DNA of 64,000 nucleotides. It comes from a bacterium. GTDB taxonomy: Bacteria; Actinomycetota; Thermoleophilia; Solirubrobacterales; Solirubrobacteraceae. The stretch's first letter is position 1. Each line of letters starts with the position of its first letter. Positions 1 through 64,000 of the stretch are shown here, in pieces. A program made the translations under genes and the position numbers. The stretch covers positions 1-64,000 of the forward strand of contig JAJPKQ010000030.1 of assembly GCA_021323635.1 (NCBI GenBank), written 5' to 3'. The notes beneath the pieces are model-generated. The model was given only the letters and a program-made list of their open reading frames with translations. It was not told where the DNA came from and ran no database searches.

Positions 1-221
1 ATCTGGACGGCGAAGATCAGCGCGACGCCGACAGCGATGCCGAGGGCCGCGAGCGCCTCCTGGACCAGCTGCGTGCGCACGCGCTTCCAGTAGAGGCGGA
101 GGAGCATCGGCAGGAAGCGAAGGTGGTAGATCCAACGCGACTCCGCGGGCCCCTGATCTGCCGCGCGCTCAGCGAAGACCCTCCCGGGAGCCGCGCTCCC
201 CGCCGACCCGCCCACGCTCAC
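1..221 (-). CDS. FtsX/MacB-type ABC permease, N-terminal fragment
   Basis: Only about the first 73 codons are in the window; the gene runs off the left edge. Reading from GTG at 219-221 gives a basic soluble leader, then RFLPMLLRLYWKRVRTQL and the start of a hydrophobic helix (LGIAVGVALIFAVQ). A short cytoplasmic leader before the first membrane helix is the usual beginning of FtsX-like permeases of MacB-type exporters. It follows the LolD/MacB-type ATPase gene by about 10 bp on the same strand, so it is probably the membrane partner of that ATPase. A second in-frame GTG at 213-215 is an alternative start. Substrate unknown. Confidence 0.7.
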   Translation of the reverse strand, partial: MSVGGSAGSAAPGRVFAERAADQGPAESRWIYHLRFLPMLLRLYWKRVRTQLVQEALAALGIAVGVALIFAVQ

Positions 222-230
222 CGTGCGCTC

Positions 231-932
231 TTACTCGCCGACCAGCAGTTCATCGCCGCTTCGCTCATGCAGCTCACCGTCCTTGAGATCGCAGATGCGG
301 TCGGCATAGCGCGCGGCGTGCGCGTCGTGGGTGACGAGGATCACCGCGCTGCCGCGCTCCTGAGAGAGCTCGCGCAGCGCGGCGAGCACCTGATCGCCGC
401 GCGCCGTGTCGAGGTTGCCGGTCGGCTCGTCCGCAAGCACCACGCTGGGCGTGATCGAGAGCGCGCTTGCAACCGCGACGCGCTGCTGCTCGCCACCTGA
501 GAGCTTCGAGGGCGGGAAGCCGGCGCGGTGGGCCAGATCCAGGCGCTCGAGCAGGGTCGCAGCCTGCTCCTTTGACTTGCGCCAGGGCACCCTGTTCATC
601 CACAGCGGAAAGGCGACGTTTTCAAGCGCTGTAGCGCCGGGAAGAAGGTTGAAGTCCTGGTAGATGAAGCCGATGTTCGAGCGCCGATGGTCGGCGCTTT
701 CACGCTCGCTCATCCTGCCCAGCTCTCGTCCCTCAAAGCGGATCGAGCCCGAGTCGGGATAGAGCAGCGCAGCGATCAGCAAGAGCAGCGTCGACTTGCC
801 CGAGCCGCTCGGCCCCATCACCGCAACCATTTCACCGCCATCCACGACCAGCGAGACGTCGCGCAGGGCGCAGACGACCTCGGCGGATGTGCGGTAGAAC
901 TTCGAGACTTCGTCGAGCTCAAGCGTGTGCAC
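231..932 (-). CDS. ABC transporter ATPase, LolD/MacB type
   Basis: Complete nucleotide-binding subunit of about 233-242 residues. Counting from the longest reading (TTG at 959), Walker A GPSGSGKST is at 49-57, the Q-loop glutamine at 101, the signature LSGGEQQR at 153-160 and Walker B VVLADEP at 173-179, so it should hydrolyse ATP. The sequence around the signature and the PTGNLD stretch is typical of the LolD/MacB/FtsE group, which works with FtsX-like permeases; such a permease fragment follows. I prefer the GTG at 932 because a GAGG-like ribosome site lies just upstream; GTG at 941 and TTG at 959 remain possible. It overlaps the end of the upstream ATPase gene, indicating translational coupling. 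Confidence 0.85.
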   Translation of the reverse strand: MHTLELDEVSKFYRTSAEVVCALRDVSLVVDGGEMVAVMGPSGSGKSTLLLLIAALLYPDSGSIRFEGRELGRMSERESADHRRSNIGFIYQDFNLLPGATALENVAFPLWMNRVPWRKSKEQAATLLERLDLAHRAGFPPSKLSGGEQQRVAVASALSITPSVVLADEPTGNLDTARGDQVLAALRELSQERGSAVILVTHDAHAARYADRICDLKDGELHERSGDELLVGE

Positions 933-1659
933 GTGCACCACCTCGTTTTCGCGATGCAAGCGTGATCACCTCGGCCTCCGGCTGAGGCTCCGGCACGATC
1001 AGCCGCCCCGCGCTCAGGCGCATCAGCCAGGTGGAGGCAAGCGTCTGGTCGGCCTGCGTCGCCGAGTAGAGGACCGCGGTCGAGAGCTCGCTCGCCGATC
1101 TGCGCAGCAGCGTCAGCACGCGCTCCCGCTCATCGGGGTCAAGATCGGCGGCAGGATCGTCGGCCACAAGCAGGCGCGGACGCTTGACTATTCCCTGAGC
1201 GAGCGCCGCCAGGCGCAGCTCACCCGTGGAGAGCTGCTGCGGGCGCGAGGCCGCACAGTCCTCGATCCCCGCCATCGCGAGCGCCTCCTCAGCCTCTGCG
1301 GTTGCGCGGCCGATGTCGCGCGAGGTGAGGTAGCGCGCCAACGCCACCTGCTCGAGAACTGAGAGCTCCGGGCGCAGATCGGGCGTCGCGGGAATCCAGG
1401 CGATCTCGCTGCGAAGCAGGTCCGCGTGGCGCTCGCCGATCTCTGCATAAGGCTCTCCCCCGTAGAGCACCGACCCAGCCGTCGGCGAGTCCGCGCCCAC
1501 CGCAAGGCGCAGCAGCGTCGACTTGCCCGAGCGATTGGCGCCGTAGAGGGCGATGCAATCGCCCCGCTCGATCGAGAAGGAGATATCGGCAAGCACGCTC
1601 TTGGCCCGCGCGCCACGGACATAGACCCTGCTCACTCCCTTGAACTCAAGCACGCTCAC
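919..1659 (-). CDS. ABC transporter ATPase, divergent paralog
   Basis: Second ATPase of the same exporter operon. Walker A GANRSGKST, a degenerate signature LSTGELRL in place of LSGGQ, and Walker B LLVADDP with aspartate where the catalytic glutamate normally sits. The motifs suggest slow or absent hydrolysis, so it may form an asymmetric dimer with the downstream canonical ATPase (inference). I start it at GTG 1657-1659 (VSVLEFKGVS); a longer open frame reaches 1734 but runs through the promoter palindrome. A -35-like TTGCAA and -10-like TACCCT on this strand, about 16 bp apart, end just before this GTG, consistent with a leaderless transcript under the PadR operator. Confidence 0.8.
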   Translation of the reverse strand: MSVLEFKGVSRVYVRGARAKSVLADISFSIERGDCIALYGANRSGKSTLLRLAVGADSPTAGSVLYGGEPYAEIGERHADLLRSEIAWIPATPDLRPELSVLEQVALARYLTSRDIGRATAEAEEALAMAGIEDCAASRPQQLSTGELRLAALAQGIVKRPRLLVADDPAADLDPDERERVLTLLRRSASELSTAVLYSATQADQTLASTWLMRLSAGRLIVPEPQPEAEVITLASRKRGGARAHA

Positions 1660-1693
1660 CGCACCCCCAGGGTACACTGAAAGTGTCGCCTTG

Positions 1694-1715
1694 CAATAGG
1701 TAGCGCTACCTATTG
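1694..1715. promoter_or_regulatory. perfect 22-bp palindrome, PadR operator candidate
   Basis: The half-site CAATAGGTAGC is followed directly by its exact reverse complement. It lies between the divergent ABC exporter operon and the padR-like gene, overlaps the -35 hexamer of the rightward promoter by three bases and adjoins the leftward promoter. PadR proteins commonly repress themselves and adjacent exporter genes through such sites. Confidence 0.8.
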
Positions 1716-1741
1716 ACAGGCGCCGATCGCGCACTTACAAT
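1713..1741 (+). promoter_or_regulatory. sigma-70-type promoter of the padR-like gene
   Basis: TTGACA at 1713-1718 and TACAAT at 1736-1741 with a 17-bp spacer: near consensus. The -35 box shares TTG with the right end of the palindrome at 1694-1715, so repressor binding would block the promoter. Predicted transcription start near 1748 gives a leader of about 47 nt. Confidence 0.8.
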
Positions 1742-1794
1742 CGTGCATAGGAGGGCTGCTCACGGTCGGCGTCGGGCGCCCCTTCCGCTCCATC

Positions 1795-2400
1795 ATGGTC
1801 TCCGACACCAGATTCGCGATACTCGGTCTGCTGGCAAGCGAGCCGGGCTGTGGCTATGACCTCACCAAGCGCTTCGGCGAGCTCTTCGGTGCCGACTGGC
1901 GCATGAGCAGGGGCCAGGTCTACGGCATGCTCAAGACGCTTGAAAAGGACGGTCTGGTCGAATCGCGGCGGGTGGTGCGCAACGGACGCAAGATCAGGCT
2001 CTACAACATCATGGCCACCGGCATCGAGGCGTTCAGGGTCTGGCGCGAGCAGCCCTGCTGCCTGACGGCGCCCCACCGCGAGGAGCTCTTTCTCAAGCTC
2101 GCGCTCGCGCAGCCGGAGGATCTTCCCCGTCTGCTCGAGTGCCTGATCGACCGCGAGCAGGAGTGCGTGCAGCGCCTGCACCTGCACGCCAAGGAGCCGA
2201 GCCCTGACGCCGCCGTTCAAGGCGCATGGCAGAGGCGCGCAAGCGGCCAGATCGGATCGGCGATCACCGCCATGCTGCAGGCCGAACTGGATTGGGTGGA
2301 AGCGATGAAGCGCTGCATCGAAGAGCATCTGGGCTCGCTGGCGGGCGCCGGCGGCGCGCCCGCGCACATCGCAGGCGGCCAGGTACGGCGGGTGGCCTAA
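1795..2400 (+). CDS. PadR-family transcriptional regulator
   Basis: 201 residues. The N-terminal 80 residues form the PadR winged helix: FAILGLLASEPGCGYDL, then the recognition region around SRGQVYGMLKTLEKDGLV. A helical C-terminal half (about 100-185) is the usual dimerisation region of the PadR/Vir-like subfamily. No in-frame ATG/GTG/TTG occurs between the promoter and ATG 1795, so the start is well determined. It is divergent from the ABC exporter genes and followed after 3 bp by a secreted protein gene. It likely represses both the exporter and itself through the palindrome at 1694-1715; the effector is unknown. Confidence 0.85.
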   Translation: MVSDTRFAILGLLASEPGCGYDLTKRFGELFGADWRMSRGQVYGMLKTLEKDGLVESRRVVRNGRKIRLYNIMATGIEAFRVWREQPCCLTAPHREELFLKLALAQPEDLPRLLECLIDREQECVQRLHLHAKEPSPDAAVQGAWQRRASGQIGSAITAMLQAELDWVEAMKRCIEEHLGSLAGAGGAPAHIAGGQVRRVA

Positions 2401-2403
2401 GCG

Positions 2404-2862
2404 ATGCGGTCAATCAGGCTGCTCGGCGTCGCGCTGCTTGCCCTGCCCCTGCTTGCGCCTGCTCCGGCGGCGTCGGCTGCGCGCGGTCGCGCAGTTGCCA
2501 GCAGGTCCTTCAGCGGCTACGACAACGCCACCCTGCACCTGATCCACGCATCCGGCGCCACGCTGGTGGAGGAAGGCCCGGCCTCAGGAAATCTTCCCGG
2601 CCACGTGCACGCGGTGCTCTATGTCGGCACCACCTTCCACGGCACCTTCACCATCTACACCAGCCACGGCGAGCTCTACGGCCGCGGCAGCGCCCGGCTG
2701 CACAACGGCGGCGGAGCGATCGAAACCTTCAGCGGAGTCGCGGAAGCCACCGGCGGCAGCGGTCAGTTTCGCGGCGCGCACGGGCGCGGGCGCCTCTACG
2801 GCAGCTTCAACCGCCACACCTACCGCATCGTCCTGCAGACGCGCGGCACGCTCCAGACCTGA
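2404..2862 (+). CDS. secreted protein, beta-barrel-like, unknown function
   Basis: 152 residues with a clear Sec signal peptide (basic MRSIR, hydrophobic LLGVALLALPLL, cleavage near ASA-ARG around residue 26). The mature part is rich in glycine, short beta segments and a GGSGQFRGAHGRGRLYGSF run resembling the repeated turns of allene-oxide-cyclase/dirigent-like barrels; this is a weak resemblance, not an identification. It starts 3 bp after the padR stop codon, so it is co-transcribed with the regulator. It contains no cysteine and no obvious catalytic motif. Export outside the membrane is the only solid prediction. Confidence 0.75.
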   Translation: MRSIRLLGVALLALPLLAPAPAASAARGRAVASRSFSGYDNATLHLIHASGATLVEEGPASGNLPGHVHAVLYVGTTFHGTFTIYTSHGELYGRGSARLHNGGGAIETFSGVAEATGGSGQFRGAHGRGRLYGSFNRHTYRIVLQTRGTLQT

Positions 2863-2881
2863 GCGCCAGGGAACGCTCAGG
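2858..2881. terminator. hairpin between convergent genes
   Basis: CCTGAGCG, an 8-nt loop, then CGCTCAGG. The perfect 8-bp stem spans the stop codon of the secreted-protein gene and the stop codon of modBC. No U-tract follows, so it may act as a weak bidirectional terminator. Confidence 0.45.
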
Positions 2882-4700
2882 CTGCAGCAGGCGCCCAGCA
2901 GCGCACGCCCGTCGGATCGATCGCCACCTCCACGCGCTCCCCGACCGAGAGGCCCGCCCACGCGCTGCCGCGCGCAAGCAGCGAAAGGCCGCCCACGGCA
3001 AGGCGCGCCTCGAAGCTGCCACGGATCGGCAGCGCCTCGCACACAACCGCCCTGATCGTGCGCCCGCCGGGCGAGCGGCCCTCGCTCAACCGAGCAACCG
3101 CCTCAGGCGCGATCGCGGCCATCACCTGGTCCCCCGGCCGCCACTCGCTGCCTTCAAGCTTCAGCACAAGATCGGGCAGGCGCAGCGAGCGCGCCTCCGT
3201 GATCACGCCGGCGTGGACGTTCGGCGTCCCGACCAGCTGCGCCACGCGCATGCTCGCCGGCTGGGCGAAGACCTCCGCCAGCGACCCTGACTGCAGCACG
3301 CGCCCGCCCTCGATCACAACGACCAGCTCAGCGAGACGAGCGACCTCCTCCGGGTCGTGGCTCACCAGCACCGTCGCAAAGCCGGTCTGCCGCCGCAGGC
3401 GCGCAAGCTCCTCCTGAAGCTCCGATCGCAGCACCACATCAAGCGCGCTGAAGGGCTCGTCGAGCAGCACCAGCTGCGGATCGCACGCCAGCGCGCGCGC
3501 CAGCGCCACCCTCCGTCGCTGACCGCCGGAGAGCTGCTCAGGCCTGCGCCCTGCAAGCGCTGCAAGCCCCAGGCGCTCAAGCCACCAGGCCCCGCGCGCA
3601 GGCTGAGCGCGCGGCGCGAGCGTCACCTGCTCCCAGACCGTGCGCCGCGGCAGCAGGCAGGCATCCTGGGGCACGTAGCCAATGCCGCGATCGCTCGGCG
3701 GAAGCCCGCCAAGCTCGCGCCGGCCGATCTCGATCTGCACCTGCGCGCCGCTCGCAAGCCCGCAGAGCGCGCGCAGGGTCAGCGTCTTGCCTGCCCCGGA
3801 GGGTCCCAGCAGTGCCACCGCGCCGCCCGCGCGCATCGGCGGGACCGAGACCGTGAAGTCCCCCGCCCGCGCCTGCGCAGCAAAGGAGACGGTCTGTGCG
3901 CGCGCCGCGCGGGGAGCCTCCGCGGTGAGTGCGGGCGGGGGTCCGGAGGCCCTGTGCGGAAGCGCCGGGGCCACCCGCAGCGCCGCCAGAACAATCACCG
4001 CTGCGCCCAGCGCGACCGCCACCGGCAATGCGGTTGCGCCAAGCCCGCTTGAATCGAACTGTACGAACGTATAGACGGGCAGCGAGTAGGGGTGGTAGGC
4101 GAGTATCACGGTCGCGCCAAACTCGCCGAAGGCGCGCAGCCATGCCAGCAGCAGCCCCGCGCGCACGCCCGGCCAGGCAGCATGCAGGGCGATGCGCCCA
4201 AAGCGCGCAAGCGGCCCGTGCCCGAGCGTCGCCGCCACCTCCTCCAGCGCCGGGTCCACCGCCGCAAAGGCGGCGCGCGCGGCGATCACCAGGAAGGGCG
4301 CAGCGACAAAGGACTGCGCGAGCACGACCCCCGTGAGCGAGTCCGTCAGCGCGCCGCCGAAGATCCGCCCGAGCAGGGTGTAGGGGCCGACGACGTAGAG
4401 CAGCAGGATCCCGCTCATCAGCGGCGGCAGCGCAAGCGGCAGCGCCACGAGCGCTTCCAGGATCGCTGCCGCGCGCGAGCGCGAGCGCGCCAGCAGATAG
4501 GCGAGCGGCACGCCGCCGAGGGCGATCAGCGCAGTGGCGATGGTTGCGCACAGCAGCGAGACCGCAAGCGCCGAGAGCGCCCCCGCGGGCAGCGACAGCC
4601 CGCCGTGCAGGCGCACCACGAACGCCCCGATCGGCACCAGCAGGTAGAGCGCAAGCAGCGCCGCGAGCGCATGGAGCGGAAGGCGCGCGCGCGCGCTCAA
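2877..4700 (-). CDS. modBC: fused molybdate ABC permease-ATPase (ModB-ModC)
   Basis: 607 residues joining two normally separate subunits. Residues 1-245 are a multi-helix ModB-like permease with the cytoplasmic EAA-type loop around 150-180. After a proline/alanine-rich linker, residues about 268-480 are the ATPase: Walker A GPSGAGKT at 299-306, LSGGQ at 390-394, Walker B LVLLDEP from 410 and the H-loop histidine at 448. The last about 120 residues look like a TOBE-type oxyanion domain. Translation starts at TTG 4698-4700, overlapping the modA stop by 4 bp. As one chain it would assemble as a homodimer with two permease and two ATPase halves. Molybdate rather than tungstate or sulfate is inferred from ModA, the TOBE regulator upstream and the Mo enzymes elsewhere in the window. 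Confidence 0.88.
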   Translation of the reverse strand: MSARARLPLHALAALLALYLLVPIGAFVVRLHGGLSLPAGALSALAVSLLCATIATALIALGGVPLAYLLARSRSRAAAILEALVALPLALPPLMSGILLLYVVGPYTLLGRIFGGALTDSLTGVVLAQSFVAAPFLVIAARAAFAAVDPALEEVAATLGHGPLARFGRIALHAAWPGVRAGLLLAWLRAFGEFGATVILAYHPYSLPVYTFVQFDSSGLGATALPVAVALGAAVIVLAALRVAPALPHRASGPPPALTAEAPRAARAQTVSFAAQARAGDFTVSVPPMRAGGAVALLGPSGAGKTLTLRALCGLASGAQVQIEIGRRELGGLPPSDRGIGYVPQDACLLPRRTVWEQVTLAPRAQPARGAWWLERLGLAALAGRRPEQLSGGQRRRVALARALACDPQLVLLDEPFSALDVVLRSELQEELARLRRQTGFATVLVSHDPEEVARLAELVVVIEGGRVLQSGSLAEVFAQPASMRVAQLVGTPNVHAGVITEARSLRLPDLVLKLEGSEWRPGDQVMAAIAPEAVARLSEGRSPGGRTIRAVVCEALPIRGSFEARLAVGGLSLLARGSAWAGLSVGERVEVAIDPTGVRCWAPAAA

Positions 4701-5593
4701 CTGCCTGGAATCAGCGCGCGCAGGCTTGGCGCAAGCAGCGCGGGCGAGCCGCTGAGCGTCGGCGTCATCACGCTCAGGCCATGCGCAGCAAGCAGCGCGC
4801 GTCCGGAGCTCCCGAGCAGATAGGCGACAAACGCCTGCGCGCCGGTGGGATCAGGCGCGCCGGTCGGGATCGTGATCGTGAACGTCGCGCCGAGATGCAG
4901 CCCGGCAAGCGCCACCGTCGGTATGTGCGCTTCAGCGGCCTCGTTGGCATAGAAGAAGCCGCCATCAAGCTGGCCGGACTGCAGGCGCCCGACCAGCGCC
5001 GCCTCCGGGAAGACTTCAAAGCGGCCAAGCGCGCTGCGCAGGGCCGGCAGGTGCAGGTCCACGGCCGCCGCTTCAAGTGCTTGCACCGTCAGCTTGCCCT
5101 TGGGGTCGAGCTTGGGGTCCGTGCGGCCGATCCGCCAGCGCGGCTCCGTGAGCACCTGATACCACGGCCGATGGCGCAGCTGCGCCGCGATCGCGCTGTG
5201 GGGGTCATAGCCGAAGACCAGCGGCGCCTTGGCAAAGGTCACATACCACTCCGCGCGCTGCCTGCCGCCGGCCCGCTCCAGCGGCACGTCCGCCTTCGGG
5301 CTTGCGGAGATGAACACGTCCGCCACGTGCACGCCGCCACGCATCTCGCTCACCAGTTCATCAGAGCCGCCTGCGAAGCCTTCCAGCCGGTAGCCGCTCG
5401 CGCGATCGAAGGCGGGGCCGATCACCGCTTCCATCAGATGCTCGAGCGATGCGGCATAGAGCACGGCCACCGGGCCTCCTCCGCCCGCTGATGACCCGCC
5501 CTTCGCGCTCGTGCCGCAACCGGCAACGAGCAGCGCAGCGGCCGCCAGCAGCGCCGCGGCCAGACCACCTGCATATGTACGCCTCGATCTCAT
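4697..5593 (-). CDS. modA: molybdate-binding lipoprotein
   Basis: 298 residues. The N-terminus carries a lipoprotein signal (RSRR, hydrophobic alanine/leucine core, lipobox VAGC with Cys about 26), so the mature protein is anchored outside the membrane. The body has the periplasmic-binding-protein type II layout with VLYAASLEHLMEAV at the start, a pattern shared by ModA/WtpA-type oxyanion binders. It lies between the TOBE regulator and modBC with 4-bp overlaps on both sides, one translationally coupled operon. WtpA-like tungstate binding cannot be excluded from sequence alone. Confidence 0.85.
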   Translation of the reverse strand: MRSRRTYAGGLAAALLAAAALLVAGCGTSAKGGSSAGGGGPVAVLYAASLEHLMEAVIGPAFDRASGYRLEGFAGGSDELVSEMRGGVHVADVFISASPKADVPLERAGGRQRAEWYVTFAKAPLVFGYDPHSAIAAQLRHRPWYQVLTEPRWRIGRTDPKLDPKGKLTVQALEAAAVDLHLPALRSALGRFEVFPEAALVGRLQSGQLDGGFFYANEAAEAHIPTVALAGLHLGATFTITIPTGAPDPTGAQAFVAYLLGSSGRALLAAHGLSVMTPTLSGSPALLAPSLRALIPGS

Positions 5594-6000
5594 CGATCCT
5601 CGCTTTCTGTTCTGTCATCCCTCTCCACCATCACCGAGGTCGCCTTCACGAGCGCTGTCGCATGCACCCCCGGGGCAAGCCCAAGCTCGCTGACCGAGTC
5701 ACGCGTTATCGCCGCGGTGAGCAAAAACGGGCCGGCCTCGATCTCAACCAGCGCCATCACGCCGTCCACCTCGACGGAGCGCACTACGCCTGGAAAGCGA
5801 TTGCGCATCGACGCGGGTGTGCCGGTGCGATGACGCGCCGGCCGCTGCGTCAGGCGCTCGACCTCAGCGCGCCCCACCAGCCTGCGGTTGGCAGCGTCGC
5901 GACGCACCTTCAGCCGTCCGGCGCGCTCCCAGCGCCGCAGCGTGTCGACGCTGACGCCGATCGCCTCAGCCGCCTCGCCCAGCGAGAGCTCGTCCTTCAT
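5590..6000 (-). CDS. MerR-type HTH plus TOBE molybdate-responsive regulator
   Basis: About 136 residues from ATG 5998-6000. Residues 5-55 are a MerR/excisionase-type helix-turn-helix (LSLGEAAEAIGVSVDTLRRW); residues about 65-130 form a Mop/TOBE domain that binds molybdate (RNRFPGVVRSVEVDG, ending ALVKATSVMVE). This two-domain arrangement is a small functional equivalent of ModE. A longer reading from 6027 would translate the palindrome, so the shorter start is preferred. It is the first gene of the modA-modBC operon, and the palindrome at 5999-6027 overlaps its start codon, implying autoregulation. Confidence 0.85.
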   Translation of the reverse strand: MKDELSLGEAAEAIGVSVDTLRRWERAGRLKVRRDAANRRLVGRAEVERLTQRPARHRTGTPASMRNRFPGVVRSVEVDGVMALVEIEAGPFLLTAAITRDSVSELGLAPGVHATALVKATSVMVERDDRTESEDR

Positions 6001-6027
6001 GCTGCCTATGTATAGCATAGGCAGCAT
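5999..6027. promoter_or_regulatory. inverted repeat over the mod operon start, operator
   Basis: ATGCTGCCTATG, the 5-nt spacer TATAG, then the exact reverse complement CATAGGCAGCAT. On the minus strand the centre reads TATGCTATACATAG and includes a plausible -10 element placed so that transcription would start at or near the ATG. The CTATG-TATAG-CATAG core has the A/T-rich dyad character of ModE operators. Binding here would block both transcription and translation start. Confidence 0.75.
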
Positions 6028-6040
6028 TAGGGTGCCCTTA
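6027..6040. promoter_or_regulatory. TTAGG-N4-CCTAA box, one mismatch
   Basis: Reads TTAGGGTGCCCTTA. It is immediately upstream of the mod operator and overlaps the stop codon of the HTH gene. One base differs from the exact palindrome found at five other promoters in this window. Confidence 0.5.
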
Positions 6041-6727
6041 TCGCTTAGGGCGTCCTCTCTGCGCCAGCATCACCTCAACCAGGCAGCCTGCGCGGGCCGG
6101 GTCGCGAGGCTGAAACTCGCTCAGCTGCGCGCCTGGCGCGAGCTTGGCGAGCAGCCCGCGGTTGATGCCTCGGTGCAGCCCGCAGACCACCGGCTGGTTG
6201 GCCTTCGCCGCAGCACGATAAGGACAGTTGCGCAGCGTCAGCGCAAGGCGGTCCGCGCTCTCCGCGCGCACCCGCGGCTGGAAGCCAAGGACGGTGAGCG
6301 CCCCAAGCAGCTCGTCAGCGGGCTCTGCGCCGCGGCGTGGGCGCGGCGCGACCTCTTCGCCGATCTGCACTCCCGCCTCCTCCACGCGCCTGACGTTCTT
6401 GGCGGTCGGCTCGATCGCGCGCGCCAGCCAGCGCACGAGGTCTCCATAGGCATGCGGCGGCCGGCCGCCCGGGCGGCCCTCTGCAGCGACCCTCCACACA
6501 TCCGGCGGGCGGCCGCGGCGGCCGCGCAGGCGCTCGCGCTCGATCAGCCCCGCCTCAGCAAGCCGCTCGAGGTGGACGCGCACGCCATTGGGATGCAGCT
6601 CCAGTCGCTGCGCGAGCTCTGCGGTGGCGGCCGGGCGCCCAAGCTCGTGCAGCAGCGCATAGAGACGCGCGCGCGTGGGCTGCGCGAGTGCGTCCTCGGG
6701 CTCCGTCGGCGTGGGCAGGTCGATCAC
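6038..6727 (-). CDS. ArsR/DeoR-like HTH regulator with C-terminal cysteines
   Basis: About 229 residues from GTG 6725-6727. The N-terminal third is a winged helix (QPTRARLYALLHELG, then AELAQRLELHPNGVRVHLERL). The C-terminal part has NCPYRAAAKANQPVVCGLHRG and a later cysteine in AGCLVEV, the spacing seen in SufR-like and related HTH regulators that bind an Fe-S cluster or metal. Cluster binding is inferred from the cysteines only. It lies upstream of the mod regulator in the same direction, with about 40 bp between them, and downstream of the sensor kinase gene. Its target is unknown. The start could also be TTG further upstream (6748). Confidence 0.7.
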   Translation of the reverse strand: MIDLPTPTEPEDALAQPTRARLYALLHELGRPAATAELAQRLELHPNGVRVHLERLAEAGLIERERLRGRRGRPPDVWRVAAEGRPGGRPPHAYGDLVRWLARAIEPTAKNVRRVEEAGVQIGEEVAPRPRRGAEPADELLGALTVLGFQPRVRAESADRLALTLRNCPYRAAAKANQPVVCGLHRGINRGLLAKLAPGAQLSEFQPRDPARAGCLVEVMLAQRGRPKR

Positions 6728-6826
6728 ACCACCATTTTGCCACAGCACTCGTGTGCAAACCGGCGCTGGTGCGCTTGCAGAGGGCTCGCTCAGCGCGGCC
6801 GTCGGGGAGCGCGCCCCTTTGCTTCG

Positions 6827-8584
6827 CTATTTCGGTGTTGCCCCAAGCACGGCCGGATGCCCGCCCCGGAGCTCCGCGGGCGTCGGCGCGTCCGGAAGCG
6901 GAACCTCGACGATCACCCGCGTGCCCTCTGCTCCGGAGTGAATCGAGAGCGCTCCGCGGACGAGCGCGACACGCTCGCGGATGCCATCGAGCCCGAAGCC
7001 GCCGCTCACGCTGCGCGTGTCAAAGCCGCGGCCGTCATCGACCACTTCCAGCACGACTCGCCCCGCACACTTGCGCAGCACCACCTCAGCGCTCTTTGCG
7101 TGTGCGTGGCGCACCACGTTCGTGAGCGCCTCCTGCGCGATGCGGTAGAGCGTCGTCTCAAGCTCCGGGCTCAGCCTGGGAAGGCTCTGCAGCGCACAGC
7201 TGACGTGCAGCCCGCCCTCTCCGTAGTGGTGTAAGACAAGCGAGCGGATCGCCTCCTCGAGGCCACCATGGTCGAGCACCGGCGGGCGCAGATCGGCAAT
7301 GATCGCCCGCAGGTTGGCGATCTCGCGCTCGATCTGCGCGATCAGCTCTCCTGCAGCGCTCTGCCAGGTCTCCAGCTCTGCACGCGCCAGCGCCCCCTTC
7401 AGCGTGAAGCGCATCGCGGCGAGCGCCTGCAGGGTCTGGTCGTGCAGCTCGCGCCCCCAGCGCGCACGCTCGCGCTCCGTCGCGGCAAGGGTCGCCGCAA
7501 GTCGCTGCGCCTCGAAGCTGCGGGCCAGCGCGATCGCAGTCGCGGTGCTTGCCACAAAGGCGCTCGGCAGCCGCTCCTCCTCCTCCTCACGCCAGCGCCC
7601 GGGGCGCTGATCGAAGGCGCAGATGATCCCAACCTGCTCGCCGCGATAGAGCATCGGCGCAAACAACGCCGAGCGGGCTCCGCGCGTGCACAGCGTCTCG
7701 CGCACCGCCACCGGCAGCTCCTGCAGATCTGAGACGACCTCGGTTCTGCCGCCGGCGAGGATCGCGCCCGCCAGCGTGCCCTCAAGCGCAAGCCGCGTGC
7801 CCTCCGAGGGCGCCTGCGCCCCGGCTGAGGCGGCAACGTGCAGCTCCTCGCCTTCGCGAACCATCACCACGACGCTCGCGACGCCCAGCAGCACCTGCGT
7901 CCTTCTCAGGGCGAGCTCGAGAATCTGGTGCAGCTCAGAGCGATCGCTGAGGGCGGTGTTCATCGCCTCCGCCGCCCTCAGGCTCTCCAGCGTGCGCTCA
8001 AGCTCGCTGCCACGACGCGCCAGGGTCGTGCGCAGGCGCGCGTGCTCGATCGCGATCGCCGCCCAGCCGGCAAGCACCAGCAGCGCCTCCTCATCGCCTT
8101 GGTCGAAGCTGCCCTTGCGCGCCTCGGTGACGTAGATGCTGCCCCACGCGCGGCTGCCGATCATAATCGGAACGCCGAGGAAGCTGCGCATCGGCGGATG
8201 GCCGGGGGGAAAGCCGACGCTGTCAGGATGGCTGCGCAGGTCCTCCAGACGCAGCAGCTGCGGCTTTCTGATCAGCAGGCCGAGCAGGCCGCGCCCCTCC
8301 GGCTGCCTGCCGATCGCAGCGCGGGTCTCCCCATCGACCCCGCGCGTCAGGAAGCGGGCTAGCGACCTGCGATCCTCCGCCACCACGCCGAGCGCCGCGT
8401 AGCGGGCATCGGTGAGCTCCTGCGCGCATGCGAGCAGCCGATCGAGCACCCGCTCCTCATCGATCGCCGCCAGCACGCCGCGACCGACCACGATCAGATG
8501 GCGCAGACGCTCCGCATCCAGAGCGCCGGTTGCAGCTCCGCTCTGCTCAGGCGCGCCTGCCTGCTCTCGCTGTGGTGGTGACAT
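6827..8584 (-). CDS. DosS/DevS-like GAF-GAF sensor histidine kinase
   Basis: 585 residues from ATG 8582-8584. Two GAF domains (about 30-185 and 205-355) precede a HisKA_3 dimerisation domain with phospho-acceptor His381 (RELHD) and a NarL-type HATPase domain (ALTNVVRHAHA, DDGRGFD, GGFGLDGIRERV). The first GAF contains SVGFPPGHPPMRSFLGVP with His129, closely resembling the gas-sensing heme GAF of mycobacterial DosS/DevS as I remember it; heme binding is inferred. There are no membrane segments, so it is a soluble sensor for O2, CO or NO. No receiver-domain response regulator is present nearby; the neighbours are a universal stress protein and a LuxR protein without a receiver, so its partner must lie elsewhere. 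Confidence 0.85.
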   Translation of the reverse strand: MSPPQREQAGAPEQSGAATGALDAERLRHLIVVGRGVLAAIDEERVLDRLLACAQELTDARYAALGVVAEDRRSLARFLTRGVDGETRAAIGRQPEGRGLLGLLIRKPQLLRLEDLRSHPDSVGFPPGHPPMRSFLGVPIMIGSRAWGSIYVTEARKGSFDQGDEEALLVLAGWAAIAIEHARLRTTLARRGSELERTLESLRAAEAMNTALSDRSELHQILELALRRTQVLLGVASVVVMVREGEELHVAASAGAQAPSEGTRLALEGTLAGAILAGGRTEVVSDLQELPVAVRETLCTRGARSALFAPMLYRGEQVGIICAFDQRPGRWREEEEERLPSAFVASTATAIALARSFEAQRLAATLAATERERARWGRELHDQTLQALAAMRFTLKGALARAELETWQSAAGELIAQIEREIANLRAIIADLRPPVLDHGGLEEAIRSLVLHHYGEGGLHVSCALQSLPRLSPELETTLYRIAQEALTNVVRHAHAKSAEVVLRKCAGRVVLEVVDDGRGFDTRSVSGGFGLDGIRERVALVRGALSIHSGAEGTRVIVEVPLPDAPTPAELRGGHPAVLGATPK

Positions 8585-8752
8585 CGCCACGGCCTTCTCT
8601 GGATGGAGTCTGCATCTCCCCGCCGATCCGCGCTCGCCGCCCGGTCCCGGAGCCTCGACCCGGGCGCCGCTCCTCACATCGACGGGGCCAAGCGCCAGAG
8701 GCCGACACTATCGAACGGTAGCAGCCTGAGATGCTCGCAGCCCGGCGCCGCC

Positions 8753-9562
8753 TCAGCGCACAACCAGCACCGAGCAGGGCGCGCGCTGCGCAACACGCTC
8801 GCTCACGCTGCCCAGCGCGCGCAGCCCGTGCAGGCCACGGCTGCCCAGGACCATCAGCCCGCTGCCCGCACCTGCGCCAAGCAGCGCAGCGACCGGGCCG
8901 CGAGGATCCTCGATCAGCACGCCCGTGCTGATCTCAAGCCGGCGCTCCTCCTGGCCGTTGCGGGCGCTCGCGTCGGAGCCGCCCGTGCCCGCGCTCACGA
9001 CCTGCAGCTGCAGCCCCAACCGACCGCAGAGCGCCTCGGCGACCGCCAGCGCGCGGCGCGCCGCTGGTGAGCCGTCGTATCCGACCGTCACCAGGCAGCG
9101 TGCGGGCGGGTCGGCGCGTGCGGTGCCGCGTGAGAGCAACACAGCACAGGGCGCCTCATGGAGCATCGCCGAGGCGACGCTGCCCAAGAGAATGCCCGCT
9201 GCACGCCTCCGGCTGCGCCCACCCAGCGCGATCAGCGTGGCGCGCTCAGCGCTCAGCTCCGCGAGCAGCATCCTGGCGGGCGGCCCCTCGCGCAGGATCG
9301 CTTCTGCTGGTCGCAGCGCGCCGATCTCCGCCTGCAGGTCCGTGACCATCGACTCCATCCGCTGCGTCGTCGCGCGCTCCAGGAAGACGCCGGCTTCGCT
9401 TTCCACGGCATAGGGGTCGACAACCGCGCAGAGCGTGAGCGCTCCCTCGCGGGGCATCAGGCGCGCCGTCTCCCAACCGACCCGCCGACTTTCGGCAGAG
9501 CCGTCGATCGCGCACAGCACGCGCTCGAAGATCCGCGGCGCGCCCTCGCGGTCGCTGCTCAC
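8753..9562 (-). CDS. tandem universal stress protein
   Basis: About 269 residues with two Usp folds. The first begins ERVLCAIDGSAESRRV; the second begins CLVTVGYDGSPAARRAL and ends with MVLGSRGLHGLRALGSVSERV and CSVLVV, the G-x2-G-x9-G(S/T) nucleotide-binding pattern of ATP-binding Usp proteins. The first copy ends GGRSRRRAAGILLGSVASAMLH, a diverged version. GTG 9560-9562 is preferred over an upstream start that would add an arginine-rich tail. It sits upstream of the DosS-like kinase on the same strand; Usp genes are classic members of the mycobacterial DosR dormancy regulon, which supports a hypoxia/NO-stress role here. Confidence 0.85.
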   Translation of the reverse strand: MSSDREGAPRIFERVLCAIDGSAESRRVGWETARLMPREGALTLCAVVDPYAVESEAGVFLERATTQRMESMVTDLQAEIGALRPAEAILREGPPARMLLAELSAERATLIALGGRSRRRAAGILLGSVASAMLHEAPCAVLLSRGTARADPPARCLVTVGYDGSPAARRALAVAEALCGRLGLQLQVVSAGTGGSDASARNGQEERRLEISTGVLIEDPRGPVAALLGAGAGSGLMVLGSRGLHGLRALGSVSERVAQRAPCSVLVVR

Positions 9563-9720
9563 CCTCGCAGCCCGGGCAGGGGCTCGCCGTGCACATCGCC
9601 TGCGGGGCTCATGTCGACAGTTTGACTGCTGTGCCCTCTTCACGCCACCCGCAGCGCCCCTCCACTGCCTTACATTCTGGCGCTCAATGTCTACGGACTA
9701 GACGATCAGCCAGTTTCGTG

Positions 9721-9726
9721 TAAACT
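9721..9726 (+). promoter_or_regulatory. -10 element of the LuxR gene
   Basis: TAAACT ends 7 bp before ATG 9734, preceded by TG (extended -10). Expected transcription start is within a base or two of the ATG, so the mRNA is probably leaderless. The -35 match is poor. Confidence 0.5.
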
Positions 9727-9733
9727 AGCGCGC

Positions 9734-10588
9734 ATGGGCACAGCAACGGTTGGAAGCCGGCCGTCCGCAGCAGCTGCTGCTGCAGTCGAGAGCACATTTC
9801 GCAGCGGCGTCGCGGGCTCGCTGGGCGAGGCGGATCCCTTCCGGCTGGATCGGCTCGGCAAGCACCTGCTGGCCTGCGCGCCGCTGCGCACGCCCACGCA
9901 TGCCACAGCCCGTGCCCTCGCCGCGACGCTCGGCATCGAGCGGGTGCTGATCACGCGCGCCACCGAGGGCGGCCAGGCGCTGATCGCGGTCGCCCAGACC
10001 GGGTTCACCGCCGCCGAGCTTGATTGCGCCGAGAGCGGCATCCCCCTGAGCGGGTGGCTGGCGCGCGCGCTCGCGGCGGGAGCGGCGGCCTTCACGCCAA
10101 GCGCGGGCGCCAACGAGGTCCTTCCCGTCGCGCTTGCGCGCGCTCTGCGCATCGGGCCCCTGATCTGCGCGCCGCTGCGCGCCCAGCAGGGCACCTACGG
10201 CGCGCTGCTTGCAGACAACGCCGGCGCGCCCTTCCCGATCAGCGAGCTGCTGCTTGCGATCGCCACCGCCGCCGGCGCCGGCGTCGGCTGCGCGCTTGCC
10301 GCAGCGGGCGAGCGCGCGCCGTGCGAGAGCTTTGGAGCGCCAAGCAGGCAGCGCGCCCAGACACCACCTGAGCTTTCGCTGCGCCTCACCCCGCGCGAGC
10401 TGGAGATCCTCGAGCTGATCGGGGCCGGGCTTACCAACCGGGAGATCGCTGCGGCGCGCGGGCTGAGCACGTTCACGGTGCGCGACCACATCTCAAACCT
10501 GCTGCGCAAGCTCCAGGTCGGCAATCGCGCGGCCGCGCTGGTGAAGGCCCAGGAGCTGCAGCTGCTCGGCGCCTGCAGCGCCACCTGA
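9734..10588 (+). CDS. LuxR-type regulator with GAF-like sensor domain
   Basis: 284 residues. The N-terminal about 185 residues have no receiver domain; the hydrophobic pattern and ICAPLRAQQGTYGALLAD resemble a GAF domain. The C-terminus (about 215-275) is a LuxR/NarL helix-turn-helix: LTPRELEILELIGAGLTNREIA, then STFTVRDHISNLLRKL. It therefore binds DNA in response to a ligand rather than to phosphorylation. It is divergent from the universal stress protein gene, with both promoters between 9563 and 9733. It may regulate that gene, but this is inference from position. Confidence 0.8.
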   Translation: MGTATVGSRPSAAAAAAVESTFRSGVAGSLGEADPFRLDRLGKHLLACAPLRTPTHATARALAATLGIERVLITRATEGGQALIAVAQTGFTAAELDCAESGIPLSGWLARALAAGAAAFTPSAGANEVLPVALARALRIGPLICAPLRAQQGTYGALLADNAGAPFPISELLLAIATAAGAGVGCALAAAGERAPCESFGAPSRQRAQTPPELSLRLTPRELEILELIGAGLTNREIAAARGLSTFTVRDHISNLLRKLQVGNRAAALVKAQELQLLGACSAT

Positions 10589-10778
10589 GGAGCAAAGCGA
10601 CGAGAAAGGCACCCTACAAACGTCGGATGGCCGCCCGCTCTGCGCTCTGCCAGCCTCAGCATGCGCCCTCCACGCACGCTCATGTTGCGGGGAGGTCAAT
10701 GCCTGCGCGCCGCGCGGCTCAGCGTCGCGAGCGGGCGCACCCGGCGATCACCAACCGCAACGACACCCGGAGGTCTCG

Positions 10779-11288
10779 ATGAGCGACACCACACCAAGAG
10801 CCACCCTCTCCGCGAACCCCGCGGAGGTTGACCTGAGCACGATCGACCCGACCGCGGTCGATGAGCTCGAGTTCGCCAACCTCGTGCGCACCGCCGCCGA
10901 CTCCGTGATCGAAGAGGCGCTTGCGGCCGGTCGCGAGCTGATCCTCGATGAGATCTTCCGCCGCATGAACGAGCACTTCGAGCCCGAGCGCGCCGCAGGC
11001 GTAGAGGCGCTGATCGAATGGCGCCTGACCGGGCCGGACGGAGCGGAGGACCGCTATTTCCTGACGATCAGCGACGGTGCCTGCGCCGTCGCCAAGGAGG
11101 CCGAGGGCACCCCCCGGGCGACGCTCAGCATCTCCGCGGTGGACTTCATCCGCGTGGCGACCGGCAACGCGCTCGGGCCGGCGCTCTACATGGCCGGGCG
11201 CGTGCTGGTAGAGGGCGATATAACGCTTGCAATGACGGTTCCGACCTTCTTCCGCATCCCCGAGCCGACGCCCGAGAGCGGGTCATAG
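10779..11288 (+). CDS. SCP2 sterol-binding-fold protein
   Basis: 169 residues, cytosolic. An N-terminal helical extension (about 1-45) is followed by an SCP2-like lipid-binding fold: LILDEIFRRMNEHFEPERAA, GVEALIEWRLTG, ATLSISAVDFIRVATG and a final GDITLAMTVPTFFRIP. SCP2 folds bind hydrophobic ligands; no enzyme motif is visible. The start is fixed by a GGAGG ribosome site 7 bp before ATG 10779. The 190 bp upstream (10589-10778) hold no gene I can support. The cyclase gene follows almost directly, and the formate dehydrogenase genes come after that, so all may be one transcript. Confidence 0.8.
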   Translation: MSDTTPRATLSANPAEVDLSTIDPTAVDELEFANLVRTAADSVIEEALAAGRELILDEIFRRMNEHFEPERAAGVEALIEWRLTGPDGAEDRYFLTISDGACAVAKEAEGTPRATLSISAVDFIRVATGNALGPALYMAGRVLVEGDITLAMTVPTFFRIPEPTPESGS

Positions 11289-11499
11289 CAAGCGTGAGCC
11301 GGGGGCGCATCTGGCGGGCCGAAAGCAACCAGGTCAGGCGGGGGACGGTGCGAGCGCTGGGCGCCGGCGTGGAAGAGCACGCGCGAGCGATCCCCTGGCC
11401 GACCCGGCGCTCTACCTGGGCGCCGAGAGCGGGCCGGAGCGCAGCGCGCGGGAGCAGCTGCTGCGCTACTGCCATGCCCGCGGCGCAAGCATCGAGCGC

Positions 11500-12492
11500 A
11501 TGCGCGCTGCCGCTCGCGACGGCACGATCGCGACGCTCCCGCTCGAGCTCGCGCTGCGCGGCGAGCGTCGCTACACGCTCTCGGCGGTTGCGCGCGCTGC
11601 GGGGATCTCGCTGCCGTATCTGCGCGCCGTCCTGATCGCGATCGGCTACCCCAACCCGCGCCCCCGCGAGCGTGCCTTCAGCGAGGAGGACCTGCGTGCC
11701 GCCCAGGCGCTGGGGCTCTTCCTGCGCGCGGGCCTGCCGCGCCAGGAGCTGCTTGAGGTTCTACGCGTGGGCGGGCGATCGCTGGCCCAGATCGCAGCGG
11801 TGGTTCGCCGCTTTGTGGGCGATGCGCTGATTCAGCCGGGCGACAGCGAGCACGACCTCGGCCTGCGCTACGTCGCCGCCGTGGAGCAGCTGCTGCCCGA
11901 GCTCACGCCGCTGCTCTCCTGGCAGCTGAAGATGCACCTGCGCGAGCAGGCCACGCGCGAGGTGATCGGCCGCGCCGAGCGCGAAGCGGGCGCGCTGAGC
12001 GACACGCGCGAGGTCGCTGTCTGCTTTGCGGACCTCTCCGGCTTCAGCCGCCTGGGCACACGGCTTCCAGCCGAGCAGATGGGGGCGATCGCCACGCGGA
12101 TGGCGATGCACTGCTTTGAAGTCGCCCGCCCGCCTGTGGAGCTGGTCAAGACGATCGGCGACGGCGCGATGTTCGTCTCCGCCGATGTGCCCGCGCTGCT
12201 CGATGCCATCCGTGCGCTGAGCGAGCGTGTTGAAGGCGACGATGAGGAGCTGCCGACGCTGCGCGCCGGGGTCGCCTACGGCCCCGCGGTGCTGCGCTTA
12301 GGCGACTGGTTCGGCGCGACCGTCAACCGCGCCAGCCGCATCGCAGAGCTTGCCCGGCCGCGCACGATCCTTGCTGACGCTGCCGTGCGCGAGCAGGCCG
12401 GCGAGCGCTTGCGCTGGCGGCGGACGCGGCCGCGCAGCCTGCGCGGGATCGAGCGCTGGGCGACGCTCTACCAGCTGGTCGGTTCATACTGA
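11500..12492 (+). CDS. class III adenylate/guanylate cyclase with N-terminal regulatory domain
   Basis: 330 residues from ATG 11500. Residues 1-160 resemble the autoinhibitory regulatory domain of mycobacterial Rv1264-type cyclases (YTLSAVARAAGISLPYLR, then AFSEEDLRAAQALGLFLRAGLP). The catalytic domain (about 165-325) has EVAVCFADLSGFSRLG with the first metal aspartate, VKTIGDGAMFV with the second, and the GDWFGATVNRASRI transition-state region. It makes cAMP or cGMP as a homodimer. The frame stays open upstream to 11236 and reads DPLADPALYLGAESGPER before ATG 11500, which looks like real family sequence, but no ATG/GTG/TTG is available there. Either CTG initiation or a frameshift from GTG 11294 is possible. 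Confidence 0.8.
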   Translation: MRAAARDGTIATLPLELALRGERRYTLSAVARAAGISLPYLRAVLIAIGYPNPRPRERAFSEEDLRAAQALGLFLRAGLPRQELLEVLRVGGRSLAQIAAVVRRFVGDALIQPGDSEHDLGLRYVAAVEQLLPELTPLLSWQLKMHLREQATREVIGRAEREAGALSDTREVAVCFADLSGFSRLGTRLPAEQMGAIATRMAMHCFEVARPPVELVKTIGDGAMFVSADVPALLDAIRALSERVEGDDEELPTLRAGVAYGPAVLRLGDWFGATVNRASRIAELARPRTILADAAVREQAGERLRWRRTRPRSLRGIERWATLYQLVGSY

Positions 12493-12502
12493 TCGTGCAA
12501 CG

Positions 12503-14155
12503 ATGTCAGGCAACCTCACCGAGCTGCTCGCCCGCGCCGGTGGGCCGCAGGCGCCAAACGCGCTTGCCGAGCTCAAGCGCAGCCGCGAGCGCGAGCGCGC
12601 CTTAGAGCCGGACGAGCTGGCACGCATCGCCACGCGAACAGGGCTGCCGGAGGCGACGATCCATGGCATCGCAACCTTCTATGAGGACCTCCGCGAGCCG
12701 CGCGGGCGCCGCCACATCCGCCTCTGCACCGGCACGGCGTGCTTTGCCGCCGGCGCTCCGCAGCTGCTGAGACGGATCGCTGGAGAGCTTGGCGTGGAGC
12801 CGGGATGCTGCACGGAGGACGGCGAGACCTCGCTCGCGGAGGTCTACTGCCTGGGCCTCTGCCACTCCGCACCGGCGCTCTGCGACGGCGGCGTGATCGA
12901 CGCCGGCCCGGGCCTGCTGGAGCGGGTGCTCGCCGAGCGCTGCGCCGACGTCGCCGCGCCTGAGCCCGCCAGCATGCTCGAGCGCCCCGTGCTGATCGCC
13001 AAAGGCGACTGGTCCGGGCTGGAGCGTGCGCTCACCGCATTGGGCCCCGAGCAGCTGCTTGCGGAGCTCTCCGCCGCGGAGCTGCGCGGGCGTGGCGGCG
13101 CGGGCTTTCCTGCCGCACGCAAATGGCAGGCGGCACGCGCGCACGATGCGCCTGTGCGCTACATCGTCGCCAACGGCGATGAGGGTGACCCTGGCTCCTA
13201 CATCGACAAGTACCTGATGGAGCAGAACCCGGCGCTGATCTTGGAGGGGATGGCGCTTGCCGGCTATGCGGTCGGCGCCGAGCAGGGCTTCATCCTCACG
13301 CGCTCGGAGTATCCGCGAGCAAAGCCCGCCCTGGAGGCGGCGATCGCAGATGCGCAGCGCGCGGGCTACCTCGGCGAGCGCATCGCCGGCAGCGACTTCA
13401 GCTTTCAGGTGGAGGTCCGCGAGGGCGCGGGCTCCTACGTCGCCGGCGAGGAGACCGCGCTGATCGCCTGCCTGGAAGGGCTGCGCGCAACCGTTGCCGC
13501 ACGACCCCCCTACCCCGCCGAGCGCGGCCTCTACGGCATGCCGACGGTGGTCAACAACGTCGAGACGCTTGCCAACGCTCCCTTCATCGCACGCGAGGGC
13601 GCGCGCTCCTACCGCGCCCTCAGCCCGGGCGCGACGCCTGGATCGAAGCTGATCTGCTTCAACGAGCGCTTTGCACGGCCCGGGCTCTGGGAGGTGCCCT
13701 TCGGCAGGCCGCTCTCCGAGCTCTGCGAGCAGCTTGCCGGCGGCGTCCCAGGCGGCCTGAAGGCCGTTCAGATCGGTGGTCCGCTCGGCGGTATCCTGCC
13801 CGCCGCGCTGCTTGACACGCCGTTTGACTTCGAGCCGCTTGCTGCGGTCGGATGCATGCTCGGCCACGGCTCGATCGTCGCCTTCGATCAGGCCACCGAC
13901 ATGCGGGCGCTCGCAGCCCACCTGCTGCGCTTCGGCGCCCGCGAGAGCTGCGGCAAGTGCTTCCCCTGCCGGATCGGCCTGCAGCGTGCGCGCGAGCGCT
14001 TCGAAGGGTGCCAGCCGCCTGTCCGTGGGGAGCTCGAGGATCTGCTGGCGGCGCTTGAGCTGGGCAGCCTCTGCGCGCACGGCTCAGGGATCGCGGCGCC
14101 TCTGCGCAGCCTGATCGAGCACTACCCGCGGGAGCTGGGCCTCGATGAGCGCTGA
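12503..14155 (+). CDS. NAD-linked formate dehydrogenase diaphorase subunit (NuoE-NuoF fusion)
   Basis: 550 residues. Residues 1-150 are NuoE-like with a [2Fe-2S] set Cys75, Cys80, Cys116, Cys120. Residues 160-550 are NuoF-like: GRGGAGFP (196-203) and NGDEGDPG (224-231) bind NAD(H) and FMN; Cys483, Cys486, Cys489 and Cys524 hold a [4Fe-4S] cluster. The same fusion is known in HoxF. Here it precedes a HoxU-like subunit and a molybdenum formate dehydrogenase, so it passes electrons between formate oxidation and NAD+. ATG 12503 lies 10 bp after the cyclase stop, and the gene overlaps the next by 11 bp. Confidence 0.88.
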   Translation: MSGNLTELLARAGGPQAPNALAELKRSRERERALEPDELARIATRTGLPEATIHGIATFYEDLREPRGRRHIRLCTGTACFAAGAPQLLRRIAGELGVEPGCCTEDGETSLAEVYCLGLCHSAPALCDGGVIDAGPGLLERVLAERCADVAAPEPASMLERPVLIAKGDWSGLERALTALGPEQLLAELSAAELRGRGGAGFPAARKWQAARAHDAPVRYIVANGDEGDPGSYIDKYLMEQNPALILEGMALAGYAVGAEQGFILTRSEYPRAKPALEAAIADAQRAGYLGERIAGSDFSFQVEVREGAGSYVAGEETALIACLEGLRATVAARPPYPAERGLYGMPTVVNNVETLANAPFIAREGARSYRALSPGATPGSKLICFNERFARPGLWEVPFGRPLSELCEQLAGGVPGGLKAVQIGGPLGGILPAALLDTPFDFEPLAAVGCMLGHGSIVAFDQATDMRALAAHLLRFGARESCGKCFPCRIGLQRARERFEGCQPPVRGELEDLLAALELGSLCAHGSGIAAPLRSLIEHYPRELGLDER

Positions 14156-14810
14156 GCGGGGGGAGCCGATCCGCGCAGAGCAGTGCGATTCGGTGCGCGT
14201 GTGCCTCGACGGCGGCTGGCTTGAGGTCGGCGTCGGAGAGACGATCCTACAGGCGGCGGAGCGGGCCGGGCGCGAGATCCCGACGCTCTGCTTTGACCGG
14301 CGCCTTGCCCCCTTCGGCGCCTGCCGGCTGTGCCTGGTCGGCGTGCAGGGAGCAGGTGCGCCGCTGCCCGCCTGCACCACCCGCTGCCACGACGGCATGG
14401 TGGTCGACACCACAGACGAGCGCGCGCGACGCGTCGTGAGAACCGTGCTTGAGCTGGTGCTCTCCGAGCTGCCCGGCGATCCGCTCCCGGGCAGCGAGCT
14501 TGATGTGCTTGCGCGGCGTTTGGGCGTCGCCCGCTCCCGCTTTGCCGGGCGCACGCACGAGCGCCGCCACGACGAGCGCCATCCCTACCTGCTGTTGGAG
14601 AGCGAGCTGTGCATCTCCTGCGGGCGCTGCGTTCGCATCTGCGACGAGCTGCAGGGGGCCTTTGCGCTGACGGCCACCGGCCGGGGCTTTGACGCAAGCA
14701 TCGCCGCGGGGCTTGACAGCGGCTTTGCCAACTCAAGCTGCGTCTCCTGCGGCGCCTGCGCGCACACCTGCCCGACCGGAGCGATCCGCGAGCGTCTTGA
14801 CACTCTGTAG
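14145..14810 (+). CDS. HoxU/NuoG-N-like ferredoxin subunit of formate dehydrogenase
   Basis: 221 residues. Residues 15-90 form a plant-type ferredoxin domain with [2Fe-2S] ligands Cys49, Cys60, Cys63 and Cys77. Two 4Fe-4S ferredoxin motifs follow at Cys156/159/162/166 and Cys199/202/205/209. This is the electron wire normally fused to the N-terminus of FdsA-type formate dehydrogenase alpha subunits; here it is a separate protein ending about 880 bp before the catalytic gene. It overlaps the NuoEF gene by 11 bp. Confidence 0.88.
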   Translation: MSAERGEPIRAEQCDSVRVCLDGGWLEVGVGETILQAAERAGREIPTLCFDRRLAPFGACRLCLVGVQGAGAPLPACTTRCHDGMVVDTTDERARRVVRTVLELVLSELPGDPLPGSELDVLARRLGVARSRFAGRTHERRHDERHPYLLLESELCISCGRCVRICDELQGAFALTATGRGFDASIAAGLDSGFANSSCVSCGACAHTCPTGAIRERLDTL

Positions 14811-14998
14811 GCCGCTCCGGTGGGCTTCCCTAATAAGCGCTCACCATCGGCAAGCTGCGTCTGGGCAGCGGCCCCTCACCCTCCCGGTCACAGCGAGCTT
14901 GAGCCTCGCGGTGGTGATCAGCGCTGCCGCGGCGTGCAGGATCGAAGGGACGAGGCTGAGGCTCACAGAAGCCGGCAGCCGCACAGCTCACGCCGTCA

Positions 14999-15425
14999 TC
15001 ACGACGCGCTGAAGCCCGGCAGCAGAGCGCTCTGGCCTTCGATCGTCAGGCGACCGCTTGCCGTGACCAGCGTCAGCTGCAAGGTCTCACGCCCCTGCCT
15101 GGTGAAGCCGGTGCCGTGGATCATGCCGCCTGCAGACACCTAGCCGATCGGCCTGATCTTCCCCGACGCGACAGGGCGCAGGCGCGCGCCGGCGTCGGGT
15201 ATCCGCACCGGCTCATAGTTGAGCGCACCTCTGAGCGTGCCGGCAAGGCGCACGCAGCGCCTCGCCGCGCCGCACCGCGCAGCTTGCAGGACGATCGTCA
15301 GCGATCGCGCTCGGCGCGCGGAGGAGGGGCCGACGATCAGTCCGATCTGCACATTGCCGTGCTCGCCGCGCAGCCGATCGCTATCACGCCTGCAAGCCAT
15401 GCGACGCAGAGCGATCTGGCGCTCG
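14999..15425 (-). pseudogene. remnant of a secreted protein/lipoprotein gene
   Basis: This is the only recognisable content of the 877-bp gap between the two formate dehydrogenase genes. On the minus strand near 15425-15350 one frame reads LCVAWLAGVIAIGCAAS, a lipoprotein-like signal peptide. A second frame then carries LAGTLRGALNYEPVRIPD and ASGKIRPIG up to a TAG stop near 15140. The same frame resumes as MIHGTGFTRQGRETLQLTL and TASGRLTIEGQ and ends at TGA 14999-15001. At least one frameshift and one in-frame stop make it a dead gene. I do not recognise the family. The plus-strand stretch 14880-15010 also reads a short hydrophobic segment (SLAVVISAAAAC) but is not supported as a gene. Confidence 0.55.
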
Positions 15426-15687
15426 CTTGAAGGGTGGGGCGCTCCCCGGGAGGCGCGCTGGCTCGTCGCGGCAGGTGCCCCATGGCGCGATGCCAGTCAA
15501 GCAGATCGCAGGGCGCGCCTTCGCGAGCGCACGCGCACTGTGAGAGTGCGATCGTGAGCTTCTAGACTGCGCCTTTAGGGCAGCGCTGCGCGGGAAGGCG
15601 CCTGCGCAGCGGATCGCTCGATCGATCAGGCACAGGCGGGAGGCAAATGAGCTGCGCTCAGCCGCAAGCAGTTTTGGAGACAAGCTG

Positions 15688-17823
15688 ATGGAGCACCCGG
15701 GTGCTGACGCGGCGCTCCTGGAGGCAGCCGCCGAGGGCGCCTTGCAGCCGGAGGGCGCAGGCACGCTTACCACCTGCGGCTACTGCGGCGTGGGCTGCCG
15801 GCTGCGCGCCCATGTGCACGCTGGCTCGCTGCTTTCAATCACGCCCGCGCTGGAGGGGCCCGCCAACCGCGGCCACGCCTGCCTGAAGGGGCGCTTCGCC
15901 CACCGCTTTGCGCGCTCGCGCGAGCGCCTCACCGAGCCGCTGATCAGGCGCGGCGGCCGCCTCGTGGCGGTCAGCTGGGAGGAGGCGATCGCCACGGTCG
16001 CCGATCGCCTCGGCGCGATCCGGCGCGACCACGGTGCCGACGCGATCGCCGGGCTTGCCTCCTCACGCGGCACCAACGAGGAGTGCTTTGCGATGGCGCG
16101 GCTGATGCGCGCAGCGATCGGCACCAACAACATCGACAACTGCTCGCGCGTCTGCCACTCGCCAACCTCCTACGCCCTGCGCCGCTCGCTGGGCCTCTCG
16201 GGCGCCACCGGCACCTTCGACGACATCGAGCGCGCCCAGGCGGCGATCATCATCGGCGCCAACCCGACGCAGGCGCACCCCGTCGTCGGGGCGCGCATCA
16301 AGCAGGCGGCGCTGCGCGGCCTTGCGCTGGTCACGATCGACCCCCGCCGGATCGAGCTTGCCGACTACGGCGTGCTGCACATCGGCATCCGCGCGGGCAC
16401 CAACGCCGCCGTGCTGCTCGGGATCGCCCACGTGCTCGTGCGCGAGGGGCTGATCGACGAGGACTTCATCGCGCAGCGAACAGAAGGCTACGAGACGCTT
16501 GCCGCGCTGCTTGACGCCTACGACCCGCCCACGGCAGGTGCGATCGCAGGCTGCGATCCGCAGGCGATCGAGGAGGCCGCCCACATCTACGGCGACTGCG
16601 AGCGCGCATCGATCCTCTGGGGCCTTGGCGTGACCGAGCACCGCTACGGCTCCGAGGTCGCGCAGCTGATCTGCAACCTGGCGCTGCTGAGCGGCAAGAT
16701 CGGGGCTCCCGGCTGCGCGCTGCTGCCCCTGCGCGGGCAGAACAACGTCCAAGGGTCCTCTGACATGGGGGCGCTGCCCGACACCTACAGCGCCTACCGC
16801 TCAGTGACCGACGAGGCGGTCGCAGGCTCCTTCGAAGCGGCCTGGGGCACACCGCTCTCGCGGCGCCCCGGATACCGCATACCCGAGATGCTGGACGGAG
16901 CCTGCGCAGGCGATCTGAAGGCGATGTACATCGTCGGTGAGGACATCGCCCAGACCGATCCCAACAGCGCGCACGTGCGCGCGGCGCTTGAGGCGCTCGA
17001 CTTCCTCGTCTGCCAGGAGATCTTCGAGAACGAGACGACCGCCTATGCGGACGTGATCCTGCCTGCCTCCTCCTTTCTGGAGAAGGAGGGCACCTTCACC
17101 AACGCCGAGCGGCGCATCCAGCACGTAGCGCCCGCGCTTGCGCCCCCCGGCCAGGCGCGCACCGACCTTGAGATCATCGTCGACGTCGCGCGCGCCCTCG
17201 GCCATGAGATGGGCTATCGCGCGCCGGCGGACGTGATGGCGGAGATCGCCGCCCTCACCCCCCACTTCGCCGGCGTCACCTACGAGCGCCTCGGCGATAC
17301 AGGGCTCTGCTGGCCCGTGCACGCCGACGGCAGCGACAGCGCGATCCTCTATACCGATCGCTTTCACACCGCAAGCGGGCGCGGGCGCCTTGCCGCCCTC
17401 CCCTACAAGCCCCCCGGCGAGCAGCCCGACGCCGAGCTGCCGCTGACGCTGGTCACCGGCCGCATCCTCGAGCACTACAACGCCGGCACGATGACCCGGC
17501 GCACGCCCAATCTCGCCCTCTGCGACCACGACCGCCTGGAGATCAACCCGATCGACGCGCGCCGCCTCTGGATCAGCGAGGGCGCGACGGTCTCCGTGCG
17601 CAGCCGCCATGGGCGCTGCGAGCTGCGCGCGAGCCTCTCGGAGCGGATCGAGCCCGGCCACGTCTTTGCAAGCTTCCACTTCCCCGAGTCCCGGACAAAC
17701 CTGCTTGTCGGCGCCTCCGCGGACGTCAACACCGCCTGCCCGGAGTACAAGGTGGTGGCGGTCGATGTGCGGCCGCTCTCCGAGGCGCCATCGCAGCGGC
17801 CGGCGCTCGCCTCAGGTCGATGA
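15688..17823 (+). CDS. formate dehydrogenase catalytic subunit, Cys type
   Basis: 711 residues of the molybdopterin oxidoreductase (DMSO reductase) superfamily. The [4Fe-4S] cluster is bound by Cys30, Cys33, Cys37 and Cys65. Cys156 in NCSRVCHSPT is the Mo/W ligand where selenocysteine sits in some relatives. NNVQGSSDMG and the C-terminal TGRILEHYNAGTMTRRT and ASFHFPESRTNLL stretches match formate dehydrogenases. ATG 15688 has a GGAG ribosome site about 10 bp upstream. It lacks the N-terminal ferredoxin domains, which are the separate gene at 14145. It overlaps fdhD by 4 bp. Predicted role: formate oxidation to CO2 in the cytoplasm, with electrons to NAD+ through the two upstream subunits. Confidence 0.88.
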   Translation: MEHPGADAALLEAAAEGALQPEGAGTLTTCGYCGVGCRLRAHVHAGSLLSITPALEGPANRGHACLKGRFAHRFARSRERLTEPLIRRGGRLVAVSWEEAIATVADRLGAIRRDHGADAIAGLASSRGTNEECFAMARLMRAAIGTNNIDNCSRVCHSPTSYALRRSLGLSGATGTFDDIERAQAAIIIGANPTQAHPVVGARIKQAALRGLALVTIDPRRIELADYGVLHIGIRAGTNAAVLLGIAHVLVREGLIDEDFIAQRTEGYETLAALLDAYDPPTAGAIAGCDPQAIEEAAHIYGDCERASILWGLGVTEHRYGSEVAQLICNLALLSGKIGAPGCALLPLRGQNNVQGSSDMGALPDTYSAYRSVTDEAVAGSFEAAWGTPLSRRPGYRIPEMLDGACAGDLKAMYIVGEDIAQTDPNSAHVRAALEALDFLVCQEIFENETTAYADVILPASSFLEKEGTFTNAERRIQHVAPALAPPGQARTDLEIIVDVARALGHEMGYRAPADVMAEIAALTPHFAGVTYERLGDTGLCWPVHADGSDSAILYTDRFHTASGRGRLAALPYKPPGEQPDAELPLTLVTGRILEHYNAGTMTRRTPNLALCDHDRLEINPIDARRLWISEGATVSVRSRHGRCELRASLSERIEPGHVFASFHFPESRTNLLVGASADVNTACPEYKVVAVDVRPLSEAPSQRPALASGR

Positions 17824-18629
17824 GCACCGAAGCGCCGCCCACCCGCCCGCGCGAGCGCACGGAGCGCGGCAGCGAGATTGCGCGGCTGACCAAGGAGGTC
17901 CTGCGCGAAGGCAGGCGCGACCGCGTAGCGGTGGAAGAGCCGCTTGAGATCCGCTGCGGGGGGCACGCGGTCGCGGTGACGATGCGAACGCCCGGAGCCG
18001 ACGAGGAGCTCGCGCTCGGCTTCCTCTACAGCGAAGGGCTGATCGCGGGGCCGCGCACGGTCGGCCCGAGCGCGGAGCTTGCGGCCAACGTCGTCTGCGT
18101 GGCGGGGCCGCCGCTGCAGATGCCGGCCCAGCGACGCTTCTTCACCTCATCCTCCTGCGGGGTGTGCGGGAAGGGGGCGCTCGAGGACGTGACCCGCCGA
18201 GCGCCGCCGCTGGCGCCGGGCCCGCGGCTTGCGCGATCGCTGCTTGCCGGGCTTCCGGAGGCGCTGGCCCAGCCGGGCTTCGCGCGCACCGGCGGCCTGC
18301 ACGCGACCGCGCTCTTTGACGCACGCGGGCAGCTGCTCTCACTCCGCGAGGACGTCGGGCGCCACAACGCGATGGACAAGGTGATCGGGCTGGCACTGCG
18401 CGAGGGGGCGCTGCCGCTGCGCTCACGGATCCTCTGCGTCACCGGGCGGCTCTCATACGAGCTGGTCCAGAAGGCCGCGATCGCGGGCGCCCCGATCCTC
18501 GTCGGCATCGGCGCGCCCAGCTCGCTGGCGATCGAGCTTGCGGCAGAGGTCAAGATGACCCTCGCCGGCTTTGCGCGGCGCGGGCGCATCAACATCTACA
18601 CCGCCCCCGAGCGCGTCGATCAGGCCTGA
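17820..18629 (+). CDS. fdhD: formate dehydrogenase sulfurtransferase FdhD
   Basis: 269 residues. FdhD passes sulfur from a cysteine desulfurase to the Mo cofactor of formate dehydrogenase. Diagnostic segments are DEELALGFLYSEGLI, the sulfur-carrying pair in SSSCGVCGKG (C-x2-C), GGLHATALFD and LREDVGRHNAMDKVIG, which contacts the nucleotide of bis-MGD. It starts in a 4-bp ATGA overlap with the catalytic gene. Its last 10 bp overlap the 3' end of the convergent hemerythrin gene. Confidence 0.93.
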   Translation: MSTEAPPTRPRERTERGSEIARLTKEVLREGRRDRVAVEEPLEIRCGGHAVAVTMRTPGADEELALGFLYSEGLIAGPRTVGPSAELAANVVCVAGPPLQMPAQRRFFTSSSCGVCGKGALEDVTRRAPPLAPGPRLARSLLAGLPEALAQPGFARTGGLHATALFDARGQLLSLREDVGRHNAMDKVIGLALREGALPLRSRILCVTGRLSYELVQKAAIAGAPILVGIGAPSSLAIELAAEVKMTLAGFARRGRINIYTAPERVDQA

Positions 18630-19111
18630 GCGACCGGCGGCCCGCCGGGGCGCAGGGCTTCGCACACCCACCCGTCGGGAATGTGGCCGGCGGCCAGAAA
18701 GGCGTGCAGGGCGTCGCTCTCCTCGGCGCTCAGGCCGCCGTCTGCACGGGTGTAGAAGATCGGCTCCTCCTTGCCATTGTGCGCCTCAAGCTGGGCCAGA
18801 AGCCGCGCGCAGCACTCGCGCAGGCTGAGCGCGTCGCCCGCTGGGGCCAGCTCCTCAAGCGCATCGAGCGTGCGCCAGATCTCGCCATGCTCGCGGACCA
18901 TCACAAGCGTCGGTATCGCAAGCTCGCCCGCCAGGCCCGGGAAGAGCAGCTCCTCCTCAAGGTAGATGTGGCGACGCAGCGCCGCGATCGCCCGCTGAAG
19001 CTCCCCGGCGCGCGGCGCGCCGGCGGCAAGGGACTCCACGAAGGCCTCGATGCCGGAGTCGATCTCGCGGTGCTCGCGCTCGAGCGCCGCCTGCAGCGAG
19101 CGGGCGCTCAT
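18620..19111 (-). CDS. hemerythrin HHE-domain protein
   Basis: 163 residues from ATG 19109-19111. A four-helix HHE domain with iron ligands in LEREHREIDSGIEAF, RRHIYLEEELLFPGL, MVREHGEIWRTLDAL and EAHNGKEEPIFY: the H...H-x3-E...H...H-x3-E pattern of a non-heme diiron site. These proteins bind O2 or NO or protect Fe-S enzymes. It overlaps the upstream small gene by 4 bp (ATGA). The C-terminal GHIPDGWVCEALRPGG tail resembles DUF2249-type ends but is too short to call. Confidence 0.85.
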   Translation of the reverse strand: MSARSLQAALEREHREIDSGIEAFVESLAAGAPRAGELQRAIAALRRHIYLEEELLFPGLAGELAIPTLVMVREHGEIWRTLDALEELAPAGDALSLRECCARLLAQLEAHNGKEEPIFYTRADGGLSAEESDALHAFLAAGHIPDGWVCEALRPGGPPVAQA

Positions 19112-19464
19112 GCTCTCGCCATCGGCCTCTGTTGCGGCTGCATCCGCGGCAGGCGCGGGTCGAGCGCTCTGGCCGCTTCGTGCGCGAGCGCCTGCCAGCG
19201 GCCCACCGACTGCGCCGGCGGCTCGCCCCAGGTGCGCCCTTCGAGCACCCAGACATCCTCGCGCTCGCCGCCCCTCAGCAGCAGCAGCGAGTGAGCATCG
19301 AGGATCGCGCTCGCCGCCGCCGCGGGCGCGCCGACAAGCTTCGGGTGCAGGTGCGTCATCATCGACAGGCGGCGGGCAAGGCGCTCGACCTGCTGATCGT
19401 CCATCGCCGCGCGAAAGGCGATCGCAAACAGCCTCCGGCCGGTTCCAGCGCAAATCGCTTGCAC
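19108..19464 (-). CDS. conserved-looking small protein, unknown function
   Basis: 118 residues from GTG 19462-19464; ATG 19404 (MDDQQVERLARR) is an alternative. It is soluble, with SILDAHSLLLLRGGEREDVWVLEG at its centre and no motif I can name. It is coupled to the hemerythrin gene by a 4-bp overlap, suggesting a joint role. The TAAAAT hexamer at 19471-19476 on this strand lies 6-7 bp before the GTG, consistent with a leaderless transcript. Confidence 0.55.
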   Translation of the reverse strand: MQAICAGTGRRLFAIAFRAAMDDQQVERLARRLSMMTHLHPKLVGAPAAAASAILDAHSLLLLRGGEREDVWVLEGRTWGEPPAQSVGRWQALAHEAARALDPRLPRMQPQQRPMARA

Positions 19465-19470
19465 TCGTCC

Positions 19471-19476
19471 ATTTTA
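19471..19476 (-). promoter_or_regulatory. -10 element of the small gene-hemerythrin operon
   Basis: Reads TAAAAT on the minus strand, 6 bp from GTG 19464. No good -35 is visible. Suggests a leaderless start. Confidence 0.4.
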
Positions 19477-19552
19477 CCACCGTCGATATGTAAATGCTTG
19501 GCCGCGGGGCGCCACTCCTCGGCGCCACGATAAGGCATCGACCCATCTGGTA

Positions 19553-19558
19553 TATACT
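19553..19558 (+). promoter_or_regulatory. -10 element of the DUF4395 gene
   Basis: TATACT, 9 bp before ATG 19568; -35 not recognisable. Near-leaderless transcript expected. Confidence 0.45.
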
Positions 19559-19567
19559 TGATCGGAA

Positions 19568-20062
19568 ATGAGGTCTTTGATCTCCTTCCCAAACCCGCTC
19601 AACGAGAAGGCCGCGCGGGTCGTGGCCGCCGTCGTTGCCGCGATCAGCGTGATCGCGCTCGCGACGGGCGCCTACTGGCTGTCGGCGCCCCTCGCCTACG
19701 GCTTCATCGCGCGGGCGCTCACCGGCCCCAGGCTCAGCCCGCTGGGCTGGCTTGCGAGCCGGCAGATCGCCCCGCGCCTGGGGCCGGCCAAGCCCGTGCC
19801 CGGGCCGCCGAAGCGCTTTGCGCAGAGCATCGGGGCGCTCCTGAGCAGCGCCGCCGCGCTGCTCGCGCTTGCGGCCGGGCAGGACGTCGCTGCGGAGATC
19901 CTGCTGGCGGCGCTTGCGATCGCCGCCACGCTCGAGGCGACCCTCGGCTTCTGCCTCGGCTGCACGATCTTTGCCGCCCTGATGCGCGTGGGGCTGATAC
20001 CGGCAGAGGTCTGCAGCCAGTGCGCCAACATCTGGGCGCCGCGGCAAGGCGCCGGCGCCTGA
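19568..20062 (+). CDS. DUF4395 family membrane protein
   Basis: 164 residues with three to four hydrophobic helices (about 17-50, 88-125, and LEATLGFCLGCTIFAALMRVG at about 120-140). The start FPNPLNEKAARV and the FCLGC...VCSQCANI cysteine pairs are typical of DUF4395 proteins, often found near rhodanese or thiol-redox genes. Function unknown; the cysteines suggest a redox or sulfur link (inference). It converges with the Mo hydroxylase gene, separated by a short hairpin. Confidence 0.8.
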   Translation: MRSLISFPNPLNEKAARVVAAVVAAISVIALATGAYWLSAPLAYGFIARALTGPRLSPLGWLASRQIAPRLGPAKPVPGPPKRFAQSIGALLSSAAALLALAAGQDVAAEILLAALAIAATLEATLGFCLGCTIFAALMRVGLIPAEVCSQCANIWAPRQGAGA

Positions 20063-20076
20063 GCGCAGCGAGCGCT
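20062..20076. terminator. short hairpin between convergent genes
   Basis: AGCGC, 5-nt loop, GCGCT, located between the stop of DUF4395 and the stop of the Mo hydroxylase gene. Weak, no U-tract. Confidence 0.3.
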
Positions 20077-22747
20077 ACCGCCGCGCCGCGCTGCGCCGCT
20101 CGATGGCCCTCCAGGAGGCCCGCAGCGCATCCGCCAGCGGCAGCGCGCGGAGGCGCAGCCCGCAGGCGGCAGCGACCGCGTTTGCGATCGCAGGCGCGAT
20201 CGCGATGATCGAGGTCTCCCCGGCGCCCGCCGGCGGAATCCCCGGCTGATCGATCAGCACAAGGTCGATCGGCGGCACGTCGCTGATGCGCGGCACGCGA
20301 TACTCGCGCAGCGAGGCGTTCAGCAGCCGACCGTCGGCAAAGTGCGCGGCCTCGAACAGCGCCCCGCCCAGCCCCATCACGAGTGCGCCCTCAAGCTGGC
20401 TTTCAACGCTCGCGCGGTTGACGATCTCGCCGCAGTCGTAGGCGATCACGATGCGCTGCAGCTCGATCTCGCCCCCGCCGCTCACGCGCACCTGCGCGCA
20501 GGTGGCGACGCGACCCTCCTTCTCCAGCCCACAGGCGATCCCCAGCCCGACGTCCTCGGCAAGCGCTGCGCGGTCATCCCAGCCGGCACGCTCCGCCGCG
20601 GCGCCGAGCGCCGCAGCGAGCCGCTGATCGGCGAGGTTTGCCAGCCGCAGCTGGAGCGGGTCTGCGTGCAATGCATCCGCAAGCTCATCGATCGCGCACT
20701 CGCGCGCAAAGGTGTTGTCGGTGGCGGCAAGCGCTCGGTAGGGCCCCTGTGGGAGGGGCGCCTCGGCGGGCTGGAAGGAGAGCGCTTTGGCCTCGGTGCG
20801 GTAGGGCGGCTCAAGCGCCGAGGAGCCGGCGTTGATGCAGTGGTGCTCGAGCGCGCACAGCGTGCCGTCCGCGCGGGCGCCCAGCCGCAAGTCGATCACG
20901 CCCGCCGGGCGCAGGTAGGTGAAGCGAAACTCCTCCTCCCTGCTCAGGGCGACACGGACCGGGGCCTGGGCCGCGCGCGAGAGCAGCGCCGCCGCGATCG
21001 CCTCATGCTCGTTGTGCTTGCCGCCGAAGGCGCCACCGATGTCGGGCACGATCACCCGCACACGCTCCTCCGGGATGCCGAGCGCAGCGGCGACTTCGTA
21101 GCGAACGAAGAAGGGCTGCTGGGTGTTGGTGAAGATGCGCACCCGATCGCCCTGCCACTGTGCAAGCGCGACGCGACTCTCAAGGGCGGCATGGGCGATG
21201 TAAGAGGTGGTGTAGGTCGCCTCGACCACCGTCGCGGCCTCCTTCAGCGCCCGCTCCAGATCGCCGCTGTGGCGCCCCTGGGCGCCCTGCCAGCCGAGCA
21301 CCTCCACCGGATGCGAGCGCAGGTGCGCGGCGAGGCCCTCCTCGCAGGCGAAGGCCTCCGGCTCGACCCAGCGCGCGCGGATGACGCCAAGCGCGGCCCT
21401 TGCGCGCTGCGCATCCGGCGCAGCGAGCGCAACCAGCTCGCCCGCCTCCACGACGCTCACGCCCGCAAGCTCCTGCGCCGCCGAGAGGTCCACCTCCGCC
21501 AGACGCGCGCCATAGCAGGGAGGGCGCAGGATCACGCCCGCAAGCATGCCGCTCAGGCTGACATCGCTGGTGAAGCGCTGAGCGCCGCACACCCGCTCCC
21601 TGCCGCCGACCCGCAGGCTGGGATGGGTTGAGCGTTGAACGACGCGCGAGGCCGCGGGGGGCTCGATCACTGCCAGCCTGCGCACACCCTCGAGCAGCTC
21701 CGAGAGCGCAAGCCTCAAGCCGGCCCGCTCGCCCGAGCCGCCCACGCGCACGCTGCCCTGCTCCAGCTCAAGCTGCTGGCGGGGAACATCGAGCCGCTGC
21801 GCTGCCATCTCAAGCAGCTCCTTGCGGGCGCCGGCCGCAGCCGCCGCCAGCGCGCTGCCCGCATCCGGCAGCGAGCGGCTCCCGAAGGTGCCGATGTCAA
21901 AGGGACAGAGATCGGTGTCGCCCATCGTCAGGGAGACCGCGCCCGGCTCGACGCCGAGCTCCCGGGCGACGATCAGCGACAGCGCGGTGCGGTTGTCCTG
22001 GCCCATGTCGACCTTGCCTGTGAACGCGCTCACCCTGCCCTCGCGCCCGACGTGCAGCCAGGCCTCGACCGCAGCGCGATGGCCCCCTGGCGCTGGAGGA
22101 CCCGCATCCGTCCCGAAGCGCGCGTGCGCCAGCGACACCACGAGGCCATCGCCCAGCAGCTCGAAGTACTCGCGGCGCTCGGGCGCCACCCGATCCCAGG
22201 GCGCCTGCGGCTGGAAGTCGAAGTGCTCGGCAGCCTGCGGCAGCCGCTCCTCCTGTCCGCCGGCGCCCTCGCCAAGCAGCCGCGCCCCGCGCAGCACCGC
22301 GCGCTCGATGCGCACATAGGCACAGCAGCGGCAGATGTTGCCTGCCAGCGCACCGCGCACCTGCGCCGATGAGGGCGCCGGGCTCTCGGCCAGCAGCGCC
22401 GCCGCGGCAAGGATCATCCCCGGCGTGCAGTAGCCGCACTGAAGCGCTCCCTCCTCCAGGAAGGCGCGCTGGAGCGGATGCAGAGCGCCCTCGCCGCCGA
22501 GGCCCTCGATCGTCGTGACGCGGCTGCCCGCAACCTGCTGGGCCTTCACCATGCACGCGTGCTGCGCCGCCCCGTCGACCAGCACCGTGCATGCGCCGCA
22601 CGCGCCTTCTCCGCATGCCGCCTTCGCGCCGGTCAGACGAAGGTCCTCGCGCAGCAGCGAGAGCAGCGTGCGCTGCGGCGAGACCTCCACCGAGACCTTC
22701 CTGTCGTTGACGATCAGCTCGATCGCGCTCTGCTCACCTTCGGGCAC
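20075..22747 (-). CDS. xanthine dehydrogenase-family Mo hydroxylase with fused [2Fe-2S] domain
   Basis: About 890 residues from GTG 22745-22747; the frame is open to 22816. The N-terminal about 160 residues hold two [2Fe-2S] clusters (CGEGACGACTV with a later Cys; CGYCTPGM and NICRCCAY). The rest is the molybdopterin-binding subunit, with GGAFGGKHNEHEAI, the ERVRVIVPDIGG region and the C-terminal PPAGAGETSII carrying the catalytic glutamate. The fusion of small and large subunits without a FAD subunit resembles isoquinoline 1-oxidoreductase/nicotinate dehydrogenase types, so electrons may go to a cytochrome or quinone rather than NAD+. Substrate unknown. An exact TTAGG-N4-CCTAA box lies about 100 bp upstream of the chosen start. 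Confidence 0.85.
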   Translation of the reverse strand: MPEGEQSAIELIVNDRKVSVEVSPQRTLLSLLREDLRLTGAKAACGEGACGACTVLVDGAAQHACMVKAQQVAGSRVTTIEGLGGEGALHPLQRAFLEEGALQCGYCTPGMILAAAALLAESPAPSSAQVRGALAGNICRCCAYVRIERAVLRGARLLGEGAGGQEERLPQAAEHFDFQPQAPWDRVAPERREYFELLGDGLVVSLAHARFGTDAGPPAPGGHRAAVEAWLHVGREGRVSAFTGKVDMGQDNRTALSLIVARELGVEPGAVSLTMGDTDLCPFDIGTFGSRSLPDAGSALAAAAAGARKELLEMAAQRLDVPRQQLELEQGSVRVGGSGERAGLRLALSELLEGVRRLAVIEPPAASRVVQRSTHPSLRVGGRERVCGAQRFTSDVSLSGMLAGVILRPPCYGARLAEVDLSAAQELAGVSVVEAGELVALAAPDAQRARAALGVIRARWVEPEAFACEEGLAAHLRSHPVEVLGWQGAQGRHSGDLERALKEAATVVEATYTTSYIAHAALESRVALAQWQGDRVRIFTNTQQPFFVRYEVAAALGIPEERVRVIVPDIGGAFGGKHNEHEAIAAALLSRAAQAPVRVALSREEEFRFTYLRPAGVIDLRLGARADGTLCALEHHCINAGSSALEPPYRTEAKALSFQPAEAPLPQGPYRALAATDNTFARECAIDELADALHADPLQLRLANLADQRLAAALGAAAERAGWDDRAALAEDVGLGIACGLEKEGRVATCAQVRVSGGGEIELQRIVIAYDCGEIVNRASVESQLEGALVMGLGGALFEAAHFADGRLLNASLREYRVPRISDVPPIDLVLIDQPGIPPAGAGETSIIAIAPAIANAVAAACGLRLRALPLADALRASWRAIERRSAARR

Positions 22748-22844
22748 CGCCAGATGCTCGCAGCGGGGAGAGCGCCTGCGATCGTGGCGATCCCGCCTGA
22801 GAGCTTCGGGAAACACCCTACCCGCGCTTGCGCGCGCCGCTCCT

Positions 22845-22858
22845 TTAGGCTAGCCTAA
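22845..22858. promoter_or_regulatory. TTAGG-N4-CCTAA box, exact
   Basis: TTAGGCTAGCCTAA, perfect palindrome in the divergent region between the Mo hydroxylase and DUF6457 genes. It matches about 15 of 19 positions of the IdeR/DtxR consensus as I remember it. Confidence 0.75.
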
Positions 22859-22930
22859 GCAGACACGGCGGGCTCTGCGCAGACGCCGGCAGCCGCACAC
22901 ACAACCGCAGCCGACAAAGGAGGCACGCAG

Positions 22931-23146
22931 ATGAGCAGGGATGAATGGATCGAAGGCTTTGCCGATGCAATCGGGGTGCCGGCGCCCACGCCCGAGCAGG
23001 TCGAGGCGATCCTCGCTCTCGCCGGAACTGCCGCGCATGCCTCCGAGCGCACCGCCGCGCCGGTCGCCGCCTGGCTGGCAGGGACCAGCGGCAAGGACCT
23101 CGAGGAGATCAACCGCGCCGCAAGCGCGGTGCAGGCCGCTCGTTAG
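22931..23146 (+). CDS. DUF6457-like small protein
   Basis: 71 residues, helical and soluble: DEWIEGFADAIGVPAPTPEQ, then ILALAGTAAHASERTAAPVAAWLAG. This is the DUF6457 pattern, sometimes found fused to or beside MobA-type Mo-cofactor guanylyltransferases, which fits its position divergent from a Mo enzyme. An AAAGGAGG ribosome site lies 7 bp before ATG 22931. It shares the TTAGG-box region with the Mo hydroxylase gene. Confidence 0.75.
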   Translation: MSRDEWIEGFADAIGVPAPTPEQVEAILALAGTAAHASERTAAPVAAWLAGTSGKDLEEINRAASAVQAAR

Positions 23147-23180
23147 CGCCAGCCGCGCTCAGCCCAAGCCGCCGGCGCGC

Positions 23181-23987
23181 TCAGTCGCCGGCCGGCCTGT
23201 AGCGCGAGGGCAATGGGCAGCCCATCGCGTGGTAGCCGCCGTCGACGTGGATGATCTCGCCCGTGATCATCCGCGCCATCGGGGAGAGCAGGAAGCAGAC
23301 CGCATCTGCGACCGGCGCAGCATCGTCCGCGTCCCAGCCCAGCGGAGCGGTCTGGCTCCACAGCTCGCTCAGGCGCTCGAAGCCCGGAAGGCTGGTTGCC
23401 GCCAGCGTCGCAAGCGGGCCCGCCGCGACGAGGTTCACGCGTATGCCCTGCGCGCCCAGATCGCGCGCCAGGTAGCGGCTGATGGACTCCAGCGCCGCCT
23501 TGGCGACGCCCATCCAGTCGTAGCCCGGCCAGGCGCGGGTGCCGTCGAAGTCCAGGCCGACCACGCCCGCGCCCTGCGGAGCGGCACCGAGCAGCGCCAG
23601 CAGCGCCGCCGTCAGCGACTTGAGCGAGAAGGCGCTTGCCGCAAACGCGCTCTGCGCGCTTGCAGCGGGCGTGGTGAGGAATGATTCGCCGAGCGCATCG
23701 GCCGGCGCGTGGGCGATCGCATGCAGCATCCCGTCAAGCCGTCCCCAGCGACTGGCAAGCTCTGCTGCGAGCGCCTCCAGGTCCGCGGCGCTGTTGACGT
23801 CAAGGCTCAGCACGTCAGCGCGCTCTGGAAGCTGGCGGGCGGCGCGCTCGGTCATCCGTCGCGTGCGGCCGAATCCCGTCAGGATCACCTCGCCGCCGAG
23901 CTCCTGCACGCGCCGGGCGCTTGCGAAGGCGATCGAGTCGCGGTTGAGCACGCCGGTCACCAGGATCCGCCGCCCCTCCAGCATCAC
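23181..23987 (-). CDS. fabI: enoyl-ACP reductase (FabI/InhA type)
   Basis: 268 residues, short-chain dehydrogenase fold. RILVTGVLNRDSIAFASARRVQ is the FabI-type NAD site; the catalytic YDWMGVAKAALES gives the Y-x6-K pair, and VVGLDFDGTRAWPGYDWMG is very InhA-like. It catalyses the last reduction of each fatty acid elongation cycle. It is the last gene of the FAS operon, 48 bp after accD. The FabK-like domain at the operon head might be a second enoyl reductase. Confidence 0.92.
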   Translation of the reverse strand: MMLEGRRILVTGVLNRDSIAFASARRVQELGGEVILTGFGRTRRMTERAARQLPERADVLSLDVNSAADLEALAAELASRWGRLDGMLHAIAHAPADALGESFLTTPAASAQSAFAASAFSLKSLTAALLALLGAAPQGAGVVGLDFDGTRAWPGYDWMGVAKAALESISRYLARDLGAQGIRVNLVAAGPLATLAATSLPGFERLSELWSQTAPLGWDADDAAPVADAVCFLLSPMARMITGEIIHVDGGYHAMGCPLPSRYRPAGD

Positions 23988-24025
23988 GCCTGCGCCTCCT
24001 GCTCGCGACTGTCAAGGCATTCCAT
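23984..24025 (-). CDS. possible 13-residue coupling ORF before fabI
   Basis: ATG 24023-24025 reads MECLDSREQEAQA and stops with TGA overlapping the ATG at 23982-23984 (TGATG). A GGAGA ribosome-like site lies 7 bp upstream, while the start of fabI has no closely spaced site except inside this mini-ORF. It may couple fabI translation. Very short, so it could be chance. Confidence 0.3.
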   Translation of the reverse strand: MECLDSREQEAQA

Positions 24026-24035
24026 CGACATTCTC

Positions 24036-25481
24036 CTAGAGCGGGATGTTGGTGGCCCGCTGAGTCGCTCGCGCGGCGCTCCGCAGCGCAGCGAGGCTCA
24101 AGATGATGCGCTCCCTGGTCTGCGCCGGCACGATCGTCTCGTCGATCGCGCCCTCTGCGGCAGCCACCTCCACACCCAGGTGCGCCTGCCGATAGCGCCT
24201 TGCAAGCGCCGCTCGCAGCTGCCCATCAACGCCACGCTCAAGCTCGCGCCGGTGAATGATCTCCACCGCCTGCTCGGCGCCCATCACGCCGATCTGCGCG
24301 CCCGGCCAGGCGAAGACGTAGTCGGCGCCAAGCGCCTTGCAGTTCATCGCGATGAACGCCCCGCCAAATGCCTTGCGCAGGACCACCGTCACGCTCGGGA
24401 CGCTCGCCTGCGCGAAGGCATGCACCAGCTTTGCGCCGTCGCGGATCACCCCGCAGCGCTCCTGAGCGCTGCCGGGCAGGAATCCCGGCGTGTCGACAAG
24501 CACGACCAGCGGCAGCCCGAATGCGTCGCAGGTGCGCACGAAGCGCGCGCCCTTCTGCGCCGCCTCAGCGTCGAGAACACCGCCGAGATAGCGAGGCTGG
24601 TTGGCGACGATGCCGACCGCCATCCCCCCGAGGCGAGCAAGCGCGCAGACGAGGTTGCGCGCCCGGCGCGGCGAGAGCTCCAGCAGCTCGGAGCCGTCGA
24701 CGAGCGCGCGCGCGACGTCGCGGATGTCGTAGACGCGCCGCGCCTGCGCGGGCACGAAGCGATCCGGCCGCTCGCCCGAGGGCGCTCTGACCGCAGCCGC
24801 GGGCGGACGTTCGCCTGCATGCTGCGGCAGGAAGCCGAGCAGCTCGCGCGCCAGCAGCGCGCCCTCCAGCTCATCGCCCACGGTGAAGTGGCCGACGCCA
24901 TTCCGCTCATGCACCGAGGGCCCGCCAAGCGCGGCGGCGTCGATCTGCTCGCCCATCACAGCCGCGACCACGGTCGGGCCGGTGAGGAACATCGCCGCGC
25001 CCGAGCTCATGATCACGAAATCGGTGAGGGCTGGGCCATAGGAGGAGCCGCCCGCGGCCGCTCCGCAGACGATCGAGATCTGCGGCACCAGGCCGGAGAG
25101 ACGCACGTGCGAGCGGAAGATGCGGCCGTAGCCGCAGAGCGCGGCGACTCCCTCCTGCAGGCGCGCCCCGCCAGACTCGATGAAGCCGACCACCGGCGCG
25201 CGGGCGCGCTCGGCAAGGCCGAGCACCATCGCGATCGTCTCCGCGTGGGCCTCGCCCAGCGAGCCGCCCGCGAATCCGCAGTCTTGTGCGTAGCAGAAGG
25301 CGAGCCTGCCGTTGATCTGCGCCTGCCCGGCAAGCACGCCGTCGCCCTCGCGGGCGGCCTCGCCCATGCGCCGCGAGCGGGCCTGCGTGCGCAGCAGCTG
25401 CAGCGTGCCGGGGTCCGCAAGCGCCTGCAGACGCTGCAGCGGCCCGACCGCCCGCGCGGCGCTCGCGACCGCGACGCTCAC
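24036..25481 (-). CDS. accD: acyl-CoA carboxylase carboxyltransferase (AccD/PccB type)
   Basis: 481 residues covering both carboxyltransferase halves on one chain, as in actinobacterial AccD proteins. FIESGGARLQEGVAAL and CGAAAGGSSYGPALTDF in the first half, and VDTPGFLPGSAQE and RKAFGGAFIAMNCK in the second, form the biotin/acyl-CoA oxyanion holes. No zinc-ribbon cysteines are present at the N-terminus, unlike E. coli AccD. In this operon its likely product is malonyl-CoA for FabD, using a biotin subunit encoded elsewhere. It starts at GTG 25481 in a 4-bp overlap with fabF. Confidence 0.88.
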   Translation of the reverse strand: MSVAVASAARAVGPLQRLQALADPGTLQLLRTQARSRRMGEAAREGDGVLAGQAQINGRLAFCYAQDCGFAGGSLGEAHAETIAMVLGLAERARAPVVGFIESGGARLQEGVAALCGYGRIFRSHVRLSGLVPQISIVCGAAAGGSSYGPALTDFVIMSSGAAMFLTGPTVVAAVMGEQIDAAALGGPSVHERNGVGHFTVGDELEGALLARELLGFLPQHAGERPPAAAVRAPSGERPDRFVPAQARRVYDIRDVARALVDGSELLELSPRRARNLVCALARLGGMAVGIVANQPRYLGGVLDAEAAQKGARFVRTCDAFGLPLVVLVDTPGFLPGSAQERCGVIRDGAKLVHAFAQASVPSVTVVLRKAFGGAFIAMNCKALGADYVFAWPGAQIGVMGAEQAVEIIHRRELERGVDGQLRAALARRYRQAHLGVEVAAAEGAIDETIVPAQTRERIILSLAALRSAARATQRATNIPL

Positions 25482-26674
25482 AGCGCCTCCAGACAGAGGA
25501 CCGCGTTGTGGCCGCCGAAGCCAAAGGAGCTTGAGAGCGCAAGCCGGCGCCGGCCGGCCGGCTCCAGGGTCCGTGCTGCGCCGGGGACATAGTCGAGGTC
25601 GAGGCCCTCCTCGGGCTGGCGCAGGCCGAGCGTCGGCGGCGCCACCCCTGCGCCCATCGCCAGCAGCGTCGCCACCGCCTCGACCGCTCCTGCAGCGCCA
25701 AGCAGATGCCCGATCGCCGACTTCAGCGAGGAGACCGGGACCGCGTAGGCATGCTCGCCGAGCGCACGCTTGATCGCCGCTGTCTCCGCGCGGTCGTTCA
25801 GCGGCGTTCCCGTGCCATGGGCGTTGATGTAAAGGATCTGCGCGGGCTCGATGCCGCTCTGCGCAAGCGCGCCTGAGATCGCCTGGGCCTGGTCTGCGCC
25901 GTCCGCGCGCGGCGCCGTCAGGTGATGGGCGTCGGAGCTTGCCGCGTAGCCGCGCACCGCTCCGAGCACAGGCGCGCCCCGTGCCGCCGCCAGCTCCGCT
26001 GCCTCAAGCACGAGCACGCCCGCGCCCTCCCCCATCACGAACCCGTCGCGGTCGCGGTCGAAGGGGCGCGCAACGCCGCTAGGCGAGAGCGCGTCAAGCG
26101 CCCCGAAGGCTGCCAGCGCGAGCGGCAGCAGCGCCGCCTCCGCGCCGCCCGCAAGCACAGCATCGGCCTCGCCGCGCTCGATCAGGCGCACAGCGGCGCC
26201 GATCGCGTGAGCTCCGGAGGCGCACGCGCTTGCGACCGCAAAGCTTGGCCCGCGCAGGCCAAAGCGCAGCGAGAGCGCCGCCGCCGGCGCGTTGATCATC
26301 ATCGTCGGGACCGCCAGCGGCGAGACGCCCCGCTGCCGGCGGCAGCGCAGCGCCTCCTGGGCGTCAAGCAGCGTCGTCAGGCCGCCGATGCCGCTGCCAA
26401 GCACGCAGCCGATACGGCGCGGGTCGCACGGGGGCTCCGCCGCCCAGCCGGCCTGCTCGAGCGCCTCGATGGCGGCGGCGATCGCAAGCTGGGTGCAGCG
26501 ATCCGCGCGTCGGGCCTCCTTCGCGGAGAGCACATCTGCGGCATCGAAGTCGCTGCAGCGCGCCACCCCGCCCGCAAAGGCGCTCTCGCCCGCACACCAG
26601 CGCTCGTGCAGGGACTGCGCGCCCACGCCCAGCGGCGTCACCGCGCCCAGGCCCGTGACCACCACCTCGCGCAT
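25478..26674 (-). CDS. fabF: 3-oxoacyl-ACP synthase II
   Basis: 398 residues, KAS I/II type. Catalytic Cys151 (VASACASGAH), His285 (NAHGTGTP) and His322 with Lys317 (SLKSAIGHLLGAAGA) are all present. It condenses malonyl-ACP with growing acyl-ACP. Overlaps accD by 4 bp and follows acpP by about 4 bp. Confidence 0.93.
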   Translation of the reverse strand: MREVVVTGLGAVTPLGVGAQSLHERWCAGESAFAGGVARCSDFDAADVLSAKEARRADRCTQLAIAAAIEALEQAGWAAEPPCDPRRIGCVLGSGIGGLTTLLDAQEALRCRRQRGVSPLAVPTMMINAPAAALSLRFGLRGPSFAVASACASGAHAIGAAVRLIERGEADAVLAGGAEAALLPLALAAFGALDALSPSGVARPFDRDRDGFVMGEGAGVLVLEAAELAAARGAPVLGAVRGYAASSDAHHLTAPRADGADQAQAISGALAQSGIEPAQILYINAHGTGTPLNDRAETAAIKRALGEHAYAVPVSSLKSAIGHLLGAAGAVEAVATLLAMGAGVAPPTLGLRQPEEGLDLDYVPGAARTLEPAGRRRLALSSSFGFGGHNAVLCLEAL

Positions 26675-26678
26675 ATGC

Positions 26679-26924
26679 TCAGGCGCGCTCTGTGATCAGG
26701 GCGACCGCGTCCCTCACGTTGCGCACCTCCGCGACATCCGAGCCCTTCAGCTCGATGCCGTAGCGCTCCTCGATCACCTGCGCCAGCTCGGCAAGGTCGA
26801 GCGAGTCGACGCCAAGGTCCTCGAAGCTCGCATCCGGCGTCAGCTCCGCCTGGTCCACGCCGAACTCCTTCAGGCTCTCGATCACCGTCCGTTCGATCTC
26901 CTGTGCGGTGGCTGTCGTGCTCAT
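26679..26924 (-). CDS. acpP: acyl carrier protein
   Basis: 81 residues from ATG 26922-26924, preceded by AAAGGAGA. Acidic helical protein with the phosphopantetheine attachment serine in DLGVDSLDLAEL. A longer reading upstream lacks support. It carries the acyl chain for the surrounding FAS enzymes. The 55 bp upstream, before the fabG stop, contain no other gene. Confidence 0.93.
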   Translation of the reverse strand: MSTTATAQEIERTVIESLKEFGVDQAELTPDASFEDLGVDSLDLAELAQVIEERYGIELKGSDVAEVRNVRDAVALITERA

Positions 26925-26979
26925 TGCTCTCCTTTCGTTGTGTTGTTTTAGTAATGCAAGCTCTGTCTTTGGCGCCAAC

Positions 26980-27717
26980 CTAGGCCGCCACGCCTCCGTC
27001 CACGAACAGCGTCGTGCCGGTCACGTATGCGGCCTGCTCGGAGGCGAGAAAGCGAACGCAAGCCGCAACCTCCTCGGGGCGGCCGGCGCGGCGCGCGGGG
27101 ATCATTCCCACCAGCTCGGAGCCCAGCTCCGCTGTCATGTCGGTCGCGATCAGGCCGGGCGCGACAGCGTTGACGGTGACCCCCCGCCGCGCCACCTCCA
27201 CCGCGATCGTCTTCGTCATCGCGATCAGGCCGGCCTTCGCGGCGGCATAGTTGGCCTGGCCGGGGTTCGCGCGCGGGCCGACCACCGAGGCGATGTTGAT
27301 CACGCGGCCGAAGCGCGCCCGGATCATCGATCGCAGCACCCGACGGGTGAGCGTGAAGGCCGCGGTGAGGTTGGTCTCGATGACCCGCTCCCAATCGCTG
27401 TCGGCAAGCGCGATCGACAGCGCATCGGCGCGCACACCGGCGTTGTTGACGAGCACCAGCACCGGACCCAGCTCGCGCTCGACGCGCGCGCACAGCGCCT
27501 CCACATCCTCCTGGCGCGTCACGTCGCCAGGCAGCGCGAGCGCGCGCCCGCCGGCGGCGCAGATCGCAGCGGCACAGCGCTCTGCCTCAGCGGCTGAGCT
27601 GCGGTAGTTGAGCGCCAGCGCCCAGCCGTCCTCGGCAAGGCCGCGCGCGATCGCCGCGCCGATGCCCCGTGAGGCGCCGGTCACCAGAGCCGCACCTGAG
27701 CGCGCGCCGGCGCTCAT
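26980..27717 (-). CDS. fabG: 3-oxoacyl-ACP reductase
   Basis: 245 residues from ATG 27715-27717, in an ATGA overlap with fabH. SDR fold with TGASRGIG nucleotide loop, LVNNAG, catalytic serine in INIASVVG, and YAAAKAGLIAMTK (Y-x3-K). C-terminal YVTGTTLFVDGG. NADPH-dependent reduction of 3-oxoacyl-ACP. Confidence 0.92.
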   Translation of the reverse strand: MSAGARSGAALVTGASRGIGAAIARGLAEDGWALALNYRSSAAEAERCAAAICAAGGRALALPGDVTRQEDVEALCARVERELGPVLVLVNNAGVRADALSIALADSDWERVIETNLTAAFTLTRRVLRSMIRARFGRVINIASVVGPRANPGQANYAAAKAGLIAMTKTIAVEVARRGVTVNAVAPGLIATDMTAELGSELVGMIPARRAGRPEEVAACVRFLASEQAAYVTGTTLFVDGGVAA

Positions 27718-28709
27718 CGCAGCCCCCACCGCAAGAGCGCTGCCCCCCAGCCAAGCCCCGCGCCAAAGGCGCCGATCAGCACGCGCGCGCCGGCCACGAG
27801 CGCGCCTTGCTGCGCTGCGGCGTGCAGGGCCAGCGGCAGGCTTGCAGCGCTCGTGTTGCCGAGCTCGTCGATGCAGACGAAGACCTTCCCCGGCTCAAGA
27901 CCGAGCCGCTGGCCTACCGCCTGCAGGATGCGCAGGTTGGCCTGGTGGTAGACAAAGAGGTCGACCTCCGACAGCGAGACCCCAGCGCGCTCGAGCACCT
28001 CGGTGGTGCTCTCGCTGAGCCTCGCCACCGCCTGCAGAAAGGTCTCATGCCCGTCCATCTCCAGCACCCCGCGGCTGCGCGTCACCTGCAGCACCGATGC
28101 GCGCGCGCCGTCGCTGCCGAACACGAACGGCCCGATCGCGCCCGGCGCGTCCGCCGCCAGCACGATCGCGCCTGCCCCGTCTCCGAACAGCGGCGCGCTG
28201 CGACGGTCCTCGAAGTCGATGAAGCGCGAGAGGATCTCCGCGGCGATCACCAGCACGCGCTCGGCGCGACCGCACTCGATCCAGGCGCTCGCGTGCGCGA
28301 GCGCCGCGAGCGAGCCCACGCACGCTGCGCTGACGTCAAGCGCGGCGCCGCCGCTCCCGAGCGCGTGCGCCACCGCCGGCGCCACGCCCGGGGTGATCTG
28401 ATCGGCGCCGACCGTCGCCACCAGCAGCGCATCGATCTGCGAGCCATCGATCTGCGCTGCCTGCAGCGCGCTCCGACCCGCCGCTGCGGCAAGCTCGCTC
28501 ACCTGCGCCCCGGCGGGGGCATAGCGGCGACTGCGGATGCCGGTGCGCTTCATTATCCACTCCGCGCTCACACCCAGTCGCCGGCCGAGCTCCTCGCTTG
28601 AGACCCTGCGCTCAGGGAGCGCGCTGCCCAGGCCGGCGATTGCAGCAGCACGCAGGCCGGGCGCGGAGGCGGCGGGCCAGGGGGCAGGGCGCTCAGCGCG
28701 CACCGGCAA
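27714..28709 (-). CDS. fabH: 3-oxoacyl-ACP synthase III
   Basis: 331 residues. The catalytic triad is Cys130 (DVSAACVGSL), His255 (YHQANLRIL) and Asn285 (GNTSAAS). It primes fatty acid synthesis from acyl-CoA. The N-terminal about 20 residues before AAAIAGLGSALPERRV are an extension. It overlaps the fusion gene upstream by about 17 bp. Confidence 0.92.
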   Translation of the reverse strand: MPVRAERPAPWPAASAPGLRAAAIAGLGSALPERRVSSEELGRRLGVSAEWIMKRTGIRSRRYAPAGAQVSELAAAAGRSALQAAQIDGSQIDALLVATVGADQITPGVAPAVAHALGSGGAALDVSAACVGSLAALAHASAWIECGRAERVLVIAAEILSRFIDFEDRRSAPLFGDGAGAIVLAADAPGAIGPFVFGSDGARASVLQVTRSRGVLEMDGHETFLQAVARLSESTTEVLERAGVSLSEVDLFVYHQANLRILQAVGQRLGLEPGKVFVCIDELGNTSAASLPLALHAAAQQGALVAGARVLIGAFGAGLGWGAALLRWGLR

Positions 28710-31074
28710 GGCTCACCTCCTGAGCTTGCTCCAAGGCGTCGGCCGCGATCGCCTCGGCATCCGGAAGGTTGCGCTTTGTCAGCCTGGCGAGCACCTCGCC
28801 GGGGCCAAAGTCCAGGTAGCGCTGCGCGCCCAGCTGCGCGAGCGTGATCATCGTCTCGCGCCAGCGCACAGGCCGCGTGATCGCCTCCGCAAGCTCCCGG
28901 CGCACGTCGCAGAAGGGCCTGGCGCTGGCAGCGGAGATGACCGGGATCTGCGGCGGGGAGAGCTCGATCTCCGCGAGCGCCGCGGCAAAGGGCTCCACCG
29001 CCGGCGCCATCGCCGGCGAGTGAAAGGCGCCTGCGACGTCAAGCATGATCGCACGCGTGCCACGCGCCCGCGCCTCGCGGGCGGCCGCCCGCAGCCGGGA
29101 GACCGCTCCGGCGAGGACGGCCTGCCCCGGCGCGTTGTCGTTCGCAAGCGCCAGGCCATGCTGAGCGGCAAGCTCGGCGCTCGTGCTCTCCTCGCCGCCG
29201 AGCAGCGCCAGCATCGCTTCGCGCTCGCCGCCCTCTGCAAGCGCCATAAGCTCGCCGCGTCGCACGGCCAGCCTGAGCCCCGCGTGGGGATCAAGCGCCG
29301 CAGCTGCCACAAGCGCCGCAAGCTCACCGAGCGAGTGGCCGGCAAGCAGGGCGGGGCGCACCTCGCCGCGCAGCGCAAGCCAGCTGGCGATGCTCGCGCA
29401 GTAGATCGCCGGCTGGGCAAAGCGAGTGCTCTCGCGCGCACGCGCAAAGGGATCCTCGCCGACAAGCTCCAGGCAGTGCTCGTGGAGCTCGGGGGAGAGC
29501 GCGCGCACCCGCTCCCCAAGACCCTCCCGCCAGCTTCCCTGGCCGGGGAAGAGGCCGGCGGTCACAGCGTCCGTCGCTATCTGCGGCCCGCGGGCGCTGC
29601 GCGATCGCCGCCCCTGATCGCCGCGCGCAGGGCCTCCCTCCAGCAGGTACTCCAGGACCTCCGCCGCGTGGTAGGCGCGTCCGTCGGGAGCCAGCGCGCG
29701 CACCACGTTGCAGGCGTCGTCGCCAAGCGTCATCAATGCGGGCTCCGGTCCCGCATCGCGCCGCTGCTGCGCCATCCCGGCCGCGGCGATCAGGCCGTTG
29801 CAGACGCAGACTCGCCCCTCTGTGTCCGCCGGATCGCCGCCCTTGGCGACGTAGTCGGACTCCGGCTCAGATGGGCAGCGGTAGCCGATCGTGCCGTCGT
29901 CGCGGCGGTAGAGGGTGCGCAGATAGGCCACATCGCAGACGCGCCTTCTGGCGGCGAGCACGCTTGGCTGCGCGACCGTCCCGCGCACCTGGGCGACCTT
30001 GAATGGGAAGCCCGTCGGCGAGGCAAGCGGGTCGGTGCGAACGCGCAGCTTGCCGCTTGCCGCAAGAGCCCGCGCGCGCACCTTCAGCGCCGGGTCAAAC
30101 CCTGACTCCTCGCAGAGCGCAAATGCGCTGCCCACCTGCACTCCTGTCGCCCCCTCCCGCAGCGCCTCCGCAAGCCGGCCGGGGTGGCCGTAGCCGCCTG
30201 CCAGCCAGAAGGGGAGGCCGAGCGCCCGTATCCGCTCCAGGTCGGGCGCATCGCGCGGCCCGTAGATCGGCTCGCCCGCCGCGCTCAGGCGCAGGCGGCC
30301 ACGCGGCGGGGCGTTGTGACCGCCCGCGCTGGGCAGCTCCACCACGAAGCCGTCCGGGCGGGCGACGGGGTCGCGCGCAAGCTGGCTTGCGAGCACATGC
30401 GAGGAGACGATCGCGAGGAAGCGTGGCCGACGCAGCGGAGCGCGCGTGCCCGGGAGCACCTGCTGCGGGTCGAAGTCGACCGCAAAGCTCTCCCCCGCGG
30501 CGGCCCCTGCAACCGCCAGCGGCAGGCTGTAGGGGCGATGCTCCGCCAGGGCATTGAGCGCCGCAGGGATGTGGTAGGGGATCCCCGCGCCCATCAGCAC
30601 CCAGTCGACACGCGCAAGCATCGCCCCGTAGAGCGTCGGCAGCGTCGGGATCTGGATCTTCTCAAGCAGGTTGATGCCGATCGCGCCCCCGTGGCCCTCC
30701 TTGGCCAGATGGACCTCACAGAAGGCACCGGCGATGGTGAGCTCGAGGAAGTGCCTCCCCGCTCCGATGCGGGGCACGGGGACCGCCCGGTAGCGGCCGC
30801 CCGGCGCGCGGCCGCCCGCATTGAAGTAGCGGGCCATCAGCTCCTCTGCGCTGCGCTGATCGGGATAGGCGGCAAGCGCACGGCGCAGATGCCCGCCCGG
30901 GTCGCCGTCCTGCAGCTCGCGCGCCAGCACCGCCCCGAGCGCAACACCCGAGACGACGCCCAGCTGGCCTGCCCTGGCCACGGCGCTCGCCAGCCGCCAG
31001 CGCGAGATCGCCGCTCCCATACCGCCCTGGATCACAAGCGGCAACTCGCCGCGGGTCTCGCTGCCAAGCATCAT
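28693..31074 (-). CDS. FabK/nitronate monooxygenase-like domain fused to malonyl-CoA:ACP transacylase FabD
   Basis: 793 residues. Residues about 1-430 are a flavin TIM barrel of the 2-nitropropane dioxygenase/FabK/PfaD group: LVIQGGMGAAIS, ELPSAGGHNAPPRG, LAGGYGHPGRLAEAL and GATGVQVGSAFALCEES (phosphate-binding). A cysteine-containing linker follows (RRRVCDVAYL, RVCVCNGLIAAAG). Residues about 505-790 are FabD: LFPGQGSW, catalytic Ser581 in GHSLGE and His685 in GAFHSPAM. The same order of barrel and acyltransferase is known in pieces of PUFA synthases, but here it heads an ordinary FAS operon. The barrel may be an extra enoyl reductase or use another flavin chemistry. ATG 31074 adjoins the TTAGG box directly, suggesting a leaderless mRNA. 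Confidence 0.85.
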   Translation of the reverse strand: MMLGSETRGELPLVIQGGMGAAISRWRLASAVARAGQLGVVSGVALGAVLARELQDGDPGGHLRRALAAYPDQRSAEELMARYFNAGGRAPGGRYRAVPVPRIGAGRHFLELTIAGAFCEVHLAKEGHGGAIGINLLEKIQIPTLPTLYGAMLARVDWVLMGAGIPYHIPAALNALAEHRPYSLPLAVAGAAAGESFAVDFDPQQVLPGTRAPLRRPRFLAIVSSHVLASQLARDPVARPDGFVVELPSAGGHNAPPRGRLRLSAAGEPIYGPRDAPDLERIRALGLPFWLAGGYGHPGRLAEALREGATGVQVGSAFALCEESGFDPALKVRARALAASGKLRVRTDPLASPTGFPFKVAQVRGTVAQPSVLAARRRVCDVAYLRTLYRRDDGTIGYRCPSEPESDYVAKGGDPADTEGRVCVCNGLIAAAGMAQQRRDAGPEPALMTLGDDACNVVRALAPDGRAYHAAEVLEYLLEGGPARGDQGRRSRSARGPQIATDAVTAGLFPGQGSWREGLGERVRALSPELHEHCLELVGEDPFARARESTRFAQPAIYCASIASWLALRGEVRPALLAGHSLGELAALVAAAALDPHAGLRLAVRRGELMALAEGGEREAMLALLGGEESTSAELAAQHGLALANDNAPGQAVLAGAVSRLRAAAREARARGTRAIMLDVAGAFHSPAMAPAVEPFAAALAEIELSPPQIPVISAASARPFCDVRRELAEAITRPVRWRETMITLAQLGAQRYLDFGPGEVLARLTKRNLPDAEAIAADALEQAQEVSLAGAR

Positions 31075-31088
31075 TTAGGGTACCCTAA
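31075..31088. promoter_or_regulatory. TTAGG-N4-CCTAA box, exact, FAS operon
   Basis: TTAGGGTACCCTAA, perfect palindrome ending one base before the ATG of the FabK-FabD fusion. Its TAGGGT could serve as the -10 of a leaderless transcript, so a bound repressor would exclude RNA polymerase. Confidence 0.75.
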
Positions 31089-31200
31089 CCCGGTGGCGAT
31101 GCACTTTTCGCTCAGCTCCGCAACATCTTCACCCCGATTTCGTGTGCGAGCGCAACAGTGCCAGGCGGGCCGGCTTGTGGGCGCCGCCGCCCGGCGGTAG

Positions 31201-32493
31201 ATGCGCGTGTCCGTGCAGCTGCAACACCCCGCGCCAGGGCGCCTCAGGCACGCGGCGGATGCCCGTCCGTCTCCGCCCAGCTGCAAGAGAGACCCCGGGC
31301 GGGCGCTCGACCCTGCGGTCGGCGCCACGCTGGCGGCGCTGCTGCGCCCACACGTGCCCGCCCTGATCGACGAGATGATCGCCGCGATCGCTGAGGAGGT
31401 TCCCGAATACGACCGCCCCCTGCAGGGAACCTTCGGCAGAAACGTCAGGCGCGGCACGGTCGCCTCGATCGAGCGCTTTCTCGCCCTCATCGCGGGCGCG
31501 TCCCCCGTCGAGGCCGAGCAGCGCCAGATCTACGTCGAGCTTGGCCGCAGCGAGCTGCGCGCGGGCCGCTCGCTGGAGAGCCTGCTTGCGGCCTATCGGG
31601 TGGGCGCGAGGCACACCTGGCGGCGCTTCGCCGCGATCGGCCACCGGGCGGGGATCGACTCCGAGCAGCTCTGCCTGCTCGCAGAGGCGCTCTTTGAATA
31701 CGTCGATGCGCTCTCCGCGGAGTCGGCTGAAGGCTACGCGCAGGAGCAGTCGCTTGCTGCCGGCTACCGGGCGCGCGAGCGCGAGGCGCTCGTGCAGCTG
31801 CTGATGCGCCAACCGCCGCCCAGCGCGGGCGATCTGCGGGCCCAGGCAGCGCGCGCGGGATGGTCGCTGCCGAGCGCGATCACGCCACTGGCCTGCTGCG
31901 CGCCGCCGGCGCTTGCCGGGCGCCTGCGACGGCGGCTGCCCTCAGAGCATCTGCTGGTAGCAAGAGATCGCATGGTGATCCTGATCGGCGTCGACCTCGA
32001 GGGCCCTGGGCGCCTTGCGCAGGTTGCCGCCGCCCTGCATGACACACCCGCTGCGCTCGGCCCGAGCGCAGCCCCTGCTGCAGCGGGGGAGGCGATCGAC
32101 CGCGCGATACTCGCCGCAAGGCTGCAGCAGTCGGGCGTGATCAGAGCAGAGGGGATCTTCCACGCCGACGAGCATCTGCTGAGCCTGATCCTCCACCGCG
32201 ACCCCGCTCGCGCGCAGAGCTTTGCCGAGCGCACGCTCCAACCGCTTGCCGAGCTGCCTGGGGCCAGCCGTGCGCGCCTGACCGAGACGCTGCGCGTCTG
32301 GCTGCAGCACGCCTGCGAGACGACCGTCGCCGCGCGCACGCTGCACATCCACCCTCAGACCCTGCGCCACCGTCTGCGGCGGCTGGAGCAGACGATCGGT
32401 GCCGCACCTCTGCGCAGCCCCGAGCGCCGCCTGGAGCTTGCGCTCGCGCTGCGGATCGCCGAGGAGCTCGGCCGAGCGGCCGAGGTCGGCTGA
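31201..32493 (+). CDS. PucR/CdaR-family regulator, FasR-like
   Basis: 430 residues. An RsbR-like helical N-terminal domain (about 40-190: LLRPHVPALIDEMIAAIAEE, ELGRSELRAGRSLESLLAAYRVG) is followed by a middle region and a C-terminal PucR helix-turn-helix (TLHIHPQTLRHRLRRLEQTIG, about 378-398). The FasR activator of fatty acid synthesis in Streptomyces belongs to this family and is adjacent to the fab genes. The divergent placement here against the FAS operon therefore supports a FasR-like role. Starts at ATG 31201; region 31089-31200 holds both promoters. Confidence 0.8.
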   Translation: MRVSVQLQHPAPGRLRHAADARPSPPSCKRDPGRALDPAVGATLAALLRPHVPALIDEMIAAIAEEVPEYDRPLQGTFGRNVRRGTVASIERFLALIAGASPVEAEQRQIYVELGRSELRAGRSLESLLAAYRVGARHTWRRFAAIGHRAGIDSEQLCLLAEALFEYVDALSAESAEGYAQEQSLAAGYRAREREALVQLLMRQPPPSAGDLRAQAARAGWSLPSAITPLACCAPPALAGRLRRRLPSEHLLVARDRMVILIGVDLEGPGRLAQVAAALHDTPAALGPSAAPAAAGEAIDRAILAARLQQSGVIRAEGIFHADEHLLSLILHRDPARAQSFAERTLQPLAELPGASRARLTETLRVWLQHACETTVAARTLHIHPQTLRHRLRRLEQTIGAAPLRSPERRLELALALRIAEELGRAAEVG

Positions 32494-32524
32494 GGGCGCA
32501 GCTGACTGTGACCGGCGGCGTCGA

Positions 32525-32590
32525 TCTCTCCTCCCGGCCGGTCGCCTCGGCGGCAGCCGCCACGACGTGCTCGAAGTCCTCCGGCCTCAA
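32525..32590 (-). pseudogene. 5' remnant of a nucleotidyltransferase-type toxin gene
   Basis: Directly after the stop codon of the HTH gene (TAG-TTG), the frame reads LRPEDFEHVVAAAAEATGREE, which I recognise as the start of the small AbiEii-like nucleotidyltransferase proteins paired with this HTH type. Homology then ends abruptly at about codon 22 and the frame runs into unrelated sequence by the end of the PucR gene. The rest of the toxin has been deleted. Confidence 0.5.
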
Positions 32591-33271
32591 CTATCGGACC
32601 TCCGCAAGGATGCGGCGCCGCTCGGGCTCGCTGAGCATGCCGGCGAACGGAGAGCTCTGTCGGAGATCGTCAGCATCCGGCCCTATGGCCGTGATAGCGC
32701 GGCGGATCTCCGGGATCGGCTTCTCCAGCAGCCGCTCCCACCGCCTTGCGTAGCGCGGATCTATGCGGCCCTGCTCACGCCAGCGGATGAGAACGTGGCG
32801 CGCCTCGTTCACCATCGACTTGCGGAGCCTGCGCGCAACCGCTTCGTGGTATGCGATGCCGCGCGCTTGCGCGCGATCATGGCCCACTTGCGCACCAAAC
32901 CCTCGGCGTCCAACTTTCAGACGTTCTGCGGCCTGCCGTTGACGCCTCATGGTCGGCGTCAGGATGAAGCGGCCTGGGCTGCCGACTCGAACCGATTCGT
33001 AGAGGTCGAGGAGCGCCGGAACGGGAATCTCCGGACGACCGACCGAGGAGGTAACGACGGGTATGTATCCAGCCTTGATCCAGCGTTCGAGAGACGCATG
33101 GCTGACCCCAAGCAGGCGCGCTGCCAGGCGGCGAGAGATCGTCTCGCCCAGCTCCCTTTCAAGCGCGATGCGTACCAACGCGAGATCCTCGTTGGCCGGC
33201 ACGTGTCGGCCCACACGCCTGAGACGGGCGATGTTTTCGAACAGCTCTTGCTTGCGCTCAACGACTCCCAT
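32591..33271 (-). CDS. HTH DNA-binding protein, probable antitoxin partner
   Basis: 226 residues from ATG 33269-33271. The centre has a helix-turn-helix (ISRRLAARLLGVSHASLERWI, about 45-65); the C-terminal half is basic and helical, with YARRWERLLEKPIPEIRRAI. Proteins of this shape usually precede an AbiEii-like nucleotidyltransferase in type IV-like toxin-antitoxin pairs. The partner is truncated here, so this is probably an orphan antitoxin or repressor. An inverted repeat upstream (33291-33322) is its likely operator. Base use is somewhat less GC-biased than in neighbouring genes, consistent with mobility. Confidence 0.6.
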   Translation of the reverse strand: MGVVERKQELFENIARLRRVGRHVPANEDLALVRIALERELGETISRRLAARLLGVSHASLERWIKAGYIPVVTSSVGRPEIPVPALLDLYESVRVGSPGRFILTPTMRRQRQAAERLKVGRRGFGAQVGHDRAQARGIAYHEAVARRLRKSMVNEARHVLIRWREQGRIDPRYARRWERLLEKPIPEIRRAITAIGPDADDLRQSSPFAGMLSEPERRRILAEVR

Positions 33272-33290
33272 GACCGTCCAAGTCTATCAT

Positions 33291-33322
33291 GAGCTGCCAT
33301 ATATGACCATAAGTGGCAGCTC
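33291..33322. promoter_or_regulatory. inverted repeat upstream of the HTH gene
   Basis: GAGCTGCCA, 14-bp A/T-rich spacer, TGGCAGCTC: perfect 9-bp arms about 20 bp upstream of ATG 33271. Probable operator. The remaining bases up to 33491 contain nothing I can support. Confidence 0.6.
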
Positions 33323-33491
33323 CTGAGAAGCTGGACGAGCGTCGGATCGTGCACCTCGCGAAGCCCGACGGCCTGCCGCCACGAGGCTTCCAAGGAGCCA
33401 TCCGGGACCCTGGCGTGCTGTACGCTCAGAGGGCGCAGCTGACCGCTTGCACGCGGCCGCAGGCGCCAGCGAGCAGGCGCTCGACGCGCGC

Positions 33492-34523
33492 TCAGGCCGA
33501 GCGTGCTATCTGCGCCCCACGGCGCAGCATGCCGACCGCAAGCAGCGCCCACAGCGCCACGCCCGCCCACACCCAGACGCGCGCGAAGTCGCCGAGCGCT
33601 GCCACACCGGCTGCGGCGCCCGCGATGAAGCTGCACGCCGCGTACATCCCCACCGGGAAGAGCGTCGACCAGCGCCGCACGCTGTAGCGCGGGCGCACGC
33701 TCAGCGCCTCGGTGATCAGCAGCGCCGGCAGCCAGAGCATCGTCACCGCCCACAGCGCCAGCGAAATCGCCTGCGCTGCCCCCTGCAGGCCGCCCAGAAC
33801 GTGCAGGCTCTTGATCGCCAGCGCGATCCGCCCGGCAGCAAGGGTTGAGATCGCAAGCGCCCCGCCGGTGATCCAGTGGTCGCCGGAGCCGATCAGCAGC
33901 TGGCGCAGATCGAAGCGCGCGATGACGAAGAGGTAGAAGGCGAGGCCAAGCAGGAAGAAGGGCAGCGAGGCGTAGAGCAGCCAGCTTACGTGCTGCAGGT
34001 CGGCAAGCGCTGCGGCCAGCACCGCCAGCGACTGGGTCGAGACCGTCAGCAGCAGGGTGATGCCGGTGCTCGGCAGCTGCAGGTGTGCAACCACGACCGG
34101 CAGCAGCGCAAGCCAGAGCACGAGCGCGATCGCAAGCGCGGCGTAGCCTGCGCCGCCAAGCCCCGCCAGCGCAAGGCGCGTCCCAAGCACCGCCGTGCCC
34201 GCCACGCCCGTCAGCGCCGTTGGCGAGCGCGCTTCGGAGCGCACGCGGTCAAAGCGCCACAAGAGGCGCCCGCCGAGCACGGCGGCAAGCAGCGCCCAGG
34301 CGAGGCAGTCGATCGCCAGGAGCGCGAGCGATAGCGCTTCGCGCTTGTCCAGAAAGAGCGCGATCGAGACGATCCCCGTTCCCATCACCATCGCTCCCGA
34401 TGCCGCCGGCAGCGCCCGCTCGAGGCGCCCGAGCCCATGCGCGAGCGCCGCCGCGCGCGCGCGCACGCTGTGCGCTCCCGCTGCGCCGCCGCCGAGCCCT
34501 CGCTCCAAGCTTGCCAACGCCAC
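33492..34523 (-). CDS. SLAC1/TehA-type (TDT family) anion channel or transporter
   Basis: 343 residues with about ten membrane helices. LPAASGAMVMGTGIVSIAL opens the first helix, the usual start of TDT (tellurite-resistance/dicarboxylate transporter) proteins, and TLFPVGMYAACSFIAGAAAG is near the C-terminus. Plant SLAC1/SLAH members conduct nitrate and chloride. Its GTG follows the narI stop directly (TGAGTG), making it the last gene of the nar operon. No NarK-type nitrate transporter is seen nearby, so nitrate uptake or nitrite export is an attractive role (inference). Confidence 0.78.
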   Translation of the reverse strand: MALASLERGLGGGAAGAHSVRARAAALAHGLGRLERALPAASGAMVMGTGIVSIALFLDKREALSLALLAIDCLAWALLAAVLGGRLLWRFDRVRSEARSPTALTGVAGTAVLGTRLALAGLGGAGYAALAIALVLWLALLPVVVAHLQLPSTGITLLLTVSTQSLAVLAAALADLQHVSWLLYASLPFFLLGLAFYLFVIARFDLRQLLIGSGDHWITGGALAISTLAAGRIALAIKSLHVLGGLQGAAQAISLALWAVTMLWLPALLITEALSVRPRYSVRRWSTLFPVGMYAACSFIAGAAAGVAALGDFARVWVWAGVALWALLAVGMLRRGAQIARSA

Positions 34524-35342
34524 TCACCTCACCACAGGCCGCACGCCGCTGCCATCGGCGGCCGCACCCGCCATGTCACTGCTCGCAGCGAGCGCACGTG
34601 CACCCGCATAGCCCTCGGCCGCCGAGGCTGCGAACCGGCGTCGGGCGGGCCGAAAGCGTCGGCGGTAGAGGATGTAAGGGCGGCCGAGGTACTGCAGCGG
34701 GATGCTCCAGGCGTGCACCAGGCGCGAGAAGGGCCAGAGCGCGATGATCGCCCAGGCCGCAAGCACGTGCAGGCGATAGACAAGCGGCGCATGGGCCATC
34801 AGCGCCGCATGGTCTTCAAGCGCAAAGAGGCCCCGATACCAGATCGACACCGAGCTGCGGTAGTTGTACCCGTTGCCCGACGCAAGCAGGTTGTGAAAGA
34901 GCGTCTCGGCCATGCCCAGGCCGATCACAAGCGCAAGCAGCGCGTAGACGGCCAGGTCCACAGCGGAGGTACGCCTGCGAATCCGGGCGAAGACGCCCCG
35001 CCGGACGATCAGGATCAGCAGCCCGACCACCGCCGAGCCGCCTGCGATCGTTCCCGCAACGGCCGAGATCAGGTGGTAGGCGTGCTCGTCGATGCCGATC
35101 GCCGCAGTCGCGCTTGCCGGGACCAGGATCCCCAGCACATGGCCCCCGATCACCGCAAGCGCGCCATAGTGGAAGAGCAGGCTGCCCACGCGCAGCGCCC
35201 TGCCCTCCAAGAGCTGGGTCGAGCGGCTGGTCCAGCCGAGCTGGTCGCGGCGGTAGCGCCAGATGTGGCCGAGCACGAAGACCACCACCGCCAGGTAGGG
35301 CAGCACGAACCACAGAAAGGTCTGGGCAGCGTCTACGCGCAC
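34524..35342 (-). CDS. narI: respiratory nitrate reductase gamma subunit
   Basis: 272 residues, five membrane helices, the diheme cytochrome b that takes electrons from quinol. FLWFVLPYLAVVVFVLGHIWRY opens the protein, LLFHYGALAVIGGHVLGI carries two heme-ligand histidines, and the pair near the C-terminus lies in HAPLVYRLHVLAAWAI. The C-terminal about 45 residues are a soluble tail. Overlaps narJ by 10 bp. Confidence 0.92.
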   Translation of the reverse strand: MRVDAAQTFLWFVLPYLAVVVFVLGHIWRYRRDQLGWTSRSTQLLEGRALRVGSLLFHYGALAVIGGHVLGILVPASATAAIGIDEHAYHLISAVAGTIAGGSAVVGLLILIVRRGVFARIRRRTSAVDLAVYALLALVIGLGMAETLFHNLLASGNGYNYRSSVSIWYRGLFALEDHAALMAHAPLVYRLHVLAAWAIIALWPFSRLVHAWSIPLQYLGRPYILYRRRFRPARRRFAASAAEGYAGARALAASSDMAGAAADGSGVRPVVR

Positions 35343-35986
35343 GCCCGCTGCTCCTCCCGCTTGCCGCCAAAGGGCTCCAGCCCGACAAGCTCGATCGGCG
35401 GGCCGCCCGCGGCAAGCTCAGCCACGAGCTCGCTCTCACCGGGGCTCAGCTCGCCGAGCTTCGCGCACAGCGCCCCGATCAGGTGGCGGTAGGGGCTCCT
35501 GCGCTCCCGCAGCGCTGCGCCCAGGAGCTCCAGCGCCGGGCGCAGCTGGGAGAGCAGCTCGCGCACAGCGCGCTCATCGGCCAGGTCACCCAGCTCTAGC
35601 AGCAGCGGCAGGTAGTCGGGCAGCTCGCCCTCGATCGGCTGCACGCCAAGAGCGAGGATGCGCCGGCGCAGCGTCAGCAGGTGACCGCCGCGGCGGCGCT
35701 GATCGCCATCGAGATACCACGTCAGGTGCAGCGTGCAGCGTCGATCGAAGTCGAAGGTCTCGACGTACTCCCGCTGCCAGGCCAGCAGGTCCTCGTCGCG
35801 ACGCTCGGCGAGGAACGCCGCAAGCGCCTCCCGCTGGCCTGCGTCGGCAAGCGCCTGCGCGTGCGCCCTGATCACCGGCAGCGCCTGGCGCAGCTCGCTG
35901 TCGGGATAGCGCAGCAGAAGGCTAACAAGCCGCCACAGGCTCCCGGGCGCGCCGACGCGCTGCGTCTGCTCCGCCGGCGCCCTCAT
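35333..35986 (-). CDS. narJ: nitrate reductase assembly chaperone
   Basis: 217 residues from ATG 35984-35986 (ATGA overlap with narH). Helical TorD/NarJ-type chaperone: LWRLVSLLLRYPDSELRQALP, and the characteristic FDRRCTLHLTWYLDGDQRRRGG. It inserts Mo cofactor into NarG before membrane docking. Confidence 0.92.
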   Translation of the reverse strand: MRAPAEQTQRVGAPGSLWRLVSLLLRYPDSELRQALPVIRAHAQALADAGQREALAAFLAERRDEDLLAWQREYVETFDFDRRCTLHLTWYLDGDQRRRGGHLLTLRRRILALGVQPIEGELPDYLPLLLELGDLADERAVRELLSQLRPALELLGAALRERRSPYRHLIGALCAKLGELSPGESELVAELAAGGPPIELVGLEPFGGKREEQRACA

Positions 35987-37527
35987 CGCCGCCTGCCCTC
36001 TCGCAGGGCGAGCTCGACCAGCTGAAAGTCGGCCCCGTCGAGGCTTTGCGCAGGGCTCTGCGGAGAGCATGCGCCCGGCCCGCCTGCGAAGTCAAGGCCG
36101 CAGCTGCCCTGCTGCTCGACCAGCCTGCCGGCCTCCTCGCGGTGCGAGGCGGGGATTACGAAGCGCTCCTCGTACTTGGCGATCGCCAGCAGCCGATACA
36201 TCGACTCGATCTCCTCGGGGGCAAGCTGCGCGATCGTCGCGTGCGTCTCGTCGGGGGCTGTGCCGATCAGCTTGGCGCGCATGTGGGAGCGCATCGCCGC
36301 CAGGCGCCTGAGCACCTGCCGGATCACCTCCTCGTCGCCCGCCGCAAGCAGGTTTGCCAGATAGCGCACCGGTATCCGCAGCTGCTCGATCGCCGGGAAG
36401 ACGTCATCGGGGTCGCCGGCTGCCGCCGGCCCCTCGACGCGCGCTGTCAGCGGCGAGAGCGGCGGCACATACCAGACCATCGGCAGCGTCCTGTACTCGG
36501 GATGCAGGGGAAGCGCGACCCGGTAGCGCAGCGCCAGCGCGTAGACCGGCGAGCGCTGCGCGGCCTCGATCCAATCCTCCGGGATGCCATCGCGGCGCGC
36601 CGCGGCGCGCACGGCGGGATCCGCAGGGTCCAGGAAGACGCGCAGCTGCGCGTCTAGCAGCTCCCGCTCCTTAGGCGTCGAGGCGGCCTCGAGCACCCGG
36701 TCGGCGTCATAGAGGATCACGCCCAGGTAGCGGATCTTGCCCACGCAGGTCTCCGAGCAGACCGTCGGCTGCCCGGCCTCGATGCGCGGGTAGCAGAGCG
36801 TGCACTTCTCCGCCTTGCCGGTGAGGTGGTTGAAGTAGACCTTCTTGTAGGGGCAGCCGGAGACGCACATCCGCCAGCCCCGGCACTTCTCCTGGTCGAC
36901 CAGCACGATCCCGTCCTCCTCCCGCTTGTACATCGCCCCCGAGGGGCAGGAGGCAACACAGGAGGGGTTCAGGCAGTGCTCGCAGATGCGCGGCAGATAG
37001 AGCATGAACACCTGCTCGTACTCCGCCCGCACGCTCTCTTCAAGCCCGCGCAGGTTGGGATCCTCCGGCAGCGAGCCCGGGCCGCCGGCGAGGTCATCCT
37101 CCCAGTTGGGCCCCCACTGCAGCTCCAGCTCGCTGCCGGTGAGCGCAGAGCGCGGGCGGGCCACCGGCTGCTGATCTGAGGCGGGCGCATCGGTGAGGCG
37201 CTCGTAGTCGTAGGTCCACGGCTCGTAGTAGTCCTCGATCGTCGGCAGGTTGGGGTTGTGGAAGATGTTGGCAAGCTTGCTCAGCTGGCCGCCGGCCTTC
37301 AGGCGCAGGCGTCCCCTGCGATCGAGCTCCCAGCCGCCGCGCCAGCGCTGCTGATCGCTCCAGCGCTTGGGATAGCCGACGCCAGGCTTGGTCTCGACGT
37401 TGTTGAACCACATGTACTCGGTCCCTGGTCGGTTGGTCCAGACCTGCTTGCAGGTGACCGAGCAGGTGTGACAGCCGATGCACTTGTCGAGGTTCATCAC
37501 CATCGCTATCTGGGCTCTCACACGCAT
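35983..37527 (-). CDS. narH: nitrate reductase beta subunit
   Basis: 514 residues. N-terminal ferredoxin motif NLDKCIGCHTCSVTCKQVW; then EHCLNPSCVASCPSGAMYK and CRGWRMCVSGCPYKKVYFN, with the tryptophan-containing Cys set of the [3Fe-4S] cluster, and ATVCSETCVGKIRY-like C-terminal ligands (PTVCSETCVGKIRYLG). Carries electrons from NarI to NarG. Starts about 14 bp after narG. Confidence 0.94.
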   Translation of the reverse strand: MRVRAQIAMVMNLDKCIGCHTCSVTCKQVWTNRPGTEYMWFNNVETKPGVGYPKRWSDQQRWRGGWELDRRGRLRLKAGGQLSKLANIFHNPNLPTIEDYYEPWTYDYERLTDAPASDQQPVARPRSALTGSELELQWGPNWEDDLAGGPGSLPEDPNLRGLEESVRAEYEQVFMLYLPRICEHCLNPSCVASCPSGAMYKREEDGIVLVDQEKCRGWRMCVSGCPYKKVYFNHLTGKAEKCTLCYPRIEAGQPTVCSETCVGKIRYLGVILYDADRVLEAASTPKERELLDAQLRVFLDPADPAVRAAARRDGIPEDWIEAAQRSPVYALALRYRVALPLHPEYRTLPMVWYVPPLSPLTARVEGPAAAGDPDDVFPAIEQLRIPVRYLANLLAAGDEEVIRQVLRRLAAMRSHMRAKLIGTAPDETHATIAQLAPEEIESMYRLLAIAKYEERFVIPASHREEAGRLVEQQGSCGLDFAGGPGACSPQSPAQSLDGADFQLVELALREGRRR

Positions 37528-37540
37528 CGACAGCCGCTCC

Positions 37541-40500
37541 TCAGTAGATGACCTTGCTGCGCCGCCTGCGCACGATCGTCACCTCGTCGCGCTGGGAGCC
37601 GGTCGGTCCGTAGTAGTTGAAGCCGTAGGCCAGCTGCGCGTAGCCGCCGATCATGTGGGTCGGCTTCATCTGAATGCGCGTGACCGAGTTGTGCGTGCCG
37701 CCGCGCGCGCCGGAGAGCTCCGAGCGCGGCACGTTCACGTGACGGTCCTGGGCGTGATACATCAGCGCGCTGCCCGCGCGGATGCGGTGCGAGACCACGG
37801 CCCGGGCGGCAACTACGCCGTTGCGGTTGTACATCTCGATCCAGTCGTTGTCGGCGACGCCGATCCGCTCTGCGTCGGCGGGCGCAAGCCACACCACCGG
37901 GCCGCCGCGGAAGAGCGTCAGCATGTGCAGGTTGTCCTGGTAGGTGGAGTGGATCGACCACTTGGAGTGCGGCGTCAGATAGCGCAGCGCAACCTCGGCG
38001 CCGTCGCCCAGCCCGTCCTCGGGCGCGATCGCCACCTCCTTCAACGGCGGTCGGAAGATCGGCAGCGCATCGCCGCACTCGCGCATCCAGGCGTGGTCCA
38101 GATAGAGCTGCTGGCGACCGGTGAGCGTGCGCCAGGGCAGCGCGCACTCGACGTTCATCGTGAAGGGGGAGTAGCGGCGCTCGCGCGACTCGATGCCCGA
38201 CCACTCCGGCGAGGTGAAGGTCTTGCGCGGCTGGATCGAGATGTCACGGAAGGAGTGGTGCTCGTCCGCGTGCTCGGCCGCCAGCTGCACAAGCTCCACC
38301 CCTGAGCGCTGGGCGAGCGCAGCAAAGCCGGCCACACCGAAGCGGCCGTTGGTGGTCCCCGAGAGCGCCATGATCGCCTCGGCGACGTCGCGCGGGCGCG
38401 CGAGGCTGGGGCGCCCGGCGGCCGCTCCCGCCTGCACCAGTCCGTTGCGCTCGCCCAGCTCCGCCACCTGCTCGGCAGCCTTGATCGTGACGCCCTTCCA
38501 GGTGAGGCCCGGCTCCTCCACCAGCGGGCCGAGCGCGTCCATCTGCGCGGCAACCGCGCCGTAGTCGCGCCGGATGGCAACGAGCTTCGGGAGCGTGCGC
38601 CCGGGCACCGGGTCGCATTCGCCGCTGATCCAGTCGCGCACCTCGCCAAGCGGCTGCGCGAGCTCGTCAGGGCTGTCGTGCAGCAGCGGCGCAGCGACCA
38701 CATCGGTGCGCTCGCCAAGGTGCTCGGCCGCCAGGCGCGAGAAGGCAGCCGCGATCGTCCTGAAGATGTCCCAGTCGCTGCGCGTCTCCCAGGGCGGCGC
38801 TACCGCCGCGTTGAAGGCGTGCACGAAGGGGTGCAGGTCGGTTGTCGCCAGGTCCTCCTTCTCATACCAGGTCGCCGCCGGCAGCACGATGTCCGAGTAC
38901 AGGCAGGTCCCGTTCATGCGAAAGTCGAGGGTCACGAGCAGATCGAGCTTGCCGGCGGGAGCCTGCTCGCGCCAGCGCACCTGCGTCGGGCGCCGCTCAG
39001 GCCCGATCTCCGCGCCGCGCACCTGCGCATCGGGCACTCCGAGCAGGTGCTTGAGGAAGTACTCGTGGCCCTTGCCGGAGGAGCCAAGCAGGTTGGAGCG
39101 CCAGACGGTCAGGATCCGCGGGTGGCACTCGGGGGCGTCGGGGTCCTCGCAGGCGAAGCGCAGGCGCCCCTCGCGCAGCTCGCGCACGATGTAGTCGGCG
39201 GGGTCCAGCGCCTCCGCCGCGGCCGCATCGGCGAGCTCGAGCGGGTTGCGGTCGAAGGTCGGGTGCGAGGGCAGCCAGCCGAGGCGTGCAGCCTGCGCAT
39301 GCAGGTCGGCAATGTGGCGCCCCGCAAGGGCTCCGCTGGCGAGCGGCGAGCTGACATCCTCGCCGCGCATCGGGTCATAGCGCCACTGGTCGGTCGCCAG
39401 ATACCAGAAGGGAGTTGCCGCCTGGTGGCGCGGCGGGCGGCACCAGTCCGCCGCAAAGGCGACCGTCGAGAAGCCGGTGATCGTGCGCACCTTCTCCTGG
39501 CCGACGTAGTGCGCCCAGCCGCCGCCGTTGACGCCCTGACAGCCGCAGAGCAGCATGATCGTGAGCATCGCGCGGTAGATCTGATCGGAGTGGTACCAGT
39601 GGTTGGTCCCCGCTCCCATCATGATCATCGAGCGCCCGCGCGTGCGCTCGGCATTGCGCGCCAGCTCGCGCGCGATCCGCGTCATCTGCGCGGCCGGAAC
39701 GCCCGTGATCGCCTCCTGCCAGGCGGGGGTGCATGGCTGTGAGGGGTCCTCATATCCCTGCGGCCAGCTGCCCGGAAGCTCCTCCGCCCCCTGCGGCGGT
39801 CGCTGGCGCACGCCCAGCTGCGCCGCGAGCAGGTCGAAGACCGTCGCTACCAGATGCTCGCCCACCCGGCGGACGGGAACCCCGCGCCTCAGCACCCCCT
39901 CGGCGCCATCGAAGCGCGGCAGCGCGAGCGCCACCAGCTGATCATGCGATCCGATCAGCGAGAGCGCCGGGCGCAGCTCTCCCAGCTGGAGGTTCCAACG
40001 GCCCTTGCCGGCCTCCCCCCAGCGGTCCCCGATCGTGCCGTTCGGCACCGCCGCCTGCCCACTGCGCTCGTCGAAGACCACCGTCCGCCAGTCGGCGTTC
40101 TCGCGCCCGGCCTCAGGCGAGCCGGGCACGTCGCTGGCGCGCAGGAAGCGGTCGGGCACGTAGGCATCTCCCTGCCTGCGCAATGTGACCAGAAACGGCA
40201 GGTCGGTGAAGCGACGGACGTAGTCGTCGAAGTACTCGACACGCCGCTCGACGTGGAACTCCTTGAGGATCACGTGCGCCATCGCGAGCGCCAGGGCGCC
40301 ATCGCTGCCCGGAGCTGCCGCGAGCCACTCGTCCGCAAACTTTGTGTGGTCGGAGTAGTCCGGGGAGACGACAACCGTCTTGGCGCCGCGGTAGCGCGCC
40401 TCGGTCATGAAGTGCGCGTCGGGCGTGCGCGTCATCGGGATGTTCGTGCCCCACATGACCAGATACCCGGCATCCCACCAGTCCGCGGACTCCGGGACGT

Positions 40501-41269
40501 CGGTCTGGTCGCCCCAGATCTGCGGCGAGGCCGGCGGCAGGTCCGCGTACCAGTCGTAGAAGGAGAGCACGACGCCGCCGATCAGCGACAGAAAGCGCGC
40601 GCCCGCAGCGTATGAGACCATCGACATCGCCGGAATCGGCGAGAAGCCCGCGATCCGATCCGGTCCGTAGCGCTTGATCGTGTAGACGTGCGCTGCCGCG
40701 ATCAGCTCCGCGACCTCCTCCCAGGAGGAGCGGACGAAGCCTCCCTTGCCGCGGGCGCCGCGGTACTCGCGCACGGCCTGCTCGTCCTCGACGATCCTCG
40801 CCCACGCGGCGACCGGATCGCCCGCCTGGGCGAGCGCCTCGCGCCAGCGCGCCAGCAGCACGCCGCGCACATAGGGGTAGCGGACCCGCAGCGGCGAGTA
40901 CTCATACCACGAGAAGGAGGCGCCGCGTGGACAGCCGCGCGGCTCGTAGTCGGGCAGCTGCGGGCCGTTGGAGGGGTAGTCGACCTGCTGCGTCTCCCAG
41001 GTGATCAGCCCGTCCTTGACGTATACCCGCCACGAGCAGGATCCGGTGCAGTTGACGCCATGGGTGGAGCGCACAACCTTCTCGTGCGACCAGCGGCTGC
41101 GATAGAAGCGCTCCCAATCTCGATCCTTGCCGACCGACTGGCTCCAGCGCTCTGCTGAGAGCTCGCCGCGCCTCAGGTAGCGGTGGGCGGGAAGGAGCGC
41201 CGTGGCGAGCAGATCGCGGCGGGGCCTCCGCGCGTCCCTGCCATCTCCCGAGCCCTGCCCGTTGCTCAC
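37541..41269 (-). CDS. narG: respiratory nitrate reductase alpha subunit
   Basis: 1242 residues. HGVNCTGSCSW (His70, Cys74, Cys78) and Cys113 bind the unusual [4Fe-4S] cluster FS0; YDWYADLPPASPQIWGDQTD supplies the aspartate ligand region of the Mo, and VMWGTNIPMTRTPDAHF the bis-MGD site. No convincing Tat signal is present, so the active site should be cytoplasmic. GTG 41267-41269 is the start. An exact TTAGG-N4-CCTAA box lies 36-49 bp upstream and overlaps a TAATAT -10 candidate. First gene of narGHJI and the TDT channel. Confidence 0.95.
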   Translation of the reverse strand: MSNGQGSGDGRDARRPRRDLLATALLPAHRYLRRGELSAERWSQSVGKDRDWERFYRSRWSHEKVVRSTHGVNCTGSCSWRVYVKDGLITWETQQVDYPSNGPQLPDYEPRGCPRGASFSWYEYSPLRVRYPYVRGVLLARWREALAQAGDPVAAWARIVEDEQAVREYRGARGKGGFVRSSWEEVAELIAAAHVYTIKRYGPDRIAGFSPIPAMSMVSYAAGARFLSLIGGVVLSFYDWYADLPPASPQIWGDQTDVPESADWWDAGYLVMWGTNIPMTRTPDAHFMTEARYRGAKTVVVSPDYSDHTKFADEWLAAAPGSDGALALAMAHVILKEFHVERRVEYFDDYVRRFTDLPFLVTLRRQGDAYVPDRFLRASDVPGSPEAGRENADWRTVVFDERSGQAAVPNGTIGDRWGEAGKGRWNLQLGELRPALSLIGSHDQLVALALPRFDGAEGVLRRGVPVRRVGEHLVATVFDLLAAQLGVRQRPPQGAEELPGSWPQGYEDPSQPCTPAWQEAITGVPAAQMTRIARELARNAERTRGRSMIMMGAGTNHWYHSDQIYRAMLTIMLLCGCQGVNGGGWAHYVGQEKVRTITGFSTVAFAADWCRPPRHQAATPFWYLATDQWRYDPMRGEDVSSPLASGALAGRHIADLHAQAARLGWLPSHPTFDRNPLELADAAAAEALDPADYIVRELREGRLRFACEDPDAPECHPRILTVWRSNLLGSSGKGHEYFLKHLLGVPDAQVRGAEIGPERRPTQVRWREQAPAGKLDLLVTLDFRMNGTCLYSDIVLPAATWYEKEDLATTDLHPFVHAFNAAVAPPWETRSDWDIFRTIAAAFSRLAAEHLGERTDVVAAPLLHDSPDELAQPLGEVRDWISGECDPVPGRTLPKLVAIRRDYGAVAAQMDALGPLVEEPGLTWKGVTIKAAEQVAELGERNGLVQAGAAAGRPSLARPRDVAEAIMALSGTTNGRFGVAGFAALAQRSGVELVQLAAEHADEHHSFRDISIQPRKTFTSPEWSGIESRERRYSPFTMNVECALPWRTLTGRQQLYLDHAWMRECGDALPIFRPPLKEVAIAPEDGLGDGAEVALRYLTPHSKWSIHSTYQDNLHMLTLFRGGPVVWLAPADAERIGVADNDWIEMYNRNGVVAARAVVSHRIRAGSALMYHAQDRHVNVPRSELSGARGGTHNSVTRIQMKPTHMIGGYAQLAYGFNYYGPTGSQRDEVTIVRRRRSKVIY

Positions 41270-41304
41270 CTGCGGTCACCTCGTTTGCACAGCATGCCTG
41301 GATA

Positions 41305-41318
41305 TTAGGGTTTCCTAA
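41305..41318. promoter_or_regulatory. TTAGG-N4-CCTAA box, exact, narG promoter
   Basis: TTAGGGTTTCCTAA between narG and the divergent cupin gene. On the narG strand its right half runs into TAATAT, a -10 candidate; on the other strand TACAAT at 41329-41334 is the cupin -10 candidate. Confidence 0.75.
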
Positions 41319-41465
41319 GCGTCACTGGTACAATAGCCGAATCGGGCCATAGCGATCGGGCCTGCAGCGATAGGTGCAGGTTATGGGCGCCGCCGAGATC
41401 CGGCGAGCCCTGCTGCGCCGCTTGCCGCACGACAAGCGAAGGTGTATGTTCATGGGGCTCTGGCG

Positions 41466-41843
41466 ATGAACAGCTGGAACCTGACAGCGCTCGACCTCAA
41501 GCCGCGCCTCCCGGAGATCCTCTCCTCGAGCGACGCAGCACGTGCGGTCGTCTTCGACCTTGCTCCCGGCGAGGCCCTCGGCGACCACGAGGTCCACGAG
41601 CGCGCGTGGCTGCTTGTCATAAGCGGCAAGGTCTCGGTGCAGAGCGCGGCCGGCGAGCAGGTCGACGGCGGCGCGGGCATGCTGGTCGAGCTTGCTCCGG
41701 CCGAGCGTCACGAGGTGCACGCAGAGCAGCAGTCGCGCCTGCTGCTGCTGCTCACCCCCTGGCCCGGAAGCGGCCACCCGGGCGCGATGAGCATTCGCGA
41801 AAAGCTCTACGCCCGTCGCCACGCGGCCAAGCGCTCGGGCTGA
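41466..41843 (+). CDS. small cupin protein
   Basis: 125 residues from ATG 41466; GTG 41442 is an in-frame alternative. Single-domain cupin: DLAPGEALGDHEVHERAWLL, then GKVSVQSAAGEQV and a final LVELAPAERHEVHA, carrying the expected His/Glu metal-site residues. Substrate unknown. Divergent from narG, and convergent with a nitrosative-stress hemerythrin gene only 1 bp away, so probably part of the nitrogen-oxide response. Confidence 0.75.
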   Translation: MNSWNLTALDLKPRLPEILSSSDAARAVVFDLAPGEALGDHEVHERAWLLVISGKVSVQSAAGEQVDGGAGMLVELAPAERHEVHAEQQSRLLLLLTPWPGSGHPGAMSIREKLYARRHAAKRSG

Positions 41844-41844
41844 C

Positions 41845-42567
41845 TCACGCGCGCGGCGCTTGGGCGGCCGCGCCGGCGGCGCCCAGCGCCCGAACGCGCG
41901 GAAAGAGGATGTTGTTCTCCTCGTGGATGTGCCGGTGCAGATCCGCCTCAAAGCGCTCCAGCGCGCCGAGCAGGCTCCGATGCGTCGAGCAGAGCGCGCC
42001 CTCCCGGTTGTAGCCGCCGCCCAGAGCGCGCAGCTCACCAAGCTGCGCGCCGACCTGCTCGTGCTCGCCTGCGTGCAGCGCCAGCAGCTGCTCATCGACG
42101 CCCGCTCCCGCCGCCGCCCCCCGACAGGCCGGAAAGAGCTGCTGCTCCTCGCGGGCCATGTGGCGCTCGAGCCCGGCCGCCATCGATCTGAAGGTGTCCT
42201 GCAGCAGCGCGAGCTCCGGCTGCTTGGCGCCGTGCACCCGCACCACGGTCGCAAGCAGCTCCTCGATCCGCGGCCGCTCCCTGCGCACGCGCTCGTGATG
42301 GCACTCGACGATGTGATCGCAGAGCTCGGGAATGCCCGCACTCAGCCAATCGCGCTCCCCCTCTTGATCGGCGCCTTGCGGGATGCGGGCAAAGGCCTCG
42401 CACGCCAGGGCAACTGTCGCACCGTCCAGCCCGCGGGCGCTTGCTGCGGCAGCAAGCGTCTGCTCGCCACCACAGCAAAAGTCAAGATGCAGCTCCTCCA
42501 GCAGCCGCGCACACTGCGGATGCTCCGCAACCAGCCTCCCGAGCGTCATCTCTGGATCGATCACCAT
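41845..42567 (-). CDS. RIC/ScdA-type di-iron protein 1
   Basis: 240 residues from ATG 42565-42567 with AAAGGCAGG upstream. N-terminal DUF542 domain with the hallmark LHLDFCCGGEQTL; then a hemerythrin-like four-helix part (HIVECHHERVRRERPRIEEL, ERHMAREEQQLFPA, LHAGEHEQVGAQL, DLHRHIHEENNILFPR). Such proteins repair Fe-S clusters after NO or oxidative damage. A YACA-N7-TGTR element lies in the promoter region at 42611-42625. Paralog of the gene at 43750. Confidence 0.9.
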   Translation of the reverse strand: MVIDPEMTLGRLVAEHPQCARLLEELHLDFCCGGEQTLAAAASARGLDGATVALACEAFARIPQGADQEGERDWLSAGIPELCDHIVECHHERVRRERPRIEELLATVVRVHGAKQPELALLQDTFRSMAAGLERHMAREEQQLFPACRGAAAGAGVDEQLLALHAGEHEQVGAQLGELRALGGGYNREGALCSTHRSLLGALERFEADLHRHIHEENNILFPRVRALGAAGAAAQAPRA

Positions 42568-42610
42568 CGCTGCCTGCCTTTCTTCTCGTTTCAGACCTCT
42601 TCTCAGTTTA

Positions 42611-42625
42611 CACAGCTTCGATGTA
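42611..42625. promoter_or_regulatory. YACA-N7-TGTR element upstream of RIC protein 1
   Basis: CACA-GCTTCGA-TGTA, about 45 bp upstream of the gene on the minus strand, next to a TAAACT -10 candidate. One of four such sites near nitrogen-oxide genes. Confidence 0.5.
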
Positions 42626-42718
42626 CTAACAGTTTGCATAGCGGAGCACGTGCCCGAAGCCCGACGCGCCCCAGGGATCCAGGCTCATGCGCTCCCAGCA
42701 TCCACTAGCCTCAAGGCG

Positions 42719-43732
42719 ATGCGGGTGGCCGCAATCCAGCTGGAGCCCGAGATCGGGAATGTTGCCGAGAACCTGCGGCGTGCATGGGCGCTCGCCGAGC
42801 GTGCCGCCATGGCGGGCGCGGAATGGATCGTGCTGCCCGAGTTCTTCGCCACCGGGATGGCCTTCATGGATCAACTGGCAGACGCTGCCCTGCCGCACGA
42901 CGGCGCGGCCACGCAGCTGATGCAGGAGCTTGCGCGCAGACATCACGCGTTTGTCTGCGGCTCATTCATCTGTCGCGATCGCGACGGGGAGAACCGCAAC
43001 GCCTGGCTGCTGGTGGGGCCCGATGGAGCGGTGGCTGGTCGCCACGACAAGGACCTGCCGACAATGTGGGAGAACTGCTTCTACGTGGGCGGCGCCGACG
43101 ATGGGGTGCTTGAAGCGGGCGGTCTGCGCGTCGGCGCGGCGCTCTGCTGGGAGCTGATGCGCACAGCTACCGTTGCCCGCCTGCGCGACCTCGTCGACCT
43201 GGTGCTCGCCGGCTCTGCGTGGTGGTCGATACCGCAGATGGCGCCGCGGCGGCTAAGCGCCCGACTCGAGGCGGCAAACGCGCACACGGCGGCCTCGGTC
43301 GCCCCGGCGCTTGCACGGGCCCTCGGAGTGCCGGTTGTGCATGCTGCCCACTGCGGGAAGGTGCGCTGCAAGCTGCCGCTTGCCCGCCCCTTCGCCTATC
43401 GCGGCCACTACGAGGGCGGGACCTGCATCGTCGATGCTCACGGCGGCGTGCTTGCCTGGCGCTCGGCCCGGGAGGGCCCTGGCGTGGTCGGCTGCGAGCT
43501 GGAGGTCGAGCGTGCACAGCCCACTCTGGAGGCGGGGCCCGGGCGGTGGCTGCACGCACGCGGCGCGATCCCCGCGGTTGCGTGGCATTGCCAACGCGCC
43601 CATGGGCGGCGCTGGTATCGGCGCCACGCGCGCGGCAGGCCGCCGCTGCGCCGCCCGCTGCAGGAGCTGCTCGAAGCCTCTGATCAGGCGCAATCGGTCG
43701 GCCTGCGCCCGAGCGACCCGGCATCTGCGTAG
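42719..43732 (+). CDS. carbon-nitrogen hydrolase (nitrilase superfamily)
   Basis: 337 residues from ATG 42719. The nitrilase fold is shown by MRVAAIQLEPEIGNVAENL, the catalytic Glu in WIVLPEFFATG, Lys in GRHDKDLPTMWEN and Cys in VGAALCWELMR (E-K-C triad). This superfamily cleaves amides or nitriles; the exact substrate is not predictable. It sits between the two RIC paralogs, transcribed divergently from the first and in the same direction as the second. Confidence 0.85.
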   Translation: MRVAAIQLEPEIGNVAENLRRAWALAERAAMAGAEWIVLPEFFATGMAFMDQLADAALPHDGAATQLMQELARRHHAFVCGSFICRDRDGENRNAWLLVGPDGAVAGRHDKDLPTMWENCFYVGGADDGVLEAGGLRVGAALCWELMRTATVARLRDLVDLVLAGSAWWSIPQMAPRRLSARLEAANAHTAASVAPALARALGVPVVHAAHCGKVRCKLPLARPFAYRGHYEGGTCIVDAHGGVLAWRSAREGPGVVGCELEVERAQPTLEAGPGRWLHARGAIPAVAWHCQRAHGRRWYRRHARGRPPLRRPLQELLEASDQAQSVGLRPSDPASA

Positions 43733-43743
43733 GGTGATATATT

Positions 43744-43758
43744 CACACTATGACTGTG
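43744..43758. promoter_or_regulatory. YACA-N7-TGTR element over the start of RIC protein 2
   Basis: CACA-CTATGAC-TGTG, overlapping ATG 43750. A TATATT -10 candidate at 43738-43743 implies a transcription start at the ATG, so binding would block initiation. Confidence 0.55.
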
Positions 43759-44499
43759 TATATGGCAGCGGCGGAGGCCGCGGTTGATCCAGAGCGACCG
43801 CTTGCGGAGCTGGTCTTGGGTCACCCCGAGCGCAGAGCGCTGCTTGAGCGCCTGCAGCTCGACTACTGCTGCGCCGGCACGCAGACGCTTGCCGGCGCCT
43901 GCGCAGAGCGCGGCCTCGACGCGGGCACGATGAGCCAGGTGCTGCAGGCGCTCTCCTCCAGGGCAGCGGGGGGCGGCGAGCTGCACGACTGCGAGCGGCA
44001 GGGGACGAGCCTGGCTGCGCTCTGCGAGCACATCGCCGCAGTGCACCACGTGCGCGTGCGCGGGGAGCTGCCGCGAATCGGCGTGCTGCTCTCGCGCGTC
44101 GTTCACGCCCACGTCGCGCAGCGCCCGGCCTTGGGCGAGCTCCAGCATGCCTTCGACGCGCTGCGCGCGCTGCTCGAGCCGCATCTCCAGCTTGAGGAGG
44201 ATCTGCTCTTTCCTCGCTGCGTGGCACTTGAGCGCAACGGCATGCCGATCGAGGAAGCGTTGATCGAGGCGCACGAGGACGAGCACCGAGCGATCGGCGA
44301 GCGCCTGACGTTCATGCGACAGCTCGCCCAGGGCTACGATCGCTCGCATGCGCTCTGCGAAACCCACCGTGCGACGCTCGAGGCCCTTGCCGCCTTCGAG
44401 CTCGATCTGCGCCAGCACATCCATGAGGAGAGCAACATCCTGCTGCCGCGGGCGCGCGAGCTTGCCGCGCAGGCACGCAATGCGATGCGTGCGGGCTGA
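43750..44499 (+). CDS. RIC/ScdA-type di-iron protein 2
   Basis: 249 residues; ATG 43762 is an alternative start. DUF542 motif LQLDYCCAGTQTL, then hemerythrin-like helices with HIAAVHHVRVRGELPRIG, EPHLQLEEDLLFPRC, EAHEDEHRAIGERL and LRQHIHEESNILLPRA. About the same length and layout as the protein at 41845, so the two arose by duplication. Predicted role: repair of Fe-S clusters or NO binding. Confidence 0.9.
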   Translation: MTVYMAAAEAAVDPERPLAELVLGHPERRALLERLQLDYCCAGTQTLAGACAERGLDAGTMSQVLQALSSRAAGGGELHDCERQGTSLAALCEHIAAVHHVRVRGELPRIGVLLSRVVHAHVAQRPALGELQHAFDALRALLEPHLQLEEDLLFPRCVALERNGMPIEEALIEAHEDEHRAIGERLTFMRQLAQGYDRSHALCETHRATLEALAAFELDLRQHIHEESNILLPRARELAAQARNAMRAG

Positions 44500-44520
44500 G
44501 CCGCGAGCTGATCGAGGCTC

Positions 44521-44541
44521 CCGCCGCTTCACACGCGGCGG
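44521..44541. terminator. GC-rich hairpin between convergent genes
   Basis: CCGCCGC, 7-nt loop, GCGGCGG, located between the RIC protein 2 stop and the DUF2269-like gene stop. No U-tract. Confidence 0.4.
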
Positions 44542-44580
44542 CCTTGGCCCGGGCGGCTGAGTCGCCGGGTGCGCCGGCCA

Positions 44581-45048
44581 CTAGGGCTGGAAGACCATCA
44601 GCGCCAGGATCGCCAGCACGATCAGCGCCGAGACGTAGTTGGCGGTAAGCGCAAGCCGGTCATCGAGCAGCGCGCGCAGCTGCGTATCCCCTGCGGAGCC
44701 CGCCTGGGCCAGCGCGCGCGCATGCTTGCGCGCGCGCTTGGGCGCCTGGCCACCGAGCCCGCCGAGGATCAGCACGACCACATAGAGGATCAGCGCCGCC
44801 TGGATCCAGCCGGCGCGGTAGCCCACACCGGTGATGCTCACCAGCCACAGGCCGAAGGCGGGCACCATCAGTCCCCCGACCATCACCATCAGCGCCCCCA
44901 CCCGCGCCAGCGAGAGCAGCAGCGCAACCTCCGCCGGCTGCGCCCGTCTGCGTGCCGCCTCAAAGGCGACGCCCGCCACGACGATCCCCGCGACGAAGAT
45001 CAGGACGCCGAGAATGTGGAAGAAGAGGGCGATCTCGTAGCTGCTCAT
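44581..45048 (-). CDS. DUF2269-like integral membrane protein
   Basis: 155 residues with four hydrophobic helices. YEIALFFHILGVLIFVAGIVV at the N-terminus and GWIQAALILYVVVLILGG in the middle resemble DUF2269 proteins. A histidine in helix 1 could be a heme or metal ligand. Follows the NnrS-like gene by 3 bp, so co-transcribed. Function unknown. Confidence 0.7.
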   Translation of the reverse strand: MSSYEIALFFHILGVLIFVAGIVVAGVAFEAARRRAQPAEVALLLSLARVGALMVMVGGLMVPAFGLWLVSITGVGYRAGWIQAALILYVVVLILGGLGGQAPKRARKHARALAQAGSAGDTQLRALLDDRLALTANYVSALIVLAILALMVFQP

Positions 45049-45051
45049 GGC

Positions 45052-46197
45052 TCAGCCTCCGGCAGGTGCGAGCTTAGGCGACTCGCGCGCCCGGCGGGAC
45101 CTGCGCGCGCGGGCGCCGCGGAGCACCGCATGGGCGGTGAAGACGATGAAAAGCAGGATCGCTGCCTCGTTGCCGACGCCGCCCCACTGCCACGCCGTCA
45201 CGTTGCCGGCCAGATCGCCGCCGATCAGCCGCAGCGCAAGCGAGAGATGCAGCAGCAGGAGATGCGCATAGAAGAGCGGGCTGTAGCGCAGCGGCACACG
45301 CACCACCGCCGGCACGATCACCCCGGCATGGGCAAAGACCATCGAGATCACAAAGCCCAGGAAGACCGCATGCAGGGCGGCGTCGTAGGCAAAGCCATCG
45401 CTCGTCGGCGCGTCGAGAAGCCAGATGAAGCCTGCGACAAGCAGCCACAGGTAGCCCGCGAGCAGCGCGCAGGCCATGAAGCGCGTCAGACCGGCGGAGC
45501 GAACGGTGCGTCGGGCGACATCGAAGAGGAGGAGCCACAGTGCCTGCGCCGCGACCCCTGCACCCGCGATCCGCATGCCCAGATGCTCGTGCGCGATCGA
45601 TATCGCAAGGCCGAGCCCAAAGAGCGCGATTGCGCCGATCAGCGCCGAGCGCTGCCAGGCGCTGCGCTCCAGCGTGCGCGTGAGCTCCAGGCGCTCGCCC
45701 ACGATTGTCGCCACCAGATAGCCCGCCAACAGCGGCGCAAAGGAGGCGACATCCGCGCCTGCCAGCCACATTGCTGCCGCCGCGCACCAGGCGAGCGCAC
45801 CAGCGCCCATCACCAGGTTGTGGGCGCTCGGCTGGATGCGCCCGATCACGACATGGGCGCCGAGCAGCACCACCCCCGCAAAGAGGATCAGCGCCTGCCC
45901 GAGCGAGCCGGGCGCACGGGCCAGCGCAAGCAGGGCGCCCGCACCGGCCGCAAGCGGCGCGGCGTAGACAAATGGCCGACCGAGCGCCACCGCGCGCTCG
46001 AGGCTGATCAGCGTCCCCAGGAAGCCGAAGGTCATCAGCGGCCCGTGCACGACCGCCGCGCTCGTCAGATCGCTTGGAACGCTCAGGCCCAGGCGAAGCA
46101 GCCCACCCCAGAGGCCCGCAAAGAGCGCGACCAGCGCAAGCGCCATCAGCGGCGCGCGCGCCAGCAGACGCCTGCGGGCCACCGCTAGCCGCGCCAC
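45052..46197 (-). CDS. NnrS-like multi-pass membrane protein
   Basis: About 381 residues with some eleven or twelve helices. HGPLMTFGFLGTLISLERAVAL and AALHAVFLGFVISMVFAHAGVI place histidines in helices like those of NnrS heme/copper proteins, which relieve NO stress. The frame stays open to 46635, but the upstream part is arginine-rich shadow coding of the SufT-like gene. GTG 46195-46197 (overlap) or GTG 46182 is the likely start. Part of the operon with the SufT-like and DUF2269-like genes. Confidence 0.7.
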   Translation of the reverse strand: MARLAVARRRLLARAPLMALALVALFAGLWGGLLRLGLSVPSDLTSAAVVHGPLMTFGFLGTLISLERAVALGRPFVYAAPLAAGAGALLALARAPGSLGQALILFAGVVLLGAHVVIGRIQPSAHNLVMGAGALAWCAAAAMWLAGADVASFAPLLAGYLVATIVGERLELTRTLERSAWQRSALIGAIALFGLGLAISIAHEHLGMRIAGAGVAAQALWLLLFDVARRTVRSAGLTRFMACALLAGYLWLLVAGFIWLLDAPTSDGFAYDAALHAVFLGFVISMVFAHAGVIVPAVVRVPLRYSPLFYAHLLLLHLSLALRLIGGDLAGNVTAWQWGGVGNEAAILLFIVFTAHAVLRGARARRSRRARESPKLAPAGG

Positions 46198-46625
46198 CCG
46201 AGCATTTCGCGCCCGGCGTCGCTCATCTTCTCCGGATCCCACGGCGGATCGAAGACGATCGTCACCCGCAGGGACCGAACCCCTGGCAGCGCTCCCACGC
46301 AGGCGTCGATCTCGTCTTCCATGTAGCCGCCCAGCGGACACCCTGGCGAGGTCAGCGTCATCGTCACCTCGACCTCGCCCTCGGCGCCCGCCTGCACGTC
46401 GTAGACGAGCCCGAGGTCGACGATGTTCACGCCAAGCTCCGGGTCGATGACCTCGTAGAGGCGATCGTAGATCGCGCCCACATCGACGCCGCCCTCGGTC
46501 GCACGAGCAAGCAGGCCGAGCACGCCACCGAGTGTGCCCGGTGCTCCCTCCTGCGCCTCGCTGCCAGCTGCCGCAGCAGGCGCGCCATCCGGGACTTCCG
46601 CCCGCTCGCCATGGGGCTCGCTCAT
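46185..46625 (-). CDS. SufT/PaaD-like (DUF59/MIP18) iron-sulfur assembly protein
   Basis: 146 residues. After a flexible alanine/proline-rich N-terminus (about 1-45) comes the MIP18 fold: LYEVIDPELGVNIVDLGLVYDV, VTMTLTSPGCPLGGYM with the conserved cysteine, and VRSLRVTIVFDPPWDPEKMSD. These proteins help mature Fe-S enzymes, fitting repair after NO damage. ATG 46625 has GGAGG 5 bp upstream; a perfect TATAAT -10 and a YACA-N7-TGTR element precede it. First gene of the NnrS operon. Confidence 0.88.
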   Translation of the reverse strand: MSEPHGERAEVPDGAPAAAAGSEAQEGAPGTLGGVLGLLARATEGGVDVGAIYDRLYEVIDPELGVNIVDLGLVYDVQAGAEGEVEVTMTLTSPGCPLGGYMEDEIDACVGALPGVRSLRVTIVFDPPWDPEKMSDAGREMLGWRG

Positions 46626-46633
46626 CGCCCTCC

Positions 46634-46652
46634 ATTATACAGAGCTGCTGTG
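46634..46652 (-). promoter_or_regulatory. promoter and YACA-N7-TGTR element of the SufT-NnrS operon
   Basis: TATAAT on the minus strand (46634-46639) is 9 bp before ATG 46625. TACA-GAGCTGC-TGTG at 46638-46652 overlaps and precedes it, filling the space between -10 and -35, a repressor-like placement. No good -35 is seen. Confidence 0.6.
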
Positions 46653-46696
46653 TTTATTGAGGGTGAGCGCCGGACCGGCGCCGACCAGCGTCCCTG

Positions 46697-47155
46697 CTAG
46701 TCGCCCGCGTGGGCATAGCGCGCGACCGTGAAGGCGATCGAGAAGGGGACGGTGAGCGCGAACACCACCAGCATGCCGCTCAGCACGATCAGCGTGCTGC
46801 CGCGCACGCCGTCATAGACGAAGACGTACTCGATCATCCCCGCCGATACCACGTAGGCAAGCAGCCCCCAGCGAAAGACCGTGAAGAAGCGCCTGAAGGC
46901 AAAGCCCCCGGCGCGCGCCAGCAGCAGCGCGTTCAAGACCATCGTGCCGAGCGCGCAGCCGAGCAGCGCCCAGGCAGGGCCGAGCGGGACGCGGTGGGGA
47001 ATGTTCGAGGCCAAGTATGCGCCGCCGGAGACGATCAGGGCAAGCGCGACCATCGCCAGCGGCGTGCAGGGCGGAACGCCGGGCTCCTCGGCGAGGCCCT
47101 CGGCAACCGGGGCCGCCTGCGGCCCGATCTCCTCTTCCGGGGCAAAGGTCGCCAT
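46697..47155 (-). CDS. four-helix membrane protein, unknown function
   Basis: 152 residues: charged N-terminal tail of about 30 residues, then four helices (MVALALIVSGGAYLAS; WALLGCALGTMVLNALLLA; WGLLAYVVSAGMIEYVFVY; LIVLSGMLVVFALTVPFSIAF). No family recognised. Starts 25 bp after the neighbouring membrane gene on the same strand and likely works with it. Its position in the NO-stress region is the only functional hint. Confidence 0.6.
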   Translation of the reverse strand: MATFAPEEEIGPQAAPVAEGLAEEPGVPPCTPLAMVALALIVSGGAYLASNIPHRVPLGPAWALLGCALGTMVLNALLLARAGGFAFRRFFTVFRWGLLAYVVSAGMIEYVFVYDGVRGSTLIVLSGMLVVFALTVPFSIAFTVARYAHAGD

Positions 47156-47180
47156 TCTCAGCCTCCCTGCGCCCGCATCC

Positions 47181-47801
47181 TCAGATCGTCGCCAGACGGG
47201 TCATGATGATCAGCGTCGCCACCTGCATCAGCCCGGTGATTCCGGCGGTGTAGATGAAGCGGCGCATCAGGCGCTCGATCACCGCCGGATCCGGGCGCTC
47301 CTTGCGCATCTCAAAGAGCACCGCGATGTTCGCCGGCTCGAGCAGTCCCAGCGCGATCACCGCCATCACGCCCACCACCGCGTAGGAGGCGACAAGCCAG
47401 CCGTGCTTGGCGCCCCCCGCCTGCAGGTTGCCCAGATGCCGCGCAAGCTGCCATCCGGCGCCGAGCGTCATCGTCACGAGCGTGGGCATGATCAGGCTCA
47501 TCTTCGGCATGAAGCGCGCCGAGAACGCCGCACGGGCGGCAGTCGGCAGCGAGCCCATGATCGGTCCGATCACGAGCCCGACAAAGAGGTCGATTGCCGT
47601 CCACAGGCCGCCGCCGACGACGTGGTAGAAGTCAAGCGCCCACAGCGTGTTGGTTGCGATCGCGGCGATCATTCCACCGATCACCGCAACCACGATCGGC
47701 AGCCCCGCAAGCGGGATGATCGTCGCCGGCACGCGCGGTCGCTCGAACGCCTGCCCCCGCGTCTGCGGCACCCCACCGACACTCTCCACAGCCTGTGCCA
47801 T
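47181..47801 (-). CDS. five-helix membrane protein, unknown function
   Basis: 206 residues. Helices include PLAGLPIVVAVIGGMIAAIA, WALDFYHVVGGGLWTAIDLF, MPTLVTMTLGAGWQLA, SYAVVGVMAVIALGLLEPAN and AGITGLMQVATLIIM. His in FYHVVGG and RHLG could bind heme, resembling small cytochrome-like DUF2269/CopD proteins, but this is not secure. Upstream gene of a two-gene operon with 46697. Confidence 0.6.
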   Translation of the reverse strand: MAQAVESVGGVPQTRGQAFERPRVPATIIPLAGLPIVVAVIGGMIAAIATNTLWALDFYHVVGGGLWTAIDLFVGLVIGPIMGSLPTAARAAFSARFMPKMSLIMPTLVTMTLGAGWQLARHLGNLQAGGAKHGWLVASYAVVGVMAVIALGLLEPANIAVLFEMRKERPDPAVIERLMRRFIYTAGITGLMQVATLIIMTRLATI

Positions 47802-47832
47802 TTCCAGCCTACCCGTGCCTCTCGCGCTCAGA

Positions 47833-48558
47833 TCAGCGCCGTTGCTTTTCGGCCAGCGTCCGGCGGCAACCGGCGCATGGCCACCCGCTTCGGCGCAGTG
47901 TACCTCCTAGACGCGCGCTTTGCAAGGCGGCAGTTTCACGTATCGGCAACGGCGCCGTCAGCCGACAGGGCGCCGTGCATGTGCCTGCGTAAGCCCCACA
48001 CCTATGCTCGTCAAGACGCCTCAGCGCCTGCGTGCGATAGCAGACGCCGAGCTTGCGGCAGATGTGCTGGAGATGCTTCTCGACCGTTCGCGGCCTCAGC
48101 GACATCGCGCCCGCCACCTGAGCAGTCATCGCGCCATGACCAACATGCTCTAGCACCTCCGCCTCACGCGCCGTCAGCCCCCCCTCCCAGAGGCGCTCTC
48201 GGCGCAGCGATGGTCGCCGGATCCCAGCGCCCGGCGAGCCCCCCGCCTGCCTCAGGACGATCGCATCGTGCCTGCGCTCGCCGCCGGCACGCACGAAGCT
48301 CGCGGCAATCGTCCGCGCACCGGACGAGAGCCACAGCGTGCGATCGCGCTGGCGCGGATCGGCCGCCCATCGGCGCAGCGCGGCCGGCAGCGCAGGGCCC
48401 GATCCCGAGCGACTGCGGCGAGGGGCTGCACCTGATGGAAACAAGCCATTCGCGCGCGATCGCAAACGTCCTCGTCGCGCACTCCGGCGGCATCCTCCTG
48501 ACCGACGAGCCCGGCCCACGGCGCACAACCTGATCGAGAAGAAGCGCGTCGAAGGCAA
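47833..48558 (-). pseudogene. truncated LuxR-type regulator
   Basis: The open frame contains a good LuxR helix-turn-helix (LTAREAEVLEHVGHGAMTAQVA, then MSLRPRTVEKHLQHICRKLG) near 48170-48030 and a part that looks like the end of a sensor domain (PALPAALRRWAADPRQ). Upstream of that the frame reads arginine-rich sequence and runs into the beta-helix remnant on the opposite strand. Downstream of the HTH a long arginine-rich tail follows. I read this as a regulator that lost its N-terminal sensor. A DNA-binding fragment might still be made. Confidence 0.5.
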
Positions 48559-48818
48559 CCTCTACGACTGCGGGATCACTGTGACCGGCCATTCGACGAA
48601 GGCCCTCTCGACTACCGGTGCAACCCGGCCGACGCTTGGGGGCATCTACGATCACGATCTTCCGCGCGGTCGTGCCGATCAAGTCGACCACGGTCAGCGC
48701 CAACACGATCAGCAACGTTCACTTCGGCATCTGGGCCAAGAACGCGCCGCCGATCAGCGCCGCCTCAAATCACTTCAAGGGCCTCGCGGTGCCAGTCGAA
48801 GCCTCCGCGGGCCCCTGA
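48430..48818 (+). pseudogene. remnant of a secreted parallel beta-helix protein
   Basis: Three reading frames each carry a piece of one protein: METSHSRAIANVLVAHSGG and GILLTDEPGP (48435-48530), HNLIEKKRVEGNLYDCGITV and HSTKALSTTG (48527-48630), and FRAVVPIKSTTVSANTISN, VHFGIWAKNAPPIS to the stop (48660-48818). The N...N...G spacing is that of right-handed beta-helix (NosD/pectate-lyase-like) proteins. Frameshifts, a missing N-terminus and an internal deletion make it non-functional. Its 3' end underlies the doc-like gene on the other strand. Confidence 0.6.
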
Positions 48819-49192
48819 GCGATGCCGGTGCGCGCCCCCAGCCGCCCGGCGATCGCCCTGACGTCCTCCAGCTCGCCGCTTGACACCGCCATCACGAGCT
48901 CGTGGGCCTCGTCGTTGGAGAGCGCAGGCCGAATCCCGTTCATGCCGTAGGAGGCGATGCTCGCGCCGAGCGCCAGCCGCTCGTTGCCGTCCACCAGAAC
49001 GTGGTTGCGCGCGAGCGAATGCAGCAGGGCGGCCGCCTTCTCATCGACCGACGGGTACGCATCCTCACCGAGCACAGAAGCCCGAGCTCGTCCGCGCGCC
49101 GAGTCGAGCAGACCGTGATCCCGCACCAAAGGGTCGGCCTCCAGCACACGCGCCGCGATGTGCAGGAGGTCCTCGAGCTCCAGATAGATCAC
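48770..49192 (-). CDS. doc: Doc/Fic-family toxin
   Basis: 140 residues. The Fic core reads NHVLVDGNERLA (canonical HxFxDGNKR; Lys is Glu here), preceded by RDHGLLDSARGRARASVLGE and KAAALLHSLARNH. Doc toxins phosphorylate EF-Tu. It follows the RHH antitoxin gene in an ATGA overlap. The C-terminal about 20 residues lie over the beta-helix remnant, so its tail may be recently acquired. Confidence 0.85.
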   Translation of the reverse strand: MIYLELEDLLHIAARVLEADPLVRDHGLLDSARGRARASVLGEDAYPSVDEKAAALLHSLARNHVLVDGNERLALGASIASYGMNGIRPALSNDEAHELVMAVSSGELEDVRAIAGRLGARTGIAQGPAEASTGTARPLK

Positions 49193-49392
49193 ATTCCCAG
49201 GCGGCGCAGCGCCTCAGCGTAGCGCGGAAGCTCCTCGTCGAGGACTCGATCGATGAGCTCTAGGCGGCTGGTTCGCTCGATGTAGTCACGCAGCGCCGTC
49301 CGAGCGACCTCCTGCATCGAGCGCCCCTCCAGTCGCGCGCGCGAGCGCAGCGCCTCGGTCTCCTCGTAGGTGAGCCGCAGTGTCATCGCCAT
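49189..49392 (-). CDS. ribbon-helix-helix antitoxin
   Basis: 67 residues; ATG at 49386 (MTLRLT) is an alternative start. MTLRLTYEETEALRSRARLEGRSMQEVARTALRDY has the beta-strand-helix-helix pattern of CopG/MetJ-type antitoxins (longer run shortened here to its key parts: TLRLT strand, SMQEVARTALRDYI helix). The C-terminal RLELIDRVLDEELPRYAEAL would neutralise Doc. ATGA overlap with doc. Confidence 0.8.
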   Translation of the reverse strand: MAMTLRLTYEETEALRSRARLEGRSMQEVARTALRDYIERTSRLELIDRVLDEELPRYAEALRRLGM

Positions 49393-49402
49393 GCAGCGAT
49401 GG

Positions 49403-49435
49403 CATCAGCACAGATACTACGTCTTGCCGCTGATG
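49403..49435. promoter_or_regulatory. inverted repeat upstream of the antitoxin gene
   Basis: CATCAGC and GCTGATG separated by 19 bp, with a TAGTAT -10 candidate on the minus strand in between. Likely autoregulatory operator of the antitoxin-Doc pair. Confidence 0.45.
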
Positions 49436-49517
49436 GTGGTGCAGTTGGCCAATCGAGCGCTCGGGCGCGCCCGCTGGCTCGGTCAGAGGGTCGAGGCACC
49501 GCAGCTGCGGCTCTTTT

Positions 49518-49537
49518 CTACAGTCGTGCTGTAGTAT
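49518..49537 (+). promoter_or_regulatory. YACA-N7-TGTR element and -10 of the DUF2249 gene
   Basis: CTACAG-TCGTG-CTGTAG at 49518-49534 is a perfect dyad and contains TACA-N7-TGTA (49519-49533). TAGTAT at 49532-49537 overlaps it and places transcription start at or beside ATG 49546. Confidence 0.65.
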
Positions 49538-49545
49538 TGCTCGCG

Positions 49546-50016
49546 ATGGACGGTCGGCACCGAGACCGCGCGCAGCTCAGCGAGGCGCTCACAGAGGCGC
49601 TGCTGGAGTCGCTTGCGGCGCTCGGGCGCGCCGGAGCGGCGGAGCACGCCAACCGCATCGCCGCCCGGGCGTGGTGGGCACTGCGCGCCGAGCACCCGCG
49701 CGAGGCTCAGCGCATCAACGTCCTGATGCACCGTCTGATGAAACACGAAACAACAAAGGAGCAATCGATGTCAGCACCCGAGAACGAGCTCGATGTCCGC
49801 AGCATCCCTCCCGCACGCAGGCACGAGCTGATCTTCGAGACCTACGAGCGCCTTGCGCCGGGCGCGGGGTTCATCCTCGTCAACGATCACGATCCCAAGC
49901 CGCTGCGCTACCAGTTCGAGGCCGAGCACGCAGGCGAGTTCAGCTGGGACTACCTGGAGCAGGGGCCCGAGACCTGGCGCGTGCGAATCGGCCGCCCGGC
50001 CGCGGTCGCCGCCTAG
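49546..50016 (+). CDS. DUF2249 protein with N-terminal helical domain
   Basis: 156 residues. Residues 1-68 are a helical module (ALTEALLESLAALGRAG, ANRIAARAWWALRAEHP) often encoded separately. Residues 75-156 are DUF2249 (ELDVRSIPPARRHELIFETY, GFILVNDHDPKPLRYQFEAE, FSWDYLEQGPETWRVRI), a TusA-like fold common beside hemerythrins and nitrogen-oxide genes. An internal ATG 49768 with a perfect AAAGGAG 8 bp upstream could start the DUF2249 part alone, so two products are possible. Promoter contains a YACA-N7-TGTR dyad. Confidence 0.8.
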   Translation: MDGRHRDRAQLSEALTEALLESLAALGRAGAAEHANRIAARAWWALRAEHPREAQRINVLMHRLMKHETTKEQSMSAPENELDVRSIPPARRHELIFETYERLAPGAGFILVNDHDPKPLRYQFEAEHAGEFSWDYLEQGPETWRVRIGRPAAVAA

Positions 50017-50056
50017 GCGTGTGCGGCCGCGCGCACGCAGATAGCCTCCTTGCGCG

Positions 50057-50090
50057 GGTGGGCCGCCCGCCGGGCGCGGGTCGGCCCACC
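50057..50090. terminator. hairpin between convergent genes
   Basis: GGTGGGCC and GGCCCACC, 18 bp apart, with an inner GC-rich stem. It lies between the DUF2249 and radical SAM genes. No U-tract. Confidence 0.45.
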
Positions 50091-50140
50091 GCGCCCAGCC
50101 GCGAGGGCGCGCAGCGGCGATGAGCGCCCGGCAGCGAGCC

Positions 50141-51334
50141 TCAGCTCTGCGCGCGCAGCGCCGCCGGCACGTAGCTGCAGCTGGGATCCGACGCCAGCGG
50201 ATCGCCCGTGAGCGCCCAGGCGCGCGCGCGGCTGCCGCCGCAGAGCTCCCGGAGCTCGCAGCGGCCGCACTTGCCCCGCAGCGCGTCAGGATTTCGCAGC
50301 GCGCAGAAGAGCGCCGAGCGCCGGTAGATGTCGACCGGGTCGCGCTCGCGGACATTGCCCGCGGAGAGCTGCAGAAAGCCCGAGGGCATCACCTCGCCCC
50401 GGTGCGAGATGAACATGAAGCCGCGACCGTCCGTGACGCCCTTTGGGGGACGATGCAGGCCATCTCCAAACAGATAGCCGGCGCCGCCCGGCGCCGCCCC
50501 GTGCCTGCGACCGCTGCGTTCGATCGCGATGCGGCGATACTGCGGAGCCGCGGTCGTCTTGATGTCGAAGGGCACCACTCTCGAGAGCTCATACAGCCAC
50601 CCGAGCACGCGCTCATGCTCGGCGGCGGAGAGCATCGGCAGGATCGCGCCGCGTCCGGTCGGCACCAGGAAGAAGACCGACCACTGCACCACCTCCCACG
50701 CTTCCAGCAGCGGCACCAGCTCAGCGATCACCTCGACGTTGAGCGCGCAGACCGTGGTGTTCACCTGCAGCGCAAGGCCCTCGGCCCGCGCTGCCGCGAT
50801 GCCCTCCATCGTGCGCAGGAAGGAGCCCGCAAAGCCGCGGAAGCGGTCGTGCACGCCGGCGGTGGGGCCGTCGACGCTGAAGGCCACGCGCCGGATACCG
50901 GCCTCGCGCGCCTCGCGCATCCGCGCCCTGGTCACCAGGGCCGTCGCGGTCGGCGTGAGCGCAACCCGCAGACCGCGCTCATCGGCATGCGCTGCCAGCC
51001 TGAAGAGGTCGCGGCGCATCAGCGGGTCGCCGCCGGTCAGCACGAGGATCGGCTGCGTGCCGAAGCCCGCAAGCTGGTCGATCAGCGCCATGCCCTCCAC
51101 GGTGGAGAGCTCGCGCGGGTCGCGCCTGGGCTGCGCATCGGCCCGACAGTGCAGGCAGTTGTAGGCGCAGGCGCGGGTCACCTCCCAGGCGATCGTGAAG
51201 GGAGCGCGGTCGAAGTCCAGCGCGAGCAGGCGCCGGTCGCGCTCCGCGCGCGCGCTCTGCGCGGGCTCGCTCAGGGCTCGGCTGCCGCCCGCCGGCGACT
51301 GACCGCTCCGCAGTGTTGCCTGACCCGGGCTCAT
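50141..51334 (-). CDS. radical SAM/SPASM protein of the heme cluster
   Basis: 397 residues. CX3CX2C in TRACAYNCLHC (about residues 55-65) binds the radical SAM [4Fe-4S] cluster; a C-terminal SPASM-like set lies in GKCGRCELRELCGGSRARA. The DFDRAPFTIAWEVTRAC opening matches the TIGR04053-type group as I remember it, usually next to heme genes in actinobacteria and related to AhbC/AhbD. It is divergent from hemEH and shares the TTAGG box, 12 bp from its ATG. Role in heme modification or synthesis is inferred. Confidence 0.82.
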   Translation of the reverse strand: MSPGQATLRSGQSPAGGSRALSEPAQSARAERDRRLLALDFDRAPFTIAWEVTRACAYNCLHCRADAQPRRDPRELSTVEGMALIDQLAGFGTQPILVLTGGDPLMRRDLFRLAAHADERGLRVALTPTATALVTRARMREAREAGIRRVAFSVDGPTAGVHDRFRGFAGSFLRTMEGIAAARAEGLALQVNTTVCALNVEVIAELVPLLEAWEVVQWSVFFLVPTGRGAILPMLSAAEHERVLGWLYELSRVVPFDIKTTAAPQYRRIAIERSGRRHGAAPGGAGYLFGDGLHRPPKGVTDGRGFMFISHRGEVMPSGFLQLSAGNVRERDPVDIYRRSALFCALRNPDALRGKCGRCELRELCGGSRARAWALTGDPLASDPSCSYVPAALRAQS

Positions 51335-51345
51335 CGACCTGTCAG

Positions 51346-51359
51346 TTAGGATACCCTAA
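51346..51359. promoter_or_regulatory. TTAGG-N4-CCTAA box, exact, heme cluster
   Basis: TTAGGATACCCTAA between the divergent radical SAM and hemEH genes. TACCCT (plus) and TATCCT (minus) inside it are -10 candidates for both directions; the hemEH ATG is only 5 bp away, so its mRNA should be leaderless. Confidence 0.78.
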
Positions 51360-51364
51360 GAGCC

Positions 51365-53470
51365 ATGGCATCGCCAGCGCTCGCGAGCAGCACCGCACCC
51401 TCGCCAGGCGCGCGCAGCGCAACCGGCCTCGAGCGCTCGCCCTTCCTGCGCGCCTGCTACGGGCTCCCCGTCCCGCGCACGCCAGTCTGGTTCATGCGCC
51501 AGGCCGGTCGCTCGCTGCCTGAGTACAGAGCGCTGCGGGAAGGCGCAAGCCTGCTCGAGCTCTGCCGGAGGCCCGAGCTTGCCGCCGAGGCGACGCTGCA
51601 GCCGGTGCGGCGACTGGGCGTCGACGCCGCGATCCTCTTCTCGGACATCGTCCTGCCGCTGGCCGCAAGCGGCGTGGAGCTGAAGATCGTCCCGGAGGTC
51701 GGCCCGGTGATCGATGCACCGCTGCGCAGCGCCGATGACATCGCGCGCCTGCGCACCTTTCAGGCGCAGGCCGACGCTCCCTACCTCGCGCAGGCTGTGC
51801 GCCTGGCGTGTGCGGAGCTTGGCGATGTGCCCTTGATCGGCTTCGCGGGCGGCCCCTACACGCTTGCCAGCTACCTGATCGAGGGCGGCCCCTCCAAGAC
51901 GCACGCCCGCACGCGAGCGCTCATGTACGCAGAGGGGCAGCTGTGGTCCCGACTTCTGCACAAGCTTGCCGACACCGCCCTCTCCTCGCTGCGCGCCCAG
52001 GTGAGCGCAGGGGCAAGCGCAGTTCAGCTCTTTGACAGCTGGGCGGGGACGCTTGACCCCGAGAGCTTTCGCCGTCACGTCCTGCCCGCGATCAAGCGCA
52101 TCTTCTCCGGCCTGGAGGACCTGGGCGTCCCCCGCATCTACTTCGCCGTCGGCGCCGGAGCGCTGCTTGGCGAGATCGCGCAGTGCGGCGCAGAGGTGAT
52201 CGGCGTCGACTGGCGCACGCCGCTCGATCGCGCTCGGGAGATCGTCGGCCCACACCATGCGCTGCAGGGCAACCTCGACCCCGCCGCCTGCCTCGCGCCC
52301 TGGCCTGCGCTTGCGCCGCTGGTCGATCGCATCCTCGCCCACGGCGGGCGCAGCGGTCACATCTTCAACCTCGGTCACGGCGTGCTGCCCGAGACCGACC
52401 CACAGACCCTGCGCAGGGTCGTCGAGCGCGTCGCAGAGCGCAGCAGCGCCGGCCCCATCCCAGCAGCGGCCCCCCGCGCCCCCACCGCGCCTCCCGGCGC
52501 AAGGCCAGCCCCTCCCTACGGCGTTCTGCTGATGGCCTATGGCACGCCGGCCACCATCGACCGACTGAGCGAGTACTACACCCACATCCGCCACGGCAAC
52601 CCGCCGCACCCCGCTCAGCTGCAGGCGCTGGCGGCGCGCTATGAGGCGATCGGCGGGCTCTCGCCGCTGCTTGAGATCACGCGCGAGCAGGCAAGCGGCC
52701 TGCAGCAGCTGCTGAGCGCGGAGGCCGGCGCCACCGTGCCGGTGGTGCTCGGCATGAAGCACGCGCAGCCCTTCATCGAGGACGGGGTCGCCGAGCTGCT
52801 CGGGCGCGGGGTGCGCAACGCGCTTGGCCTTGTGCTTGCGCCTCACTACTCCGCGCTCTCGATCGGTGAGTACATCGACCGCGCCCGGGCGGCCTCCGAT
52901 GCGAGGCTGGAGATCGACTTCGTCCGGCAGTGGCACCGCAGCCGCGGCTACGTCGACCTGCTCGCTGAGCGACTGCGCAGCGCGCTGGCGGGGCTGACCG
53001 AGCGCGAGCGCGCGGATGTCGAGATCGTCTTCACCGCCCACAGCCTCCCCGAGCGGATCCTCGCCCACGGCGATCCCTACCCCGGCCAGCTACAGGCCAC
53101 AGCACGCGCCGTGGCCGCCGCCCTGCGCCTGGAGCGCTATCAGGTCGCCTTCCAGAGCGCCGGGCGCACAGAGGAGCGGTGGCTGGGACCGGACATCCTG
53201 CAGGCGATGAGCGAGGCGGCCGCAGGCGGCCGCTCGGCGGTGCTGGTATGCCCGGCGGGCTTCGTCTCCGACCACCTGGAGATCCTCTATGACCTCGACA
53301 TCGAATGTCGCGAGCACGCCCGCACGCTGGGGATCGGCTTCGCCCGCACCGAGCTGCCCAACGCCGATCCGCAGTTCCTCGAGGCGCTCGCGGAGATCAT
53401 TCGCGCGCGCCGCAGCAATCTCTCGCCCCTCGCCGAGGAGCGCACGCAGCCATGCGAAGAGGCGCGTTGA
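51365..53470 (+). CDS. hemEH: fused uroporphyrinogen decarboxylase-ferrochelatase (HemE-HemH)
   Basis: 701 residues. Residues 25-358 are HemE: RQAGRS (45-50), LFSDIVLPLAASG, GFAGGPYTLASYL. A proline/alanine linker (359-383) leads to residues 384-690, a ferrochelatase with metal-binding His559 (TAHSLPE) and Glu639 (SDHLEILYD). In Gram-positive lineages the ferrochelatase acts on coproporphyrin (CpfC/HemH). The fused enzymes are not consecutive steps; the intervening oxidase is encoded by the next gene, so the three steps could be channelled. Starts at ATG 51365, 5 bp after the TTAGG box. Confidence 0.9.
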   Translation: MASPALASSTAPSPGARSATGLERSPFLRACYGLPVPRTPVWFMRQAGRSLPEYRALREGASLLELCRRPELAAEATLQPVRRLGVDAAILFSDIVLPLAASGVELKIVPEVGPVIDAPLRSADDIARLRTFQAQADAPYLAQAVRLACAELGDVPLIGFAGGPYTLASYLIEGGPSKTHARTRALMYAEGQLWSRLLHKLADTALSSLRAQVSAGASAVQLFDSWAGTLDPESFRRHVLPAIKRIFSGLEDLGVPRIYFAVGAGALLGEIAQCGAEVIGVDWRTPLDRAREIVGPHHALQGNLDPAACLAPWPALAPLVDRILAHGGRSGHIFNLGHGVLPETDPQTLRRVVERVAERSSAGPIPAAAPRAPTAPPGARPAPPYGVLLMAYGTPATIDRLSEYYTHIRHGNPPHPAQLQALAARYEAIGGLSPLLEITREQASGLQQLLSAEAGATVPVVLGMKHAQPFIEDGVAELLGRGVRNALGLVLAPHYSALSIGEYIDRARAASDARLEIDFVRQWHRSRGYVDLLAERLRSALAGLTERERADVEIVFTAHSLPERILAHGDPYPGQLQATARAVAAALRLERYQVAFQSAGRTEERWLGPDILQAMSEAAAGGRSAVLVCPAGFVSDHLEILYDLDIECREHARTLGIGFARTELPNADPQFLEALAEIIRARRSNLSPLAEERTQPCEEAR

Positions 53471-53471
53471 C

Positions 53472-54971
53472 TTGAGCGCTCCTGAGCTCACACGCAGCGG
53501 CCTGCCGGGAGCGCCCGCCACAACCGCCAGCCTCGATGCCCCGCACATCGTGGTGGTGGGCGGGGGGGTCAGCGGCTTGGCCGCCGCCCATCGCCTGGCG
53601 GGCGCCGGGAGAGGCGCAACGCTCACGCTGCTTGAGGCAAGCAACCGCCTGGGCGGCAAGGTGACGAGCGCTCAGCTTGGCCCCCACCGGATCGACCTGG
53701 GCGCCGAGTCGTTGATGGTGCGTGGGCCCGCGCTGGGTGAGCTGCTGGCGGAGCTCGACCTCGAGCAGAATCTCCTCGCCCCGGCCCACGCGGGCATCCA
53801 CGTCTACGCCCGTGGCGCGCTGCGGGAGCTGCCACCCGGCATCCTCGGCGCTCTGCCCGATGGGCTCTTGCCGCTGCTGCGCGCGGGAATCCTCTCGCCG
53901 GCGGGGCTCGCTCGCGCGACCTTTGACCTGCTGGCGCCAAGAAGCTCGATCGACCCCGACTGCTCGGTGGCTGCGCTGATCGGGCGGCGTCTGGGCAGGC
54001 AGGCGCTCGAGCGCCTCTTCGACCCTTTGCTCGGCACGATCTACGGCGCCCCCTGCTCCGAGCTCAGCCTCCATGCCTGCGCACCTCAGATCGCTGCCCT
54101 CGCGCGTGAGCACCGCTCGCTGACACGTGGCCTGCTGGCCGCCAAGCGGCCGCCCGGCGCCGGCGCGGGATCACCCCTGCGCACGCTTGCGGGCGGCCTG
54201 GAGTCGCTGGTCAGGCACCTGCACGAGCGCATCGCCGGTGACGTCGAGGTGCGACTGGGCGCAGCGGTCACGGAGATCGCGCGCGAGCGCGACGGCCTGC
54301 GCCTGACTCTGCAGCGCGACGGCGCCAGGGCACCTGAGAGCGTGCATGCCGACCACGTTGTGATCGCGACGCCCGCGCCCGAGGCCGCGCGCCTGCTGGC
54401 CGCGATCGCTCCTGAGGCAAGCGCGGAGCTGCGCGCGATTCGCTACACCCGGGCGCTCTCCGTCGCGCTGCGCTTCGACCCGGATGCGCTTGCCAGGCAG
54501 CCGACCTCATCGGGCTTCCTCGTGCCGGAGCAGGCCGGGCGCACGCTCGGGGCATGCACCTACCTCTCAGCGAAATGGCCGCACATCGGCGCCGACGGCG
54601 AGCTGGTGATGCGCTGCTCCCTCTCGCGGCGTGCGCTGCTGCGCGCAGACGAGCAGAGCGATCGAGAGGTCGTCGAGGCCCTGCTCGGCGACCTGCGAGC
54701 GATCATCGGCCTGCGCGCGGCTCCCCGCCAGAGCCTGGTCGCCCGCTTTGCGGCGGCCACGCCGATCTATGCACCCGCCCACCACGAGCGCATCGCCCGT
54801 GTGCGCGCACAGCTTGACGCCATCCCGGAGCTTGCGCTGGCAGGCGCCGCCTACGAGGGCATTGGCGTCCCGCAGTGCATCGCCTCGGGTCGAGCAGCAG
54901 CCGAGCAGACGCTTGCGCGCCTTCACCAGCGCGGGAGATCCCTTCGGCAGGGCGCCGGCAACCCACGATGA
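53472..54971 (+). CDS. hemY: coproporphyrinogen/protoporphyrinogen oxidase (HemY/CgoX)
   Basis: 499 residues from TTG 53472, directly after the hemEH stop (no ATG/GTG nearer). FAD-binding IVVVGGGVSGLAAAHRLAG, then LEASNRLGGKV; FDPLLGTIYGAPCSELSL and the C-terminal AYEGIGVPQCIASGRAAAE are typical of the oxygen-dependent HemY family. Between HemE and ferrochelatase in the coproporphyrin pathway, it would oxidise coproporphyrinogen III. Which substrate it prefers cannot be decided here. Confidence 0.9.
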   Translation: MSAPELTRSGLPGAPATTASLDAPHIVVVGGGVSGLAAAHRLAGAGRGATLTLLEASNRLGGKVTSAQLGPHRIDLGAESLMVRGPALGELLAELDLEQNLLAPAHAGIHVYARGALRELPPGILGALPDGLLPLLRAGILSPAGLARATFDLLAPRSSIDPDCSVAALIGRRLGRQALERLFDPLLGTIYGAPCSELSLHACAPQIAALAREHRSLTRGLLAAKRPPGAGAGSPLRTLAGGLESLVRHLHERIAGDVEVRLGAAVTEIARERDGLRLTLQRDGARAPESVHADHVVIATPAPEAARLLAAIAPEASAELRAIRYTRALSVALRFDPDALARQPTSSGFLVPEQAGRTLGACTYLSAKWPHIGADGELVMRCSLSRRALLRADEQSDREVVEALLGDLRAIIGLRAAPRQSLVARFAAATPIYAPAHHERIARVRAQLDAIPELALAGAAYEGIGVPQCIASGRAAAEQTLARLHQRGRSLRQGAGNPR

Positions 54972-54984
54972 AAGGAGACACGCA

Positions 54985-56274
54985 ATGACACAGTCACTTG
55001 ACCACCGCACTCTCTATCGGCTGCCCTGGTCGCTGCCCGACAACGCAATTGCCTGGCTTGAGCCCACGCGCAAGTGCAACCTGGCCTGCTTTGGCTGCTA
55101 CCGCGAGAATGACCCCAAGGGCCACAAGAGCCTCGCAGAGGTGCGCGCCGACCTTGCCGTCTTTCGCCGCCTGCGCAATGTCGACGCGATCTCGATCGCG
55201 GGCGGCGACCCGCTCACGCACCCGCAGATCGTCGAGATCGTGCGGATGACAGCCGAGGAAGGCGTGAAGCCGATCCTGAACACCAACGGCCTGGCTCTCA
55301 ACGAGCAGCTGCTGCGTGAGCTGAAGGCAGCCGGGCTTGTGGGCGTCACCTTTCACATCGACTCCAAGCAGGGACGGCCCGGATGGAAGCGCGCGGACGA
55401 GGTCCGCCTCTGCGAGCTGCGCAGCACCTACGCCGAGATGGTCGCGCGCGTCGGCGGCCTGGGCTGCGCGTTCAACCAGACCGTCTACGAGGACACCATC
55501 GAGCAGGTGCCAGACGTGCTCGCCTGGGCGGCGCGCAACATCGAGATCGTCCACACGATCGTCTTCATCACCTTCCGCGCGGGCATCGTCGGCGGCGACT
55601 TCGACTACTACGTCAACGGCAGGCCCGCGGACTTTGCCGAGGTTCCCTACGCCTCCGATGACACCTCGCTGAAGCCGATCAGCTCGCGTGACGTCGTCGA
55701 GGTGATACGCAGCCGCTACCCGGAGTTCGCCCCAGCCGCCTACCTGAACGGCACGGAGGCGCCCGAGGACTTCAAATGGCTGCTCTCCGGGCGGCTCGGC
55801 GCCAGGGGGCGGATCCACGGCTATGTCGGGCCGCGCACGATGGAGCTCGCCCAGGTCGCAAACCACCTGCTGCGCGGGCGCTACCTCGCCTACGCCGACC
55901 CGCGCACGCTCTCGCACGGGCGCTCGCTGCTGGGGCTCTCGCCGCTTGACCCGCAGCTGCGCAAGACCGCCCGCCGCTGGCTCTCAGCCTGCCGGCGCGG
56001 CTGCGCGCGCCCGACCGACCGCCTGCACTTTCAGGCGGTGATGGTCATCCAGCCGATCGACATCCTCGCGGACGGCCGCCAGAGCATGTGCGACGGCTGC
56101 CCTGACGTGACGGTCTGGAACGGTCGCCTGGTCTGGTCCTGCCGTCTGGAGGAGCCCGTCCGCTACGGCGACTTCGTCCAGACGGTGCGTCGCGATCAGC
56201 GCCCGAGGGCAAGCGCCGAGGGTGAGCGCTCAGCGCTGGCGGCCAACGGCGCCGCCGGGGGCGCCGCAAGATGA
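54985..56274 (+). CDS. radical SAM protein with auxiliary cysteines
   Basis: 429 residues from ATG 54985, with AAAGGAGA 8 bp upstream. Radical SAM motif PTRKCNLACFGCYREN (CX3CX2C), SIAGGDPLTHP, and C-terminal cysteines in SACRRGCARPT, SMCDGCPDVTVW and WSCRLEEPVRYG, suggesting a second Fe-S cluster. Family not resolved; by position it belongs to the heme operon. Its 3' end overlaps the convergent ctaA 3' end by 79 bp. Confidence 0.8.
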   Translation: MTQSLDHRTLYRLPWSLPDNAIAWLEPTRKCNLACFGCYRENDPKGHKSLAEVRADLAVFRRLRNVDAISIAGGDPLTHPQIVEIVRMTAEEGVKPILNTNGLALNEQLLRELKAAGLVGVTFHIDSKQGRPGWKRADEVRLCELRSTYAEMVARVGGLGCAFNQTVYEDTIEQVPDVLAWAARNIEIVHTIVFITFRAGIVGGDFDYYVNGRPADFAEVPYASDDTSLKPISSRDVVEVIRSRYPEFAPAAYLNGTEAPEDFKWLLSGRLGARGRIHGYVGPRTMELAQVANHLLRGRYLAYADPRTLSHGRSLLGLSPLDPQLRKTARRWLSACRRGCARPTDRLHFQAVMVIQPIDILADGRQSMCDGCPDVTVWNGRLVWSCRLEEPVRYGDFVQTVRRDQRPRASAEGERSALAANGAAGGAAR

Positions 56275-57203
56275 GGCGCGGCTAGGGCGACCGCCGCCAC
56301 CCACAGCGCGCTGGCAAGCGCCAGGTGCAGGTCCTGGGCGTAGGCGGGGGCGCCGGTCGTTGCCACAACGCCCCCCAACGCCGCCGTGCCGGCAAGCAGC
56401 GCAAGCAGCGATAGTGCCAGGAGGCGCTCGCCACGGGCTGCGTGCGGCGCTCGCCAGCGCGAGAGCGCAAGCCACGCGACCAGCACGCTTGCCGCAACCG
56501 CGAGCCCGCGATGGACGTACTGCAGCGTCACCCTCGTCGTGGCAGCATGCGTGGAGAGGCACAGCGGCCAGGAGGGGCAGGCTCGCGCGGCGCCGGTGTG
56601 CAGCGTGACCATGCCGCTTGCCGCAAGCAGGAAGAGGGCGCCGAGCGCGCCTGCGGCCAGCAGTCCGCCGCGGCTCAGATCGCGCCGCCGCCGCAGCGGG
56701 GCAAAGACCACAAGAGCCGCAACCGTGCTGACGCCGAGCAGCAGCCACGCGCCGGCGAGATGCAGAGCGACCGTCCAGCCCGCGTTGTGGGCCAGCACCG
56801 TCAGGGCACCAAGCGCGACCTGCAGGCCGATCACTCCCGCCCCGACTGCGCACGTCAGGCGCAGCAGATGATCACGCGGGCGCAGACGGAAGGCTGCGAG
56901 CAGCGAGGCTAGAACCGCCAGCGTGACCACCGTCGCCAGATAGCGGTGCGACTGCTCCAGCAGCGCATGGAGACTGCCGCCCAGACCCAGCGACCCGTTG
57001 CACAGCGGCCAGCTCCGGCAGCCCATCCCGGACTCCGTCACACGAACCGTGTCGCCCAGCAGCAGCTGCAGGTAGCAGAGCGCAAGCGTGCCCGCAAAGA
57101 GCGCGCGCACGGCGATCGAGCGCCCAGGAGCGCGCCTTCGCCGCCCCGAGGCGAGCTGCGCTGCCGGTGCCAGTCCGTTGTCGTTGTGTGCCCTTGCGCT
57201 CAC
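56196..57203 (-). CDS. ctaA: heme A synthase
   Basis: 335 residues with eight predicted membrane helices in two pseudo-repeats. DTVRVTESGMGCRSWPLCNG and RACPSWPLCLSTHA carry the paired cysteines; heme-ligand histidines sit in LLEQSHRYLAT, TVALHLAGAWLLL, VTLQYVHRGLAVA and DLHLALASALW. It oxidises heme O to heme A for aa3-type oxidases. It overlaps the acyl-CoA dehydrogenase gene by 4 bp (GTGA), so it is the last gene of a fatty-acid-type operon. Confidence 0.9.
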   Translation of the reverse strand: MSARAHNDNGLAPAAQLASGRRRRAPGRSIAVRALFAGTLALCYLQLLLGDTVRVTESGMGCRSWPLCNGSLGLGGSLHALLEQSHRYLATVVTLAVLASLLAAFRLRPRDHLLRLTCAVGAGVIGLQVALGALTVLAHNAGWTVALHLAGAWLLLGVSTVAALVVFAPLRRRRDLSRGGLLAAGALGALFLLAASGMVTLHTGAARACPSWPLCLSTHAATTRVTLQYVHRGLAVAASVLVAWLALSRWRAPHAARGERLLALSLLALLAGTAALGGVVATTGAPAYAQDLHLALASALWVAAVALAAPHLAAPPAAPLAASAERSPSALALGR

Positions 57204-58276
57204 GTGGTTGAGCGCGCCAGCGCGATCAGCTCCTGGGAGGCCTGCCAGGCAGGCTCCGGGAAGAGCGTGCAGTACTGCGCATCGCGCATCAGCTTCTCGA
57301 CGCCGGTCTCAACCATGTAGCCGGTGCCGCCGAAGACCTGCACCGCGTCGATCGCGGTCGCCAGGGCATCTTCACAAAGTGCGACCCTGGCGGCAAGCGC
57401 TCCCTGCGGCTCGAGCAGCGGCGCATCCCCATTGCGTGAGCCGGAGGCCACGAGCCCCTCGGGCCGTCCGTGCGCGCGCAGCCGCACCACCATCGCCGCA
57501 AGCATGTCGCCGACGGCCTCGTGCTCGATGATCGGCACGCCGCCCTGCCAGCGCTCCTGCGCATAGGAGAGGGCAAGCTCATGGGCGCGCAGGGCGATTC
57601 CACGCGCGATCGCGCCGGTGCCAAGCCGCAGCAGGGCAAGAGCCTGCGCCGGCACACCCCGGTGATCGCGCTGGGGCGCGATCAGCTCCTGGAACGCCGC
57701 GCCGTCGAGCTCGAGCGCGGCTGCCGGGGCTGCGCGCAATCCCATCTGGCTGCGATCCGCGACGATCGCAACGCCCGGCTGCTCGGCGGAGAGTAGCCAC
57801 AGCGCGGTGCCCTCAGGCCGCTCGGCGAGCAGCAGCAGCTGCTCCGCGCCGAGCGCGCCAAGCGCACCCTGCAAGCGCCCGTGCAGAGCGTCCTCGCGCA
57901 CGCTGACCTCGTGCTCGCCCACCCCCGGCACGATCGCCAGGCGCTCGAAGCCCTCCTCCTGCAGCGGGCAGCCGAGCTCCTGCGCAGCAAGCGCGGCGAC
58001 GTTCTCGAGCAGCACGCCAAGCGCACATCCAGCCTCGCCGCGCGCGAGCTCGCCAAGCACCTCCAGCAGCTCTCCGGCGCCGATCCCGCCTCCGCCGTGC
58101 TCCTCGCTCACCAGCGCCCGCAGCAGTCCCGCCTGCTCAAGCAGCGATCGGCAGTGCTCGAGCGCCGCGGGCTCCTGAGCGTCAAGCTGCAGAGCGCGCG
58201 GGGCCAGCTCGCGCTCGGCAAGATCCCGCGCCAGCGATCGCAGCGCCTCGCGCTCAGCTCTGCTTGCCGTGCTCAT
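57200..58276 (-). CDS. acyl-CoA dehydrogenase 1
   Basis: 358 residues, slightly shorter than typical (about 380). SRAEREALRSLARDLAERELAP at the N-terminus, GLLRALVSEEHGGGGIG, and the C-terminal QVFGGTGYMVETGVEKLMRDAQ that closes over FAD. The middle FAD/substrate region is weak, without the usual TEP motif, so catalytic activity is less certain than for the paralog. ATGA overlap with the upstream dehydrogenase. Confidence 0.82.
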   Translation of the reverse strand: MSTASRAEREALRSLARDLAERELAPRALQLDAQEPAALEHCRSLLEQAGLLRALVSEEHGGGGIGAGELLEVLGELARGEAGCALGVLLENVAALAAQELGCPLQEEGFERLAIVPGVGEHEVSVREDALHGRLQGALGALGAEQLLLLAERPEGTALWLLSAEQPGVAIVADRSQMGLRAAPAAALELDGAAFQELIAPQRDHRGVPAQALALLRLGTGAIARGIALRAHELALSYAQERWQGGVPIIEHEAVGDMLAAMVVRLRAHGRPEGLVASGSRNGDAPLLEPQGALAARVALCEDALATAIDAVQVFGGTGYMVETGVEKLMRDAQYCTLFPEPAWQASQELIALARSTT

Positions 58277-59748
58277 GCGCGCGCTCCGTTCATCCTCGCA
58301 GGCTCAATGCTCTCGCGCGGCGGCAGGCACCGCATCTCCTCTTCATTGCTCAATGTCCTAAACACCTCCACGCGGTTGAGCTGATTCGTTCCCTCGTAGA
58401 TCTGCACGAGCTTCGCGTCGCGCCAGAGCTTCTCCAGCTCAGCGCGCAGCGGGCCGGCGCGCAAGCCCGCGATCTGGAGGGCAGCGCTGGTGACGCGCAC
58501 CGCGACGTCGCCGCCGCGCGCCTTGGCGAGCGAGGAGAGCCCGACCGCGCGCGAGAGGCGCCGGTCGTCGGTGGTGCGATGAAGCAGCGCAACCGTCTGC
58601 GCGCGCGCGGTCCCTGAGAGCAGCTTGCGGCGCACCCGACTGCGCCTGCGAAAGGAGGGCGGCAGGCCCGCAAGCAGCCGTGCGGCGGGATGGCGCATCG
58701 TGGGCCCGAGCGCCCACAGGTCGATCTCCATCGCAGCGTCCATGTAGGCCTGATGGGCGAGATGGATCTCCTCCTCCATCTGCGCCAGCGCAAGCTGCAC
58801 GTGCTGGCGCTCGAGCAGCCTGGCGCCGACGTCGTCCTCATGCAGCCAGGCCCGCAATCGTTCGTAGGCGCCGCGCGCGATGCCCGTGCCGATCGCACCC
58901 ACGGGGGGACGCGAGCAGGCAAGCACGATCAGGGTCTCGGTTGCGCCGTCGCCCTCGCGGCCGACCAGCAGCTCATCGGGCACGAACACCTCGTCGAAGC
59001 TCAGTTCAGCCGCCGGGCAGGCGCGCTGGCCCATCTTGTGCTCAGCACGGCTCACCGCAAAGCCCTCGGAGCGCGTGTCGACCAGAAAGCAGGTCTCGGT
59101 CTCCGCAGGGCGCATCGGGTCGGTGGGCATCACCACCGAGATCCAGCGCGCGACCGAGCCGTTGGAGATGAAGCGCTTGGTCCCGCTCAGGCGGTAGCCT
59201 CCCGGCACGCGCCTGGCATGCGAGGTGATCCGCCCGCGTGCAAGCAGGTCGGGGTCCTCGACATCGGTGCCCGCTTCAGGCTCGGTGATGGCAAGCGCCA
59301 TCAGCAGCGGCCGCTCGCTTGCTTCGGAGGCGACCAGCTGCGCCAGCACGCCATCCCAGTGGGCTGCGCCGCCGAGCAGGAGCGGGGTGATGCCAAGGCC
59401 GTGCGCCCCGAAGATCAGCCCGATCCCTGCGCAGGCCGCGCAGAGCTCCTCCATCATGATGCACGCGTGCATCGCCAGTCCCCCGGAGCCGCCCGCGGGC
59501 GCAGGGACCAGGAAGCGCAGCATGCCCGCGCGCGCGCCCGCGCGCACGACGTCCCAGTCGAAGTAGCCCGGCTCCTCGCCCGCGCGCCGGTCAAGCTCAA
59601 GCGCCCTGGGGATCAGCTCCTGGCGCGCAAAGGATCGCGTGCGTTCGCGCAGCTCCTGAAGCTCGCTGCAGAGGTCGGCCAGCTCGGGCGCCCGCAGGCG
59701 CGGGAACTGCTCTGCGATCTCTGCGCAGCTGCTGCTGTGGCCTGTCAT
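58273..59748 (-). CDS. acyl-CoA dehydrogenase 2, large form
   Basis: 491 residues from ATG 59746-59748. LMALAITEPEAGTDVEDPDLL is the FAD/acyl region; YRLSGTKRFISNGSVARWISV, MGQRACPAAELSFDEVFVPDELL and VQIYEGTNQLNRVEVFRTL are family hallmarks. About 100 residues longer than medium-chain enzymes. Predicted to desaturate an acyl-CoA. Operon: decarboxylase-like gene, this gene, dehydrogenase 1, ctaA. Confidence 0.86.
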   Translation of the reverse strand: MTGHSSSCAEIAEQFPRLRAPELADLCSELQELRERTRSFARQELIPRALELDRRAGEEPGYFDWDVVRAGARAGMLRFLVPAPAGGSGGLAMHACIMMEELCAACAGIGLIFGAHGLGITPLLLGGAAHWDGVLAQLVASEASERPLLMALAITEPEAGTDVEDPDLLARGRITSHARRVPGGYRLSGTKRFISNGSVARWISVVMPTDPMRPAETETCFLVDTRSEGFAVSRAEHKMGQRACPAAELSFDEVFVPDELLVGREGDGATETLIVLACSRPPVGAIGTGIARGAYERLRAWLHEDDVGARLLERQHVQLALAQMEEEIHLAHQAYMDAAMEIDLWALGPTMRHPAARLLAGLPPSFRRRSRVRRKLLSGTARAQTVALLHRTTDDRRLSRAVGLSSLAKARGGDVAVRVTSAALQIAGLRAGPLRAELEKLWRDAKLVQIYEGTNQLNRVEVFRTLSNEEEMRCLPPRESIEPARMNGARA

Positions 59749-59758
59749 CGCGCAGCTC

Positions 59759-60655
59759 CTAAGCCTGCGTGCCGCTGAGGCGCTCTTGCTCGGCGCCCGC
59801 CCGCTTGCCGTTGCCGCCGCCGTTGGCGGCAGCAGCGCTGCGGGCAAGCCCCTTGGTGTGCTCGGCCATGCGCTCCAGCAGCGCCAGCGAGATGTGCTCG
59901 GGGCCGTAGAGGATGCCCTCGAAGCTTGCGATGTACTGGAACTGCAGCGGCGTGCGCGAGACGAGCAGCCGGGAGAGCTCGCGGGCGATCGGGTGCCTCT
60001 CGCCAAGCGTCAGCGTCGCGGCGCCGGGGAACAGGGTCATGCCGACGTCGAGCGCGTTGATCTTGAACTCCGAGCTCTGCGGCTGCCGATCCATCCAGAG
60101 GTGGCTGAAGAGCTGCAGGCGCTCGGAGCGCCCGGCGCGGATGCGGCGGCCGCTGAGCGTGAGGATGTGCTCGCCCTCCTCGGCGAGGAAGCAGGTGCGC
60201 TGGGCGTCGCTCTCGCTGAACTCGATCTGGCCGATGAACTTGGGGTAGTTGTAGAAGTCGACGCCGCCCGCGCGCGCGATCTCGGTTGTGACGGGGAGGT
60301 GATGAACCCAGGCATGCAGCTGGCGCCTGCGCATGCTCGCCAGCAGCGCCCGGCCGGGGATGTTCGGCACAAACCAGGGCTCGTTCAGCACCACCGAGAT
60401 CGCCAGCTCGTTGTAGGGGCCGATGTCGGTGTCGCGATACTCAAAGCAGGTGACCGCCACGATGCCCAGGCCCGGAGCCAGGCGCGCGGGCACGAAGCGG
60501 GGGTCCGGCATCAGCGCACGGAGCGCCCCCAGCCGGGCCGGGAAGGCGGCGCTGATCGCGCTGCCGTCGTAGTAGAAGATCGGCACCTTCGCGGGCGTGC
60601 CCGCGATCATCACCTCGCTCTGAGCGACACCGTCAAAAAAGCTCGAGCCGCGCAT
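59759..60655 (-). CDS. acetoacetate decarboxylase-family protein
   Basis: 298 residues. VPIFYYDGSAISAAFPARLGALRALMP and YNELAISVVLNEPW with FYNYPKFIGQIEFSES match the ADC-like beta-cone fold. The Schiff-base lysine of true acetoacetate decarboxylases would correspond to the Lys in YNYPKFIG. An AAGGAGG site precedes ATG 60655, and an exact TTAGG box is 20 bp upstream. First gene of the operon with two acyl-CoA dehydrogenases and ctaA. Substrate unknown. Confidence 0.82.
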   Translation of the reverse strand: MRGSSFFDGVAQSEVMIAGTPAKVPIFYYDGSAISAAFPARLGALRALMPDPRFVPARLAPGLGIVAVTCFEYRDTDIGPYNELAISVVLNEPWFVPNIPGRALLASMRRRQLHAWVHHLPVTTEIARAGGVDFYNYPKFIGQIEFSESDAQRTCFLAEEGEHILTLSGRRIRAGRSERLQLFSHLWMDRQPQSSEFKINALDVGMTLFPGAATLTLGERHPIARELSRLLVSRTPLQFQYIASFEGILYGPEHISLALLERMAEHTKGLARSAAAANGGGNGKRAGAEQERLSGTQA

Positions 60656-60675
60656 GCTGCCTCCTTGTCGCCTAG

Positions 60676-60689
60676 TTAGGCATCCCTAA
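60676..60689. promoter_or_regulatory. TTAGG-N4-CCTAA box, exact, decarboxylase operon
   Basis: TTAGGCATCCCTAA, 20 bp upstream of ATG 60655. The remaining region to 60791 holds nothing else recognised. Confidence 0.75.
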
Positions 60690-60791
60690 TCCAGTGGCAG
60701 CATAGCATCAACGTGATCCGCGCGGAGGGATCGGTCCGGCTCTCAACCAGCGCAGCTGCACGCGCGAGAGCCCGGGAGAGGTCGTCGCCTA

Positions 60792-61208
60792 CTAACTACG
60801 CAGGACTTGTGCCGCGAACTCGAATAGCGCTTTCGCCTGGCGGAGAGCGGCGCGTAGATCGCTGCCGGCGATGTCGAGCAACCCATAGTGGGCCTCGTCC
60901 TTGAGGGCGATGAGGCGGCGCAGCGCTCGTGCCGCGTCGCGCCCGCCCGGCTCAACCTGCTCGACTAGGTCTATAGCTTGACGATGATCTTGCCCGCGAG
61001 AGCGTCGTCCAAAGGCCTTGCAACAAGCCGCGTCCGACGCTGCGATTCCGGCGAGGACGGCCAAGGCGGCCGCGGCACTGCTGTACTCCAAATCGTCGCC
61101 TTCGCCGGCGACCAGCTCTGCTACCTCGAGGAACCTGCGCGCGTGCGCCAGTCGTGCATGGGCATCGGCGTCGGTGCACTCTTGGGTACGACCACGCGTT
61201 CGCGACAC
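60792..61208 (-). CDS. HEPN-like toxin candidate
   Basis: 138 residues, all-helical. RFLEVAELVAGEGDDLEYSS, FGRRSRGQDHRQAIDLVEQV (with an R-x(4-6)-H-like arrangement) and ALKDEAHYGLLDIAGSDL resemble the HEPN proteins paired with MNT nucleotidyltransferases. HEPN members are RNases or structural relatives. GTG 61206-61208 overlaps the MNT gene stop by one base (TAGTG). Confidence 0.65.
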   Translation of the reverse strand: MSRTRGRTQECTDADAHARLAHARRFLEVAELVAGEGDDLEYSSAAAALAVLAGIAASDAACCKAFGRRSRGQDHRQAIDLVEQVEPGGRDAARALRRLIALKDEAHYGLLDIAGSDLRAALRQAKALFEFAAQVLRS

Positions 61209-61828
61209 TACGCAGCCCCAAACAGCGCCGTAATCTCGGAGCCGCCGAGCAGGATCGCGTCGGACCGGAGGTCATCGACGATCCGCCTTTTCAGGCGGCG
61301 AATACGGGGGATCTCAGTCTCGGCCGCTTCGACGATGTTGGCTTGGTTGCCAGTCCAGCGCTGAATGCGGGTGACGAGCTCGTCCAGTTGCTCGCGCCAG
61401 CGCGCGTCGTCTTCGGAGACGCGCGTTGACCTGACGACAAAGAGGTCGATGTCGCTGTGGGTGTCTCCCTCCCCGCGTGCCGCCGAGCCGAACAGGGAGA
61501 GGTGCTTCGGCTGCACAGGCCATGCGGCGACTGTCTCGCGAATGCGGCGCAGCAGCTCCTCGCGCATGCCGACGAGAACTTCGACGGCGGGCATCGCCAG
61601 GTGGTCGCGGTTGAGATTGAAGAGCAGCGCTCGCCCAGCCTCCTGTCTTTCGACGACCCCCTGGTCGACGAGCCGGGCCAGGGCATCGAGCACTCCGGCA
61701 TGTGCAGTTCTGCCGGTTAGACGGGCGATCTCGCGGCCGGTCATCGGCTTGCGAGTCCGCGCCAGCACGGCAAGGACCTGGCTGTCCAGCGTCGGGCAGA
61801 TGGCCGTATATGGCTGAGATAGGTTCAT
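61208..61828 (-). CDS. MNT-type nucleotidyltransferase with N-terminal winged helix
   Basis: 206 residues. The N-terminus is MarR-like (VLAVLARTRKPMTGREIARL, ARLVDQGVVERQEAGRALLF). The C-terminal half has the minimal nucleotidyltransferase motif LFGSAARGEGDTHSDIDLFV (GSxARGx...SDxDL). MNT antitoxins inactivate HEPN toxins by AMPylation. The fused DNA-binding domain would add autoregulation. ATG 61828; operator-like repeats upstream. Confidence 0.8.
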   Translation of the reverse strand: MNLSQPYTAICPTLDSQVLAVLARTRKPMTGREIARLTGRTAHAGVLDALARLVDQGVVERQEAGRALLFNLNRDHLAMPAVEVLVGMREELLRRIRETVAAWPVQPKHLSLFGSAARGEGDTHSDIDLFVVRSTRVSEDDARWREQLDELVTRIQRWTGNQANIVEAAETEIPRIRRLKRRIVDDLRSDAILLGGSEITALFGAA

Positions 61829-61848
61829 CTCGTACGGCTAGTATAGTC

Positions 61849-61858
61849 GCCATATGGC
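61849..61858. promoter_or_regulatory. GCCATATGGC palindrome, MNT-HEPN operator candidate
   Basis: Perfect 10-bp palindrome 20 bp upstream of the MNT start. A similar element, GGCCGTATATGGC, occurs inside the first codons (61802-61814). The 61859-62031 region contains nothing else supported. Confidence 0.45.
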
Positions 61859-62031
61859 TGCTTTAACAGCCAGGTCGCCGGAATCGCGTCCATACAATAC
61901 GGCAGCGGACGAGCCTCCAACCCTGCTTTACGTGATGGGAGGGAGCCCGGATCGTTAGGCAGTTTGCAAGCTATGCATAGAGCAGGAAACCGCCCGCCCG
62001 GCACAGCGCCGGCGCCGACCACAAACGTCGC

Positions 62032-63348
62032 TCAGCCGAGCAACAGCGAAGCGCCCATGTACAGCGAGAAGCCGACCACCGGCATACACAGCGCCAGCGC
62101 CGCCGCCCGCCGCCAGCCGCGCCGCCGCTGATCGGCGCGCAGCGCGCGCCGCTCGAGCGCAAGCAGAAAGCCCAGCACGATCGGCAAGAGCAGGGCGTTC
62201 ATCACCTCCGCGTCGACCGCCAGCGAGATCAGGTCGACGCTCGCCAGCACCAGCGTCGCGCCGACCAGGTGGGCGGCGCCGTAGGTCAGGTAGAAGCGCC
62301 AGTTCTTGGCGCACGGGCGCTCGTTGAGCGAGCACGGCCACCCGCAGACCTCCGCCAGCCCCCAGGCGGCGGCAAGGGAGGCGACAAGAGCGGCGATCAG
62401 AGCGGCGCCGAGCATCCCTGCGCCGAAGAGCACGCGCCCGCCGATCGCCCCGAGGTAGGGCGTGAGCGCGCCCGCGATGCCGCCGACAGTGGAGAGGCTC
62501 GCGTGGCCGTGCGCTCCGCCCACCGTCGCAGCAAGCGCCACGACGACAGCGATCATCACGATCTGGGTCACGAGCGCACCGAGCGCGGTGTCCAGCCGCG
62601 CGGCGCGCAGCGCTGCTCGGCCCAGGCCGCGGTCGATCACCGCGCCCTGCTGGAAGAAGATCATCCAGGGCATGATCACCGCGCCCACGTTTGCCGCCAG
62701 CAGCAGCAGGAACGAGCCGCTGCCAAGCGGCAGGTGAACGGCACCGCTCGCCAGCGCGCTTGCGCTCGGGTGGGCGAGCAGCATCGCCGGGATGAACGCC
62801 AGCTCGGCGAGGCCGATCGCGATCGCGATGCGCTCGAGCCTGCGGTAGCTGCCGCTGAAGGCCAGCGCAAGCAGAAAGACGGTCGCCGCCGGCACCGAGA
62901 GCGTCCGCGGAACCCCTGCGAGCTGACCGACGCCGGCGATGCCCGCAAGCTCCGTGACGAGCGCGCCCAGCGCCGAGAGAAAGAGCGTCGTCGCCGAGAC
63001 CAGCGCGGGCAGGCGGCCGAAGTGCCGGCGGATCAGCGCGCCGTGGCCCTCCCCGGTGAAGATGCCCAGCCGCACGGTCAGCTCCTGGACGACGTAGAGG
63101 ACCGGGATCAGCGCCAGCTCGGGCAGGATCATCGAGAAGCGAAAGCGCGCTCCGGACTGCGCAGCGGTGATCAGGCTGCCTGCGTCGGTGTCCGCGAGCA
63201 TCACTACCAGGCCAGGCCCGAGCAGGCCGAGCAGGGCAAGCAGCGGCAGAGCAGGCCGCCTGCCGAGGCGCGGCGCACAGGCCCGCTGCGCGCTCACGCT
63301 GCCAGCTGCCAGCTCGGGGTGTCGATCGCGCTCGTCGGTGCGGTACAC
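62032..63348 (-). CDS. NRAMP-superfamily metal transporter, variant site
   Basis: 438 residues, eleven or so membrane helices. In helix 1 the canonical DPGN is replaced in MLADTDAGSLITAAQSGA, and in helix 6 the MPH region is AVIMPWMIFFQQGAVIDRG. These changes resemble the NRAMP-related Mg/other-metal transporters more than classic Mn/Fe NRAMP, so the metal is uncertain. GTG 63346-63348 start. A near-exact TTAGG-type box 33 bp upstream, the best local match to an IdeR/MntR site, points to regulation by iron or manganese. Confidence 0.8.
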   Translation of the reverse strand: MYRTDERDRHPELAAGSVSAQRACAPRLGRRPALPLLALLGLLGPGLVVMLADTDAGSLITAAQSGARFRFSMILPELALIPVLYVVQELTVRLGIFTGEGHGALIRRHFGRLPALVSATTLFLSALGALVTELAGIAGVGQLAGVPRTLSVPAATVFLLALAFSGSYRRLERIAIAIGLAELAFIPAMLLAHPSASALASGAVHLPLGSGSFLLLLAANVGAVIMPWMIFFQQGAVIDRGLGRAALRAARLDTALGALVTQIVMIAVVVALAATVGGAHGHASLSTVGGIAGALTPYLGAIGGRVLFGAGMLGAALIAALVASLAAAWGLAEVCGWPCSLNERPCAKNWRFYLTYGAAHLVGATLVLASVDLISLAVDAEVMNALLLPIVLGFLLALERRALRADQRRRGWRRAAALALCMPVVGFSLYMGASLLLG

Positions 63349-63380
63349 AGGCTAATCCTGATCGCCTCGATAGGAGATAT

Positions 63381-63394
63381 ATAGGTTAGCCTAA
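63381..63394. promoter_or_regulatory. TTAGG-N4-CCTAA box, one mismatch, NRAMP promoter
   Basis: ATAGGTTAGCCTAA; GTTAGCCTAAC inside is a perfect odd dyad. It matches the first half and centre of the IdeR consensus. Lies between the NRAMP and nrdJ genes. Confidence 0.65.
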
Positions 63395-63491
63395 CTGGTT
63401 GTGCAGGCGCAGCTCGGTGTTTTGCCGCGCGCGCCCTGCAGGGAAACGACGATCGCGAGCGGGCGGCCACACGCAAGGATGATCGGTGCCG

Positions 63492-64000
63492 ATGAGCGCG
63501 CGCACGCAAGCGCCCGCACGCGTTCGCAAGCGCGACGGGCGCCTGGTCTCCTTCGATCGACGGCGCATAGCCGAGGCGGTCGCGCGTGCCGCAGCAGAGG
63601 CCGGCGAGGCGGCTCACCCCGTCTCCGAGCAGATCGCCGCCGCGGTCGCCTCCAAGCTTGCGCGTCGGCCGGCAGTCCCAACCGTCGAGCAGATCCAGGA
63701 CACGGTCGAGCGGGAGCTGATGGCAGCCGGGCGGGAGGAGACAGCACGACGATACGTCCTCTACCGGCGCCGTCGCAGCGACCTGCGCTCCGCCAAGCGC
63801 ATGCTCGGGGTGCGCGACGAGCTGAAGCTGTCTCTGAATGCCGCAGCGCTGCTTGCAGAGCGCTACCTGCGCCGCGACGAGCAGGATGTGATCTGCGAGT
63901 CCACGGCGGCGATGGTCACCCGCGTCGCCCAGAGCGTCGCAGCCGCCGAGGAGAAGTGGGCTCGCGGGTCAGCACGCGCCCACGCCCTGCGCTTCGCGCG
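63492..64000 (+). CDS. nrdJ: B12-dependent ribonucleotide reductase, N-terminal part
   Basis: About 169 codons before the window edge. Residues 10-100 are an ATP-cone (RVRKRDGRLVSFDRRRIAEAV, VEQIQDTVERELMAAGREETA, RRYVLYRRRRSDLR) for dATP/ATP regulation. DELKLSLNAAALLAERYLRR then resembles the beginning of class II NrdJ catalytic domains. Class I or III cannot be formally excluded from this fragment. Reduces ribonucleotides independently of oxygen, fitting a facultative lifestyle. Start ATG 63492; region 63395-63491 shows no convincing riboswitch. Confidence 0.7.
   Translation, partial: MSARTQAPARVRKRDGRLVSFDRRRIAEAVARAAAEAGEAAHPVSEQIAAAVASKLARRPAVPTVEQIQDTVERELMAAGREETARRYVLYRRRRSDLRSAKRMLGVRDELKLSLNAAALLAERYLRRDEQDVICESTAAMVTRVAQSVAAAEEKWARGSARAHALRFA

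What the first reader, a model, noticed from the sequence alone, without database searches (positions are those of the whole stretch)
42611..49537. A second element, YACA-N7-TGTR, at four nitrogen-oxide stress promoters
CACA-N7-TGTA (42611), CACA-N7-TGTG (43744), TACA-N7-TGTG (46638) and TACA-N7-TGTA (49519) lie at the promoters of RIC protein 1, RIC protein 2, SufT-NnrS and DUF2249. Three overlap or adjoin a clear -10 element, which suggests a repressor released by NO. The short pattern alone would occur about once by chance in 64 kb, so its significance comes from position and function. It does not match the FNR/NNR, NorR or NsrR motifs I know.
Basis: partly seen in the sequence, partly recalled or inferred. 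Interest (0 to 1): 0.7.

Follow-up and report, generated by a model that had tools for sequence, protein, structure and literature searches.

The report
Iron-sulfur sensor regulon for nitrogen-oxide stress

Summary
That gene (6038-6727, minus) encodes a SufR/COG2345-like winged-helix protein with three invariant cysteines and an invariant histidine. Across 232 Solirubrobacterales genomes the element extends to TTTNYACA-N7-TGTRNAAA. It recurs at RIC, DUF2249, SufT-like, ferredoxin and nitrate-respiration promoters and at the regulator's own promoter. A matrix trained only on RIC/DUF2249 promoters of other genomes finds the box at 51 of 75 regulator promoters, against 1 of 75 in the control. Genomes carrying the extended box tend to carry the regulator (35/74 against 9/158, p=4e-13). 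A recognition-helix change (Asn to Ser) goes with a changed operator. Of 38 core matches in the 2.6 Mb genome only seven score as real; five are in this window. Best explanation: an autoregulated Fe-S-type repressor of a nitrosative-stress and Fe-S-repair regulon. Release by NO and repression itself are inferred, not shown. It is not SufR proper.

The parts
42611..42625 (.). operator box at the RIC protein 1 promoter (core CACA-N7-TGTA)
   Evidence: matrix score 29.4
43744..43758 (.). operator box at the RIC protein 2 promoter; overlaps the predicted start codon (core CACA-N7-TGTG)
   Evidence: score 30.2
46638..46652 (.). operator box at the SufT-like/membrane protein promoter, centre 20 bp before the start codon
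   Evidence: score 21.2
49519..49533 (.). operator box at the DUF2249 promoter, centre 20 bp before the start codon
   Evidence: score 19.9
6741..6755 (.). fifth operator box, at the regulator's own promoter (autoregulation), centre 21 bp before the GTG start
   Evidence: score 23.0
6038..6727 (-). SufR/COG2345-like regulator: N-terminal winged helix, C-terminal sensor domain with invariant Cys, Cys, His, Cys
41288..41302 (.). possible weak, half-degenerate box at the narG promoter
   Evidence: score 15.7; no exact core match; boxes near narG also in G089 and G019
41845..42567 (-). RIC protein 1 (ScdA_N + hemerythrin), target
43750..44499 (+). RIC protein 2, target
46185..46625 (-). DUF59/SufT-like Fe-S assembly protein, target; first gene of a probable operon with the next part
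49546..50016 (+). DUF2249 protein with N-terminal extension, target
2877..6027 (-). HTH/TOBE-like protein, ModA-like and ModBC-like genes, same strand, about 11 bp after the regulator: probable operon (molybdate uptake for nitrate reductase); names read from sequence, not HMM-tested
   Evidence: gene calls; operon inferred

Best explanation
The YACA-N7-TGTR elements are cores of a 23-bp palindromic operator, TTTNYACA-N7-TGTRNAAA, bound by a dimer of the SufR/COG2345-like regulator encoded at window 6038-6727 (minus) and by its paralog on contig C41. The regulator has an N-terminal winged helix and a C-terminal sensor domain whose invariant C-X13-C-X2-H-X29-C residues probably hold an iron-sulfur cluster. 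In unstressed cells the holo-protein sits over the -10/start region and represses its own gene (and probably the following molybdate-transport genes), two RIC proteins, the SufT-like/membrane-protein operon and DUF2249. When nitric oxide or related stress destroys the cluster, repression is lifted and the repair proteins are made. Shown by sequence: the sites, their conservation, the link to the regulator, autoregulatory placement, invariant ligands. Inferred: cluster, NO as signal, repression rather than activation, leaderless starts.
For: Five window sites against 0.40 expected; 7 of 38 genome-wide cores score as real, 5 of them in the window. Box upstream of RIC in 16/25, DUF2249 in 11/20, regulator in 21/75; reversed control 1, 2 and 0. 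Matrix trained on RIC/DUF2249 promoters only finds regulator promoters 51/75 against 1/75. Extended box and regulator co-occur across genomes, p=4e-13, control p=0.40; by genus all 12 box genera are among the 24 regulator genera of 54. N-type recognition helix: 49/68 canonical box, 0 variant; S-type: 0/6 canonical, 5/6 variant box. Invariant three Cys and one His in 74 proteins. Other targets: ferredoxin, IscA/BolA, aconitase, NarG, Rieske. Published SufR precedent: holo-form represses, cluster loss derepresses (PMC9045647; PMC6034842).
Against: No binding, spectroscopy or expression data. The signal could be O2, H2O2 or iron starvation as much as NO. 24 of 75 regulator promoters score below the cut-off, 6 of them S-type, five of which have another dyad. 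G185 and G093 have boxes at RIC but no regulator was found (incomplete genomes, 87% and 84%). Some targets (aa3 oxidase, OsmC, cupin) are not specific to NO. The recognition-helix test was set up after seeing the variant sites, and all S-type proteins come from one genus.
Confidence: 0.74

Rival explanations
1. Same regulator and operator, but the signal is general Fe-S or redox damage (O2, H2O2, iron shortage), with NO only one of several triggers.
For: Targets include ferredoxin, IscA/BolA, aconitase, Rieske and OsmC proteins. [quoted passage not shown]
Against: In the window and on C41 the sites cluster around nitrate reductase islands and RIC genes; the regulon's RIC and DUF2249 genes are accessory and occur together with the box.
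Confidence: 0.45
2. The box is bound by a different, unlinked regulator (FNR/CRP, NsrR or MarR/OhrR type), and the SufR-like gene is merely another target.
For: OhrR operators (from memory) share the TACA-N7-TGTA outline; a regulator gene can be a target of another factor.
Against: Box presence tracks this regulator across genomes, and a recognition-helix substitution in it coincides with an operator change. The window has no TTGA-N6-TCAA. NsrR is Rrf2-type; this protein is HTH_20/ArsR-like.
Confidence: 0.08
3. The protein is an activator, or a dual regulator, rather than a repressor.
For: Some relatives have boxes 60-80 bp before the gene, or two boxes.
Against: Dyad centre about 20 bp before the start codon at three window genes, over the start codon at RIC2; far boxes often lie between divergent genes.
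Confidence: 0.12
4. Chance palindromes without function.
For: The bare core does recur by chance: 10 reversed-pattern matches in the genome.
Against: Conservation, score separation and link to the regulator.
Confidence: 0.01

Closest known systems
SufR (cyanobacteria; Rv1460 of M. tuberculosis; S. avermitilis)
   Same: N-terminal winged helix, C-terminal cysteine motif, autoregulation, operator over the -10/start, link to Fe-S biogenesis; Mtb SufR loses repression on NO or ROS damage (PMC9045647).
   Different: Operator TTTNYACA-N7-TGTRNAAA instead of CAAC-N6-GTTG; C-X13-C-X32-C with a His instead of C-X12-C-X13-C-X14-C or the Mtb spacing C203/C216/C244; far below the SufR model cut-off; regulon is NO/Fe-S repair and nitrate respiration, whereas SufR is described as dedicated to the suf locus.
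NsrR (Rrf2-type NO-sensing repressor of RIC/ytfE)
   Same: Works alike in outline: Fe-S type repressor of RIC genes (PMC9268430).
   Different: Unrelated DNA-binding family and operator.
Wider COG2345-like regulators of Actinobacteria beside a DUF59/Mrp gene
   Same: Same domain layout and similar Cys motif.
   Different: No YACA box; other dyads.
V4R / TRAPP-Bet3 / MopR sensor fold
   Same: Predicted fold of the C-terminal domain (Z about 11 over 122-127 residues, rmsd about 3).
   Different: Function and ligand differ; shared fold only.

Membership tests
SufR | N-terminal winged-helix DNA-binding domain | tested here: met
   Pfam HTH_20 43.2 bits, cut-off 27
SufR | TIGR02702 above cut-off | tested here: not met
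   24.3 bits against 178.8, HTH part only; none over cut-off in 21 genomes
SufR | C-X12-C-X13-C-X14-C, or Mtb C203/C216/C244 spacing | tested here: not met
   C-X13-C-X32-C plus His, invariant in 74 proteins; published motifs
SufR | operator CAAC-N6-GTTG | tested here: not met
   operator is TTTNYACA-N7-TGTRNAAA; published site
SufR | binds an Fe-S cluster | not testable with these tools
   ligand residues only
SufR | represses the suf operon | not tested
   suf promoter of this genome was not located; IscA/BolA box seen in one relative (G042)
NsrR (Rrf2 family) | Rrf2 domain | tested here: not met
   Rrf2 16.9 bits, cut-off 30; HTH_20 is the best match
FNR/NNR operators | TTGA-N6-TCAA | tested here: not met
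   no match in the window; the boxes read differently
V4R-like fold (C-terminal domain) | structural match over the whole domain | tested here: met
   model pLDDT 94.4; Bet3, MopR, PoxR at Z 10-11 over about 125 residues; fold only

The most novel reading that the evidence does not exclude
A previously undescribed family of Fe-S-cluster NO sensors, distinct from NsrR, NorR, FNR/DNR and SufR, governs nitrosative-stress and Fe-S repair genes across Solirubrobacterales through its own operator, with an Asn/Ser recognition-helix switch that re-set operator specificity in one genus.
Probability: 0.5. Interest if true: 0.75.

Novelty: new variant of a known kind. Interest (0 to 1): 0.62.

Why it matters
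A 2021 review describes SufR as dedicated to the suf locus, and a 2022 review of RIC regulation lists NsrR, DnrD, NorR and staphylococcal regulators but nothing SufR-like. Here a SufR-like protein appears to run the nitrogen-oxide repair programme of an order of soil Actinobacteria for which I found no described NO regulator. It gives a concrete regulator, operator and target list that one gel shift and one expression experiment can test.

Tried and rejected
The first gene caller put a wrong-strand ORF over the regulator; it was found only through its relatives. TAGTACA...TGTAGTA repeats in G007 and G023 match the loose pattern but stand at AAA ATPase genes as tandem 16-bp repeats: excluded. 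Spacers of 4, 5, 6, 8 and 10 gave 0-2 matches; spacer 9 gave more only because the extended dyad often contains TACA-N9-TGTA. OhrR-like operator considered from memory; dropped because the centre here is not A/T-rich and box presence follows the SufR-like protein. A remembered M. tuberculosis SufR site (ACACT-N5-TGTGA) could not be checked: the paper is not held, so it is not used as evidence. A paper search for COG2345 with nitric oxide found none. No structural match to a solved SufR appeared, which excludes nothing.

Full report
OBSERVATION. YACA-N7-TGTR has five matches in the 64 kb window against 0.40 expected; no shuffle reaches five. In the whole 2.6 Mb genome (a 46-contig assembly; the window is contig C29) the stricter YACAG-N5-CTGTR has 10 matches against 0 for the reversed control, and the core has 38 against 10. 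The fifth window match, 6741-6755, was not in the finding.

CONSERVATION. The RIC and DUF2249 genes are accessory: 22 and 19 of 232 Solirubrobacterales genomes have them (the order is named from the records). Relatives carry the same core at the orthologous promoters, with symmetric flanks giving TTTNYACA-N7-TGTRNAAA. In several relatives one box lies between divergent DUF2249 and SufT-like genes; here the two genes are apart and each has its own box. Over the order, the box is upstream of RIC in 16 of 25, DUF2249 in 11 of 20 and the regulator in 21 of 75 cases; the reversed pattern in 1, 2 and 0.

THE REGULATOR. Loci in G052 and G019 hold a winged-helix protein near these genes. This genome has two copies: one in the window on the minus strand, ending in front of a probable molybdate-transport operon, and one on C41 beside a second nar cluster. 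They are 55% identical. The fifth box lies 13 bp before the window copy's GTG start. The C41 copy has a degenerate box (score 18.1), and two strong boxes on C41 stand before an ECF-type sigma factor and a small ORF. Seventy-four orthologs share invariant C167, C181, H184 and C214 (numbering of the fragment aligned).

LINKING REGULATOR AND BOX. Three tests agree. (a) A matrix built only from RIC/DUF2249 promoters of other genomes finds a site within 150 bp of the regulator start in 51 of 75 cases at score 8 or more, against 1 of 75 reversed promoters and 3 of 74 regions further upstream. (b) Genomes with TTNYACA-N7-TGTRNAA are enriched for the regulator: 35 of 74 regulator genomes against 9 of 158 others, p=4e-13; the reversed pattern shows no such link, p=0.40. 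By genus, all 12 box genera are among 24 regulator genera of 54, p=8e-6. G041, 97% complete, has RIC and DUF2249 but no regulator and no box at either gene. (c) At recognition-helix residue 46, 68 proteins have Asn and 6 Ser. Canonical boxes stand at 49 of 68 Asn-type promoters and none of the Ser-type; the variant TTTTRCKA-N7-TMGYAAAA stands at 5 of 6 Ser-type and none of the Asn-type, p=3.7e-7. Test (c) was framed after seeing the sites, and the Ser-type proteins come from one genus, so its p-value overstates independence.

REGULON. The relatives-trained matrix splits the genome's 38 cores cleanly: seven score 19.9-33.2, the next 11.7 (at a MarR/MFS pair), the rest 4.9 or less. Five of the seven are in the window. 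Across the order, boxes precede RIC, DUF2249, the regulator, a 7Fe-type ferredoxin, SufT-like proteins, multi-span membrane proteins, OsmC and cupin proteins, and in single cases aconitase, NarG, an MFS transporter, Rieske and aa3 oxidase proteins, and BolA with IscA. A narG box here (41288, 15.7) is plausible but weak.

MECHANISM. Dyad centres are 20-21 bp before the start codons of the regulator, SufT-like and DUF2249 genes, and over the start codon of RIC2. If these transcripts are leaderless, as the -10-like hexamers suggest, the protein would block the promoter. The C-terminal domain is predicted with high confidence (pLDDT 94.4) to have the V4R/Bet3/MopR fold. By analogy with SufR, whose holo-form represses and whose cluster loss derepresses, NO or related damage would release it. 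Cluster, signal and sign of regulation are inference.

KNOWN OR NEW. It works like SufR or NsrR in outline but is not a member of SufR as defined: model score, cysteine spacing and operator were tested and not met. More distant family members across Actinobacteria sit beside a DUF59/Mrp gene and lack the box. I rate it a new variant of a known kind.

LIMITS. Nothing here is experimental. Genomes are mostly incomplete assemblies, so absences are soft. Co-occurrence tests are not corrected for descent except at genus level. Literature coverage is the open-licence library only.

Noticed in passing
G007:C281:3104-3140, G023:C240:2946-2998: Tandem 16-bp units TAGTACA...TGTAGTA just upstream of AAA-type ATPase genes; looks like a separate regulatory repeat.
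   Followed up: no
G167:C71, G172:C1, G175:C12, G161:C308, G166:C164: Variant operator TTTTRCKA-N7-TMGYAAAA at regulators with Ser in place of Asn in the recognition helix: a possible natural specificity switch.
   Followed up: partly
L303-L326 (other Actinobacteria): Distant relatives of the regulator lie divergent from a DUF59/Mrp-type gene and seem to share another upstream motif (around GATTnGGACGGTGCTTACC).
   Followed up: no
G000:C41:20001-40000 (L041): Second nitrate reductase cluster with its own regulator paralog, an ECF-type sigma factor and two strong boxes.
   Followed up: partly
window 19476-19490: Weak matrix hit (11.7) upstream of a small ORF at 19568; not interpreted.
   Followed up: no
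G000:C27:880-894: Perfect palindrome TACAGGCAAACTGTA between divergent MFS transporter and MarR-like genes; probably a MarR operator.
   Followed up: no
   Followed up: partly
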